Assembly: GCA_007134885.1 (NCBI GenBank) | Contig: SLJX01000033.1 | Coordinates: 1 to 46,087, forward strand | From: Halanaerobiaceae bacterium | Lineage (GTDB): Bacteria > Bacillota > Halanaerobiia > Halanaerobiales > Halarsenatibacteraceae | DNA: 46,087 bases | Reading direction: 5' to 3' | Shown: in pieces, positions 1 through 46,087 of the stretch | Position numbering within the stretch: position 1 is the first letter of the stretch | How the letters are laid out: every line of letters begins with the position of its first letter | Position numbers and translations under genes: made by a program | Notes under the pieces: generated by a model | The model's database searches: none | Told to the model about the DNA's origin: nothing | The model's input: the letters and a program-made list of their open reading frames with translations, nothing else

Positions 1-134
1 TAATGCCGGGAGATAATGTGGAGATGAATGCCGAGCTGATCACCCCGATAGCGATGGAAGAGGGGCTGCGCTTTGCGATTAGAGAGGGCGGCAACACCGT
101 CGGGGCCGGCGTTATTACCGATATAGATATGTAA
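1..134 (+). CDS. tuf: Elongation factor Tu, C-terminal end (partial)
   Basis: The window opens inside a gene; the last 43 codons are visible in the frame that ends at TAA 132-134. The peptide reads [14 protein letters not shown], then [19 protein letters not shown] and a short ITDIDM end, which is the conserved C-terminal barrel of EF-Tu. EF-Tu carries aminoacyl-tRNA to the ribosome as a GTP complex. The GTPase domain lies upstream of the window and cannot be checked. Its place directly before rpsJ is the standard str-S10 junction of Bacillota. Confidence 0.97.
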
Positions 135-146
135 CAGCGGCTGAGG

Positions 147-173
147 AAAGCCGGGGAGCTCTCTCCTCGCTTT
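147..173 (+). terminator. Stem-loop between tuf and rpsJ, possible terminator or attenuator
   Basis: The arms AAAGCCGGGGAG (147-158) and CTCCTCGCTTT (163-173) pair around a CTCT loop, with one bulged C and one G-T pair. The downstream sequence is T-rich but broken (TTTTCTCCGTTTT), so efficient termination is doubtful. It may separate str-operon from S10-operon transcription or act as an attenuator. Confidence 0.35.
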
Positions 174-219
174 TCTCCGTTTTGAGTCTCCAGCTTGAAT
201 AGTAAAAGGAGGTAAGAAG

Positions 220-531
220 ATGGCCAATCATGAAAAGATTCGGATCAAACTGAAGGCATATGAACATGAGCTTCTGGATAAATCTGCCAAGAAGATTGTT
301 GATACAGCAGAAAGAACCGGAGCGGACATTTCCGGACCCGTTCCTCTACCCACGGAAAAGGAGATCTTTACCGTGTTGAGATCCCCTCATGTTCACAAAG
401 ATGCCCGGGAACAGTTTGAAATGAGAACCCATAAACGTCTGATTGATATTTTAAAGCCAAATTCCAGAACTGTGGATGCCCTGATGAGACTGGATCTGCC
501 TGCCGGGGTAAATATTGAAATTAAACTTTAA
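220..531 (+). CDS. rpsJ: Small ribosomal subunit protein uS10
   Basis: 103 aa, the usual S10 length. Family motifs are clear: [14 protein letters not shown] near the start, SGPVPLPT at about 39-46, the R-S-P-H-V-H-K-D stretch and the C-terminal [12 protein letters not shown]10 sits in the 30S head and, in NusB-NusE form, takes part in antitermination. ATG 220 follows an AAAGGAGGT Shine-Dalgarno at 205-213. It is the first gene of the S10 cluster and lies 30 bases before rplC. Confidence 0.98.
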
Positions 532-560
532 AGTTCTGTTAGATTGGAGGTGCAAGGAGA

Positions 561-1181
561 ATGGCAAAGGGTTTAATTGGAAAGAAACTGGGCATGACCC
601 AGGTCTTTTCTCCTGAGGGAGAGATGGTTCCGGTTACTGTGATTGAGGCCGGTCCCTGTCTGGTGACCGAAGTGAGAACCGAAGAAAAGGATGGCTACAA
701 TGCTCTGCAGCTGGCCTTTGATAAGGTAAAACCAGCAAAATTAAACAAACCCGAACGGGGAATTTTTGATAAATTGAATGCTGAACCCCGCAAACATCTG
801 CGGGAATTCAGGGATTTTGATGGTGATGAATATCAGCCCGGCGATGAAATTAATCTGGAGATTTTTTCCGAAGGCGAGCTGGTGAATATTTCCGGAGTCA
901 GCAAGGGTAAAGGTTTCTCCGGTAATGTCGAGCGGCATAATCATGCCACCGGCCCGAAAACTCATGGTTCCAGAATGTACCGGGCCCCAGGTTCCATCGG
1001 ATCGACCGATGCTGCCCGCGTTTTTAAGGGGCAGGAATTACCGGGAAGAATGGGTCATGATCAGGTTAAAATTAAAAATTTAGAAATAGTTTCTCTGCGG
1101 CCGGATGATAATGTAATTCTGATCAAGGGTTCTGTGCCGGGACCAAAAAAGAGCATCCTGACCATAGAACTCAGTCAGTAG
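561..1181 (+). CDS. rplC: Large ribosomal subunit protein uL3
   Basis: 206 aa. It begins [14 protein letters not shown], the typical L3 start, and carries the central signature [22 protein letters not shown] followed by HDQVKIKNL; the long loop reaches the peptidyl-transferase centre. L3 is an early 50S assembly protein. Start ATG 561 has the Shine-Dalgarno GGAGGTG at 546-552. It lies between rpsJ and rplD as in all S10 clusters. Confidence 0.98.
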
Positions 1182-1214
1182 ATTAATATCGGAGAGGAAG
1201 GAGGAGACCTTAAG

Positions 1215-1847
1215 ATGCCACAACTAGGCAAATATAATTCCAGTGGAGAGATGCTGGAAGAGATAGATTTACGGGATGAGATTTTCCAGGAAGAGATAAA
1301 CGAACCGGTGGTTCACGAGGTTGTTAACGCTCAACTGGCAGCCCGCCGTCAGGGCAATGCTTCCACTAAAACCCGCCCGGAAAAGCGAGGGGGAGGACGC
1401 AAGCCCTGGAGACAAAAGGGGACTGGCCGGGCCCGTCACGGCAGTATTCGTTCACCGCTCTGGGTTGGTGGGGGAGTAACCTTTGGCCCCAGGCCGCGCT
1501 CCTATAAAAAGAAGGTTAACCGCAAGGTTAAGAAACTGGCCTATCGTTCCATCTTAAGCTCCAAATATGAAAATGAAGAGCTTAAGATACTCGATAAACT
1601 GGAATTTGCTGAGCCCAAAACCAGAGAAGCCCGAAAGCTGCTGGAGAATCTGGGCCTGGGTGAGAAGAAGGTGCTGATTATTCTGCCGGAAAAGGACGAA
1701 AACAGCTACCTTTCTTTCAGAAATCTTCCCCGGGTAAAGACCATGGTTGCTGAAGCGGTTAATGCTTTTGATCTGTTGAATAATGAAATGATTCTTCTGC
1801 CAGAGGCTGCTCTGGCCAAACTGGAGGAGGTGCTGATTGATGAATGA
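1215..1847 (+). CDS. rplD: Large ribosomal subunit protein uL4
   Basis: 210 aa. The conserved loop with [21 protein letters not shown] and the following [13 protein letters not shown] place it in the L4 family; this loop extends into the peptide exit tunnel. In E. coli L4 also represses its own operon; whether it does so here is unknown. Its stop codon overlaps the start of rplW by 8 bases, suggesting coupled translation. Confidence 0.98.
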
Positions 1848-2130
1848 TCTACGCGATGTGATTATTCAGCCTCTGATAACTGAAAAGAGCATGAGGGTGA
1901 TGGAAGAAAATAATGCCTACACCTTCGAGGTAGCTCCTGATGCTAATAAGGTCCAGATCAAGCGGGCAGTAGAACAGATTTTTAATGTTAAGGTTGAAAA
2001 GGTCAACACCATGAATATGAGAGGCAAGAAAAGAAGACTGGGCTTTACCGAAGGCAAAAGAAAAGACTGGAAGAAAGCAATTGTCAGGCTTCACGAAGAT
2101 GATTCAATTGAAATTTTTGAAGGTATCTAA
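1840..2130 (+). CDS. rplW: Large ribosomal subunit protein uL23
   Basis: 96 aa from ATG 1840; a TTG at 1837 is also in frame, but ATG has better spacing from the GGAGGAGG at 1823-1830. The protein reads [15 protein letters not shown] and later [17 protein letters not shown], with the MRGKKRR basic patch, all typical of L23. It sits at the tunnel exit and docks trigger factor and SRP. The start overlaps the rplD end by 8 bases. Confidence 0.97.
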
Positions 2131-2178
2131 GGAATTTTTATATGATAAATTACAGTAATCAAAGGAGGGTTAAAGAAA

Positions 2179-3012
2179 ATGGCTATTAAAAAATTCAAGC
2201 CTACCACTCCTTCCAGAAGATATATGACTGTTTCTGATTTTAAGGAGATCACCAAAACAGAACCAGAAAAGAGCTTGCTGGCGCCAATGAAAAGAAGCGG
2301 AGGAAGGAATGTTAACGGCAGAATTACCTCCCGGCGTCGGGGGGGAGGACACAAAAAGCGTTACAGAATTATTGATTTCAAAAGAGATAAAGATGGCGTT
2401 CCGGCCAGAGTCAGCAGCATTGAATATGACCCCAACCGCTCGGCCCGGATTGCGCTTCTGACCTATTATGATGGAGAAAAGCGCTATATCCTGGCCCCCA
2501 ACAGGGTTCAGGTGGGAGATGTGCTGGAGACCGGCGAGGAGGCCGACATCAAACCCGGCAATGCCCTGAAACTTAAAAATATTCCCGTCGGCACCATCGT
2601 TCATAATATCGAAATGCAGCCCGGCCGGGGTGGGCAGATTGCCCGTTCGGCTGGAACCATGGCTCAAATTCTAGCCAAGGAGGGCAAATACTGTACCGTT
2701 AAAATGCCTTCAGGCGAAGTCAGGATGTTACGCAGTGACTGCAGGGCTACTGTGGGGCAGGTTGGAAATATTGAGCACGAAAACATTGTTGTTGGTAAAG
2801 CCGGAAGAGCCCGCTGGAAGGGGAAAAGACCCAGCGTCAGAGGAGTTGTCATGAATCCTCATGATCACCCCCACGGGGGAGGAGAAGGCAAATCGCCTGC
2901 CGGAAGACACCCGGTAACTCCCTGGGGACAGAAAACCATGGGCAAGAAAACCCGCAAGTCCAAAAAATCCGATAAATTGATAGTAAAATCTCGCAAATCT
3001 AAAAAACGCTAA
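2179..3012 (+). CDS. rplB: Large ribosomal subunit protein uL2
   Basis: 277 aa. It starts [13 protein letters not shown] and has the [13 protein letters not shown] and [13 protein letters not shown] blocks plus the C-terminal [17 protein letters not shown] loop with the conserved histidine near the peptidyl-transferase centre. L2 helps join the subunits. The tail is very basic ([11 protein letters not shown]). ATG 2179 follows AAAGGAGGG at 2160-2168, 48 bases after rplW. Confidence 0.98.
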
Positions 3013-3033
3013 ACCAGAAAGGGGGATGTGATC

Positions 3034-3321
3034 TTGGCTAAAAGAGCATATCAAAATGGTCCCTTTGTTGAAAAAAAATTAATGCAAAAAATAGAAGAGA
3101 TGAATGAGAGCGGCGAAAAAGAAGTGATTAGAAGCTGGTCCCGGAGCTCAACCATCTATCCTGAAATGGTCGGACATACCATCGCCATTCATGACGGACG
3201 TAAGCATGTACCTGTCTTTATAACCGAAGAGATGGTTGGCCATAAACTGGGTGAGTTTGCTCCAACCAGAATTTTTAGATCGCACAGCCGCCACAGCGAA
3301 AGATCCACTGCTTTAAAATAA
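3034..3321 (+). CDS. rpsS: Small ribosomal subunit protein uS19
   Basis: 95 aa from TTG 3034. An in-frame GTG at 3028 would add two residues, but it lies too close to the GGGGG Shine-Dalgarno (3021-3025). The N-terminus from TTG reads [15 protein letters not shown], aligning with the S19 start. Conserved parts include [26 protein letters not shown] and LGEFAPTR. S19 binds 16S rRNA in the head with S13. Confidence 0.96.
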
Positions 3322-3330
3322 AACACTATA

Positions 3331-3350
3331 AAAAAATACTGTTATTTTTT
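3331..3350 (+). other. A/T-only stem-loop between rpsS and rplV
   Basis: AAAAAATA (3331-3338) and TATTTTTT (3343-3350) form a perfect 8-bp stem with a CTGT loop, inside the 68-base rpsS-rplV gap, which is larger than most gaps in this cluster. A stem of only A-T pairs is weak; it could be an RNase-sensitive spacer. No T-tract of the usual kind follows, so I do not call it a terminator. Confidence 0.35.
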
Positions 3351-3389
3351 AGAAATATGTTTACCGCTTGAGATGAAGGGGGTTTAAGG

Positions 3390-3731
3390 ATGGAGGCAAA
3401 AGCTGTTGCCAAACATGTGAGAATATCTCCCCGCAAGGCCCGTCAGGTAATAGATCTGGTCCGGGATAAAGAGGTGGGGGAAGCCATCGCAGTATTAAAA
3501 AACACACCCAAGAAAGCTTCAGGAATGATAGAAAAGGTAATTAATTCTGCCGCGGCAAATGCCGAACACAATCACGACATGATTGTTGAGGATCTCTATG
3601 TTGCCGAGGCCTATGTTGATGAAGGTCCGACAATGAAAAGATATCGTCCGCGTGCAATGGGACAGGCTTCAATGATTCGCAAAAGAACAAGCCATATAAC
3701 GATTGTGTTAAAAGAAAAGAAGGAGGGATAA
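3390..3731 (+). CDS. rplV: Large ribosomal subunit protein uL22
   Basis: 113 aa. Family signatures are [19 protein letters not shown] at the start, [14 protein letters not shown] in the middle, and the hairpin loop region [20 protein letters not shown], which reaches into the exit tunnel. It assembles early with 23S rRNA. The stop is two bases before the rpsC start, so the pair are probably translated together. Confidence 0.98.
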
Positions 3732-3733
3732 AT

Positions 3734-4378
3734 TTGGGTCAAAAAGTCCATCCCCACGGTCTCAGGGTTGGAGTGATTAAAGACTGGGATGCCAAATGGT
3801 ATGCCGACAACAAGGATTACTCTGAACTCCTCCATGAAGACCTGGAAGTGCGAGAGCACATCAAAAAGAAGATGTTTGATGCTGGAATATCACGAGTTGT
3901 AATTGAACGGGCTGCCAAGAAACTTAAAATTGACATATACACTGCCCGCCCCGGTATGGTAATTGGAAGAGGCGGTTCGGAAGTTGATGCTCTAAGACAG
4001 GATATTGAAAATATGACCGGCAAAACCGCTCAGATCAATGTGGTTGAAGTTGACAATCCCGAACTGGACGCTCAACTGGTAGCAGAGGCCATTGCCGCCC
4101 AGCTGTTAAAGAGAGTCTCCTTTCGCCGGGCCATGAAGCAGGCTATGAACCGGGCCATGCGCATGGGCGCTGAGGGTTTTAGAGTTCAGAGCAGCGGCCG
4201 GTTAGGCGGCGCAGAAATGGCCAGAAGAGAGGGCTATAGTGAAGGTTCTGTTCCTCTCCATACACTGAGAGCAGATATTGATTATGGTTTTGCCGAAGCT
4301 AAAACAACCTACGGAACAATAGGTGTTAAAGTCTGGATTAATAAAGGAGAAATATTACCTGAGGTAGAGGAAGACTAA
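3734..4378 (+). CDS. rpsC: Small ribosomal subunit protein uS3
   Basis: 214 aa from TTG 3734, preceded by AGGAGGGA at 3720-3727. The start [12 protein letters not shown], the KH motif [10 protein letters not shown] (residues about 75-84) and the C-terminal S3 block [20 protein letters not shown] followed by [12 protein letters not shown] are all present. S3 lies at the mRNA entry channel and has helicase function in the ribosome. Confidence 0.98.
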
Positions 4379-4408
4379 GGTAATTTGCAGGAGAAAGGAG
4401 GCAGCAGA

Positions 4409-4837
4409 ATGCTCGTCCCAAAAAGAGTAAAACATCGCAAACAGCACCGGGGTAGAATGAAGGGCAAAGCCGTTAAAGGCACCAACGTTACCTTCGGTGA
4501 ATTTGGTCTGCAGGCTCTTGAACCGGCCTGGATTACCAATAGACAGATTGAGGCTGCTAGAATTGCTTTAACCCGGCATATCAAGCGAGGTGGGAAGGTC
4601 TGGGTTAAGATCTTTCCCGATAAGCCTGTTACCCAGAAACCTGCCGAAACTAGAATGGGCAGTGGTAAGGGAGCAGTGGAAAACTGGGTCGCTGTTGTTA
4701 GACCCGGAAGAATAATGTTTGAGATTGCCGGTATCGAAGAAGAGATGGCCCGGGAAGCCATGAGGCTGGCCTCGCACAAACTCCCGATTAAAACTAAATT
4801 TGTTGCAAGAGATGGTGGTGAGTCCAATGAGGGCTGA
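4409..4837 (+). CDS. rplP: Large ribosomal subunit protein uL16
   Basis: 142 aa from ATG 4409, which follows AAAGGAGG at 4394-4401; an upstream in-frame start at 4385 would add an atypical leader. L16 begins [15 protein letters not shown] as here, followed by [11 protein letters not shown] and the [14 protein letters not shown] block. L16 lies near the A-site tRNA. The gene overlaps rpmC by 11 bases. Confidence 0.97.
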
Positions 4838-5033
4838 TGAATTAAGAAATATGACAGACCTGGAACTGGAACAGAAGCTGGATGAATTTAAGGAAGAGCT
4901 GTTTAATTTAAGATTTCAGCATGCAACTGCCCGGCTCGATAATCCCATGAGGATCAGACAGGTCAAAAGAACAATTGCCAGAATTAAGACGATTTTGCGA
5001 GAAAGAGAACTGGGTTTAAAAAGAGAGGCCTAG
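4827..5033 (+). CDS. rpmC: Large ribosomal subunit protein uL29
   Basis: 68 aa from ATG 4827; the start [20 protein letters not shown] and the body [20 protein letters not shown] are typical of L29. A longer frame opening at 4800 would fall within rplP and lacks family support. L29 forms part of the tunnel exit with L23. It overlaps the end of rplP, a sign of coupled translation. Confidence 0.95.
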
Positions 5034-5056
5034 GATAATCGGAAGGGAGGTTTATT

Positions 5057-5317
5057 ATGGCAGTTGAGAGAAAGGAACGGAAAGAAGAGATTGGTTATGT
5101 AGTAAGCGATAAAATGGATAAGACCGTGACGGTTGCTGTGGAAAGGCGAAAACAGCATCCCCTATATAAGAGGGTAATAAAAAGAACCAAAAAGTTTAAA
5201 GCCCATGATGAAGATAACACCTGCAACGAGGGAGATAAGGTTAAAATCAAGGAAACCCGACCTTTAAGCAAAACCAAGAGATGGCGGGTAATTGAGGTTC
5301 TAGAAAAAGCCAAGTAA
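5057..5317 (+). CDS. rpsQ: Small ribosomal subunit protein uS17
   Basis: 86 aa. An OB-fold protein with [21 protein letters not shown], then [16 protein letters not shown] and the [14 protein letters not shown]-terminal motif, all diagnostic of S17. It binds 16S rRNA early in assembly. Shine-Dalgarno GGGAGG (5043-5048) precedes ATG 5057. Confidence 0.97.
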
Positions 5318-5346
5318 ATTAACCGGTATGTGAAGGGGTGTATACG

Positions 5347-5715
5347 ATGATCCAAGTGGAAAGCCGCCTCAGGGTAGCAGATAATTCTGGAGCCCGGGAA
5401 CTGCTCTGCATTAAAGTTCCTGGAGGCACCAGGAAGAGATATGCTGGCGTTGGGGAAGAAGTGATCTGCAGTGTCAAGGAAGCAATTCCTGACGGCATGG
5501 TTAAAAAAGGTGATATTGTTAAAGCTTTAGTTGTTCGGACCAAAAAGGAAACCAGGCGTCCGGATGGTTCATATATAAAATTTGATGAAAACGCAGCTGT
5601 GATTTTGGATGATGTTAATAACCCCAAGGGAACCAGGATTTTTGGACCTGTGACCAGGGAATTACGTGATAAAAACTATATGAAGATAATTTCTCTGGCA
5701 CCGGAAGTATTATAG
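5347..5715 (+). CDS. rplN: Large ribosomal subunit protein uL14
   Basis: 122 aa from ATG 5347, exactly the usual L14 length; a GTG at 5338 lies inside the Shine-Dalgarno (AAGGGGTG). The start [19 protein letters not shown] is near-invariant in L14, and the C-terminus has the [20 protein letters not shown] motif. L14 contributes to the subunit bridge. First gene of the classic spc operon; no promoter is evident in the 29-base gap. Confidence 0.98.
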
Positions 5716-5734
5716 TGCAAAGGAGGGGCAGCCG

Positions 5735-6064
5735 GTGAAGGTAAAAAAAGGAGACCAGGTAGAAATTATAGCTGGTAAAGATAAAGGTAAACGCGGTGAA
5801 ATTTTAAGCGTTGATCGAGATGAAGACCGGGTCATTGTCGAAGGAGCTAATATTATCTATCGTCATATGCGGCCCAGCCAGGAAATGCAACAGGGCGGCA
5901 TTATCGAGAATGAAGGGCCGATTCATGTATCCAATGTAATGTTAGTATGTCCGAGTTGTGATGAAAAGAGCCGGATAGGCTACAGATTTATTTCTGGTGG
6001 TGCTGAAGACCGCAAGCAGAAGGTTCGGTACTGCAAAAAATGCGATGAAATAATTGATAACTAA
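5735..6064 (+). CDS. rplX: Large ribosomal subunit protein uL24 with cysteine pairs
   Basis: 109 aa from GTG 5735. KOW motif KKGDQVEIIAGKDKGKRGEI at residues 4-23, then HMRPSQEMQQGGI and EGPIHVSNVML, as in L24. The C-terminal half has CPSC (72-75) and CKKC (100-103), a possible zinc-binding set found in some L24 proteins. L24 starts 50S assembly. Shine-Dalgarno AGGAGGGG at 5721-5728. Confidence 0.97.
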   Translation: MKVKKGDQVEIIAGKDKGKRGEILSVDRDEDRVIVEGANIIYRHMRPSQEMQQGGIIENEGPIHVSNVMLVCPSCDEKSRIGYRFISGGAEDRKQKVRYCKKCDEIIDN

Positions 6065-6112
6065 GGAATGAGACAGGGGATAAATAAGGTTTGAAGGAAG
6101 GAGGTCCAAGTT

Positions 6113-6652
6113 ATGTCTGTACTGGCAAAAGAATACCGGGAAGAAATTCGTCCCGCCCTGGTAGAAAAGTTTGAGTATGAAAATGTTATGGAAGCTCCCC
6201 AGATTGACAAGATTATCATTAATGTAGGTCTGGGTGATGCCAAGGAAGACTCCAAACTGCTGGATGCTGCCATAGAGGATGTTGCCAGAATAACCGGTCA
6301 GCGTCCCACGGTAACCCGGGCCAAGAAAGCGATTGCCAACTTTAAAATCCGGGAAGGCATGCCGGTAGGGCTCAAGGTTACTCTGAGAGGCAGGTTGATG
6401 TACGAGTTTCTTTACAAGCTGATCAATGTTACCTTCCCCCGGGTCCGGGACTTCAGGGGAATTTCTCCCAACTCCTTCGATGGACGGGGAAATTACAGTC
6501 TGGGAATCAGCAATCATACCGTATTTCCTGAAATCAAGGTAGATGAGGTTGATGAAGTTTTTGGCATGCAGGTTACTATTGTGACAACAGCTGAGACAGA
6601 TGAAGAGGCATTTGAGCTGCTCAGCCAGATGAATATGCCCTTCAAGAGATAG
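6113..6652 (+). CDS. rplE: Large ribosomal subunit protein uL5
   Basis: 179 aa, the standard length. Conserved regions: IDKIIINVGLGDAKED, TGQRPTVTRAKKAIANFKIR, the long LYKLINVTFPRVRDFRGI and the C-terminal VTTAETDEEAFELL. L5 binds 5S rRNA with L18 and touches P-site tRNA. Start ATG 6113 follows GGAAGGAGGT at 6096-6105. Confidence 0.98.
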   Translation: MSVLAKEYREEIRPALVEKFEYENVMEAPQIDKIIINVGLGDAKEDSKLLDAAIEDVARITGQRPTVTRAKKAIANFKIREGMPVGLKVTLRGRLMYEFLYKLINVTFPRVRDFRGISPNSFDGRGNYSLGISNHTVFPEIKVDEVDEVFGMQVTIVTTAETDEEAFELLSQMNMPFKR

Positions 6653-6709
6653 ATTAAGAATCATTAAGAACAATTAGGGGGCAACAATAAATTTAAGGAG
6701 GGATATACT

Positions 6710-6895
6710 GTGGCCCGCAAGGCTTTAATTGAAAAGGCTAATAAGGAGCCTAAATATTCCACCCGCAAGGTTAATAGATGCAGCCGCTGTGGCAGAGTAA
6801 GAGGCTACATGAGAAAGTTTGATCTCTGCCGGATCTGCTTTAGAGAACTGGCCCATAAAGGTGAAATTCCTGGAGTAAAAAAAGCCAGCTGGTAA
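6710..6895 (+). CDS. rpsN: Small ribosomal subunit protein uS14, zinc type
   Basis: 61 aa from GTG 6710. It has the zinc-binding CxxC pairs C24-C27 and C40-C43 (CSRCGR and CRICFRE), which mark the short zinc-containing (type Z) S14 common in Bacillota rather than the long zinc-free form. S14 completes the 30S head. Shine-Dalgarno AAGGAGGG lies before the start. Confidence 0.97.
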
Positions 6896-6921
6896 AGAAA
6901 GAATGAAAGGAGGTTTTTTCT

Positions 6922-7320
6922 TTGAATATAAATGATCCTATTGCCGATATGTTGACCAGAGTTCGGAATGCTAACAATGCTGAGAAAAGCGTGGTTAACA
7001 TCCCGGCTTCTAAAATAAAACATGGTATAGGCGAAATTCTTAAAGAAGAAGGTTATGTGCGGGATGTTAAACTGATTGATCGCAATCCTCAGAATGATAT
7101 CAGACTCTATCTCAAGTACGGAGATAATGGGGAAAAGGTAATTACCGGCCTGAAAAGAATCAGCAAACCGGGATTAAGAGTATATGTTGGTAAAGATGAA
7201 ATTCCCCGGGTGCTGGGAGGGCTGGGAGTGGCAATTATCTCAACCTCCCAGGGGGTGCTCTCCGACAAGCAGGCCCGGGAGCAGGGGATTGGCGGAGAAG
7301 TTCTCTGTTATGTCTGGTAA
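6922..7320 (+). CDS. rpsH: Small ribosomal subunit protein uS8
   Basis: 132 aa from TTG 6922, eight bases after AAAGGAGG (6906-6913). The start [17 protein letters not shown] and the C-terminal signature [20 protein letters not shown] are family hallmarks. S8 binds the central domain of 16S rRNA and in E. coli regulates the spc operon by binding its mRNA. Confidence 0.98.
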
Positions 7321-7350
7321 ATAATTACTGGTAATCAGGAGGTGGCAAAA

Positions 7351-7884
7351 GTGTCCAGAATAGGAAAATTACCTGTGGAACTGCCGGAGAAGGTCCAGGC
7401 CTCGCTGACCGGGGATGAACTTACTATTAAAGGGCCCCGGGGTGAGCTGACCAGAAAGATTCATGAGAGAGTTGCTCTGGATATCTCAGATGAAGAGATA
7501 GTGGTTAAACGTCAGAGCGACTCCAAGGATGATAAATCTCTCCAGGGCATGACCAGAAGCATTGTGGACAGTATGGTTGAAGGTGTAACAAAAGGTTTTA
7601 GCAAAAAGTTGGAGATGAAAGGTGTCGGTTACAGCGCCACGCTTCAGGGCAAATCCCTGCAGCTGGAGGTTGGCTATTCTCATCCGGTGGTGATTGATCC
7701 TCCGGGAAATATTGAATTTGAAGTTGGCAAAAAGAATACCATTACAGTTAGCGGCAACGATAAGCAGCTGGTGGGAGATGTAGCCGCCCGGATCAGGTCT
7801 GTCAGAGAACCGGAACCTTATAAGGGTAAAGGAATAAAGTATGCAGATGAAAGAATCAGGAGAAAAGAGGGTAAGACCGGTTAA
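7351..7884 (+). CDS. rplF: Large ribosomal subunit protein uL6
   Basis: 177 aa from GTG 7351, giving SRIGKLPVELPEKV, the normal L6 start. An upstream GTG at 7342 lies inside the Shine-Dalgarno (AGGAGGTG, 7337-7344) and is unlikely. The two L6 repeats are visible, with GYSHPVVIDPP and the C-terminal EPYKGKGIKYADERIRRKEGK. L6 lies near the sarcin-ricin loop. Confidence 0.97.
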   Translation: MSRIGKLPVELPEKVQASLTGDELTIKGPRGELTRKIHERVALDISDEEIVVKRQSDSKDDKSLQGMTRSIVDSMVEGVTKGFSKKLEMKGVGYSATLQGKSLQLEVGYSHPVVIDPPGNIEFEVGKKNTITVSGNDKQLVGDVAARIRSVREPEPYKGKGIKYADERIRRKEGKTG

Positions 7885-7929
7885 ATCAGCCAATATATAC
7901 TGGAATTGTAGGAAGGGAGTGAAGCTGGC

Positions 7930-8295
7930 ATGAGCAAGTTAGATAAGGAAGCTGCCAGAAAACGCAGGCATCAAAGAATTCGTAATAAAATTACTGGCAC
8001 TCCATCACGGCCCAGAATGTGTGTCCACCGCAGCTTGAAAAATATTTACGTTCAACTGATAGATGATTTACGGGAAATAACCCTGACCTCTGCCTCCACG
8101 CTAGACCCTGCTATCCGAGAAGAAATATCCAAGGGCGGCAACAAAGAGGCCGCTGCTAAGGTAGGCAGATTAATAGCTGAGAGAGCACAGGAAAAGGGAA
8201 TTGAAGAGGTAGTTTTTGACCGGGCCGGTTATAAGTATCATGGACGGGTAAGAGCTCTCGCTGAAGCGGCGCGGGAAAAGGGCTTAAACTTTTAA
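7930..8295 (+). CDS. rplR: Large ribosomal subunit protein uL18
   Basis: 121 aa. Basic N-terminus [20 protein letters not shown], then [15 protein letters not shown] and the C-terminal [20 protein letters not shown] match L18, which brings 5S rRNA into the 50S subunit together with L5. ATG 7930 follows GGAAGGGAG. Fifteen bases separate it from the rpsE frame. Confidence 0.98.
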
Positions 8296-8313
8296 GGCAA
8301 AGGAGGCGAATTG

Positions 8314-8817
8314 ATGAATACCAAAGTTGATCCCAGCAAACTGGATCTGGAAGAAAGAGTGGTAGATATAAACAGAGTTTCCAAGGTAGTTAAGGGTGGC
8401 CGGCGTTTTAGCTTTACCGCCCTGGTAGCCGTGGGAGATGAAAGCGGCTATGTTGGCGTGGGCTACGGTAAGGCCAATGAAGTACCGGAGGCCATCAGAA
8501 AGGGAATAGATGATGCCAAGAAAAATCTGATCAAAGTTCCCATGGTAGAAAATACCATTCCCCATGAAATTACGGGTGAATATGGTGCCGGCAGGGTTCT
8601 GCTCAAGCCTGCTGCTCCCGGTACCGGAGTTATTGCCGGGGGACCGGTGCGGGCGGTGGTTGAGCTGGCAGGTATCAAAGACATTCTCACCAAGTCACTG
8701 GGTAGTTCCAACCCCATTAATATGGTTAAAGCCACTACCAACGGCCTGAAAAGGCTGAAAAATATTGAACAGGTGGCAGCTCTACGGGGTAAGTCCGTAG
8801 AAGAGATAGAAAGATAA
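8314..8817 (+). CDS. rpsE: Small ribosomal subunit protein uS5
   Basis: 167 aa from ATG 8314; the TTG just before it (8311) is in frame but less well placed after AGGAGGCG (8301-8308). Domains: the dsRNA-binding-like block [20 protein letters not shown] followed by [15 protein letters not shown], then [20 protein letters not shown] and a C-terminal [18 protein letters not shown]5 helps accuracy at the decoding site. The usual next gene, rpmD, is absent: only 27 bases separate rpsE from rplO. Confidence 0.97.
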
Positions 8818-8844
8818 ATCAGTATTTTGAGGAGGTGCAAGTTG

Positions 8845-9288
8845 ATGAGACTTCATGATTTACAGCCCGCCCCTAACTCTAAAAAGAAAAAACAGCGAGT
8901 TGGCCGGGGAATAGGTTCGGGACGGGGATATACCTGCGGCAGAGGAGCTAACGGACAGAATTCCCGTTCAGGTGGAAAAGTTAGACCTACCTTTGAAGGG
9001 GGACAGACTCCTCTTTTCCGGAGGCTGCCCAAAAAGGGTTTCAATAATCCCAGCAAAAAAAATTACAATATCATTAACCTCAAGCAGCTCAATAAATTTC
9101 CGGAAGATACAGTTATTACCCCGGAACTACTCCAGGAAGAGGGTTTAATCAACAAACTGGCTTCTGCTGGAGTTAAGGTCCTGGGTGATGGTGAAATAGA
9201 GAAAAAACTGACCGTTAGAGCTCAGGCTTTCAGCAAATCTGCCCGAGAGAAAATCGCTGATGCCGGTGGAAAGGCCGAGGTGATTTAA
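8845..9288 (+). CDS. rplO: Large ribosomal subunit protein uL15
   Basis: 147 aa from ATG 8845, eight bases after GAGGAGGTG (8829-8837). An in-frame TTG at 8827 would place the Shine-Dalgarno inside the gene. Start [20 protein letters not shown], the glycine-rich [20 protein letters not shown] and [20 protein letters not shown] identify L15. Late 50S assembly protein. It ends one base before the secY start. Confidence 0.97.
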
Positions 9289-9289
9289 T

Positions 9290-10564
9290 TTGATTAAGGC
9301 TTTAGGTAATGTTTTTAAAGTAGAAGAATTACGCAATAGAGTTTTATTTGTTCTGGCAATTATGGTTGTCTACCGGATTGGGGCCCATATTCCGGTTCCT
9401 GGTGTGGATGTAGCTGCTATTCAGGAATTTTTATTTGCCGGAGCTGGAGAGGCCGGCGGCGTTTTTGATTTTCTTGATATGTTTGCCGGTGGGGCTCTCA
9501 GTAACTTTTCCGTTTTTGCTCTCAGCATTACACCTTATATTACCGCCTCAATTATTCTGCAGCTTTTAACAGTGGTCAGCCCCCGGCTTGAAGAACTGCA
9601 GCGTCAGGGCCGGGAAGGCCGGAAAAAAATTGCCCAGTATACCAGATATCTAACAGTATTACTGGCTCTGATTCAGAGTGTCGGTATTACCATGTACATT
9701 CTGCAGTTCGGCGCGGTTCCCAACCCCAATTCCTTTGATATTATTGTTATAGTTGTAAGCTTAACCGCCGGAACTACAGTACTGATGTGGCTGGGTGAGC
9801 AGATAAATGAATATGGTATCGGAAATGGTATTTCGATTTTAATTTTTACTTCAATTATTGCCCGTTTCCCCTACGAAATTATTGAAACCTGGACCCTCTT
9901 TCAGGCCGGGGCCCTGACAGTCTTTAACCTGATTTTGTTTGGTATTCTGGCTGTGATTATTACTGCTGGAATTGTCTATGTTCAGGAAGGGGAAAGAAGA
10001 ATCCCCGTGCAGTATTCTAAAAGAATTGTGGGCCGTAAGGTCTATGGTGGCAAGAGCACCCATATACCGATGAAAGTAAATCAGGCTGGAGTTATGCCGG
10101 TAATCTTTGCCTCCTCTGTGCTGCTCTTTCCCGGAGTGGTGGCTCAGGTAATCCCCTTTGACTGGGCTCAGGGAATGGCAGATCTGATCAGACCCGGTTC
10201 CAATCTTTATATAGTACTCTATGGTATGCTGACCTTCTTTTTCACCTATTTCTACACGGCTATAACCTTTAATCCAGAAGAAGTGGCAGATAACATGAAA
10301 AAATATGGCGGTTTTATTCCCGGCATCAGACCGGGTCAGGCCACGGTGAAGTATCTCGATAAGATCCTGGTCCGCGTTACCCTGGTTGGTGCGCTCTTCC
10401 TCTCAGCAGTAGCACTACTGCCCTTTGCTATGGGACCCCTGACGGGAGTGGAGATTCACTGGGGCGGCACCTCACTTCTGATTATGATTGGTGTGGCACT
10501 CCAGACAATGCAGCAGATAGAATCCCATCTCTTGATGCGTCACTACGAAGGCTTTATGGAATAG
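9290..10564 (+). CDS. secY: Preprotein translocase channel subunit SecY
   Basis: 424 aa from TTG 9290. About ten hydrophobic segments are visible, beginning with RVLFVLAIMVVYRIG, then the plug-helix region with DFLDMFAGGALSNFSVFALS (an SecY signature) and the second signature in the region SITPYITASIILQLL. The cytoplasmic loop with RRIPVQYSKR and the C-terminal loop FNPEEVADNMKKYGGFIPGI are typical. SecY forms the protein-conducting channel with SecE and SecG, which are not in the window. The start lies one base after the rplO stop, so translation is probably coupled. Confidence 0.98.
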   Translation: MIKALGNVFKVEELRNRVLFVLAIMVVYRIGAHIPVPGVDVAAIQEFLFAGAGEAGGVFDFLDMFAGGALSNFSVFALSITPYITASIILQLLTVVSPRLEELQRQGREGRKKIAQYTRYLTVLLALIQSVGITMYILQFGAVPNPNSFDIIVIVVSLTAGTTVLMWLGEQINEYGIGNGISILIFTSIIARFPYEIIETWTLFQAGALTVFNLILFGILAVIITAGIVYVQEGERRIPVQYSKRIVGRKVYGGKSTHIPMKVNQAGVMPVIFASSVLLFPGVVAQVIPFDWAQGMADLIRPGSNLYIVLYGMLTFFFTYFYTAITFNPEEVADNMKKYGGFIPGIRPGQATVKYLDKILVRVTLVGALFLSAVALLPFAMGPLTGVEIHWGGTSLLIMIGVALQTMQQIESHLLMRHYEGFME

Positions 10565-10591
10565 CCCTGAAGCAGATAAGGAGGATATACA

Positions 10592-11251
10592 ATGAATCTG
10601 GTTTTTTTAGGTCTGCCGGGAGCCGGCAAGGGCACCCAGGCTGCTCTTCTGGCAGAGAAATATAATATACCTCATATTTCCACCGGAGACATGTTTCGGG
10701 AAGCAGTTAAACAGGAAACCGAACTGGGAAAAAAAGCCAAGGAATATATGGAGGCCGGAGAACTGGTGCCGGATCAGGTTACCATCGGTATAGTCCGGGA
10801 AAGACTGGCTCAGGACGACTGCCGGCGAGGGTTTATTCTGGATGGTTTTCCCCGGACCATTGCCCAGGCTGAGGCTCTGGAAGAAGTTCTTCAGGAGCTG
10901 AACCGGGAACTGGATCTGGCTCTCCTGATAGATGCCCCAGAGGAGGAGCTGGTCGAGCGGCTGACCGGTCGGAGAGTCTGTCAGAATTGCGGGGCCACCT
11001 ATCATGTGAAATTTGATCCTCCCGAAGTTGAGGGAATTTGTGATGAATGCGGCGGCAAACTGGAGCAGAGAGATGATGATAAACCCGCAACAGTGAAAAA
11101 AAGGCTGGAAGTTAACCGGAAGAAAACTGAAAAGATGATTGATTTCTATTCCAGCAGAGGCATCCTGACTGAAATTGATGCCCGGGGAGAAATTGAAGAT
11201 ATTCAGGAAAAGATAATCCGGCTAATTGAGGATGGCTTGAATGATAATTAG
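10592..11251 (+). CDS. adk: Adenylate kinase, zinc-lid type
   Basis: 219 aa; converts AMP and ATP to two ADP in the cytoplasm. P-loop GLPGAGKGT at residues 7-15, AMP-binding TGDMFR at 31-36, FILDGFPRT at 81-89 and a lid with C130, C133, C150 and C153 (CQNC and CDEC), the structural zinc site of long-form Gram-positive kinases. Start ATG 10592 has Shine-Dalgarno AAGGAGG. It overlaps map by 11 bases, the usual secY-adk-map order. Confidence 0.98.
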
Positions 11252-11996
11252 AAAATCTGACCGGGAAATAGCCAGAATGAAGGCCGCCAATGAGATTGTA
11301 GCTCAATCTCATGCTCTGCTGGCTGATAAGATTGCTCCAGGCATTTCCACAGCCGAGCTGGATGCCATGGCTGAAAAGTTTATTAAAAAACAGGGGGGAG
11401 AGCCTTCTTTTAAGGGCTATCGAGGCTATCCGGCTTCGGTCTGTCTTTCTCTCAATGATGAGGTAGTTCACGGGATCCCCAGCTCCTCCAGGATTTTACA
11501 GGAGGGAGATATTCTCAGCATAGATATTGGGGTCTATTATCAGGGTTTTCATGGAGATGCTGCCCGGACGGTGGGTGTGGGAAAGATCAGTCCGGAGGCT
11601 GAATCTCTGGTTGCTGCCACCCGGGAAGCTCTGGATGAAGGTATCAAAGAGGCTGTTGCCGGCAACCGGCTTTCCGATATATCCCATGCCATTCAGACCT
11701 ATGCTGAAGACCGGGGCTATTCGGTGGTTAAACAGTATGTAGGACATGGAATAGGTCGCGATATGCACGAGGATCCCCAGATTCCTAACTTTGGACCGCC
11801 CGGTAAAGGGCCCAGGCTGAAGGAAGGCATGACCTTTGCCATCGAGCCCATGATAAATGCCGGTGATTTTGCTGTCAAGACCAGGGATGACGGCTGGACT
11901 GTAGTCACGGTGGATGGAAGTCTTTCGGCTCACTGGGAAGATTCAATTGCTATCACCGGAGAAAAGCCGGTTATTATGAGCAGGCCGAATAATTAA
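11241..11996 (+). CDS. map: Methionine aminopeptidase, type I
   Basis: 251 aa. It removes the initiator methionine from new proteins. The five metal ligands and the catalytic histidine are recognisable: H78 (substrate), D95, D106, H169, E202 and E233, within the motifs [28 protein letters not shown] and FAIEPM. No N-terminal extension, so it is a type Ia enzyme. The start ATG 11241 overlaps adk by 11 bases. An 82-base gap with its own promoter follows. Confidence 0.98.
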
Positions 11997-12000
11997 TTCT

Positions 12001-12028
12001 TTTGCTATCTTAATTTCTGTGGTATAAT
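12001..12028 (+). promoter_or_regulatory. Extended -10 promoter for infA and the alpha cluster
   Basis: TATAAT at 12023-12028 is preceded by TGG, making an extended -10 (TGGTATAAT). A poor -35, TTTGCT at 12001-12006, stands 16 bases upstream. This gives the infA-rpmJ-rpsM-rpsK-rpsD-rpoA-rplQ part its own start inside the long ribosomal run. The guaA promoter has the same TGTGGTATAAT block. Confidence 0.75.
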
Positions 12029-12034
12029 ATTAGG

Positions 12035-12054
12035 CAGGCTTAAATTTGAGCCTG
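12035..12054 (+). other. Stem-loop in the infA leader
   Basis: CAGGCT (12035-12040) and AGCCTG (12049-12054) form a perfect 6-bp inverted repeat with an 8-base loop, starting about where the transcript from the promoter just upstream should begin. It may stabilise the 5' end or form an operator. Too short to name. Confidence 0.4.
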
Positions 12055-12078
12055 GAGCGAAGAGGGGGATTTATTTAA

Positions 12079-12300
12079 ATGTCAAAAGAAGATCCTATTG
12101 AAGTTCAGGGCACAGTGGTGGAACCTCTGCCCAATGCAATGTTCAGGGTTGAGCTGGATAATGGACACAAAGTTCTGGCCCATGTTTCCGGCAAAATGCG
12201 GATGAATTATATTAGAATTCTTCCCGGGGATAAGGTTACAGTTGAACTTTCACCCTATGATCTCTCCCGGGGCAGAATAACCTACCGCCATAAAGCTTAG
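12079..12300 (+). CDS. infA: Translation initiation factor IF-1
   Basis: 73 aa, the typical length. One S1/OB-fold domain: [20 protein letters not shown] followed by [20 protein letters not shown] and the C-terminal [22 protein letters not shown]. It binds the 30S A site during initiation. It is the first gene after the internal promoter. Start ATG 12079 follows an AGAGGGGG Shine-Dalgarno at 12061-12068. Confidence 0.98.
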
Positions 12301-12322
12301 GCGATAATAATATTTTTTGTAA

Positions 12323-12448
<126 letters not shown>

Positions 12449-12468
12449 ATGATTATGGAGGTGAAATA

Positions 12469-12855
12469 ATGGCTAGAATAGCAGGGGTAGATTTACCCAA
12501 AAATAAGCGTGTAGAGATAGGCCTGACCTATATATATGGAATTGGCAGATCCCGTTCCAATGAAATTCTGGATAATGCCGGGGTGGATCCCGATACCAGG
12601 ATTAAGGATCTGACCGAAGCTGAAATAACCAGCCTGCGCAGTGAAATTGATGAATATCAGGTGGAGGGTGAACTTCGCCGGGAGGTTAGGGCTGATATCA
12701 AGCGGCTTAAGGATATCGGTTCCTACCGGGGACTGCGCCATAGAAGAGGTCTGCCCGTCAGAGGACAGCGGACCAGAACCAATGCCCGCACCAGAAAGGG
12801 TCCTAAAAAAACCGTAGGAAAATCCCGGAGCAGCAAAACTCCGCCAGAAAAATAG
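12469..12855 (+). CDS. rpsM: Small ribosomal subunit protein uS13
   Basis: 128 aa, slightly longer than usual because of a basic C-terminal tail ([11 protein letters not shown]). Start [20 protein letters not shown], helix-hairpin-helix region [12 protein letters not shown], and the C-terminal signature [17 protein letters not shown] followed by NARTRKG. S13 contacts P-site tRNA and bridges to the 50S subunit. Confidence 0.98.
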
Positions 12856-12895
12856 GAAAAGCATATTCATTATTAAATAAGGAGGGAAGAATTAG

Positions 12896-13291
12896 ATGGC
12901 CAAGAGAAAAAAAGATGGCAGAAGAAGAAAAAAGAGCAAAAAATTTGTGGAGAAGGGTCAGGTATATATCCGCTCCACCTTTAACAATACAATTATCACC
13001 ATAACCGACAGTGAAGGCAATGTTATAGCCTGGTCCAGTGCCGGCAAGGCAGGCTACAAAGGTTCCCGCAAAAGCACTCCCTTTGCGGCTCAAATCGCTG
13101 CTGAAAACGCGGCTGATGAAGCCAAAGAAATGGGTCTTAAAGAAGTGGAGATCTATGTTAAAGGGCCCGGTTCCGGCCGGGAATCCGCCATTAGATCCCT
13201 GCAGTCAGCCGGACTGGAAGTAACTTTAATAAAAGATATTACTCCAATTCCCCATAATGGATGCCGCCCCCCCAAACGCCGGCGGGTATAA
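12896..13291 (+). CDS. rpsK: Small ribosomal subunit protein uS11
   Basis: 131 aa. Basic N-terminus, then [40 protein letters not shown] and the C-terminal signature [19 protein letters not shown]11 shapes the platform near the E site. Shine-Dalgarno AAGGAGGGA before ATG 12896. Confidence 0.98.
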
Positions 13292-13322
13292 CTCAATATT
13301 CAGGAGGTGTAACTAAAGAAAA

Positions 13323-13949
13323 ATGGCAAAATATACAGGACCGAAATGTAAGCTTTGCAGACGGGAAGGAGCCAAGCTCTATTTAAAGGGTGAGCGCTGC
13401 TATACCGATAAATGTGCCTTTGAAAGAAGACCCTATGCTCCCGGAGAACAGGGAGAGAGCAGAAGAAAGAAGTCTGAATACGGACAGCAGTTAAGAGAAA
13501 AACAGAAGGTTCGCCGGATTTATGGCATAATGGAAAATCAATTCCGGAATTATTTCTCCAGGGCAGCCCGGCAGCGGGGTGTCACCGGGGATAATTTTCT
13601 GAAACTGCTGGAAACAAGACTGGATAATACCGTTTTCCGGATGGGTTTTGCTACTTCCAGAGCCCAGGCCCGGCAGTTTGTGCTGCACGGACATATTATT
13701 GTCGACGGCCGGAAGGTTAATGTACCCTCCTATCAGGTTTCAGAGGGAGATACCATCAGTGTTAAGGACGCCAGCCGCAAGAAAAACTTCATCAAGGATG
13801 TGCTGGAAATAAACGCAGAGCAGACACCACCGGAATGGCTGAGCGTTAACATGGAAAAGGCTGAAGGAACAGTGGTCAGCCTGCCTGAAAGGGATGATAT
13901 AGATCAGCCTATTAACGAGCAGTTAATCGTTGAATACTATTCCCTCTAA
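13323..13949 (+). CDS. rpsD: Small ribosomal subunit protein uS4, zinc-binding type
   Basis: 208 aa. The N-terminus holds C9, C12, C26 and C31 (CKLC, then CYTDKC), the zinc-finger form of S4. The S4 RNA-binding domain follows at about 97-160 with [20 protein letters not shown] and [17 protein letters not shown]4 starts 30S assembly and in many bacteria represses its own operon. In many Bacillota rpsD lies elsewhere; here it is in the alpha cluster between rpsK and rpoA. Confidence 0.98.
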
Positions 13950-14003
13950 GCTGAAATTTGTTTTCAGGTTGGAAGTCATTAGAGAGGAGGGTTTTAACTC
14001 TTC

Positions 14004-14948
14004 ATGATAGAGATTGAAAAGCCACAAATAGAAAAGCTTGAAGCTGACAATTATCATGGTGAATATGTAATCACTCCCCTGGAGAGGGGTTATGGAATTA
14101 CCCTGGGAAATGCCATGCGGAGAATTCTACTTTCCTCCCTTCCAGGTGCTGCCATAACCTCGGTTAAAATCGAAGGTGCCAGACATGAATTCACCTCAAT
14201 TCCCGGTGTGGTCGAAGATGTCACTGATATCATTCTGAATCTCAAAGGAGTCGTTATCAGATACTCTGATGAGGAGCGGACGACAATGACGCTTGATGTT
14301 TCGGATAGTGAAGCTGCTACCGCAGGAGATTTCAGCTATTCCGGCAATATGGAAGTTGTTAATAAAGATCATAAGATAGCCACTCTGGCTCCTGAAGGAA
14401 GCTTAAACCTGGAAGTTACCGTGGAAAAGGGACGGGGCTATGTAACTGCTGAAGAGCTTAAGGATACCTTTGACAATGTGATTGGACTTATACCGATTGA
14501 TGCTTCCTTCAGCCCCATTGAGAGAGCAAATTTTTCAGTGGAGGATACCCGGGTAGGACAGGTTACCGATTATGACCGTCTGCTACTGGAAGTAGATACC
14601 AACGGCAGCTTGAGTCCCGATGATGCCATCAGTCTGGCAGCTCGAATTATGATGGAACATCTGGAACTCTTTATTGACCTCACCGATGAAATTGATAATC
14701 TTGATATTATGATTGAGACCGAGGAAGAGGATAAGGATAAAATTATGGAGACCACGGTAGAAGAGCTGGAGCTTTCCGTACGCTCCTCAAACTGCCTGAA
14801 GAGGGCGGGAATCAATACCGTGGAAGAATTAATTGATAAGACCGAAGATGATTTGATGAAGGTTCGCAATCTGGGCAAAAAATCTCTGCAGGAGATTAAA
14901 GATAAACTGGAGGAACTGGATCTAGAACTGAAAGAGGAAGAAGATTAA
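14004..14948 (+). CDS. rpoA: RNA polymerase alpha subunit
   Basis: 314 aa. The N-terminal assembly domain (about 1-228) has ITPLERGYGITLGNAMRRIL and LSSLPGAAITSVKIEG; after an acidic linker (about 235-245) the C-terminal domain (about 246-314) has LELSVRSSNCLKRAGINTVE and VRNLGKKSLQEI, which contacts UP elements and activators. GAGGAGGG (13984-13991) precedes ATG 14004 by 12 bases. It lies between rpsD and rplQ. Confidence 0.98.
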   Translation: MIEIEKPQIEKLEADNYHGEYVITPLERGYGITLGNAMRRILLSSLPGAAITSVKIEGARHEFTSIPGVVEDVTDIILNLKGVVIRYSDEERTTMTLDVSDSEAATAGDFSYSGNMEVVNKDHKIATLAPEGSLNLEVTVEKGRGYVTAEELKDTFDNVIGLIPIDASFSPIERANFSVEDTRVGQVTDYDRLLLEVDTNGSLSPDDAISLAARIMMEHLELFIDLTDEIDNLDIMIETEEEDKDKIMETTVEELELSVRSSNCLKRAGINTVEELIDKTEDDLMKVRNLGKKSLQEIKDKLEELDLELKEEED

Positions 14949-14964
14949 TAAGGAGGGATGAAGG

Positions 14965-15306
14965 GTGCCTAACAGGAAGCTGGGAAGAAAAAGCGCTCAC
15001 AGACAGGCAATGTTTCGCAATATGCTGACGGATTTTTTTCGACATGAGAGAATTGAAACCAGTCTGGCCAAGGCCAAAGAACTGCAGCCTTTAGCGGAAA
15101 AACTGATTACCACGGCCAGAAAAAATAATCTCCATGCCAGAAGAAAGACCCGCAGACAGATAAATGACCGTGAAGTTTTAATCAAGCTCTTTGATGAAAT
15201 TGCTCCTCGCTTTTATGACCGGCCGGGTGGTTATACCCGGATCATAAAAATGTACCCCCGCCGGGGTGATGCTTCCGAGAGAGCTCTTTTAGAGCTGGTA
15301 GAATAA
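14965..15306 (+). CDS. rplQ: Large ribosomal subunit protein bL17
   Basis: 113 aa from GTG 14965. N-terminal RKLGRKSAHRQAMFRNML is near-invariant; it continues with HERIETSLAKAKELQPLAEK and ends GGYTRIIKMYPRRGDASERA. L17 lies near the tunnel exit. Shine-Dalgarno AAGGAGGGA (14950-14958). Only 20 bases separate it from ecfA1. Confidence 0.98.
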   Translation: MPNRKLGRKSAHRQAMFRNMLTDFFRHERIETSLAKAKELQPLAEKLITTARKNNLHARRKTRRQINDREVLIKLFDEIAPRFYDRPGGYTRIIKMYPRRGDASERALLELVE

Positions 15307-15326
15307 ATAGATAAGTAGGTGGAAAG

Positions 15327-16142
15327 ATGAGCCAGATCGAGATGCAGGGGGTTGAATTTTCATATCGCGATCAGCAGGATAAAGCCCTGGCCGGGGTAAA
15401 CCTTAAGGTAGAGAAGGGCGAATTTATAGCAGTAATTGGAGCCAACGGCTCGGGGAAGTCAACCCTGGCCAAGATGATGAATGTACTGCTGGTGCCTGAT
15501 GAAGGTACGGTTACCATTAACGGACTTGAGACCGCTGACCCTGATAATATCTGGCAGATTAGACAGCAGGTTGGCATGGTTTTTCAGAATCCCGACAACC
15601 AGCTGGTAGCAACCCTGGTTGAAGATGATGTAGCCTTTGGCCCGGAAAATCTGGCTTTGCCCCCGGAGGAGATCCGCCAGCGGGTGGATCAGGCCTTAGA
15701 AACTGTGGGAATGGACGGTTATCAATCCCATCCCCCCCACAAACTCTCGGGCGGACAGAAACAGCGGGTTGCCATAGCAGGCATTCTGGCCATGATGCCG
15801 GACTGTATTGTGCTGGACGAGCCGACTGCCATGCTGGACCCCATTGGGAGAAAGGAAGTTCTGGAAACAATCAGCCGGTTAAACCGGGAGGAAAATATAA
15901 CCGTGGTGCTGATCACTCATTTTATGGAGGAGGCCGGGCTGGCCGACCGAATTGCCATCATGCAGGAAGGCCGGATCAGCAGAACCGGCAGTCCCCGGGA
16001 GATTTTTCGTGATACCGGGTTGATTGCTGAAGCCGGTCTGGATGTTCCCGAAGTTGTGGCCCTGGCCAATCAACTTCGCCAGCAGGGGGTTTCCCTGCCG
16101 GAGGTTATGACAGCCGATGAGCTGGTGAATTCTCTATGCTGA
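15327..16142 (+). CDS. ecfA1: ECF transporter ATP-binding subunit EcfA1
   Basis: 271 aa. ABC ATPase with Walker A GANGSGKST (38-46), Q-loop region FQNPDNQLVA (86-95), signature LSGGQKQR (140-147), Walker B IVLDEPTAMLD (161-171) and the switch histidine in LITHF. It powers group II energy-coupling factor vitamin uptake at the membrane. FQNPDNQ is characteristic of EcfA1. It overlaps ecfA2 by 7 bases. No substrate-binding EcfS gene is here, so the module probably serves several S components encoded elsewhere. Confidence 0.96.
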   Translation: MSQIEMQGVEFSYRDQQDKALAGVNLKVEKGEFIAVIGANGSGKSTLAKMMNVLLVPDEGTVTINGLETADPDNIWQIRQQVGMVFQNPDNQLVATLVEDDVAFGPENLALPPEEIRQRVDQALETVGMDGYQSHPPHKLSGGQKQRVAIAGILAMMPDCIVLDEPTAMLDPIGRKEVLETISRLNREENITVVLITHFMEEAGLADRIAIMQEGRISRTGSPREIFRDTGLIAEAGLDVPEVVALANQLRQQGVSLPEVMTADELVNSLC

Positions 16143-17011
16143 TTGAGCTGGAAAACATCCGTCATATCTATCAACTGGATGATCCTGTGGTGGCCCTGGA
16201 TGGTGTTGACCTGGGAATTGAGCGAGGAGAATTTATCGGGTTGATCGGTCATACCGGCTCGGGTAAGTCGACACTGGTTCAGCTTTTAAACGGCCTGCTC
16301 AAACCCAGCGAAGGCCGAATTCTTTTTGAAGGCAAGGACATTAATTCCCAGGAAGTTGAATTGAAGGAAATCCGCCGTCGGGTTGGCCTGGTTTTTCAGT
16401 ATCCCGAGCATCAACTCTTTGAAGAGACCGTGGCGAAGGATATCGCCTTTGGACCGAAAAATGCGGATCTGGCTGAAGAGGAAATAGATAAAAGGGTCAG
16501 AGAAGCTCTGGATCTGGTAGGCCTGGATTTTGAAAGCTTTAAAGACCGCTCTCCCTTTAACTTAAGCGGGGGGCAGCAGCGCAGGATAGCGATTGCCGGA
16601 GTGCTGGCTCTCAAACCGGAAGTTCTGATTTTGGATGAGCCCATGGCCGGACTGGATCCTGCCGGACGCCGGAAACTGCTGGAACTACTCCGTCATCTTC
16701 ATAGAGATATTGAGATGACCATTATTTTGATCTCCCACCGAATGGAGGAGATTGCCCGGCTGGCCTCCCGGGTGCTAGTCATGGATAGAGGCAAAATTAT
16801 CCTGGAGGGCAGGCCGGCAGAGGTTTTTAATGAAAGAGAGAGGCTTAAAGATATTGATCTGGATCTTCCGGTGGTGACAGATATTTTAAAGAAACTTAAG
16901 GAAAAGGGGCTTAAGGTCAGGACCGATGTTTTTGCCCTGGAGGATGCCCGGGATGAAATTCTGACAGCTCTGGAAAAACAGTCACAATTCAGGGAGAGCA
17001 GACCATGTTAA
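16136..17011 (+). CDS. ecfA2: ECF transporter ATP-binding subunit EcfA2
   Basis: 291 aa. Walker A GHTGSGKST (38-46), Q-loop FQYPEHQLFEE (typical of EcfA2), signature LSGGQQRR, Walker B LILDEPMAGLD and switch motif LISHRMEE. It forms the ATPase heterodimer with EcfA1. The start overlaps ecfA1 by 7 bases and its end overlaps ecfT by 7 bases, so the three are probably made in equal amounts. Confidence 0.96.
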   Translation: MLIELENIRHIYQLDDPVVALDGVDLGIERGEFIGLIGHTGSGKSTLVQLLNGLLKPSEGRILFEGKDINSQEVELKEIRRRVGLVFQYPEHQLFEETVAKDIAFGPKNADLAEEEIDKRVREALDLVGLDFESFKDRSPFNLSGGQQRRIAIAGVLALKPEVLILDEPMAGLDPAGRRKLLELLRHLHRDIEMTIILISHRMEEIARLASRVLVMDRGKIILEGRPAEVFNERERLKDIDLDLPVVTDILKKLKEKGLKVRTDVFALEDARDEILTALEKQSQFRESRPC

Positions 17012-17796
17012 CCGATATTACCATTGGCCAGCACATACCCGGCAGTTCAATAATTCATCGGATGGATCCCCGGGTAAAAATTTTAATAACCCTGCTGATG
17101 ATAACCATCCTGTTTTTTATAGACACCTTTATCGGTTATTTTCTCTTTTTACTGCTGGTGGTAATCATTCTGCTGACGGCAAAACTGCCGATTAAAAGGG
17201 TTTTAAGAGGCCTGAAACCGGTTTTTTTTCTGGTAATTCTTACACTTTTTCTTCATCTTTTTTTAACCCGGGGTGGAGAAGTTATCTGGCAGTGGAGATT
17301 TTTGCGAATTGAAGAGGCCGGGGTTTTTACCGGTTTTTTCATGGTTTCTCGAATCCTGCTGCTGATAATGTTTACTTCAATACTCACCCTGACAACTTCA
17401 CCGCTGGAACTGACTGACGGCATTGAATATCTTTTAAAACCGCTGGCCCGCTTTGGACTGCCGGCCGGCGAACTGGCCATGATGATGACAATTGCTCTCA
17501 GATTTATTCCTACTCTGCTGGAGGAGGCTGATAAGATTATGAAGGCCCAGAAAGCCCGGGGGGCTGACTTTGAAAGCGGCAATATAATTCAGCGGGCTAA
17601 AGCTTTAGTACCTCTGTTAGTTCCACTTTTTATTAGCGCTTTTCGCCGGGCAGATGAGCTGGCTCTGGCGATGGAATCCCGCTGTTATCGCGGAGGAACC
17701 AGCAGAACCAGATTGCATGAACTGAAATTAAAATCCACGGATATTTATCTTTTTCTGCTGGCAGCAGGGCTGGCAGTGGCAATCAGCTTTTTTTAG
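17005..17796 (+). CDS. ecfT: ECF transporter transmembrane subunit EcfT
   Basis: 263 aa. Several membrane segments are visible in the first half (about 27-57, 70-86, 107-130) and one at the end (about 246-263). The two coupling helices carry the small-residue-R-G motifs, A-R-G at 184-186 in KAQKARGADFE and Y-R-G at 228-230, which dock onto EcfA1 and EcfA2. The S-component partner is not encoded nearby. Placement after the rplQ-ecfA genes is the standard Bacillota order. Confidence 0.96.
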   Translation: MLTDITIGQHIPGSSIIHRMDPRVKILITLLMITILFFIDTFIGYFLFLLLVVIILLTAKLPIKRVLRGLKPVFFLVILTLFLHLFLTRGGEVIWQWRFLRIEEAGVFTGFFMVSRILLLIMFTSILTLTTSPLELTDGIEYLLKPLARFGLPAGELAMMMTIALRFIPTLLEEADKIMKAQKARGADFESGNIIQRAKALVPLLVPLFISAFRRADELALAMESRCYRGGTSRTRLHELKLKSTDIYLFLLAAGLAVAISFF

Positions 17797-17816
17797 CCTG
17801 GAGGGAACCGGTTTTA

Positions 17817-18590
17817 ATGGCAAAAATTCAGATGCAGATCTCCTATGACGGGACAAATTACAGCGGCTGGCAGGTACAGGCCAACACTCCCCACACCATT
17901 CAGGAGAAGGTAGAGGGGGTGCTGGGCAAATTTCACCGCCGGCCTACCAGGATTTATGGAGCCAGCCGAACCGATGCCGGGGTTCATGCCCGGGGGCAGA
18001 TGGCCCATTTTTATCTGGAGGTACCGATTCCGCTGGAACGAATTCCCCAGGCCTTTAATGGAGAACTGCCCGATGATATAGTCTGCCTTCAAGCCCGGCA
18101 GTGTCCCGAGGATTTTCATGTTCGCCATGATGCGCTGGCCAAAAAATATATCTACCGCATTAATAATAAACCCTATCCTGATGTTTTTACCAGAAATTTT
18201 TGCTATCATTATCATGAAAAACTGAAGGTGAAAGCCATGCAGCAGGCAGCCCGTTATCTTGAGGGAAAGAAGGATTTTTCTGCCTTTCAGGCCCGGGGCT
18301 GCAGCAATGCCACCACCGTGAAAAGTATTTATCATTCCCGGATCACCCTGCAGGATAATGGTGAAATCTGGCTGGAAATAGTTGGTTCGGGCTTTTTATA
18401 TAAAATGATGAGAATCATAGCAGGCACCCTGATCAATGCCGGCAAAGGTAAAATTTCACCCGATGATATTCCCGGTATTATTGCATCCCGGGATAGAACT
18501 CAGGCCGGTTTTACCGCTCCGGCCAAAGGATTAACCCTGGAGAAAATTTATTATGACCAGGAGATTTTGACCAAGGAGGTAATAGAATGA
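17817..18590 (+). CDS. truA: tRNA pseudouridine(38-40) synthase
   Basis: 257 aa. It makes pseudouridine at positions 38, 39 and 40 of the tRNA anticodon arm. Near the N-terminus are [13 protein letters not shown] and [13 protein letters not shown], where D53 is the expected catalytic aspartate. The C-terminal FSAFQARGC and the [16 protein letters not shown] block also match. ATG 17817 comes 20 bases after ecfT, and its stop overlaps the rplM start. Confidence 0.97.
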
Positions 18591-19018
18591 ATAAAACTTA
18601 TATGGCAAAACCGGATGAAGTGGAACGTAACTGGTATGTGGTTGATGCTGCGGGAAAAACTCTGGGCCGGCTGGCTTCAGAGATTGCCAAGGTGCTTCGG
18701 GGTAAGCATAAACCAGAATTTACCCCCCATGTGGATACCGGAGATTATGTTATTGTGGTCAACGCTGAAAAGGTAGAATTAACCGGCAACAAATGGAAAG
18801 ATAAGATTCATTACAAGCACTCCAATTACCCCGGGGGCTTGAAGCAGACACCCTATGAAGAGCTGAGGAAAAAGAAGCCCGCCTTTATTGTGGAAAAAGC
18901 TGTTAAGGGTATGCTTCCTCATAATAGGCTGGGACGGCAGATATTTAAAAAACTCAAAGTTTATGAAGGGCCAGACCATCCTCATGAGGCCCAGCAGCCC
19001 AAAGAATTAGAATTATAA
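18587..19018 (+). CDS. rplM: Large ribosomal subunit protein uL13
   Basis: 143 aa. [20 protein letters not shown] near the start, then [20 protein letters not shown] and [20 protein letters not shown] identify L13. The start ATG 18587 overlaps the truA stop by 4 bases; its Shine-Dalgarno AAGGAGG lies inside truA. The truA-rplM-rpsI order is standard in Bacillota. Confidence 0.98.
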
Positions 19019-19037
19019 TACTGGAAGGAGGAATATT

Positions 19038-19430
19038 ATGGCTGATGTTCAATATAGAGGTACAGGCAGGAGGAAAACCTCAACTGCCAGGGTGCGTCTG
19101 CTGCCGGGAAGTGGAAATGTAACTGTTAATGGCAGAGATGTAGCTGACTATTTCCACCGCAGATCCCAGATCAAAGATTTAAAGTCTCCCCTGGAAACCG
19201 TTAATCAGCTGGGCAGCCTGGATGTGGAAGTTAATGTCAGCGGCGGAGGACTGGCCGGTCAGGCCGGTGCAATTCGCCACGGCATTGCCAGAGCTCTGCT
19301 TGAGGTTGATGAGGAGTTCCGGACTTCATTGAAGAGAGCCGGCTATTTAACCCGGGATCCCCGGATGAAAGAGAGGAAAAAGCCCGGCCTCAAGAAAGCC
19401 CGTAAGGCCCCTCAATTCTCAAAAAGATAA
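19038..19430 (+). CDS. rpsI: Small ribosomal subunit protein uS9
   Basis: 130 aa. [20 protein letters not shown] at the start, [19 protein letters not shown] in the middle and the basic C-terminal tail ending [11 protein letters not shown], whose last residues reach P-site tRNA. It is the last gene of the 19-kb ribosomal run and is followed by a clear intrinsic terminator. Confidence 0.98.
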
Positions 19431-19467
19431 TATCCGCACTTTTCTGCTAAAGCTGCTGAGATATTTA

Positions 19468-19495
19468 AAAACCCTTCTCCTCGGAGAGGGGTTTT
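19468..19495 (+). terminator. Intrinsic terminator after rpsI
   Basis: The arms AAAACCCTTCTC and GAGAGGGGTTTT pair around a CTCG loop, with one T-G pair; the 3' A/T part of the stem supplies the T-tract. It closes the ribosomal protein and ECF cluster. Confidence 0.85.
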
Positions 19496-19613
19496 GCTAT
19501 TGCGATAATTTATGGGCTCAAGAAGGAACCTCAGGCTTTTACTAGAACTATGTTAGTAGCGGAAAAGAGATTTAAGTTATTAACCGGAATTTAAGCTGGA
19601 AAGGAGGAATAAC

Positions 19614-20438
19614 ATGTTAAGGGGAGGCCTTTTTCCTCATCCACCGATTATTATTCCTGAAATTGGCGGTGAGCGGAGACGAAAAGCAACCGACACCATT
19701 TCGGCCTGCAAAAAGCTGGCCGGGATGTTTGTTGAACAGATGCCCGATCTAGTGATAGCTGTCGGTCCCCACGGCCCCACGGATCACAGCAGGATAACCA
19801 TCAGTGCAGCCCGGGATCACCGGGGTGATCTGGGATACTTCGGGGCTCCTGATATTAACTTTACCCTGGAGGGCTGCCCGGAAATGGCAGATAATATTGA
19901 GCAGGAGTTTGCTTCGGCAGACTGGCAGTTAAGACAGGTTAACCGCCAGAAGAGTGAAGCAGAACTGGACCACGGAATCATGGTACCTCTTTATTTTCTG
20001 GAGGAAGCGGGACTGGAGAGAGTTCCCTGGTTGATTTTAAATATGACCTTCTGGGAACCGCAAAAGTTATATAGTTTTGGAGAAAAACTGGCTAATTATG
20101 TTAAGGAAGAAACTGAGTTTGCCGATCCTGTATTTCTGGTCAGCGGCGATTTATCCCACCGCACCGAACCGGGAGCGCCAGGAGGTTATTCCCCGGCAGG
20201 AGAGGAATTTGACCGCCGTCTGATGGGCCTGCTGGCTGAAAATGACCTGGAAGCTGTTCTCAAGCTGGATCAACAATTAATCAAGGATGCGGGAGAATGC
20301 GGTTACCGTCCGCTGCTGATTGGGCTGGGTTTTTCTGAAAAGCTGGCAGGGAAAGGGGAACTTGATATTGAAGTCTTATCCTATGAGGCGCCATTTGGAG
20401 TTGGTTATGGCGTGGCCCAATTTAGAGATGGGAGGTAA
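19614..20438 (+). CDS. AmmeMemoRadiSam system, LigB/Memo-like protein
   Basis: 274 aa. Class III extradiol dioxygenase (LigB) fold, judged from the N-terminal LFPHPPIIIPEIGG (H9), VIAVGPHGPTDHSRI (H53, H58), a central LDHGIMVPLYFL and SGDLSHR. In this fold the histidines would hold a metal; activity of this subgroup is not established to my knowledge. In related Bacillota this domain is often fused to AMMECR1; here it is a separate gene two bases before it, with the radical SAM partner next. Shine-Dalgarno AAGGAGG precedes ATG 19614. Function as a set is unknown; modification of an RNA or protein has been a reasonable guess from the radical SAM partner. Confidence 0.88.
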   Translation: MLRGGLFPHPPIIIPEIGGERRRKATDTISACKKLAGMFVEQMPDLVIAVGPHGPTDHSRITISAARDHRGDLGYFGAPDINFTLEGCPEMADNIEQEFASADWQLRQVNRQKSEAELDHGIMVPLYFLEEAGLERVPWLILNMTFWEPQKLYSFGEKLANYVKEETEFADPVFLVSGDLSHRTEPGAPGGYSPAGEEFDRRLMGLLAENDLEAVLKLDQQLIKDAGECGYRPLLIGLGFSEKLAGKGELDIEVLSYEAPFGVGYGVAQFRDGR

Positions 20439-20440
20439 AT

Positions 20441-20983
20441 ATGCTGGACTTACCCTATAATCCCGCCCGGCTGGCCCGGGAGGTTCTGGAGGAATATTTT
20501 CTCAGGGGCGAGGTTGATTATCAGAAGCTGGAATTTGCCGGTGATATCCAGGCCGGCAGCTTTGTTTCCCTGAAAAATAGAGCTGATAACTCTTTAAGGG
20601 GCTGCATTGGTACAATTGAACCCTGCCAGGATACTCTGGCCCGGGAGGTGGCCTGCAATGCCCTTTCGGCAGCCCTGAAGGATCCCCGCTTTCCGGCTCT
20701 GACGGCTCAGGAACTGGAAGAGATTTATATTACCGTAGATGTTCTGGGCAGCCAGGAGAAGGTTGAAGACCGAGGAAAACTCAATCCCGAAGAGTTTGGT
20801 GTGGTGGTGGCTAAAGGAAATTGTCGGGGGGTACTACTGCCGGACCTGGAAGGGGTAGATTCTGGGGAGAGACAGCTGAGCATTGCAGCTCAAAAGGCTG
20901 GACTTTCTGCCAGGGAGATAGAACAGGGAGATTTCACCGTCTATCGGTTTCCGGTCAGCCGTTTTGAGGAGGAGCAGCAATGA
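20441..20983 (+). CDS. AmmeMemoRadiSam system protein A (AMMECR1 domain)
   Basis: 180 aa, a complete AMMECR1 domain. Hallmark motif LRGCIG at residues 52-57, followed by GTIEPCQDTL; later DPRFPALTAQELEEIYITVD and VVAKGNCRGVLLPDLEGVD, the expected C-terminal lobe. The family is conserved from bacteria to humans, with no proven catalytic activity known to me. It starts two bases after the LigB-like gene and overlaps the radical SAM gene by 4 bases, so these three are very probably one translational unit. Confidence 0.93.
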   Translation: MLDLPYNPARLAREVLEEYFLRGEVDYQKLEFAGDIQAGSFVSLKNRADNSLRGCIGTIEPCQDTLAREVACNALSAALKDPRFPALTAQELEEIYITVDVLGSQEKVEDRGKLNPEEFGVVVAKGNCRGVLLPDLEGVDSGERQLSIAAQKAGLSAREIEQGDFTVYRFPVSRFEEEQQ

Positions 20984-21987
20984 CCTTAAAAAAGAGCAAT
21001 CACAGCGGGTATCCAGCTCGTTATTATAGAAAAGAAGAGGACCTGGTTGTTTGTGAACTCTGTCCTCACTGCTGTCAGCTGACTGCAGGCGAGAGAGGCA
21101 GATGCCGGGCCAGAGAAAACCGGGAGGGGGAGCTCTTCTCCTTAAATTACGGAGAGGTAAGTTCACTGTCCCTGGATCCCATCGAGAAGAAGCCCCTCTA
21201 TCATTTTTTCCCCGGCCGGGAAACTCTCTCCCTGGGCACCTGGGGTTGCAATCTGGCCTGTGATTTCTGCCAGAACTGGAGAATAAGTCAGGGAGACCCT
21301 CCGGTGAGAAAATATAAACCCCGGGAAATAATAAAACTATGTCAGGAAAAGCCCCAGGAGATAATCTCCTTCACCTATTCCGAGCCACTGATCTGGTATG
21401 AATTTGTCCGGGAAACGGCCGAACTGGCCCGGGAAGAGAACTATAAAACTGTGCTGGTGAGCAATGGTTTTGTCAACCGGGAGCCGCTGGAGGAGCTGAT
21501 TCCCTTTATCTCGGCCTGTAATATAGATCTGAAATCCTTTCAGGATGATTTTTATCAAAGATTATGTCAGGGTCGGGTCGGACCGGTTAAACAGAATTTA
21601 AAGCGGCTTGCTGCTTCCGGGGTTCATCTGGAGGTAACCAGTTTGCTGGTTACCGGTGAAAACAGCTCACCGGAGGATGTTGGAGAACTGGCCGGTTTTC
21701 TGGCTGACTTAAATTCCGAAATACCCCTGCATCTTTCCCGGTATCATCCAGCCTATAAATCTGACAGGCCGGCCACCAACCTCCAGGTAATGGAGGAGGC
21801 CTATGAGACAGCCCGGTCCTATCTGGATTATGTATATCTGGGAAATGTGGCCGGGCCAGGCGGAAGGGATACCAGCTGTCCGGAGTGCGGCAGTCTGGTA
21901 ATCAAAAGAAGCGGTTTTTCCGGCAGTAGCAGGCTGCAGCAGGGCAGCTGCCCGGAATGCGGTCGAGAAATAGCCGGTAAATTTTAA
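20980..21987 (+). CDS. amrS: AmmeMemoRadiSam system radical SAM enzyme
   Basis: 335 aa. A cysteine-rich N-terminus (C25, C28, C31, C32, C42) comes first, then the radical SAM cluster motif C90-x3-C94-x2-C97 in WGCNLACDFCQNW. Further rSAM-typical parts are YSEPLIWYEF and VSNGFVNREPLEEL. The C-terminus has two CPEC pairs (zinc-ribbon-like) around residues 300-330. It resembles pyruvate formate-lyase activating enzymes, but the neighbours show that it belongs to the AmmeMemoRadiSam family. Substrate unknown. Its 3' end lies 23 bases before glmM. The symbol follows database usage and is only a family label. Confidence 0.92.
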   Translation: MTLKKSNHSGYPARYYRKEEDLVVCELCPHCCQLTAGERGRCRARENREGELFSLNYGEVSSLSLDPIEKKPLYHFFPGRETLSLGTWGCNLACDFCQNWRISQGDPPVRKYKPREIIKLCQEKPQEIISFTYSEPLIWYEFVRETAELAREENYKTVLVSNGFVNREPLEELIPFISACNIDLKSFQDDFYQRLCQGRVGPVKQNLKRLAASGVHLEVTSLLVTGENSSPEDVGELAGFLADLNSEIPLHLSRYHPAYKSDRPATNLQVMEEAYETARSYLDYVYLGNVAGPGGRDTSCPECGSLVIKRSGFSGSSRLQQGSCPECGREIAGKF

Positions 21988-22010
21988 TCAGAGAGAGGGG
22001 GTTGATATAA

Positions 22011-23357
22011 TTGGGAGATTTATTTGGAACTGATGGTGTGAGAGGTGTTGCCAATCAGGATCTAACTCCGGAGCTGGCCTTTAAACTGGGCCGGGCAGGC
22101 GCTTCGGTGCTTGAGGAAGAAGCCAGGTTCAGCTGCGGGGAAAAGGAAAAGGTTTTTATTGGCCGGGACACCAGAATTTCCGGCGATATGCTGGCTGCAG
22201 CTCTGGCAGCCGGGGTCAACTCGCTGGGAATTGATACGGTAGATCTGGAGGTTGTGCCAACTCCGACGGTCTCCTATCTGACCAGAAGCCGGCCGGTGAT
22301 TGGAGGTATAATGGTTTCTGCCTCCCATAATCCCATCCAGGATAACGGTATTAAGTTTTTTGGCTCCGGAGGGATGAAAATATCGGAGGAGATGGAAGAA
22401 GAAATTGAAACCAGGCTGGAGGCTGAGCTGGTCAGACCCACCCATGAAAAGGTGGGCCGCCAGCAGGAGGGCAGGTACTTAATTGAGTTTTATTTGAACA
22501 GTCTGCTGACCTCCTATACCGGTGATATTTCCGGTCTTTCTGTAGTACTGGACTGTTGCCATGGCGCCGCCCATAAGCTGGGTCCCCAAATCCTGAAAAG
22601 AGCCGGTTTGGAGAAGATTAAAGTTATCAATCATTCCGGCCAGGGTGAGCTGATCAATGTAGACTGTGGCTCTACCAATACCAGGGTGCTGAGGGAGACT
22701 GTGCTGGTCGAGGGAGCTGATCTGGGAATTGCTCTGGATGGTGACGCTGATCGGGTTATTCTGATTGATGAACAGGGCAGAGAGATTGACGGTGATTATA
22801 TCATGTATATCTGCGGCAGCCATCTCTCCCGCCGGGGGAGACTAAAGGGCAACCGGGTGGTGGCTACCCGCTACAGCAATCTAGGTCTGGCTGAAGCTCT
22901 GGAGAAGTCCGGAGTTGAGGTTATTTATGCTGACAATGGAGATAAATATGTGCTGGCCAGGATTCAGGAGCTAAATTTAAGTCTGGGAGGTGAGAAATCA
23001 GGACATATAATCTTTAAGGAACATAATGTTTCAGGGGATGGAATGCTGACAGCCCTTAAGATTATGGAGGTGATGGCCGAGACCGGCAAACCTCTGAGTA
23101 AGCTGGCAGAGGGCCTTAAGGAATGGCCCCAGCTTTTAAAAAATGTCAGGGTGGAAAATAAGGAGATGCTGGAAGGTAATTCCCGAATTTCTAGGATTGT
23201 TGCTGAAGGTGAAAGAGAACTTCAGGAGGGCAGGATTTTTGTCAGAGCTTCGGGCACCGAGCCGGTTATCAGGCTGATGCTGGAGGGTCGTGATAAAGCT
23301 CTGCTGGAAAAATGGGGAGAGCGAATTGCCGGGGTTGTTGGCGAGGAGCTTAACTAA
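22011..23357 (+). CDS. glmM: Phosphoglucosamine mutase
   Basis: 448 aa from TTG 22011. It converts glucosamine-6-phosphate to glucosamine-1-phosphate for peptidoglycan precursors. Active-site SASHNP at 103-108 (S105 is the expected phosphoserine), metal-binding DGDADR, sugar-specificity GEKSGHI and phosphate-binding RASGTEPVIRLM near the end. In many Bacillota glmM follows cdaA-cdaR; here the AmmeMemoRadiSam genes stand in that position. GAGGGGG before the start supports TTG. Confidence 0.97.
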   Translation: MGDLFGTDGVRGVANQDLTPELAFKLGRAGASVLEEEARFSCGEKEKVFIGRDTRISGDMLAAALAAGVNSLGIDTVDLEVVPTPTVSYLTRSRPVIGGIMVSASHNPIQDNGIKFFGSGGMKISEEMEEEIETRLEAELVRPTHEKVGRQQEGRYLIEFYLNSLLTSYTGDISGLSVVLDCCHGAAHKLGPQILKRAGLEKIKVINHSGQGELINVDCGSTNTRVLRETVLVEGADLGIALDGDADRVILIDEQGREIDGDYIMYICGSHLSRRGRLKGNRVVATRYSNLGLAEALEKSGVEVIYADNGDKYVLARIQELNLSLGGEKSGHIIFKEHNVSGDGMLTALKIMEVMAETGKPLSKLAEGLKEWPQLLKNVRVENKEMLEGNSRISRIVAEGERELQEGRIFVRASGTEPVIRLMLEGRDKALLEKWGERIAGVVGEELN

Positions 23358-23412
23358 ATTCTCTGGATTTCTAGTCTGTTATCAAATAGGACTTAAAATT
23401 GCTGGATAAAAT

Positions 23413-23466
23413 CAGGAGGTGATTACTGTAAATCTAAGGGCTGATACGGTGATTATCGGAAAGTAG
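23413..23466 (+). other. Strong Shine-Dalgarno followed by a very short open stretch in the glmM-glmS gap
   Basis: AGGAGGTGAT at 23413-23422 is a perfect anti-16S match. No usual start codon stands at the right distance: GTG 23419 lies inside the motif, and GTA at 23428 is not normally used. The frame reads VNLRADTVIIGK and stops at TAG 23464-23466. It may be the degraded start of a lost gene, or chance. Confidence 0.25.
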
Positions 23467-23530
23467 ACAGAAATTTTTCAGGACTCTAAAGACTCTGGAC
23501 GGGGGTTTTAAAGTTCCAGGATGGATCTGT

Positions 23531-23560
23531 TTGATAATCAAATTAACCTGGAGATTTAAA
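23531..23560 (+). promoter_or_regulatory. Possible promoter for the glmS ribozyme transcript
   Basis: TTGATA at 23531-23536 and TTTAAA at 23555-23560 are spaced by 18 bases, which would start RNA a few bases before the ribozyme cleavage site. The -10 is weak, and transcription from glmM could also cover the region. Confidence 0.35.
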
Positions 23561-23569
23561 TCGACAGTA

Positions 23570-23732
23570 TGATAGCGCCTGATCCTGTCAGGCACTTCTT
23601 GGGCAGGATGACGAGGAAGGGAGTTAATCGAATAATTCGGCGGATGCTCCCGGGCCTGAAGACCGGTCCTGAAACTGGCTGTTAAAACCTGGAGGTAACT
23701 GCAGGGACAGAGCGGCCGGGAGGTCTTCCAGA
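23570..23732 (+). ncRNA. glmS_ribozyme: glmS ribozyme (self-cleaving glucosamine-6-phosphate riboswitch)
   Basis: The conserved core blocks are present in order: A|GCGCC at 23574-23579 with cleavage expected between A23574 and G23575; the P1 arms GATCCTGTC and GGGCAGGATG; GACGAGG (23610-23616), GGGAG with ATCGAA, then TTCGGCGGATGCTCCCGG at 23636-23653; and the AAACCTGGAGGTAACTGCAGG block of P4 around 23685. A long-range P3 stem pairs CTGAAGACC (23656-23664) with GGTCTTCCAG (23722-23731). High glucosamine-6-phosphate makes the RNA cut itself, lowering GlmS. It lies directly upstream of glmS. Confidence 0.95.
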
Positions 23733-23782
23733 AAATCTTAAATGAATATTACGATTTCACTATATAAACTGGAGGACTGCAT

Positions 23783-25603
23783 ATGTGTGGAATAATTGGT
23801 TATGCCGGCAAAGCAGGGGCAGAGAAATTTCTGCTTCAGGGTTTAAAGAAACTGGAATATAGAGGTTATGATTCAGCTGGAATAGCAGTGCTGGATGAGG
23901 ATGAGATGCAGGTAGTTAAATGCCAGGGCACTCTGGATGAACTGGAAAATAGACTCCGGCAAAAAAGTCTTCGGGGTTATCTGGGAATAGGTCATACCCG
24001 CTGGGCCACCCATGGAGTTCCTTCCGATGACAATTCCCATCCCCACCAGGACTGCCAGGGACGCTTTGCCCTGGTCCATAACGGTATTATTGAAAATTAT
24101 CAGTCTCTCAAGGCCGAACTACAGGCAGCAGGTCACAGCTTCTGCTCTGAGACCGACACCGAGGTGCTGGTCCATCTGCTGGAGGAAGTTCATCAGGGTG
24201 ATATGATAGCGGCTCTGAGAGAACTGCAGGAAAAGCTGGCAGGATCCTATGCTCTGGCTGTGGTGGATAACAGGGAGCCGGAAAAGATTTATGCCCTCCG
24301 CCAGGCCAGTCCGCTGGTGATCGGACTGGGAGAGCAGGAGAATTATCTGGCTTCAGATATGCCGGCCCTGCTTAATGCTACCAGAAAGTTTCATATCCTG
24401 GAGGATGGCGAACTGGCAGTACTAAAGGAGGATGAAATCAGCATCTTTTCAGCCGCTGGTGAGGAAATCGAAGCTGATATTTTCCAGGCGGACTGGGATG
24501 CTGAAATGGTTAAAAAGCAGGGTTATGAACATTTTATGTTGAAGGAAATATATGAACAACCCACAGTGGTCCGCCGACTGCTGGCAGCTTATCTGGACCG
24601 GGACCAGGTTAAACTTCCTGAAGTAGCTGAGATCTGGGGTGATGAAATTGACCGGGTGCTGATTACCGCCTGCGGAACAGCCTATTATTCCGGACTGGTG
24701 GGGCGGCATATTCTGGAAGAGCTGGCCAATCTTCCGGTAGAGGTGGAAATTTCCTCCGAACTGAGATATAAAAAGAACTTTCTTGATGAAAATTCTTTGA
24801 CGCTGGTGATGAGTCAGTCTGGAGAGACCGCCGATACCCTGGCAGCCCTCAAGCTTGCCAGAAGCAGGGGCAGCCGGGTTCTGGCACTGACCAATACCAT
24901 TGGGAGCAGTATAGCGCGAGAGGCCGATGCCGTGGTTGATCTTAAAGCCGGACCGGAAATAGCAGTTGCTTCCACCAAGGCCTATTCAGCCATGCTGACA
25001 GCCCTATATCTTACCGGATTAAAACTGGGCGAGCTGCGGGCTACTCTGCCTGAGAGAGAACTTCTGACCTACCGCCGGGAACTTTTGAAGCTGCCGGAAA
25101 AAATCACGGCAGCTTTAAACCGGGTGGAGGACAGCTGCCGGGAGGCTGCTGATTATTTGAAAAATCACAGCAGCATGTTTTTTATCGGACGTAACCTGGA
25201 CTACAGCCTAGCTCTGGAAGGTGCTTTAAAATTAAAGGAGATATCCTATCTTCATGCTGAAGCCTATCCCGCCGGTGAGCTAAAGCATGGCACCCTGGCC
25301 CTGGTAGAGGAGGGTGTGCCGGTGATAGCAATCTTTACCCGCAGAGGTCTGGTCAGTAAAACTCTCAGCAATGTCAAGGAAGTAAAGGCCCGGGGCGGCA
25401 GGGTTATTGCCATTGCCACTGCCGGGACTATTGAAGATAAAGAAGAATTTGATCAATTTATTGAACTGCCTGCCTGCAATGAACTCTGGGCTGGTGTTTT
25501 AACAGTGCTGCCACTGCAGCTGCTGGCCTATCATACAGCCCATAATTTGAATTGCTCCATCGATAAACCCCGTAATCTGGCCAAAAGTGTGACGGTGGAG
25601 TAA
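23783..25603 (+). CDS. glmS: Glutamine-fructose-6-phosphate aminotransferase (isomerizing)
   Basis: 606 aa. It makes glucosamine-6-phosphate from fructose-6-phosphate and glutamine, the first step of amino-sugar synthesis. Begins MCGIIGYAGK, where C2 becomes the N-terminal nucleophile of the glutaminase domain (about 1-225), with HTRWATHG and HNGIIENY. Two SIS domains follow (ITACGTAYYSGLVGR, then SQSGETADTLAAL), and the C-terminus ends PRNLAKSVTVE. Shine-Dalgarno GGAGG before ATG 23783. Controlled by the ribozyme in its leader. acpS starts two bases after its stop. Confidence 0.98.
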   Translation: MCGIIGYAGKAGAEKFLLQGLKKLEYRGYDSAGIAVLDEDEMQVVKCQGTLDELENRLRQKSLRGYLGIGHTRWATHGVPSDDNSHPHQDCQGRFALVHNGIIENYQSLKAELQAAGHSFCSETDTEVLVHLLEEVHQGDMIAALRELQEKLAGSYALAVVDNREPEKIYALRQASPLVIGLGEQENYLASDMPALLNATRKFHILEDGELAVLKEDEISIFSAAGEEIEADIFQADWDAEMVKKQGYEHFMLKEIYEQPTVVRRLLAAYLDRDQVKLPEVAEIWGDEIDRVLITACGTAYYSGLVGRHILEELANLPVEVEISSELRYKKNFLDENSLTLVMSQSGETADTLAALKLARSRGSRVLALTNTIGSSIAREADAVVDLKAGPEIAVASTKAYSAMLTALYLTGLKLGELRATLPERELLTYRRELLKLPEKITAALNRVEDSCREAADYLKNHSSMFFIGRNLDYSLALEGALKLKEISYLHAEAYPAGELKHGTLALVEEGVPVIAIFTRRGLVSKTLSNVKEVKARGGRVIAIATAGTIEDKEEFDQFIELPACNELWAGVLTVLPLQLLAYHTAHNLNCSIDKPRNLAKSVTVE

Positions 25604-25605
25604 CC

Positions 25606-25989
25606 ATGATAATTGGTCACGGGGTGGATCTGGTTCGGGTCGAGAGAATTGCCGGGCTTCACCGGAGATTTGGCAGCAGATTTTTGCAGAGAATATATAC
25701 CGGAGAAGAGAGAGATTACTGTCTGAAACAGCCCATACCGGCTGAATCGCTGGCCAGCCGGTATGCCGCCAAAGAAGCGGTTTATAAAATTCTCCACCGG
25801 GAGCTTGAGTTTCTCTGCTGGCAGGAGATAGAAGTTGTAACAGACCGGACCGGTGCCCCGGATTTGAGGCTAAACAGGGGAGCCCGGCGGGCAGCTGAGA
25901 AACTGGGTATTACCTGCTGGCAGATAAGCTTAAGCCATGAAAGGAAATTTGCCCTGGCTTCAATCATTGCCGAAGGAAGGAGAAGATAA
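25606..25989 (+). CDS. acpS: Holo-[acyl-carrier-protein] synthase
   Basis: 127 aa. It transfers 4'-phosphopantetheine from CoA to acyl carrier protein. Motifs: GHGVDLVRVERI with D8, and ASRYAAKEAVYKIL with E57, which bind magnesium; the C-terminal ISLSHERKFALASII is also typical. It starts two bases after glmS and is followed two bases later by nnrED, the usual acpS-nnr pairing in Bacillota. Confidence 0.97.
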   Translation: MIIGHGVDLVRVERIAGLHRRFGSRFLQRIYTGEERDYCLKQPIPAESLASRYAAKEAVYKILHRELEFLCWQEIEVVTDRTGAPDLRLNRGARRAAEKLGITCWQISLSHERKFALASIIAEGRRR

Positions 25990-25991
25990 TA

Positions 25992-27539
25992 GTGCTGTTA
26001 CTGACTGCAGAACAGATGCAGCAGGCCGATGAAAAAGCTGTGGAACTGGGTATACCGGAAATCCTTCTGATGGAAACAGCCGGCCGGGCTGTGGCCAGCT
26101 GGCTGGAGGAACTGGCCCGGCCGGAAGCCTCTGAGGAGATTGTTATTCTTACAGGCAGCGGTAATAACGGAGGAGATGGACTGGTGGCAGCCCGCTATCT
26201 TGACCGCCGGGGGTATCAGGTAAGGGTGCTTATTCTGAAATCTCCGGAAGAGTTTACAGGAATAACGGCCCAAAATTACCGCTTCTGCCAGCTGGCCGGA
26301 ATTAGAATGCAGGAAATAGCCGAGCTGGAGCGGGAGGAGCTGCGGGAGCAGCTTGACCGGGCTGCCTATCTGGTCGATGCCCTGCTGGGTACCGGTATTA
26401 CCGGAGCAGCCCGGGAGCTGGCAGCCGAGGTGATAGAACTGACCAACAGCCAGACCCAGCCGGTTCTGGCTGTTGATGTTCCCTCAGGCTTAAATGTTAA
26501 CAGCGGAAAGGTCGAGGGTCCTGTGATAGAGGCAGACTGGACGGTGACCATGGCAAGCCTGAAGCTGGGTCAGATCCTCTACCCGGGACGGTCCTTCTGC
26601 GGTCAGATTCAGGTGGTTGATCTGGATTTTCCCCCTGAGGTTTATCAGGGACTTGAAGTTGAAAACTATATGCTGAATGAGGAAGAAGCCTCTCTGCTGC
26701 TGCCCCCAAGGCCAGAAACCGGACACAAGGGGAGCTTTGGCAGAATTCTGGTGGTTGCCGGCTCCCGGGGGATGTCAGGGGCAGCCCTGCTCTCGGGACT
26801 TTCAGCTCTGAGAAGTGGAGCCGGCCTGGTGGAACTGGCTGCTCCCCGGGCAGTGGTAAAAGCTGCCGCGGCTGGAGCACCCGAGCTGATAACCCGGGAA
26901 CTTCCTTCGGAGCAGGGCAGGCTGACCGGAGAAAGCTGCAGTAAAATTCTGGAAGCCGCTGCTAAAGCTGACGTGCTGCTGCTGGGCCCGGGATTGGGTC
27001 GGAGTCCGGAACTGGAAGAGCTGATTTGTCAGCTGCTCTCCTCCCTGGAAATTCCGGCAGTAATTGATGCTGATGGCTTAAATAATATCAGCTCTCTTAC
27101 TCTTCTGAAAGATTTTTCCCGGGAGCTGGCTGTCACCCCCCACCCGGGAGAAATGGCCAGACTTACCGGCTTTTCTCTGGAGGAGGTGTTGGCCAGAAGG
27201 CTGTCCCTTGCCCCGGACTTTGCCAGGGAAAATTCTCTCTCCCTGGTATTAAAGGGTGCAGATTCTCTGATAGCTCTGCCGGAGGGAGAGCTCTTTGTTA
27301 ATCCCACCGGCTGTGAGGCCATGGCAACTGCCGGCAGCGGAGATGTGCTGGCCGGAGTTATAGCTGCCCTGATAGCCCAGGGACTGTCGGCTGAGAAGGC
27401 GGCCTGCCTGGGAACCTATCTTCACGGTCGGGCCGGAGAGCTGGCAGGAGAGGATTTAAGCAGTTATTCTGTAATTGCCGGGGATATTTTGGATTATCTG
27501 CCGGAGGCCTTTATTTCTCTGGAACAGGTTTATCAGTAA
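25992..27539 (+). CDS. nnrED: Bifunctional NAD(P)H-hydrate epimerase and ADP-dependent NAD(P)H-hydrate dehydratase
   Basis: 515 aa from GTG 25992. It repairs hydrated NADH and NADPH. The N-terminal epimerase (YjeF_N, about 1-215) has LLMETAGRAVA and GSGNNGGDGLVAARYL (55-70). The C-terminal dehydratase kinase-like domain (about 225-510) has HKGSFGRILVVAGSRGMSGA, GPGLGRS, VIDADGLN, TPHPGEMARLTG and the ATP site AGSGDVLAGVIAALIAQG. Fusion of the two is standard in bacteria. Confidence 0.96.
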   Translation: MLLLTAEQMQQADEKAVELGIPEILLMETAGRAVASWLEELARPEASEEIVILTGSGNNGGDGLVAARYLDRRGYQVRVLILKSPEEFTGITAQNYRFCQLAGIRMQEIAELEREELREQLDRAAYLVDALLGTGITGAARELAAEVIELTNSQTQPVLAVDVPSGLNVNSGKVEGPVIEADWTVTMASLKLGQILYPGRSFCGQIQVVDLDFPPEVYQGLEVENYMLNEEEASLLLPPRPETGHKGSFGRILVVAGSRGMSGAALLSGLSALRSGAGLVELAAPRAVVKAAAAGAPELITRELPSEQGRLTGESCSKILEAAAKADVLLLGPGLGRSPELEELICQLLSSLEIPAVIDADGLNNISSLTLLKDFSRELAVTPHPGEMARLTGFSLEEVLARRLSLAPDFARENSLSLVLKGADSLIALPEGELFVNPTGCEAMATAGSGDVLAGVIAALIAQGLSAEKAACLGTYLHGRAGELAGEDLSSYSVIAGDILDYLPEAFISLEQVYQ

Positions 27540-27570
27540 AATAATAAAGCGATTTCAGGAGGCGAACAGG

Positions 27571-28017
27571 ATGAAGACAGCCCGGGATATTATGACCGGT
27601 GAAGTAATAACGGTAGATCCCGAAACCAGTGTCGAGGAGGCGGCAAAGCTGATGAGCGAGCACCGGATAAGCGGTCTCCCGGTAGTCAAGGATGGCAAAC
27701 TGGTGGGAATTGTTAGTGAAAAGGATTTGATTGTTAAGGATAAAAAGCTGCATTTTCCCGAGTATATAAATTTGATCGGGGGAATAATATATATTGAAAG
27801 TTACCGCAAATTTCGCGAGGAATTCAAAAAGTACATTGCCGTCAAGGTTGGAGAGCTGATGACTACCGAGGTGGAAACAATCGAACCTGATACCCCGGTT
27901 AATGAAATTGCCACCATGATGAGCAGAGAAGAGATTAACCGCCTGCCGGTTCTGGAGAATGGCAAACTGGTAGGGATAGTTACCCGGGCCGATCTGGTGA
28001 GGAATATGGCTGAGTAA
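27571..28017 (+). CDS. CBS domain pair protein
   Basis: 148 aa from ATG 27571, after AGGAGG (27557-27562); the open frame upstream overlaps nnrED and is not used. Two CBS domains: the first with ARDIMTGEVITVDPETSVEE (about 4-23) and HRISGLPVVKDGKLVGIVS; the second with VGELMTTEVETIEPDTPVNE and INRLPVLENGKLVGIVTRAD. CBS pairs sense adenosine nucleotides or SAM. There is no fused effector domain, so the ligand and target are unknown. Confidence 0.92.
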   Translation: MKTARDIMTGEVITVDPETSVEEAAKLMSEHRISGLPVVKDGKLVGIVSEKDLIVKDKKLHFPEYINLIGGIIYIESYRKFREEFKKYIAVKVGELMTTEVETIEPDTPVNEIATMMSREEINRLPVLENGKLVGIVTRADLVRNMAE

Positions 28018-28074
28018 CAGTTAATAAATGATCAGCTGACTGCGGGTAAGGCAGCAAGCTAAAGGAGACAGCAG

Positions 28075-28626
28075 ATGATTTTATCAGATAGAGCACTGCA
28101 GGAAATGGTCAATTCAGGCGAATTAAAGATAAAACCGCTGGAGCCGGGACAGATCCAGCCGGCTTCCGTTGATCTCAGGCTGGACAGCAGCTTTTTAAAA
28201 ATTAATGAGAACCTCATGGAATACATGACACTGAAAGATAAACCGGAATATGAAAGGCTGGAACAGGATGAAATTGTTATTCCTCCTCATTCCTTTCTGC
28301 TGGCTGCGACAGCGGAATATATTGCCCTGCCGGATGATGTAACTGCTTTTGTGGAGGGGCGTAGTTCCATTGGAAGAATGGGACTTTTTATCCAGAATGC
28401 CGGCTGGGTTGATCCTGGCTTTGAAGGGCAGATTACCCTGGAACTTTATAATGCCAACAGACTGCCCATTAAACTCTTTGCCGGCCGGAGGATCTGTCAG
28501 CTGGTCTTTGCCCGGATGGATCAACCGGCAGCCCGTCCTTACAGCGGTAAATATCAAAAACAGCAGCAGGCAGTAGGCAGCAGGGCATATCTGGATGAAG
28601 AAAATCAACCGGCAGAGAGCGGTTAG
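28075..28626 (+). CDS. dcd: dCTP deaminase
   Basis: 183 aa. Deaminates dCTP to dUTP, the main route to thymidylate in many bacteria. Start MILSDRALQEMV, IQPASVDLRL, then EGRSSIGRMGLFI (94-106) with S97 and R101, and WVDPGFEGQITLEL with E123, matching the catalytic serine, arginine and glutamate of the family. Some members also hydrolyse dUTP; this cannot be decided here. ATG 28075 has AAAGGAGA upstream. Confidence 0.95.
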   Translation: MILSDRALQEMVNSGELKIKPLEPGQIQPASVDLRLDSSFLKINENLMEYMTLKDKPEYERLEQDEIVIPPHSFLLAATAEYIALPDDVTAFVEGRSSIGRMGLFIQNAGWVDPGFEGQITLELYNANRLPIKLFAGRRICQLVFARMDQPAARPYSGKYQKQQQAVGSRAYLDEENQPAESG

Positions 28627-28653
28627 ATGAGCTTGTGGCAGGAGGTGCAGTAA

Positions 28654-30807
28654 ATGATAAAAATAATTATCACAGGATTTGAAAAAAAGATAGGCCCGGG
28701 TGATATAGTAGGTGCTTTTATCAATGAATGCGGGGTAGCCAGTGATGATATCGGAAAAATTAATATCTCAAATAATAAGGCTGAGGTTGAACTGGCTGAG
28801 AAGGTTGCTGCCCGGGTGATCGAGCGAATGGATGATAATCAGATCGGGGGAGTGAATGTCAGGTTAACTCCGGCCAATCCCGAGAGAATTATGGCTCCTG
28901 ATCTGGTAGAATATATCAAAAAAATGCAGCAGGAGATTGTCGAGGAGCGGGAAGAACAGGCAGAGAAATTCCGGCTCCAGCTTAAACATTTTAACATCCA
29001 TGCCAGGAAGAAAAGAGGACAGGCGGTAACCGGTCTCAGGGGGAGAAAAAACGGCAGCTATTTTGATAATAGAGATCTGCTGCTGCTCTATTCTCCCAGG
29101 CCCGGCAGGGAACTGCCGGAAAACCTGATTGGAGAAGGGGATACGGTTCTGATAAATCACGGAGGCCAGGGGGAAGGTGAGGCAGTGACCGCCGAGGTTA
29201 TTGAAATGTCTCCCTATTATTATTTAACTGCTCTGAATTCCGGGCTGCCTGATTTTTCAGCTGATACCCGTTTTACCATTGATCTCTATTACAGTGAAGA
29301 TGTCTACCGCAGACGTGAGGAGGCAGTCCAGGCCTGCCGGGAAATCAGTGGTTCTGCCAGAAGGCTGAGAGATGTAATGCTGTTGGGCCGGGCTCAGCCG
29401 GGCTGGCTCAAGCAGGAGATACGGATCAGGGACTGGAATAACAGGGACCTGGTGCCGGAGCAGAAATCGGCGGTTCAGAAAGCTCTCAACTGCCGGGATT
29501 ATTTTCTGCTGGATGGAGGTTCGGGGACGGGCCGAACAGAAACAGTTATTGAAATAATCAGCCAGGCGGTTAAAAAGGGGGAACAGGTTCTGGCAGTGGC
29601 CAAATCCCGCAGAGTGCTGGATCTGATTGCTGAAAAACTGGCGGCTTCCGCCATTAAAGTAACCCGGGCTGGTTATCCCGGAAGGAACACGGAATTTCAC
29701 CGAAAAACCAGACTGGCCAATCAGGTGCTGGAGGAAAAAGAATATCTGGACTCCCGCCGGCTGGAAATTCAGGCCCTGGATCTGGAAACTGAAAAGGAAA
29801 ATCTGGCTGCAGGCCGCGAATCTGCTGGAGTTAATCTGAACCGCAGAGATGTTCAGCTGCGATTTCAGGAAAGGCTTGAGGTTCTTCAGGAGAGGATTTT
29901 TGATAAAAAACGAGCTGCGGTAAATTCTCTGCTGGAGAAAGCGCAGGTGGTGCTGGCCACTCCCGGAGAAATTTCTGCTGAATTTTTTCAGGAGCGAGAC
30001 TTTGATTTTCTAACTGTTGATGATGCCAATCTTATTAAAGAAACAGCAGTTCTTCCAGCTCTTTTGAAGACAAAAAGAGTGATGCTGGCAGCTAACTCCC
30101 ACACAGGCTCCTCAAAGAACAGCCTGTATACCAGACTGTTACAGGAGCAGAGTCTGGATTTCTGCCAGCAGCTGCGGATTCAGCACCGGCTGCCGGAAGC
30201 TATTATGGGTTATATTAACAGCCATCTCTCCGGAGATGAAAATTATGCCGGCTCGATGCTGGCCAATCACCGAAAGAGAAAAAGCTTATTTCCGGAAAAC
30301 AGAGCTGGAGAGGCAGAAACTCCTGAAGAAAAAGCTATACTGGGAGAAGAAACAATGGTGTTTCTTGATACCAGAAATTTACTGGCAGCTGAAAAACAGC
30401 ATCCAAAATCCGATTCTTACTTTAACCCGGTGGAAGCGGAGATAGCTGCTGATCTTATTTATACTGGAGAAAGAAGTGGTCTAAAATCTACCCGGATCGG
30501 AATAATGACCTTTTACCAGGATCAGTGCCGTTATCTAAATCAGATGGGTTTGGCCGAAGAGGTTTTGATTAGCACCGTTGCAGGATATCAGGGGCTGGAA
30601 AGAGATGTTATGATTGTCAGTCTTGTCAGAAGCAACCGCAAAAATTACCTGGGCAGTCTCAAAGATTTTGATCTGCTGCTGACAGCCCTTACCAGGGCAA
30701 AAATGAAGCTGATTCTGATTGGAGATTCTGAAACCCTTAAGTCCGGGGAAAGCTACTCCCGCCTGATTGATTATTGCCGGAGCAGCGGATTTTATCTGGC
30801 AATTTAG
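28654..30807 (+). CDS. DbpA-type RNA-binding domain fused to a degenerate SF1B (IGHMBP2/UPF1-like) helicase
   Basis: 717 aa. Residues 4-72 match the DbpA RNA-binding domain: KIGPGDIVGAFINECGV, then DIGKINI and IGGVNVRL. Next comes a charged helix (85-110) and an OB-like 1B region (about 112-215). The SF1B helicase core follows: Q-motif Q270; Walker A G288-G-S-G-T-G-R294-T with arginine in place of the essential lysine; motif Ia AVAKSRR instead of APSN; Walker B VDDAN (455-459) instead of DEAS; motif III LAANS with no GD..Q. In contrast, motif V TVAGYQGLERDVMIVSLVRS and motif VI ALTRAKMKLILIGD look intact. Thus the ATP-binding half is altered and the second RecA half is conserved. It may bind RNA and hydrolyse ATP poorly or not at all. 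AGGAGGTG precedes ATG 28654. Last gene before a new promoter. Confidence 0.87.
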   Translation: MIKIIITGFEKKIGPGDIVGAFINECGVASDDIGKINISNNKAEVELAEKVAARVIERMDDNQIGGVNVRLTPANPERIMAPDLVEYIKKMQQEIVEEREEQAEKFRLQLKHFNIHARKKRGQAVTGLRGRKNGSYFDNRDLLLLYSPRPGRELPENLIGEGDTVLINHGGQGEGEAVTAEVIEMSPYYYLTALNSGLPDFSADTRFTIDLYYSEDVYRRREEAVQACREISGSARRLRDVMLLGRAQPGWLKQEIRIRDWNNRDLVPEQKSAVQKALNCRDYFLLDGGSGTGRTETVIEIISQAVKKGEQVLAVAKSRRVLDLIAEKLAASAIKVTRAGYPGRNTEFHRKTRLANQVLEEKEYLDSRRLEIQALDLETEKENLAAGRESAGVNLNRRDVQLRFQERLEVLQERIFDKKRAAVNSLLEKAQVVLATPGEISAEFFQERDFDFLTVDDANLIKETAVLPALLKTKRVMLAANSHTGSSKNSLYTRLLQEQSLDFCQQLRIQHRLPEAIMGYINSHLSGDENYAGSMLANHRKRKSLFPENRAGEAETPEEKAILGEETMVFLDTRNLLAAEKQHPKSDSYFNPVEAEIAADLIYTGERSGLKSTRIGIMTFYQDQCRYLNQMGLAEEVLISTVAGYQGLERDVMIVSLVRSNRKNYLGSLKDFDLLLTALTRAKMKLILIGDSETLKSGESYSRLIDYCRSSGFYLAI

Positions 30808-30911
30808 CCTTAATTCAATCTTTATTATCTGTTTATTGCACTATAATTATTAATTGAGCTTAATTCTCTGCAAAAATTTGTCAGGGTTCCTGAAATTATA
30901 GGGATTTGAGG

Positions 30912-30940
30912 TTGACAGTCTGGATTTCTTAAGATATACT
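30912..30940 (+). promoter_or_regulatory. Strong sigma-A type promoter for the mazEF unit
   Basis: Perfect -35 TTGACA (30912-30917) and -10 TATACT (30935-30940) with the ideal 17-base spacing. Transcription would start near 30947, about 60 bases before the 49-codon gene. The rest of the gap after the helicase gene (30,808-31,008) is AT-rich and holds nothing else I can name. Confidence 0.85.
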
Positions 30941-31008
30941 AAAAAAAAGATGTTTTCTTTTCCTTAATCATTTTTAGCATATTTTTAATAATTAGAGGGA
31001 GAGATACA

Positions 31009-31158
31009 ATGAGAGACTTTCTAAAAAAGTCAAGGGATTTGAGCGAGGAAGAGCGGAAAAAAATTGCTCAAGAAATGATTGAGGGCTATAAAAAGATTAT
31101 CGAAAAGGAATCGGAGGCCGAGAACTCTAACAGGGGCAGTATTTCAGAGAAAAAATAG
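31009..31158 (+). CDS. Small unknown protein, 49 aa, upstream of mazE
   Basis: ATG 31009 to TAG 31156-31158, with GAGGGAGAG (30995-31003) as Shine-Dalgarno. The sequence is highly charged: DFLKKSRDLSEEERKKIAQE near the start, then MIEGYKKIIEKE, with a polar tail; the first 35 residues should form one amphipathic helix. I do not recognise a family. It lies between the strong promoter and mazE and ends 14 bases before it, so it is probably the first gene of the toxin-antitoxin transcript. Confidence 0.6.
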   Translation: MRDFLKKSRDLSEEERKKIAQEMIEGYKKIIEKESEAENSNRGSISEKK

Positions 31159-31172
31159 CGGGGGTGTAGCAA

Positions 31173-31451
31173 GTGGGGGATAAAAAATTATTGCAGATCA
31201 GCCTGCCCGATAATTTGATGAATGAAGTGGAAGGTTATCTTGCTTCCGGTGAAACTATCAGCAACAGTGAATTTTTTCAGGAGGCTGTTCGGCTTTACCT
31301 GGTTCACTTAAAGAGAGATCAGATGAAAAGGCAGTTAAGAAATGGTTATCTGGAAATGAGTGATTTAAACAGAGATCTGGCCGATGAGGGGCTTTTATCC
31401 AACCAGCAGGCTATTACATTTTATGAAGATAATCTGGCAGGATGTGATTGA
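31173..31451 (+). CDS. mazE: Antitoxin, EndoAI/MazE-like ribbon-helix-helix protein
   Basis: 92 aa from GTG 31173. N-terminal ribbon-helix-helix DNA-binding region (LLQISLPDNLMNEVEGYLAS and SNSEFFQEAVRLYLVHLKRD, about 5-49), then the region RQLRNGYLEMSDLNRDLADE that in Bacillus EndoAI wraps around the toxin. Antitoxin genes of this type repress their own promoter. The toxin gene follows 39 bases later. Confidence 0.92.
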   Translation: MGDKKLLQISLPDNLMNEVEGYLASGETISNSEFFQEAVRLYLVHLKRDQMKRQLRNGYLEMSDLNRDLADEGLLSNQQAITFYEDNLAGCD

Positions 31452-31490
31452 ATAAATAAAAGTGATAAATGTTAGTGGAGAGTGAATACA

Positions 31491-31841
31491 GTGGATATTT
31501 TACGAGGTGATGTTTTTTATGCCGACCTAAATCCTGTGGTGGGTTCGGAGCAGGGGGGAACCCGGCCGGTTGTTATAATCCAGAATGATATTGGCAACAG
31601 GTACAGTCCAACAGTAATTGTGGCTGCCATTACCTCCAGAATTAGAAAAGCCAAACTGCCGACCCATGTTGAGATAGAGGCCGGGGATAGTGAACTTGAT
31701 AAGGATTCGGTAATACTTTTGGAGCAGATTAGAACCCTGGATAAGCAGAGACTGGAAAGGCATATTACCAGACTGGATCCCGAGATAATAAAAGAGGTTA
31801 ACCGGGCAATTGAAATAAGCCTGGGTTTGATAGACTTTTAG
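31491..31841 (+). CDS. mazF: mRNA interferase toxin, EndoA/MazF
   Basis: 116 aa from GTG 31491, the same length as Bacillus EndoA; an in-frame GTG at 31482 would add three residues but lies on the Shine-Dalgarno. Strong family match throughout: [39 protein letters not shown] and [18 protein letters not shown], ending ISLGLIDF. It cuts RNA at specific short sites (UACAU in the Bacillus enzyme). Chromosomal housekeeping-type toxin-antitoxin pair. Confidence 0.95.
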
Positions 31842-31881
31842 GCTTTTAATCCAGGCTGGATAGATAAGAGGACTACATAAC

Positions 31882-31910
31882 AGGCCCCCTTTTGGGGGCT
31901 TTAACTTTTG
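31882..31910 (+). terminator. Intrinsic terminator after mazF
   Basis: GCCCCC (31884-31889) and GGGGGC (31894-31899) pair around a TTTT loop; the stem extends by a G-T and an A-T pair. The tail TTTAACTTTTG is a moderate T-tract. Confidence 0.75.
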
Positions 31911-32061
31911 TCTGCCTGCCTTTCAGTTTAAAATTTACAGCAATTTAGATTATCAGAGGAGCAATTATCCCGGCAGAATAGAGGAGATTTATCGTGAGGT
32001 CCAGAACTAGAAATATGGGAGAAGAGAGTTATGGCAGGAAAACATCCGGGAGGTAATAAAC

Positions 32062-33066
32062 TTGCAGCAGGCCAAGCTGGTAGATGTTATTAGAGGAGAA
32101 CTGATGGAAAGTCAGCACTTCGGTTCAGCGGTACTTGTTAACAGCAAAGGTAAAACTCTACAGGTTCAGGGCCAGGAGGATCTTAAAACATACTGGAGGT
32201 CAGCGGCCAAGCCAATTCAGGCCCTTCCCCTGGTGGAATCGCGAGCTGCAGCTGAATTTGACTTCAGCCAGGAGGAGCTGGCTGTCATGACAGCTTCCCA
32301 CAGCGGAGAAGCGTTACATATCAGACTGGTTAGTTCGATATTAAAAAAGATTGATTTAACCGAGGACTATTTAAAGTGCGGAACTCATCTGCCCTACAGC
32401 AAAGGAGCCCGAAAGAAGCTGCTGGCCTCCGGCAAGGGTGCCAGTCCAATCTATAACAACTGCTCTGGTAAGCATGCCGGTATGCTGGCTCTCTGCCGGC
32501 ATAAGTCCTGGGATCTGGAAAATTACTTCAAGCTCTCCCATCCCCTGCAGCAGCAGCTGTTATCCTGTGTCAGCAGGGTCAGCAGCTATCCCCGGGAGAG
32601 AATAGTCACTGGAGAAGATGGCTGTGGGGTGGTGGTTTACGGCCTGCCCCTGCGGAATATGGCTCTGGCGTTTGCCCGGCTGAGCGACCCGGCGGAGATG
32701 CCCGGGGAGCTGAGAAAGCCGGCAGAGATAATCAGGGAGGCCATGCTGGCCAACCCTCTGGCAGTGGGAGGCAAGGGCCGTTTCAATTCCGATCTGATTG
32801 CCGGGGCTGAAGGAAGAATTGTGGCTAAATCCGGGGCCGAAGGAGTATTTTGTCTGGGTTTTGGCAGCAGAGGACTGGCAATTAAAATCCGGGATGGCAG
32901 AAGCCGGGCTGTTCCGCCGGTGGTGATGAAATTTCTGGAACATAATTCAGTTTTGGGGGATGGTTCCCAGAATGTGCTGAAGAAATATCGGAAGCCAGAG
33001 GTCACCAATCACCGGGGAAACCAGGTGGGTTTTCTCAGGCCGACTTTTTCTTTGAACCAGGAATGA
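32062..33066 (+). CDS. L-asparaginase, Rhizobium etli ReAV type (asparaginase II family)
   Basis: 334 aa from TTG 32062, with GGGAGGT nine bases upstream. It would hydrolyse L-asparagine to aspartate and ammonia. The SxxK catalytic pair appears as S47-A-A-K50 in WRSAAKPIQALP. C134 and K137 in NNCSGKHAG and C188 in TGEDGCG match the metal-binding cysteine, lysine and cysteine of ReAV with an offset of one residue. It is unrelated to the E. coli AnsA/AnsB family. No membrane or signal segment, so cytoplasmic. Stands alone after the mazF terminator. Confidence 0.9.
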   Translation: MQQAKLVDVIRGELMESQHFGSAVLVNSKGKTLQVQGQEDLKTYWRSAAKPIQALPLVESRAAAEFDFSQEELAVMTASHSGEALHIRLVSSILKKIDLTEDYLKCGTHLPYSKGARKKLLASGKGASPIYNNCSGKHAGMLALCRHKSWDLENYFKLSHPLQQQLLSCVSRVSSYPRERIVTGEDGCGVVVYGLPLRNMALAFARLSDPAEMPGELRKPAEIIREAMLANPLAVGGKGRFNSDLIAGAEGRIVAKSGAEGVFCLGFGSRGLAIKIRDGRSRAVPPVVMKFLEHNSVLGDGSQNVLKKYRKPEVTNHRGNQVGFLRPTFSLNQE

Positions 33067-33242
33067 ACAATAAAAAAGATGAGCGGAGGAAGATCTGTTT
33101 GTAGTGTTTGCAGATATCACAAGATATTACATAGCTTTAAATATGAGAAGTACATTGAATTTTATTGATTTAGCGAGCTGGTGGGTATTGAATTTTTTAT
33201 TTTGCCGGGCAGCAATTAAATCCCAATTCAGGAGGAGATAGC

Positions 33243-34397
33243 GTGATAGTCATTAAAGCAGGAAAGGTTAGAACCATGGGTCAGGAGGGAATCATTGAGA
33301 ATGCTGTGGTGCTAGTTGAAGATGATAAAATTAAGGGAATAGGCCGGGACCTGGAAGTGCCCGCCGGGGCTGAGGTTTATGACTATTCTGACAGAATTGT
33401 TACCCCGGGACTGATAGATGCTCATACCCATCTCGGTATTGGTGAGGAAGGTCTGGGCTGGGAAGGAAGAGATTATAACGAAATGACATCGCCGGTAACT
33501 CCTGAGCTTAGAGCAATTGACGCCATTAATCCTGAGGATCAGGGCCTGCAGGATGCCCGGGAGCACGGAATTACCACCGTCATGGCCGGTCCGGGTAGCG
33601 CCAATGTGATTGGCGGAGAGTGCCTGGCTCTCAAAACCGGCGGCCAGGTGATCGATGAGATGATTGTTAAGAATCCAGTTGGGATTAAAGCTGCCTTTGG
33701 AGAAAATCCCAAGAGGGTTTATAAAGAAAAAAATCAATCTCCCAGCACCAGAATGGCGGTAGCCGCTCTGCTGAGGAAAACCTTTGTCGAGACAGAAAAT
33801 TATCTGGCCAAAAAGAACAGCAAAAAGGACGATGAGCCTTTTGAAAGGGATTTAAAATATGAGGCTTTAATACCGGTGCTGCAGGGTGAGCTGCCTTTAA
33901 AGACCCATGCCCATAGGGCCGATGATATAATGACAGCCCTGAGAATTGCCCGGGAATTTTCCCTGAAGCTTACGGTGGAACACTGCACTGAAGGGCATAA
34001 AGTTGCCGAAGAGCTGGCGAAAGCCGGGGTGCCGGCGGTGGTCGGTCCCAGCATGACAACCCGCTCCAAGGTGGAGGTGCGGGAAAGGGATTTTAAAACT
34101 GCTGCCGTGCTGGCTGAGGCCGGTGTCACTGTGGCAATCATGAGTGATCATCCTGTGGTTCCGGTGCATAATCTGACCCTTTATGCTGCCCTGACAGCCA
34201 AAGCAGGGCTGCCCCGGGAAGAGGCCTTCAGGGCTATTACCATCAATCCTGCCCGCATTCTGGGGATTGACGACCGGGTTGGCAGCCTGGAAGAGGGCAA
34301 GGATGCAGATCTGGTTGTTTTTTCAGAGGACCCCTTCGAGATGAGCGCTGAGGTGGAAGCAGTTTTTATTTCGGGTGAGAAAGTGGATGAGGGCTGA
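33243..34397 (+). CDS. Metal-dependent amidohydrolase (imidazolonepropionase-like)
   Basis: 384 aa from GTG 33243, after AGGAGGAG. TIM-barrel amidohydrolase: metal motif H61-T-H63 in LIDAHTHLG, H222 and H224 in KTHAHRADD, H247 in TVEHCTEGH and D302 in MSDHP. The composite beta-sandwich ends RVGSLEEGKDADLVVF. Family COG1228 includes imidazolonepropionases and prolidases; no hut genes are near, so the substrate is unknown. Followed by a 91-base gap, then tsaE. Confidence 0.9.
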   Translation: MIVIKAGKVRTMGQEGIIENAVVLVEDDKIKGIGRDLEVPAGAEVYDYSDRIVTPGLIDAHTHLGIGEEGLGWEGRDYNEMTSPVTPELRAIDAINPEDQGLQDAREHGITTVMAGPGSANVIGGECLALKTGGQVIDEMIVKNPVGIKAAFGENPKRVYKEKNQSPSTRMAVAALLRKTFVETENYLAKKNSKKDDEPFERDLKYEALIPVLQGELPLKTHAHRADDIMTALRIAREFSLKLTVEHCTEGHKVAEELAKAGVPAVVGPSMTTRSKVEVRERDFKTAAVLAEAGVTVAIMSDHPVVPVHNLTLYAALTAKAGLPREEAFRAITINPARILGIDDRVGSLEEGKDADLVVFSEDPFEMSAEVEAVFISGEKVDEG

Positions 34398-34488
34398 GGA
34401 AGTCTGTGGAAGTTTGAGAAAGTACAGGATCATGGGATGAAGTCGGCTGTAAAAATTGGAAATTTATAGATGCAGGTGGAAGTTTATT

Positions 34489-35058
34489 ATGAGCTTTGAA
34501 ATAAGAGAAAATTCGGCAGAAAATCAGATAGTATTAAAAAGTAATTCTCCTGAGGAAACTGCTGAGATAGGCAGCAGGTTGGGTCGGCAGGCTGCTGCCA
34601 TTTTTGCAGGGGACCGGAAGGATCAGGCTGGCAGCAGCGGTGGTCAATCTAAGGGAGGAGCTCTGGTTGTGCTGCTGGGAGGAGAGCTGGGTTCCGGTAA
34701 AACCTGTCTGGTCCGGGGTGTAATTAATCAGCTGATTCCCGGCAGCCGGGTTACCAGCCCCACCTATACCTTTCTTAATGACTATCAGGCGGAGGGATTT
34801 ATTATTTACCATGCTGATCTTTACCGCCTGAATTCGGCTGAAGAACTGGATTATCTGGGGTTATATGATCTGCTCGAGGAAAGCTGTCTGCTGCTGGTGG
34901 AATGGCCGGAGCTTTTTCGGGAGTACTGCTCTGATTACCTGGAAATCATATTCGAGAGAACAGGAGAGCAGGGGCGGAGATTATCAATCAGAGCTGCCGG
35001 AGAAAGATCCGGCAGGCTGATGAAGGGGTTGAAGGAATATGAAGATACTGGGCATTAG
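34489..35058 (+). CDS. tsaE: tRNA t6A biosynthesis ATPase TsaE
   Basis: 189 aa from ATG 34489; the upstream TTG 34456 adds an unlikely leader. Walker A GELGSGKT at 65-72, then VTSPTYTFLNDY and HADLYRL, and the C-terminal LLVEWPELF. Longer than typical TsaE because of a polar insert (about 41-57, GDRKDQAGSSGGQS) before the P-loop. TsaE supports TsaB-TsaD in forming N6-threonylcarbamoyladenosine at tRNA position 37. Overlaps tsaB by 20 bases. Confidence 0.94.
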   Translation: MSFEIRENSAENQIVLKSNSPEETAEIGSRLGRQAAAIFAGDRKDQAGSSGGQSKGGALVVLLGGELGSGKTCLVRGVINQLIPGSRVTSPTYTFLNDYQAEGFIIYHADLYRLNSAEELDYLGLYDLLEESCLLLVEWPELFREYCSDYLEIIFERTGEQGRRLSIRAAGERSGRLMKGLKEYEDTGH

Positions 35059-35806
35059 CTCTGCCAGCAAACAGCTTTCACTGGGTATCCGGTCGGAAGC
35101 GAGGATGGTGATTGATTACAATATTCATCTGGGTCACCGCCATAATGAGCGCCTGATTCCTGCCCTGAGAGACAGGCTTAAGGAGAGCGGGCTCAAACTG
35201 GGTGATCTTGATGGAATAGCGGTTGATGTCGGCCCCGGTTCCTTTACCGGCCTGCGGATTTCCCTGGCAACAGTTAAAAGTTTTGTCCTGGTTAACAGTC
35301 TTGAAGTAGCAGCAGTTTCCAGTCTGGAGCTGACCGCTGCCCCCTATCTGGCGGCTGACTGCTGTCTCCTTCCTGTGCTGGATGCTGGGCATCGGAGGGT
35401 TTATACTGCTATTTTTCAGGGGGGGTGCAGTTTTCTGCCGCCTGAAGCCCGGCTGGCAGAGGACCAGGCTCTGGCCCTGGAGGATCTGCCGGAAATGCTG
35501 GCAGAATCTCGGGCTAATACCACCCGGCTGCTGGTGGTGGGTCCGGCTGTCTCCACCTATTATCAGAAGCTTGAGGAAGTGCTTAAGGGCTGGATGAAGT
35601 CTGATTGTACCGGGTGTCAAATTGATCTGCTGGCTGATTATCAAACCCAGGGCCGGGGAGGCAGGCTGGCTGAGCTGGGAGAGAAGTACTGTCGAAAGGA
35701 GCTGGTGACTCCGCCTGAAGAGCTGGAGCCTAAATACTTGAAAAAGCCTCAGGCTGTTATCAACCGGGAGAGTGAAAACCAGCAGGAGGGGGAGAAACAG
35801 CAATAA
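35039..35806 (+). CDS. tsaB: tRNA t6A biosynthesis protein TsaB
   Basis: 255 aa. ILGISSASKQLSLGI at the start, HNERLIPALRD, and the signature DVGPGSFTGLRISLATVKSF mark TsaB, the inactive ASKHA partner of TsaD. The long C-terminal half is variable. Starts inside the end of tsaE and is followed 39 bases later by tsaD. The rimI gene that often stands between them is absent. Confidence 0.95.
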   Translation: MKILGISSASKQLSLGIRSEARMVIDYNIHLGHRHNERLIPALRDRLKESGLKLGDLDGIAVDVGPGSFTGLRISLATVKSFVLVNSLEVAAVSSLELTAAPYLAADCCLLPVLDAGHRRVYTAIFQGGCSFLPPEARLAEDQALALEDLPEMLAESRANTTRLLVVGPAVSTYYQKLEEVLKGWMKSDCTGCQIDLLADYQTQGRGGRLAELGEKYCRKELVTPPEELEPKYLKKPQAVINRESENQQEGEKQQ

Positions 35807-35845
35807 AATATTACGGGAAAATGGAAAACATGGTGAATTATAATT

Positions 35846-36931
35846 ATGCAAAATAATAAAGATAATAACAAGAATAATAATGAGAAAAATAATAAAGCAC
35901 GCAAAAGAAAAAATGAGAACTTTTTTATCCTGGCGGTGGAAACCTCCTGTGATGAGACCTGCGCTGCGGTTATTGAGGGTACTCCCGGGGGGCCGGTGCT
36001 GCTTTCTAACATCGTGGCTTCCCAGATTGACTGGCACAGTGATTTTGGCGGAGTGGTACCTGAAATTGCCTCCCGCCAGCACCTCAAAGTGATAGATAAA
36101 ATAATTTTAGCGGCTCTCAGAGAAGCAGGAATTGAGTTTTCTGATTTAAGCTCGGTGGCGGCTACCCGGGGGCCGGGTCTTGTCGGGGCTCTGCTGGTTG
36201 GATTTGCTGCTGCTAAAGCACTGGCCTTTGCTCTGGATATTCCCTTCCTGGGGATCAACCATGTGGCAGGACATATCTATGCCAATTTTCTGATCCAGGA
36301 TGAAATTCCATCCCCCTTTCTCTGCCTGACGGTTTCGGGTGGGCATACGGATTTAATCTATTTTTCTGATCAGGTTGATTATAAGATTCTGGGGAGAACC
36401 CGGGATGATGCTGCCGGGGAGGCCTTTGACAAAGTTGCCAGGTTTTTGGAACTGGGATATCCGGGAGGGCCGGCGGTAGAAAAGCTGGCTGCCTCTGGCT
36501 CGGCTGACAGTATTGATCTGCCCCGGGCTCTGAAAGATTCCGGGGACTATGATTTCAGCTTCAGCGGCTTAAAAACTGCTGTAATCAATTATGTGCACAA
36601 TAAAAAACAGCGGGGAGAGGAAATTGACCTGCCGGATCTGGCAGCCTCCTTTCAACAGGCGGTGGTGGACAGCCTGAAACTAAAAGTAGAAATGGCCCTG
36701 GAGGATTATAATCCGGCGGCTCTGCTGCTGGCCGGCGGGGTGGCGGCTAACAGCCAGCTGCGGGCTGATTTTGCCGAACTGGCTGACAGCTTTAATATTC
36801 CGCTTTTTTTGCCTCCTCTGGAATTCTGCACAGATAATGCTGCTATGATAGCAGCCGCCGCCTATTACCGCAGGATTCGAGGAGAAAGTGATCCCCTGGA
36901 TCAGGAGGTTGAACCGACCCTATCTCTGTAG
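35846..36931 (+). CDS. tsaD: tRNA N6-threonylcarbamoyltransferase TsaD
   Basis: 361 aa. The core begins ILAVETSCDETCAAVIEG at about 28; before it stands a low-complexity N/K-rich extension (residues 1-27) unusual for the family, but no other in-frame start is available. Metal ligands H139 and H143 (GINHVAGH) and the C-terminal CTDNAAMIAAA aspartate are present, as are TVSGGHTDLIY and FDKVARFLELGYPGGP. It transfers the threonylcarbamoyl group to A37 of ANN-decoding tRNAs. Confidence 0.96.
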   Translation: MQNNKDNNKNNNEKNNKARKRKNENFFILAVETSCDETCAAVIEGTPGGPVLLSNIVASQIDWHSDFGGVVPEIASRQHLKVIDKIILAALREAGIEFSDLSSVAATRGPGLVGALLVGFAAAKALAFALDIPFLGINHVAGHIYANFLIQDEIPSPFLCLTVSGGHTDLIYFSDQVDYKILGRTRDDAAGEAFDKVARFLELGYPGGPAVEKLAASGSADSIDLPRALKDSGDYDFSFSGLKTAVINYVHNKKQRGEEIDLPDLAASFQQAVVDSLKLKVEMALEDYNPAALLLAGGVAANSQLRADFAELADSFNIPLFLPPLEFCTDNAAMIAAAAYYRRIRGESDPLDQEVEPTLSL

Positions 36932-37022
36932 AGGTAGAGCAATTTTTGAATTATCTACCTTCGTGAATGGAATAAAAGGGCCACATTTTGTTGATAGGAA
37001 GCCAGTAAAAGAGGGTGAAAGA

Positions 37023-38417
37023 ATGATTCAGGGTTATGTTCAAAGTCTGGTATATCAAAGTGTCCAGCGATATAATATTCTGCCGCTGACCTCGGCCTGT
37101 TCGCAGGCCTGTATTTTTTGCAGTCATAATTTTAATCCTCCCGGAGTTGAATCTTTCAGTATTGACCACCTTCCGAAAGGGGTGATAATAGACCTGCTGG
37201 ATTATCTTGATCCTGGAAAGCCTGTGGTGATAGGTGAATCCAGCACCCGGATTGAAGAGGGGGAGCCCTTTCTTCATCCCCGCTGGCGGGTTATTTTGAG
37301 AAATCTTAGAAAGAAGTATTCCGAGACACTAATTAAAATCACTACTTCCGGAGTAACTCTTCATAAAAAGGATATATCTCTGCTGGAAAGACTGAAACCT
37401 TTAAGGCTCTGCATTTCTGTTAATATGCTTGAACCTGATCTGAGAAGAAGATATCTGGGAGATGGAGAGCCGGAGAAGCTGCCGAAGATTTTAGAAAAAC
37501 TGGGAGAAACTGATCTGGAACTGGAGGGAAGTATTGTTATGCTGCCTGAAATAACCGGGTTTCAGGAGATAGCCAAAACCTTAAATTTTCTAAATTCAAT
37601 TGATAACTTTAAGCTGATCCGTTTATTTAAACCGGGCTATACCTCCCGGGTTTCCAGCAAATTAAAAGAGATGCTGGCTGTCGATTCCTTGTTTCTGCAG
37701 AAACATATAGCCGGTCTGCGCTCCAGGCTGGATTTACCCTTGATTTATGAGTCAGCTGAAATTAATGATCTAAAGCCGGAGGTGACCGGAGTTATAAAAA
37801 ATTCTCCAGCTGAAATGGCCGGAATAAAGGCCGGTGATATTTTACTTGAAATAGACGGGGATAAACCTTTCTCCCGAGTTGACGCTTTTCACAGGTTTCA
37901 GAAGTTGATTCAGCAGAAAAAAGTATTTACAGTCAGCCTGAATCGGGCAGGAGAGAAAATTAAGGTTCAGGTGACAGCGGGGGAAAAAGGGAAAGATGAT
38001 ATGCCAGGCCGGGATTGGTGCTACTGCGGACTGGTGATGAATTATGACTTTTCTCCCGGGCAGTTTCAAACATTAAAATCCCGGGTTGGGGAATCCCGGG
38101 CTGACCGAATACTGCTGGTCACCGCCAGGGGAGCAGCCGGGAGATTTGCCCCGGTGCTGGAAAGGCTTAGATCAGAGTCCCGGACCAGTATTGAACTTGC
38201 AGCTGTCACACCAGAATTTTTTGGAGGCAGCATAAACTGTGCCGGTCTCCTGGTTCTTCGTGATATAAAAAATAAACTAAGGGAGGTTAAAGATGAGTTT
38301 GATCCCGGGCTGGTAATCTTGCCTGATATCTCCTTTGATGATCGGGGACGGGACCTGCTGGGAGAGCGAATTACTGACCTGGCAGAAGAGCTGGATCTGC
38401 TGGTTGAAACAATTTAA
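37023..38417 (+). CDS. Radical SAM protein with internal PDZ and C-terminal DUF512-like domain
   Basis: 464 aa from ATG 37023; the frame is open into tsaD, but the upstream part has no family character and ATG is preceded by GAGGGTGA. Radical SAM domain first (about 15-240) with the cluster motif C26-x3-C30-x2-C33 in TSACSQACIFCSH. A PDZ domain follows (about 245-320: GVIKNSPAEMAGIKAGDILL). The C-terminus (about 335-464) has AAVTPEFFGGSINCAGLLVL and LVILPDISF, which resemble the end of DUF512 proteins. The usual DUF512 order is PDZ, radical SAM, DUF512; here PDZ is in the middle. Function unknown. Confidence 0.8.
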   Translation: MIQGYVQSLVYQSVQRYNILPLTSACSQACIFCSHNFNPPGVESFSIDHLPKGVIIDLLDYLDPGKPVVIGESSTRIEEGEPFLHPRWRVILRNLRKKYSETLIKITTSGVTLHKKDISLLERLKPLRLCISVNMLEPDLRRRYLGDGEPEKLPKILEKLGETDLELEGSIVMLPEITGFQEIAKTLNFLNSIDNFKLIRLFKPGYTSRVSSKLKEMLAVDSLFLQKHIAGLRSRLDLPLIYESAEINDLKPEVTGVIKNSPAEMAGIKAGDILLEIDGDKPFSRVDAFHRFQKLIQQKKVFTVSLNRAGEKIKVQVTAGEKGKDDMPGRDWCYCGLVMNYDFSPGQFQTLKSRVGESRADRILLVTARGAAGRFAPVLERLRSESRTSIELAAVTPEFFGGSINCAGLLVLRDIKNKLREVKDEFDPGLVILPDISFDDRGRDLLGERITDLAEELDLLVETI

Positions 38418-38430
38418 AATGCCTATCTTG

Positions 38431-38539
38431 CTTCTCCGGTGTACAATAATAGCTGAAAATATGATGGTGTATTTTTAAAATAAACCCACATACTCCTCTG
38501 GGGCACAACAATAGATGAAAAATATACCTGCTATTTTTC
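38431..38539 (+). repeat. Two 47-base imperfect direct repeats with hairpins
   Basis: Copy 1 is 38431-38477 and copy 2 is 38493-38539, spaced by 15 bases. Both begin CTNCTCNGG, share ACAANAATAG and TGAAAA, and end in TATTTTT. In copy 2, GAAAAATA and TATTTTTC form a perfect 8-bp stem around a 7-base loop; copy 1 has a similar weaker stem. They lie in the 359-base gap between the radical SAM gene and groES. The second hairpin could serve as a terminator for the upstream gene, but it lacks a G/C stem. Confidence 0.6.
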
Positions 38540-38665
38540 AAGGTAAGATAATTGCTAAATAAAATGCTAATTACAAATAGTGTATTATATAAGAGAATAA
38601 AGCTAATATATATAGAATATATGGTTTAATTGCTTTTCAAGGACTTTAAGGGCTTAATATCATGC

Positions 38666-38694
38666 TTGATTTCTTTTAATCCCTTTATTATTAT
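38666..38694 (+). promoter_or_regulatory. groESL promoter
   Basis: -35 TTGATT (38666-38671), 17-base spacer, -10 TATTAT (38689-38694). Transcription would begin near 38701, just before the CIRCE operator, the arrangement typical of HrcA-regulated genes. Confidence 0.75.
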
Positions 38695-38708
38695 ATAAAC
38701 TGTGAATA

Positions 38709-38735
38709 TTAGCACTCAACCTTAATGAGTGCTAA
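38709..38735 (+). promoter_or_regulatory. CIRCE operator (HrcA binding site)
   Basis: TTAGCACTC (38709-38717) and GAGTGCTAA (38727-38735) match the consensus perfectly with the standard 9-base spacer. HrcA binds here to repress groESL until heat or unfolded protein occupies GroEL. hrcA itself is not in the window. Confidence 0.98.
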
Positions 38736-38776
38736 CAAAAAATAAATTTAAGTCACTTAGAAGGGGGTTAATGTAA

Positions 38777-39058
38777 ATGAATTTAAGGCCGTTAAATGAA
38801 AGAGTTGCTATCAAGCAGATTGAACCGGAAGAAAAGAAGACTGACAGCGGTATTGTTTTACCGGATACCGCCAAGAAAGAAAAGCCCCAGCAGGGCGAAG
38901 TTATCGCAGTTGGCAAAGGCTGCGCTGACTCCGAGCTGGAAGCAGTTGAAGTAGGAGATATCGTGGTCTTTGATAAGTTTGCCGGTACCAATGTTAAGCT
39001 TAATGAAGAAGAAATTATAGTTTTAAGCCTGGAAGACGTTCTGGCAGTAATTGAGTAA
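38777..39058 (+). CDS. groES: Co-chaperonin GroES
   Basis: 93 aa. LRPLNERVAIKQIEPEEKK at the start, the mobile loop GIVLPDTAKKEKPQQGEVIA and the C-terminal DIVVFDKFAGTNVKLNEEE are all typical. It caps the GroEL ring as a heptamer. Shine-Dalgarno AGAAGGGGG upstream of ATG 38777; groEL starts 24 bases after the stop. Controlled by the CIRCE site upstream. Confidence 0.98.
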   Translation: MNLRPLNERVAIKQIEPEEKKTDSGIVLPDTAKKEKPQQGEVIAVGKGCADSELEAVEVGDIVVFDKFAGTNVKLNEEEIIVLSLEDVLAVIE

Positions 39059-39064
39059 ACATAA

Positions 39065-40747
<1,683 letters not shown>

Positions 40748-40783
40748 GCCCTCCTTCCCTGAAATAAATATCTGATTTAAACA

Positions 40784-40819
40784 GACAGCACACTCCCTTC
40801 GGGGTGTGCTGTCTTTTTT
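40784..40819 (+). terminator. Strong intrinsic terminator after groEL
   Basis: A 13-bp stem, GACAGCACACTCC paired with GGGGTGTGCTGTC with one T-G pair, around a CTTC loop, followed directly by TTTTTT (40814-40819). It ends the groESL transcript. Confidence 0.97.
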
Positions 40820-40846
40820 GCCTGCAGAAACAATTTGTGGTATAAT
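40818..40846 (+). promoter_or_regulatory. Promoter of guaA
   Basis: -35 TTGCCT (40818-40823), 17-base spacer, and an extended -10 TGGTATAAT ending at 40846. It leaves a leader of about 100 bases before guaA. The leader has a small hairpin CTACC/GGTAG near 40890 but no known purine riboswitch core. Confidence 0.8.
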
Positions 40847-40949
40847 TTTTATGGTTAAAGGGGTAAAGAGTATAAAAGCCAGGCTACCTGGAGGGTAGAA
40901 AATATGCAGGACAAATTTTACTGGAGAAAACTGGAGAAAGGAGCCGGGA

Positions 40950-42533
40950 ATGGAAAGAAGAATAATTTTGGTGGTCGATTTTGGCGGGCAGTATGTCAGG
41001 TTGATTGCCCGCAGGATTAGAGAACTAGGTGTATATAGTGAGATTGTTTCCCCGGAGGCAGGGCTGGATAATTTCAGTAAAGAGGAAGTTGCCGGAATTG
41101 TGTTCTCCGGGGGACCGGCCAGCCTGACAATGGCCGATGCTCCTTCAATAGACAGCAGAATTTTTTCCCTGGGCAAGCCAATTTTGGGAATATGCTATGG
41201 AATGCAGTTGATGGCCGACCTTTTACCGGGAGGGAGTTTAAAGGCTAATAGCAGATCGGAATATGGCCGGGCTGAGCTTATCATCAAAGAAAGGGCTGAC
41301 CTCTTTCAGGGGATAGCAAGCAACGGCAAGGGAGAGGGCAAATGGCAGAAGAGTTTTAAGAAGTCCCTGGGGGTCTGGATGAGCCATGGTGACAGCATCG
41401 AGCAGGTACCTAGAGGTTTCAGGATCCTGGCAGAAACAGAAGAATTATCAGTGGCTGCCATGGCTGACACTGAGAGAAGATTATACGGATTGCAGTTTCA
41501 CCCTGAAGTTGAGCATACTCAATACGGCAGAGAAATTCTGGGGAATTTTATTCATCAGATCTGCGGTTTAACCGGCAGCTGGAATATCAAAAAAATTGTC
41601 AGTGAGAAAATAAGTGAAATTAGATCAGCTCTGGATAAAGAAGCAGGAGTGGTGCTGGGTCTCTCAGGGGGAGTTGATTCCTCTGTAACAGCTGCTCTGC
41701 TCCATCGGGCTGTTGGTGATAGACTGCAGTGTATTTTTATTGATCACGGTCTCCTGAGAAGGGGAGAAGTCCAGCAGGTAATTGAGACCTTTACCAGGGA
41801 ATTTAAACTTCCTTTAATTACTGTAGATGCCCGGGATAGATTTTTGAAGAAGCTGGCCGGTGTCAGAGATCCGGAAGCCAAGCGGGAGATTATCGGTGAA
41901 ACCTTTGTCAGGATTTTTGAAGAGGAGGCCGGTAATCTGAAAGGTATTACTCATCTGGCTCAGGGTACCATTTATTCTGATGTCATTGAAAGCGGGGAAC
42001 ACCGGAATGCAGAGACGATTAAATCCCACCATAATGTGGGAGGGCTTCCAGAAAAGATGTCGCTTGAGATAATTGAGCCTCTGCGCGATCTTTTTAAAGA
42101 TGAGGTTCGGGAGCTGGGGGAAGAGTTGGGACTGCCGGCTGAGATTATTTACCGGCAGCCTTTCCCCGGCCCCGGTCTGGCTATCAGAATTATTGGAGAG
42201 GTCACCGAGGAAAGGCTGGAAATTTTGAGGCAGGCTGATGCCATATTTCAGGAAGAACTGAAAAAATCGCAGGTCAGCCAGGAGATCTGGCAGGCCTTTG
42301 CTGTGCTGCCTGATATTCGTTCGGTTGGGGTGGAGGGAGATTCCAGAACTTATGGTTATCCCATCATTCTTCGAGCAGTTTCCAGCAGCGATGCCATGAC
42401 AGCGGACTGGGTTAGAATCCCCGGGAATGAACTGAATCAAATTTCTCGAAAAATTGTTAACAGAGTTAAGGAGATTAACAGGGTTGTTTATGATATTACT
42501 TCCAAACCACCTGCCACCATCGAGTGGGAGTAA
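40950..42533 (+). CDS. guaA: GMP synthase (glutamine-hydrolysing)
   Basis: 527 aa. It converts XMP to GMP. The N-terminal class I glutaminase domain (1-205) has VDFGGQYVRLIARRIRE, GICYGMQ with nucleophile C82, and FHPEVEHT with H184 and E186. The ATP-pyrophosphatase domain has P-loop LSGGVDSS (238-245), and the C-terminal dimerisation domain ends PPATIEWE. A short extra segment (about 124-140, rich in G and K) stands in the glutaminase domain before VWMSHGD. Shine-Dalgarno AAAGGAG. Confidence 0.98.
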   Translation: MERRIILVVDFGGQYVRLIARRIRELGVYSEIVSPEAGLDNFSKEEVAGIVFSGGPASLTMADAPSIDSRIFSLGKPILGICYGMQLMADLLPGGSLKANSRSEYGRAELIIKERADLFQGIASNGKGEGKWQKSFKKSLGVWMSHGDSIEQVPRGFRILAETEELSVAAMADTERRLYGLQFHPEVEHTQYGREILGNFIHQICGLTGSWNIKKIVSEKISEIRSALDKEAGVVLGLSGGVDSSVTAALLHRAVGDRLQCIFIDHGLLRRGEVQQVIETFTREFKLPLITVDARDRFLKKLAGVRDPEAKREIIGETFVRIFEEEAGNLKGITHLAQGTIYSDVIESGEHRNAETIKSHHNVGGLPEKMSLEIIEPLRDLFKDEVRELGEELGLPAEIIYRQPFPGPGLAIRIIGEVTEERLEILRQADAIFQEELKKSQVSQEIWQAFAVLPDIRSVGVEGDSRTYGYPIILRAVSSSDAMTADWVRIPGNELNQISRKIVNRVKEINRVVYDITSKPPATIEWE

Positions 42534-42548
42534 AAGGAGAGGAAAAAA

Positions 42549-42836
42549 ATGGCTAAAAAGATTGAAAATGAATTGACAGATCAGTTTTTTGATGCGATTT
42601 TAGAGCTTGAGAACAGAGATGAATGCTATCGTTTTTTTACCGACGTTGCTACTGTTGGTGAGATTCAGGCACTTTCTCAGAGGCTGGAAGTGGCACGGAT
42701 GTTGAGAGATGATGTAACCTATGAAGATATAGTTGATAAAACCGGTGTCAGCACTGCCACTATCAGCCGGGTCAAAAGAGCTCTGGAATATGGAGAGGAT
42801 GGTTATAATATTATTCTGGATCGGATGGGATATTAA
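42549..42836 (+). CDS. YerC/YecD family TrpR-like DNA-binding protein
   Basis: 95 aa. Matches the TrpR-related YerC family: FFDAILELENRDECYRFFTD at the start, VGEIQALSQRLEVARMLRD, and a helix-turn-helix YEDIVDKTGVSTATISRVKR at about 57-77. A regulator of unknown target. It starts 15 bases after guaA, in one transcript with it; whether it controls the purine pathway is not known. Confidence 0.93.
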   Translation: MAKKIENELTDQFFDAILELENRDECYRFFTDVATVGEIQALSQRLEVARMLRDDVTYEDIVDKTGVSTATISRVKRALEYGEDGYNIILDRMGY

Positions 42837-42852
42837 GTTTTAACTGGACAGA

Positions 42853-42944
42853 CCGGGAGATTAAGTTTAGATTATTATCTGATTGGGGATTATGCTAAGA
42901 GATTTGATTTTTTGGATTTGATTTTTCTCCAGGTTAATCTCCGG
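42853..42944 (+). repeat. Long-range inverted repeat after the YerC-like gene
   Basis: CCGGGAGATTAA (42853-42864) and TTAATCTCCGG (42934-42944) are complementary except for one extra G, with 69 bases between. Inside, GATTTGATTTTT occurs twice (42901-42912 and 42915-42926). It fills most of the 172-base gap before the EIIC-like gene and may be a folded leader or transcript end. Confidence 0.5.
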
Positions 42945-43008
42945 ATTAAGTGTTAGAAAGTAGTGAGCGAGAAGGCAATCTGCTGTTGAAGGGGAGGATG
43001 CTGGTTAG

Positions 43009-44037
43009 ATGAAGGATCTGCTGTCAGGACTCAGACAGTATTTAATTAAAATTTTGAATGGAATGGCTTTAGGTCTATTTGCCTCTTTAATTATTGGGGT
43101 AATTATTACCCAGCTGGGAGAACTTCTCCAGCTGGACATTCTGATCAGACTGGGAGATACGGCTCAGTTTCTGATGGGGCCGGCTATTGGTGCTGGAGTG
43201 GCTGCCAGTCTCGGGGTTAAAGGACTGGGGCTCTATTCTTCCCTGGTAACCGGGGCATTGGGGGCTGGAATGGTGGAGTTTGCTGCCGAGGGTGCTCTGC
43301 TGCAAATCGGTGAGCCGGTGGGGGCTCTGATAGCTGCTTTGATTGGAGCTGAAGTGGCCCGCCGAATCAGCGGTAAAACTCCGGTTGACATTGTGCTGGT
43401 ACCGGCCTTTACCATAATTTCAGGAGGTGCAGCCGGTTTTCTCATGGCACCAGCAATTATTAGATTTTCCTACTGGCTGGGTGCCACTATCAATGCTGCT
43501 ACTGCCCTCAGGCCTTTACCCATGGGAATAGTGGTGGCCACCATCATGGGCATGATTCTGACCCTGCCAATTTCCAGTGCAGCCCTGGCAATTTCTCTGG
43601 GGCTGGAGGGTCTGGCAGCCGGCGCTGCCACGGTGGGCTGCTCCTCTCAGATGGTTGGTTTTGCGGTGATCAGCTACCGGGAAAATGGATTTGGCGGTCT
43701 GCTGGCCCAGGGTCTGGGAACTTCTATGCTCCAGATCGGCAATATTTTAAAAAATCCGGTGATCTGGATCCCTCCCACCCTGGCTGCGGCAATGCTGGGC
43801 CCGGTGGCAACTGTAATGCTGGGGCTGGAAAATAACAGGATTGGGGCTGGCATGGGAACCAGCGGTCTGGTTGGTCAGGTTACCAGCCTGGAAGTCATGG
43901 GAGGCCAGGCTCTGACTGCCATTATTTTTATGCATTTTATTCTGCCGGCGGTACTTTCACTGCTGATATATCTGCCGCTTAGTAAAAAGGGTATGATCTC
44001 TCCGGGAGATTTAAAGTTGAGCAGGGAGGCTGATTAA
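43009..44037 (+). CDS. PTS EIIC-like membrane protein (orphan)
   Basis: 342 aa, about nine hydrophobic segments, very rich in Gly and Ala. Resembles the PTS_EIIC_2 family: FASLIIGVIITQLGELLQL at the start, MGPAIGAGVAASLG, and TVGCSSQMVGFAV with GTSMLQIGNILKNPVIWIPP later. No EIIA, EIIB or sugar enzyme gene is near, so phosphotransfer-linked sugar uptake is not supported by context. It might transport a substrate without phosphorylation. Its stop joins the next start directly (TAA then ATG). Confidence 0.87.
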   Translation: MKDLLSGLRQYLIKILNGMALGLFASLIIGVIITQLGELLQLDILIRLGDTAQFLMGPAIGAGVAASLGVKGLGLYSSLVTGALGAGMVEFAAEGALLQIGEPVGALIAALIGAEVARRISGKTPVDIVLVPAFTIISGGAAGFLMAPAIIRFSYWLGATINAATALRPLPMGIVVATIMGMILTLPISSAALAISLGLEGLAAGAATVGCSSQMVGFAVISYRENGFGGLLAQGLGTSMLQIGNILKNPVIWIPPTLAAAMLGPVATVMLGLENNRIGAGMGTSGLVGQVTSLEVMGGQALTAIIFMHFILPAVLSLLIYLPLSKKGMISPGDLKLSREAD

Positions 44038-45441
44038 ATGAAGGAAAAATATGATGTAATTCTTATCGGGGCAGGTCCCACCGGGATTTTTACTGCTCTG
44101 GAACTTATAGAAAACTGTCCTGGGCTGAATATACTGATTCTGGAAAAGGGAGAGGATATTGATGACAGGGTCTGCCCTATGAAGGAAAGGCCGGGAAGCG
44201 GCAGTGGCTGCTATTCCTGTTCTTCCTGTGCCATAGTATCAGGCTGGGGGGGAGCAGGAGCCTTCAGTGATGGTAAATTAGCCCTGTCTGCTAATGTTGG
44301 CGGCAATCTGGAGGAATATATTGGCCGGGAAGAGCTGGAGGATCTGATCGATTATGCTGATAGCTGGTACCTTGAGTTTGGTGCTCCCGAGAGAATCTTT
44401 GGAGCTGATGAGAAAAAAATGGAAGAATTTCGCGACACAGCTGTCAGGGCCGGTCTTAAGTTTATCCCAGCTAAGCTGCGCCATCTCGGAACTGGCCATA
44501 CCAGGAAAGTTTTAAGAAAAATGAGGGATTATCTGCTGGATAAAGGAGTTGAAATTCAGTTTAAGACCAGAGTAGAGGAGATTTTGCTGGCAGAGGAGAA
44601 AAGAAAAATTACCGGAGTAAAGCTGGAGTCCGGAGAAGAGCTGAGAGCGGATTATGTTTCAGTGGCACCGGGTCGGGAAAATTCCAGCTGGCTCACAGAC
44701 CAGGTCAGGGAAATGGGTCTGGAAACCAGCCTTAATCCTGTTGATATCGGAGTTAGAGTAGAAACACCTGCTGCCATAGCCAGGCCGCTGACAGAAAATC
44801 TCTATGAATCCAAATTGATTTATCAGTCTCCCACCTTTGATGATCGGGTGCGGACTTTTTGCACCTGTCCCCATGGTGAGGTTGTCAGTGAGAACAACCA
44901 GGGACTTATAACCGTCAACGGTCACAGTCATGCTGATATCAAAACGGAAAACACCAATTTTGCCCTGCTGGTCAGCAAAACTTTTACCGAACCCTTTAAG
45001 GAGCCGATTACCTATGGACGGGCCATTGCTAAACTGGCCAATCTTTTAGGCGGCGGGGTTTTAATTCAAAGGCTGGGGGACCTGCTCTCTGGCCGGCGTT
45101 CAACTCCGGCCAGAATTGAGCGCAGCATTGTAGACCCCACTTTGAAGGAGGCCACCCCCGGTGATCTCAGTCTGGTCCTGCCCTACAGACACTTATCCGG
45201 ACTGATTGAAATGATTGAAGCCCTGGATAAGATTGCTCCTGGGCTCTATTCCCGGGATACTTTGCTTTACGGGGTTGAGGTGAAATTTTACTCCTCCCGG
45301 CTGGCAGTTTCGGCCGAGCTGGAGACAGCCGTTAGAAACCTTTTTGCCGGGGGAGATGGGGCTGGAATTACCAGGGGGTTGATGCAGGCTTCGGTTGCCG
45401 GACTGGTGATTGCCAGAGAGATAGCTTCGCGGATGGATTAG
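44038..45441 (+). CDS. FAD-dependent oxidoreductase (COG2509 type)
   Basis: 467 aa. Dinucleotide-binding LIGAGPTGIFTALEL at 9-23, then a cysteine cluster C46, C58, C61 and C64 in RVCPMKE and CYSCSSCAI, followed by GWGGAGAFSDGKL, a family signature. The C-terminal FAGGDGAGITRGLMQASVAG closes the FAD site. Members are annotated as uncharacterised FAD dehydrogenases; the cysteines may bind metal or a cluster (inference). It starts immediately after the EIIC-like gene, so the two are likely to be cotranscribed. Confidence 0.9.
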   Translation: MKEKYDVILIGAGPTGIFTALELIENCPGLNILILEKGEDIDDRVCPMKERPGSGSGCYSCSSCAIVSGWGGAGAFSDGKLALSANVGGNLEEYIGREELEDLIDYADSWYLEFGAPERIFGADEKKMEEFRDTAVRAGLKFIPAKLRHLGTGHTRKVLRKMRDYLLDKGVEIQFKTRVEEILLAEEKRKITGVKLESGEELRADYVSVAPGRENSSWLTDQVREMGLETSLNPVDIGVRVETPAAIARPLTENLYESKLIYQSPTFDDRVRTFCTCPHGEVVSENNQGLITVNGHSHADIKTENTNFALLVSKTFTEPFKEPITYGRAIAKLANLLGGGVLIQRLGDLLSGRRSTPARIERSIVDPTLKEATPGDLSLVLPYRHLSGLIEMIEALDKIAPGLYSRDTLLYGVEVKFYSSRLAVSAELETAVRNLFAGGDGAGITRGLMQASVAGLVIAREIASRMD

Positions 45442-45527
45442 CAGTAAAAACGGTAAAATTTAAATATTTAAATAAAAAGCAAAACAAAAGCCCTGCCGGT
45501 GTTGGATGAAATAGTCTGCAATATAAA

Positions 45528-45604
45528 TGGTCTGGCTACCGGGATTTGAACCCGGGACCTCTTGCTCCCGAAGCAAGCGCGCTACCAAGCTGCGCCATAG
45601 CCAG
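45528..45604 (-). tRNA. trnP-CGG: tRNA-Pro (anticodon CGG)
   Basis: On the minus strand the acceptor arms CTGGCTA and TAGCCAG pair, with discriminator A and an encoded CCA. The D arm, an anticodon stem CTTGC/GCAAG with loop TTCGGGA (anticodon CGG at 45568-45570) and the T arm CCGGG-TTCAAAT-CCCGG complete a normal cloverleaf. It reads CCG proline codons. The only minus-strand gene of the window. Confidence 0.96.
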
Positions 45605-45947
45605 ACTTTTATATCGATTATAATTATATCATAAGCTTCTTATAAGCACAAGAGCAGAAGGAGCTGATCAGATTTTAGAAGAAGGCATTTTTTGAGGTTT
45701 ATTGCCCGGTTTTTTTCCGGGTTTGGATTTTCCCATTTTATAAAAAGAGAAAAAATCTGATGAATGCATCGAATTCTAAGTTTCGAGGAAATTAAAATTG
45801 TCGATGATTATGGTGAGAGTTAGGGTTAGTCCTGCTGGCTTTTGAGCTGGGTAAGATCGGCATTGATGTTGATGAGGCTGAAAGAGCAGATTGGTCAGCT
45901 GATTTGATTTTCCCAGGAAAATTGCTAGATTTAGATAAATCAATCAT
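45605..45947. other. Intergenic region without a recognised gene
   Basis: After the tRNA promoter this stretch has a CCCGG/CCGGG hairpin with a T7 loop at 45705-45721 and an open frame without a start codon beginning at 45817. No protein family or RNA class is recognised. The last bases of the window (45,990-46,087) are very AT-rich and also hold no gene. Confidence 0.5.
45623..45651 (-). promoter_or_regulatory. Promoter of tRNA-Pro
   Basis: On the minus strand TGATATAAT gives an extended -10 with TATAAT at 45628-45623. A weak -35, TTGTGC at 45651-45646, is 17 bases upstream. The start of transcription would lie shortly before the tRNA. Confidence 0.55.
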
Positions 45948-45981
45948 GGTTAAAGGGATTTTGCCCATTAACCCTTTTTTT
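45948..45981 (+). terminator. Intrinsic terminator without an assigned gene
   Basis: GGTTAA-A-GGG and CCC-A-TTAACC pair around a 6-base loop (one A-A mismatch), followed by C and TTTTTTT at 45975-45981. It has the right polarity for the plus strand, but no clear gene ends before it; it might stop read-through from the FAD oxidoreductase gene about 500 bases upstream. Confidence 0.8.
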
Positions 45982-46087
45982 ATTAGATAGTAATTATTAC
46001 CATTTGTTAATAAAAAAACATAACAATAATGTTAATAAATTAATTATAAAGCTAAATAAAATCAAATATATTAAGTATTAAATTAAA

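Follow-up and report, generated by a model that had tools for sequence, protein, structure and literature searches.

AMMECR1 and MEMO1 are common to people and anaerobes and, since the reaction of these proteins is unexplained, any reliable functional clue would count. Human MEMO1 coordinates iron through H49, H81 and C244, with the cysteine occupying the place of a glutamate in dioxygenases, and according to passages of the same report its authors could not detect dioxygenase activity (PMC11081632). In a table from an extract of another study, PF01871, the AMMECR1 family, comes first among the markers of anaerobes, with values of 3.38 and 50.66 in columns that we take as aerobe and anaerobe (PMC13386939), and excerpts of an archaeal survey place AMMECR1 among widespread uncharacterised proteins (PMC6393860). 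Radical SAM enzymes of a type related to those of Memo-AMMECR1 systems are also described, in sections of a further paper, from peptide-processing conflict systems (PMC7159879). Two reports describe inhibition of the c-di-AMP cyclase by GlmM, in B. subtilis and in S. aureus (PMC8573169, PMC6368335). Our literature searches returned no paper about the function of the AmmeMemoRadiSam system, judged by title and the start of the abstract, and no paper combining glmM, cdaA, cdaR, operon and radical SAM.

The window, by which we mean the whole stretch of 46,087 nucleotides that was analysed, carries genes for a LigB/Memo-superfamily protein, AMMECR1 and a radical SAM enzyme (the trio) directly upstream of glmM and glmS (Table 1). 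A preliminary description had given the coordinates of the trio, a gap of 2 bases between the first two genes, a 4-base overlap between the AMMECR1 and radical SAM genes, and 23 bases from the radical SAM stop to the start of glmM, all of which proved exact to the base. The terminator that it had placed ahead of the trio is a strong hairpin; none of 200 shuffles was as good as its stem, and the hairpin is retained after rpsI in all four aligned sequences. The names S9 (rpsI) and L13 (rplM) are presumptive assignments from the sequence. Scores for glmM (TIGR01455, 504.5 bits; cut-off 447.55) and for the glmS ribozyme, which the preliminary description had left out (RF00234, 102.5 bits; gathering cut-off 37), are well above threshold. 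In a sequence scan, promoter-like sites were near the shuffle level (15 found; shuffle mean 10.2, sd 3.9), and we set aside a promoter or terminator dividing the radical SAM gene from glmM, the scan result being not above shuffles; at this level a promoter of glmM's own may go unseen. At the window locus cdaA-cdaR is absent upstream of glmM, and the sole diadenylate-cyclase domain in the genome lies on another contig, in a 370-aa frame that is DisA-like by size. Measured against two close relatives, dN/dS is 0.11-0.28 for the three trio genes and 0.10-0.16 for glmM, taken for comparison; all three trio genes are under purifying selection, like glmM.

Table 1. Features of the trio locus, in window coordinates
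Feature	Position	Strand	Basis or remark
rpsI (S9), preceded by rplM; other conserved anchor of the neighbourhood	19038..19430	+	ORF
Intrinsic terminator hairpin, 3' of rpsI and 5' of the trio	19468..19495	+	-20.6 kcal/mol, z -4.2
LigB/Memo-superfamily protein, 274 aa	19614..20438	+	ORF and profile match; conserved H9, H53, H120, H182, C229
AMMECR1 (AmmeMemoRadiSam system protein A), 180 aa	20441..20983	+	Profile matches; LRGCxG motif
AmmeMemoRadiSam radical SAM enzyme, 335 aa	20980..21987	+	TIGR04337 match
glmM, phosphoglucosamine mutase, TTG start	22011..23357	+	TIGR01455 match
glmS ribozyme (RF00234), between glmM and glmS	23563..23730	+	Rfam
glmS, glutamine--fructose-6-phosphate transaminase	23783..25603	+	Curated model match

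The trio had been described as a single AmmeMemoRadiSam unit, which agrees with matches above the cut-offs of TIGR04335 and TIGR04337 beside a Memo/LigB gene. AMMECR1 reaches 136.7 bits with its Pfam model (cut-off 25) and 120.6 with TIGR04335 (cut-off 99), and its motif L52-R53-G54-C55 with G57 is invariant in 97/97 sequences. All residue counts left out L114 and L115, probably duplicates of two other records in the set; these two loci, from Halanaerobiaceae MAGs, are the nearest named records and the ground for calling the order Halanaerobiales. The radical SAM protein scores 293.9 bits with TIGR04337 (cut-off 220), and its CxxxCxxC motif at C90/C94/C97 is invariant in 116/116 radical SAM sequences, a set that includes paralogues. 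Extra cysteines are found at C25, C28, C32 and C42 and at C300, C303, C324 and C327. Its nearest other radical SAM families are glycyl-radical activases (YjjW, 67.3 bits; PFL activase, 51.1).

A second radical SAM gene above the TIGR04337 cut-off was seen in G000:C149 (L052, 3515-6830). It adjoins the gene of a 788-aa protein that has a spermine-synthase domain and, by eye, many hydrophobic stretches, and in L077, L079 and L081, of the same family, a radical SAM gene likewise precedes one for a protein of 772-799 aa. Given this neighbour, and with no AMMECR1 or Memo gene labelled beside it, the paralogue was rejected as part of a trio system.

The Memo-like protein matches LigB at 127.6 bits (cut-off 26.3) and Pfam Memo at 31.7 (cut-off 27). 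It gave no match up to E 1 to TIGR04336, the model for system component B; the N-terminal part of one fused relative is narrowly above that cut-off (26.9; cut-off 26). Because the window's protein falls short of it, we assign protein A and the radical SAM enzyme to the system and place B in the Memo/LigB superfamily only. Dioxygenase equivalog scores are far under cut-off (TIGR02298, 25.7 against 315.95). The structural model (pLDDT 84.5) matches TK2203 with a Z-score of 28.1, an aminophenol dioxygenase with 26.3, LigAB with 24.8 and MEMO1 with 19.0; class III extradiol dioxygenases span Z 23-28 overall, and the modelled fold is nearer to them than to MEMO1. H53, D179, H182 and C229 are present in 94/94 sequences and H9 in 93/94, H120 is all but invariant, and E228, adjoining C229, is kept in 86/94 with Q in 6. 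From H182 to C229 there are 47 residues, which we take to be also the spacing from H195 to E242 in LigB. It is on invariance and spacing that C229 is read as a metal ligand and, judged from the alignment, it is likely the counterpart of the iron-ligand cysteine of MEMO1. E228 is an alternative candidate for the ligand, because a profile alignment sets it on the GEGG glutamate of a dioxygenase.

AMMECR1 is present in 190 of the 249 genomes of our phylum sample and in all 38 genomes of the order Halanaerobiales. That Memo and AMMECR1 are fused elsewhere and split here, as previously suggested, is evident from the lengths of the AMMECR1 open frames: throughout the 38 genomes of Halanaerobiales they are short (171-198 aa), and in the phylum sample short frames are rare, those below 220 aa numbering seven among the 150 of 190 positive genomes listed, three of the seven being in this order. 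The model of a fused relative has a pLDDT of 85.6 and a pTM of 0.80. In a tree of the three trio genes, 26 loci of the order form one clade together with an outside split locus, L169, which is assigned to the same phylum only; L067, from the window's family, clusters with other families. A tree of AMMECR1 alone gave no resolution on a single origin of the split in the order.

Loss of the glmM neighbourhood among relatives had been set beforehand as one outcome that would speak against a tie of the trio to glmM. We found the same order and strand in 32 of the 38 genomes of the order, with glmM 1.0-6.3 kb downstream of AMMECR1, inside a limit of 6.4 kb, and in the other six the two genes are on different contigs; the trio stands beside glmM more often than chance. 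AMMECR1 and the radical SAM gene adjoin in 37/38. The sole genome with these two apart, on different contigs, is G021, where AMMECR1 is still near cdaA and glmM. Gene maps give the general order rplM-rpsI, Memo, AMMECR1, radical SAM, then, where present, a reverse gene of ~245 aa and cdaA-cdaR, and finally glmM-glmS; rpsI is inside the mapped stretch in some of the order's loci only.

We compared intergenic regions in the 22 loci of relatives that hold the trio and glmM on one stretch. Outside the window's family, an opposite-strand Rce1-like gene separates the trio from glmM in 16/16 loci, seven of which, all in families f4 and f7, also have cdaA-cdaR between. Within the family nothing intervenes in the window or in any of its six readable relatives, whose gaps are 9-149 bases. 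The reverse gene matches the Rce1-like (CAAX protease) family only marginally, with E-values of 9e-5 to 0.02 for four proteins, one of them above cut-off. As far as gene order can tell, the usual state in the order would be two transcription units flanking the reverse gene, so the simplest account of the operon-like junction in the window is that it was derived locally.

Several further loci are worth recording. The ~245-aa opposite-strand gene between the trio and glmM or cdaA was seen at L056:3770-4498 and in 15 more loci of the order, and such a gene is also near a fused Memo-AMMECR1 gene in three loci of the same class. In G030, from the window's family, the reverse gene adjoins the radical SAM gene, and a different contig carries glmM. 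G031 has a 6,755-base stretch that takes in all three trio genes and the first part of glmM and is present twice at 100% identity, ~98 kb apart (L068 and L243); the second glmM copy is truncated, and the repeat is either a recent duplication or an assembly artefact.

Across the phylum, glmM was found in 235/249 genomes against 190/249 for AMMECR1, and glmM does not need the trio. Pair distances were counted, among the matches listed, from 150 of the 190 AMMECR1 genomes, 150 glmM genomes and 150 cdaA genomes plus G014 and G023, and an absent pair in these counts can reflect a contig break. On this basis AMMECR1 and glmM share a contig in 43/107 genomes; they are under 100 kb apart in 30, with glmM downstream on the same strand in 29 of the 30. 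The distances among the matches listed form a continuum from below 3 to above 100 kb, and nine pairs exceed 110 kb. We also read 60 hand-picked phylum loci, about one per family except for three from f76, most of them spanning only ~7 kb on each side. A radical SAM gene is immediately adjacent in 50/60. The commonest neighbour is a cwlD-like wall amidase (35/60), and after it come ArgC-like reductases together with further arg genes (17), rpsI (15) and cdaA (12). The figure for cdaA is too high because G061, G080, G132, G138, G245 and G269 were chosen once proximity to glmM was suspected, and the genome pair-distance count is the fairer one.

In that count cdaA is at most 10 kb from AMMECR1 in 17/110 genomes and 10/50 families, always downstream on the same strand, among the matches listed. 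The statement of the preliminary description that glmM is usually preceded by cdaA holds for the phylum, the two being within 10 kb in 105/114 genomes among the matches listed. Loci near cdaA fall into several separate clades of the trio tree. In one genus (G188, G215 and G239) the trio is beside cdaA, and glmM lies at a distance of 1.8-2.0 Mb; L217, the single locus of this genus that was read, has Memo-AMMECR1, radical SAM, cdaA and cdaR together. When 20 loci picked as having no known trio nearby were read upstream of cdaA, the trio was in none of the stretches, and eight carried instead two or three related genes in reverse orientation. Within the order cdaA is above cut-off in 19/38 genomes against 38/38 for AMMECR1, and a dependence of the trio on cdaA by presence and absence, which we had considered, is not seen.

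The proposal that the position beside glmM marks a functional tie to amino-sugar synthesis is not supported by these data. The abutment belongs to the window's family only, with the reverse gene between elsewhere; cwlD, arg genes and rpsI are commoner neighbours in the phylum; one genus keeps glmM megabases from the trio; and glmM is more widespread than AMMECR1. The position next to glmM is real, old and regional, and it is weak as a functional clue. The opposite extreme, a chance adjacency in one lineage, might be read from direct abutment being confined to the window's family, but the conservation in 32/38 genomes of the order, the other six having the genes on separate contigs, and the regional linkage of trio and glmM across the phylum led us to reject it as highly improbable. 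A closer competitor is that the trio works with a CdaA-GlmM module, modifying either an intermediate (of wall, isoprenoid or nucleotide type) or one of the proteins CdaA and GlmM, with gene order kept by selection. The constant orientation of the trio-cdaA pairs in 10/50 families, the genus that keeps trio and cdaA together without glmM, the frequency of the cwlD-like amidase and the inhibition of the cyclase by GlmM all speak for it. Presence is nevertheless uncoupled between AMMECR1 and cdaA in the order, an opposite-strand gene divides the units, and arg genes are more frequent neighbours than cdaA (17/60 against 12/60), so that we hold such a module to be unlikely. A 2019 review of the superfamily by Burroughs reportedly proposed links to nucleotide-base and isoprenoid modification. 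A more specific version has the trio use radical chemistry to modify a pathway linked to the cell envelope or to c-di-AMP; the trio would form one module with cdaA-cdaR that stayed together in some anaerobic Bacillota even once glmM had moved, and Halanaerobiales would have retained the trio next to glmM after the loss of cdaA. This version seems to us quite doubtful. A link of the trio to c-di-AMP or wall synthesis is weakly supported.

A different kind of alternative concerns the chemistry: the first protein might be an ordinary class III extradiol dioxygenase, cleaving aromatic rings with oxygen and aided by the other two. Its LigB score, its closest structures (TK2203 and extradiol or aminophenol dioxygenases) and the retention of H9, H53, H120 and H182 would suit such an enzyme. 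The invariant cysteine in the region of the third ligand, the standing of AMMECR1 as an anaerobe marker in the extract noted above, the radical SAM gene immediately next in 50/60 loci and the TIGR02298 score all argue against it, and we think it improbable. Radical SAM enzymes are an oxygen-sensitive type. The conservation of Memo and AMMECR1, the MEMO1 iron site, the activase-like radical SAM protein and the anaerobe marker lead us to favour an oxygen-independent radical modification by a three-protein unit.

Our preferred reading is thus a split-gene AmmeMemoRadiSam locus in an inherited housekeeping neighbourhood, together with three-protein radical chemistry, and as a whole we consider it probable. 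Its positional part, that closeness to glmM is inherited gene order and not a functional clue, we hold with good confidence; the chemical part, an anaerobic three-protein radical enzyme unit, is a tentative proposal. The old neighbourhood would have run from rplM-rpsI through the trio, and in places cdaA-cdaR, to glmM-glmS. Normally in Halanaerobiales the trio ends against the Rce1-like gene on the opposite strand, beyond which a separate unit begins with glmM or cdaA. Since the reverse gene and cdaA-cdaR are missing in the window's family, the trio there leads directly into glmM, and a shared transcript is probable. The phylum pattern is what is expected of an inherited housekeeping region with lineage-specific losses. 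Counter-evidence to drift comes from cdaA lying near AMMECR1 in 10/50 families, in one orientation and in several clades, among the matches listed; pure gene-order drift might have dispersed the trio-cdaA pairs further.

As for the enzyme itself, the Memo-like and AMMECR1 proteins, one polypeptide in most relatives, would form a core whose metal site may consist of two histidines and one cysteine (H9, H53 and C229). The radical SAM enzyme would contribute 5'-deoxyadenosyl-radical chemistry, directed at whichever substrate or protein this core handles. Since anaerobes are the typical carriers of the system, its LigB-like fold probably works without oxygen. What joins the trio to glmM would be position and not catalysis. 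For the wider family, the neighbourhood survey marks glmM as a weak clue, singles out cdaA and cwlD as neighbours that merit tests, and points to oxygen-independent chemistry. Halanaerobiales offer a convenient test system, with a core of two proteins, each of which can be purified individually.

Set against the known systems, the window's proteins share superfamilies with human MEMO1 and AMMECR1, and possibly the H-H-C metal site, although MEMO1 is a weaker fold match to the Memo-like protein than the dioxygenases are (Z 19.0 against 28.1). With class III extradiol dioxygenases the Memo-like protein has the LigB fold in common and keeps H9 and H53, while the third position is E228 or C229. 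The cdaA-cdaR-glmM operon is continued by glmM and glmS as in the window, which differs in having no cdaA-cdaR. The fused Memo-AMMECR1 proteins of other Bacillota have an identical domain order, and the same radical SAM gene usually comes after them, whereas all 38 genomes of Halanaerobiales have two genes. The closest described relative is the AmmeMemoRadiSam system (TIGR04335, TIGR04336, TIGR04337): the window has its protein A and radical SAM enzyme above the cut-offs, adjoining a Memo/LigB gene, and departs from it in a Memo-like protein that is LigB-type, lacks a TIGR04336 match and is encoded apart from AMMECR1.

Follow-up and report, generated by a model that had tools for sequence, protein, structure and literature searches.

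A putative genus-wide pseudohelicase derived from an ordinary DbpA-fused SF1B helicase in the Halanaerobiia

Why would bacteria keep a helicase-like gene whose product lacks the residues that drive the motor? The question is raised by a 717-residue protein encoded in the window, by which we mean the whole stretch of 46,087 nucleotides analysed here (Halanaerobiaceae bacterium, contig SLJX01000033.1). The original prediction saw in it a DbpA RNA-binding domain placed before an IGHMBP2/UPF1-like SF1B core with a broken ATP site, and this architecture is confirmed. The reading frame starts at ATG, and the coordinates of all features are given in Table 1. Residues 8-72 match the Pfam family PF03880 (DbpA) with 54.1 bits, for a curated cut-off of 25.6 that is similarly passed in two other members of the genus (L003 and L005); this score and a domain scan of relatives rule out a chance match. 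The lobes of the core match AAA_12 (109 bits) and AAA_11 (70 bits) in Pfam, which makes it an SF1B core and not that of a DEAD-box SF2 helicase such as DbpA. The NCBIfam model of the IGHMBP2 family (TIGR00376) gives 271 bits, under its equivalog cut-off of 349 bits; scores are 200-244 in genus members, and 621 and 672 in two intact orthologues. The nearest solved structure by sequence is IGHMBP2 (4b3f, 3.7e-38). Structure prediction, proposed earlier as a check, agrees with these assignments. The AlphaFold model (mean pLDDT 82, pTM 0.72) has an SF1B fold with 1B, RecA1 and RecA2, and Foldseek places 4b3f and 4b3g on top (4b3g_A, TM 0.62/0.70). The modelled DbpA domain has the RRM-like order beta-alpha-beta-beta-alpha-beta, with strands at residues 2-7, 33-39, 42-47 and 70-73 and helices at 15-26 and 49-59.

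Table 1. Features of the locus (positions in the window).
Feature	Position	Strand	Evidence
Putative DbpA-SF1B pseudohelicase gene, 717 aa	28654..30807	+	ORF, profile and fold matches, motifs
Ribosome-binding site AGGAGGT	28640..28646	+	sequence; 7 nt upstream of ATG
N-terminal DbpA RNA-binding domain, residues 1-75	28654..28878	+	Pfam, column retention, dN/dS
Stalk and 1B 'barrel', residues 76-260, weakly conserved	28879..29433	+	alignment; RNA contacts per PMC5452015
Q-motif Gln270, present in all lineages	29461..29463	+	alignment
Motif I (Walker A) GGSGTGRT, residues 288-295; R294 at 29533-29535	29515..29538	+	alignment
Motif II, D456-D457 (DE in intact orthologues)	30019..30024	+	alignment
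Motif III remnant; intact form is GDHKQLPPT plus more; about a dozen residues gone	30094..30123	+	alignment
Motif IIIa/IV QHRL (intact QYRM); R512 kept, adenine-stacking Tyr replaced by His511	30181..30192	+	alignment; Tyr role PMC5452015
Motif V TVAGYQGLE, residues 641-649; E649 kept	30574..30600	+	alignment
Motif VI T680-R681; Arg in every lineage; preceding RR(L)N of intact orthologues lost	30691..30696	+	alignment
dcd (dCTP deaminase-like), conserved upstream neighbour	28075..28626	+	synteny
mazE-like and mazF-like genes, conserved downstream neighbours, synteny anchor	31173..31841	+	synteny

The combination of domains had been regarded as peculiar, and here the original prediction must be revised. 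A protein search at a loose threshold gave matches in 49 of 61 relatives, some of which are separate DbpA domains only. At a strict threshold the gene is present in 44 of the 59 genomes of the class and absent from 15. Among these 44, 34 are intact, with GPPGTGKT, DEAT and GDHKQLPPT, nine have altered motifs and one is cut by a contig end (G007). In the class loci examined the order is acpS-nnrD, usually CBS and/or dcd, the gene, and mazE-mazF, with not every neighbour detected at each locus. Beyond the class, intact fusions passing the DbpA cut-off occur in an archaeon (Methanohalarchaeum, L070) and in planctomycetes (L078, L081 and L105). The DbpA-SF1B fusion is old and ordinary in this lineage, and since intact fusions are standard in the class and present elsewhere, we dropped the unusual fusion as the main finding.

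The state of the core in the genus is another matter. Our sample of the genus has four genomes, two of them close to each other: that of the window and those of L003, L004 and L005 (89%, 70% and 48% identity). All four share GGxGTGRT, DD in Walker B, the absence of motif III and QHRL for QYRM, so that the Walker A lysine, the Walker B glutamate and the motif III glutamine are missing from every one of them. The codons of R294 are CGA, CGG and AGA. The motifs had thus been read correctly, including R294 and the DD pair, the replaced asparagine of motif Ia, a motif III both eroded and shortened, and motifs V and VI with their ligands E649 and R681 in place. Normal GxGKT and DE motifs in close relatives would have spoken for a sequencing error or a one-off mutation. 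They are found in other genera of the family, two of which are intact (L006 and L008), and in most of the class, but not within the genus, and the presence of R294, D457 and the loss of motif III in four genomes rules out both explanations. Orthologues are normally intact and these changes are fixed in the genus; hence, judging from the motifs, we regard the gene as coding for a pseudohelicase characteristic of the genus: it descends from an ordinary DbpA-SF1B helicase, has lost its catalytic residues and is kept by selection.

Which parts of the protein, then, were kept? We took the 169 columns that are identical across 33 intact orthologues and called retained those kept in all four genus members; the residue sets were chosen by us from known motifs and from the Sen1/Upf1 contacts in PMC5452015. 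The DbpA domain keeps 19 of its 19 class-invariant columns. The ATP site keeps 10 of 14 residues (Q270, G288, G291, T292, G293, T295, D456, R512, E649 and R681), the changes being K294R, E457D, the motif III glutamine and Y511H. The remaining columns are kept in 43 of 130 cases, and the RNA contacts in none of six, the latter being a small set of six or seven Upf1/Sen1 positions mapped by alignment only. The ATP site differs in retention both from the rest (p=0.006) and from the RNA contacts (p=0.005). Lost genus-wide are the motif Ia asparagine, the stalk threonine and arginine, which contact RNA in Upf1, the Pro-Thr following motif III, the PY tyrosine and the arginine preceding motif VI; the protein of the window itself retains two of the six, the stalk arginine and the PY tyrosine. 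Within the genus, 13 of the 14 ATP-site columns, changed ones included, are identical, versus 218 of 621 in the rest of the core (p=1.5e-5). The proposed selective decay of nucleotide binding is therefore not supported: within the core nothing is better preserved than the residues of the ATP site, and it is the RNA contacts that went. The supposed retention of the second RecA lobe fares no better, as class-invariant columns kept in all four members amount to 44-46% in RecA2 versus 47% in the motif I/Ia half of RecA1. Clearly poorer retention is confined to three parts: the motif II/III half keeps 20%, the 1C insert 13% and the 1B domain 29%. What survives of the earlier interpretation is the pairing of a DbpA domain with an SF1B core, the very probable death of the motor, and a likely role as RNA-binding clamp or remodelling factor.

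The RNA-binding domain can be compared with that of YxiN, in which the backbone of I436, G437 and I439 reads guanine and K427 contacts a base (PMC3695512). The former correspond to I33, G34 and I36 here and are kept, but the equivalent of K427 is Asn24, invariant among the aligned orthologues. By this alignment the domain probably binds RNA, with a preference that may differ from that of YxiN; 23S rRNA hairpin 92 is a possible specific target.

Taken together, we lean, at somewhat better than even confidence, towards a non-translocating, DbpA-tethered and probably nucleotide-gated factor that binds RNA or the ribosome. By its position the gene is orthologous to an ordinary DbpA-fused SF1B helicase, and would have come to encode a pseudohelicase in this genus. 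The DbpA domain of the protein would dock on a structured RNA, with rRNA or a pre-ribosomal particle as the most likely candidate. Its core would probably still bind nucleotide, with neither translocation along RNA nor ATP hydrolysis at a useful rate, and the protein would serve not as an unwindase but as a scaffold or as a factor that binds RNA or the ribosome under the control of a nucleotide. That ATPase activity was lost and nucleotide binding kept is inferred, as are the RNA target and the role.

One might argue that the core no longer binds nucleotide at all, and simply holds the fold or a protein partner, leaving the work to the DbpA domain. K294, E457, the motif III glutamine and the adenine-stacking tyrosine are all altered, most class-invariant residues are gone from the motif II/III half and the 1C insert, and the P-loop columns may be held for folding rather than for nucleotide binding. 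Yet Q270, the P-loop glycines, T295, D456, R512, E649 and R681 are found in every genus member, and the pocket is far more constant than the remaining core. We consider such a pure scaffold rather unlikely.

The opposite possibility is that the enzyme tolerates the arginine, the longer R294 and the shorter D457 compensating each other so that ATP is hydrolysed and movement on RNA retained. Both changes conserve charge, so slow hydrolysis is possible; they are fixed together in the genus, and the arginines and glutamate of motifs IV, V and VI are kept. But motif III is gone, none of the six RNA-track residues is kept across the genus, and E457D is found elsewhere without K294R. Moreover, changing the Walker A lysine to arginine is enough to abolish both ATPase and helicase activity in the PriA of E. 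coli, and D. radiodurans has a PriA that naturally carries GRT and that experiments have shown to be a pseudohelicase with its DNA binding preserved (PMC4504706). In Sen1, the motif II glutamate-to-glutamine mutant is inactive (PMC5452015). Given these effects, and with motif III and the RNA track both lost, the 717-residue protein appears very unlikely to translocate, and we hold an active ATPase of this kind to be improbable.

A gene on its way out would also accumulate such changes, selection having been relaxed towards the loss seen in families f7 and f10. This gene does evolve fastest among the neighbours compared, and is missing from 15 of the 59 class genomes. Over the whole gene, dN/dS is 0.25 between the window and L003 and 0.20 between the window and L004, versus about 0.05-0.08 for intact pairs; neighbouring genes in the same genomes mostly have 0.01-0.19, the asparaginase-like gene showing too few changes relative to G003 to count. 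Values above those of intact pairs, and still near 0.2, indicate selection that looks looser than on intact orthologues and is clearly purifying. In the DbpA part dN/dS is 0.03-0.06. Slow pseudogenisation is thus hard to reconcile with the purifying selection, with a fully conserved DbpA domain at about 0.05, with a good ribosome-binding site and with frames open at full length in four species, of which one pair has a dS near 0.9 and the deepest comparison is saturated; we think it quite improbable.

Least probable, and by our estimate hardly credible, is that another helicase took over the unwinding and left this protein as its RNA adaptor: other DEAD/DEAH-type matches do exist in its own genome, but the genus has no DbpA-type DEAD-box helicase, the intact g2 and g4 lack it too, and the decayed G005, G017, G020 and G042 keep DbpA domains on separate ORFs of DEAD-box size, so that loss of that helicase does not track the decay and we rejected it as an explanation. 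An intact paralogue was likewise set aside, none being found among the four genus members: three have no other AAA_12 helicase, and the AAA_12 matches in G003 lie in a 1775-residue ORF of another kind. No second DbpA domain was found in any of the four genomes. As a separate observation, families f7 and f10 (14 genomes) miss the DbpA-SF1B gene altogether and genera g1, g2 and g4 are without a second DbpA-domain protein, i.e. DbpA-domain helicases were lost in differing combinations.

Is the genus alone in this respect? Damaged motifs are also found in L041 (G005, same family), L042 (G017), L024 (G020) and L036/L037 (family f9). These proteins keep the Walker A lysine, R512, E649 and R681, and have lost half or more of the RNA track. 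E457 became aspartate in L041, L042, L036 and L037; L024 is the weakest case of decay, with GPPATGKT and EE. L041, L042 and L024 have the whole DbpA domain; family f9 keeps 15 of its 19 columns. The protein's own tree gives three changes of state, but was set aside for counting since long branches meet in it. We used instead a tree of seven neighbouring genes, which gives at least four changes: genus g1 with g3 once (join support 84/82), G017, G020 (sister to an intact genome at 100/100) and G039. In the f3 pair, one decay plus one restoration costs equal steps and seems biologically less likely. Motif decay thus seems, by these alignments and this tree, to have been independent in at least four lineages of the class, the genus of the window included.

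If the same disarming took place at least four times in related bacteria, the important job of the protein may not be unwinding. One might tentatively propose, with less confidence than for the single protein, that, on at least four separate occasions, DbpA-SF1B proteins of the class turned from RNA motors into nucleotide-gated RNA clamps, the RNA track being lost, glutamate becoming aspartate in three lineages, and the RNA-binding domain and the pocket staying constant. Were this true, the important ancestral function would be nucleotide-dependent binding of RNA or the ribosome, not unwinding. RNA binding through the DbpA domain is then predicted to be the indispensable part. Bacterial UPF1/IGHMBP2-like helicases are little studied, and a conserved locus that holds intact versions as well as several that were disarmed independently offers a natural experiment on the moving and binding roles of an RNA helicase.

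PriA is an SF2 DNA helicase. The PriA of D. radiodurans is the closest precedent for the 717-residue protein: both are bacterial proteins orthologous to an active helicase, both read GRT in place of GKT in Walker A and have a degenerate Walker B, the change is conserved across the clade in both, and nucleic-acid binding is kept in PriA (PMC4504706). Here, unlike in PriA, the core is SF1B with a DbpA RNA-binding domain attached, and several lineages show recurrent damage at one and the same locus. IGHMBP2 has an R3H domain at its C-terminus. Our protein resembles IGHMBP2/SMUBP-2 (4b3f, 4b3g; TIGR00376) in its stalk, 1B, two RecA lobes and motif order, and differs from it in its N-terminal DbpA domain, its changed catalytic residues and its score below the TIGR00376 cut-off. 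With the RNA-binding domains of the DEAD-box helicases DbpA, YxiN and Hera (2g0c, 3moj, 7pli) it shares PF03880 and the guanine-reading positions, whereas here the domain is N-terminal on an SF1B core and K427 of YxiN is replaced by N24. The intact class orthologues (such as L006, L007 and L009) have the same locus and domains (30-37% identity over the alignment), but their motifs I, II, III and IV and their RNA-track residues are complete. RecC and AddB contain inactive SF1 helicase domains, i.e. SF1 folds repurposed for binding and not for motion; unlike the present protein, they are DNA repair subunits of a complex, with unrelated locus and accessory domains. Pseudohelicases, DbpA domains and bacterial IGHMBP2-like helicases are already known. 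The literature searched held no paper and no experiment on a DbpA-SF1B fusion; what is new is this class of proteins itself, together with its repeated loss of the motor at a single conserved locus while the RNA-binding domain stayed almost unchanged.

Some minor observations concern the relatives and the surroundings of the gene. The IGHMBP2-like helicases of Campylobacterota (L074, L072, L071 and L107) have a short N-terminal stretch resembling half a DbpA domain; it has no Pfam match in the two scanned (L072 and L074) and is possibly a diverged RNA-binding domain. Downstream of mazF, the asparaginase-like gene of L170 (G003:C173, about 1-2200) is nearly identical to its counterpart in the window, with a dS of 0.004, and the two amidohydrolase proteins are 100% identical, versus a dS of 0.14-0.34 for other genes, which suggests recent recombination or a mixed bin. 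A Pfam scan at 0.001 gave no match for the mazE-like gene preceding mazF (31173-31448, +). A conserved 49-residue ORF (31009-31158, +) lies between mazE and the helicase gene; several relatives have it in the same position, at about 43-88% across the part that matches. It has no match in Pfam and could be a small protein tied to the helicase or to mazEF.
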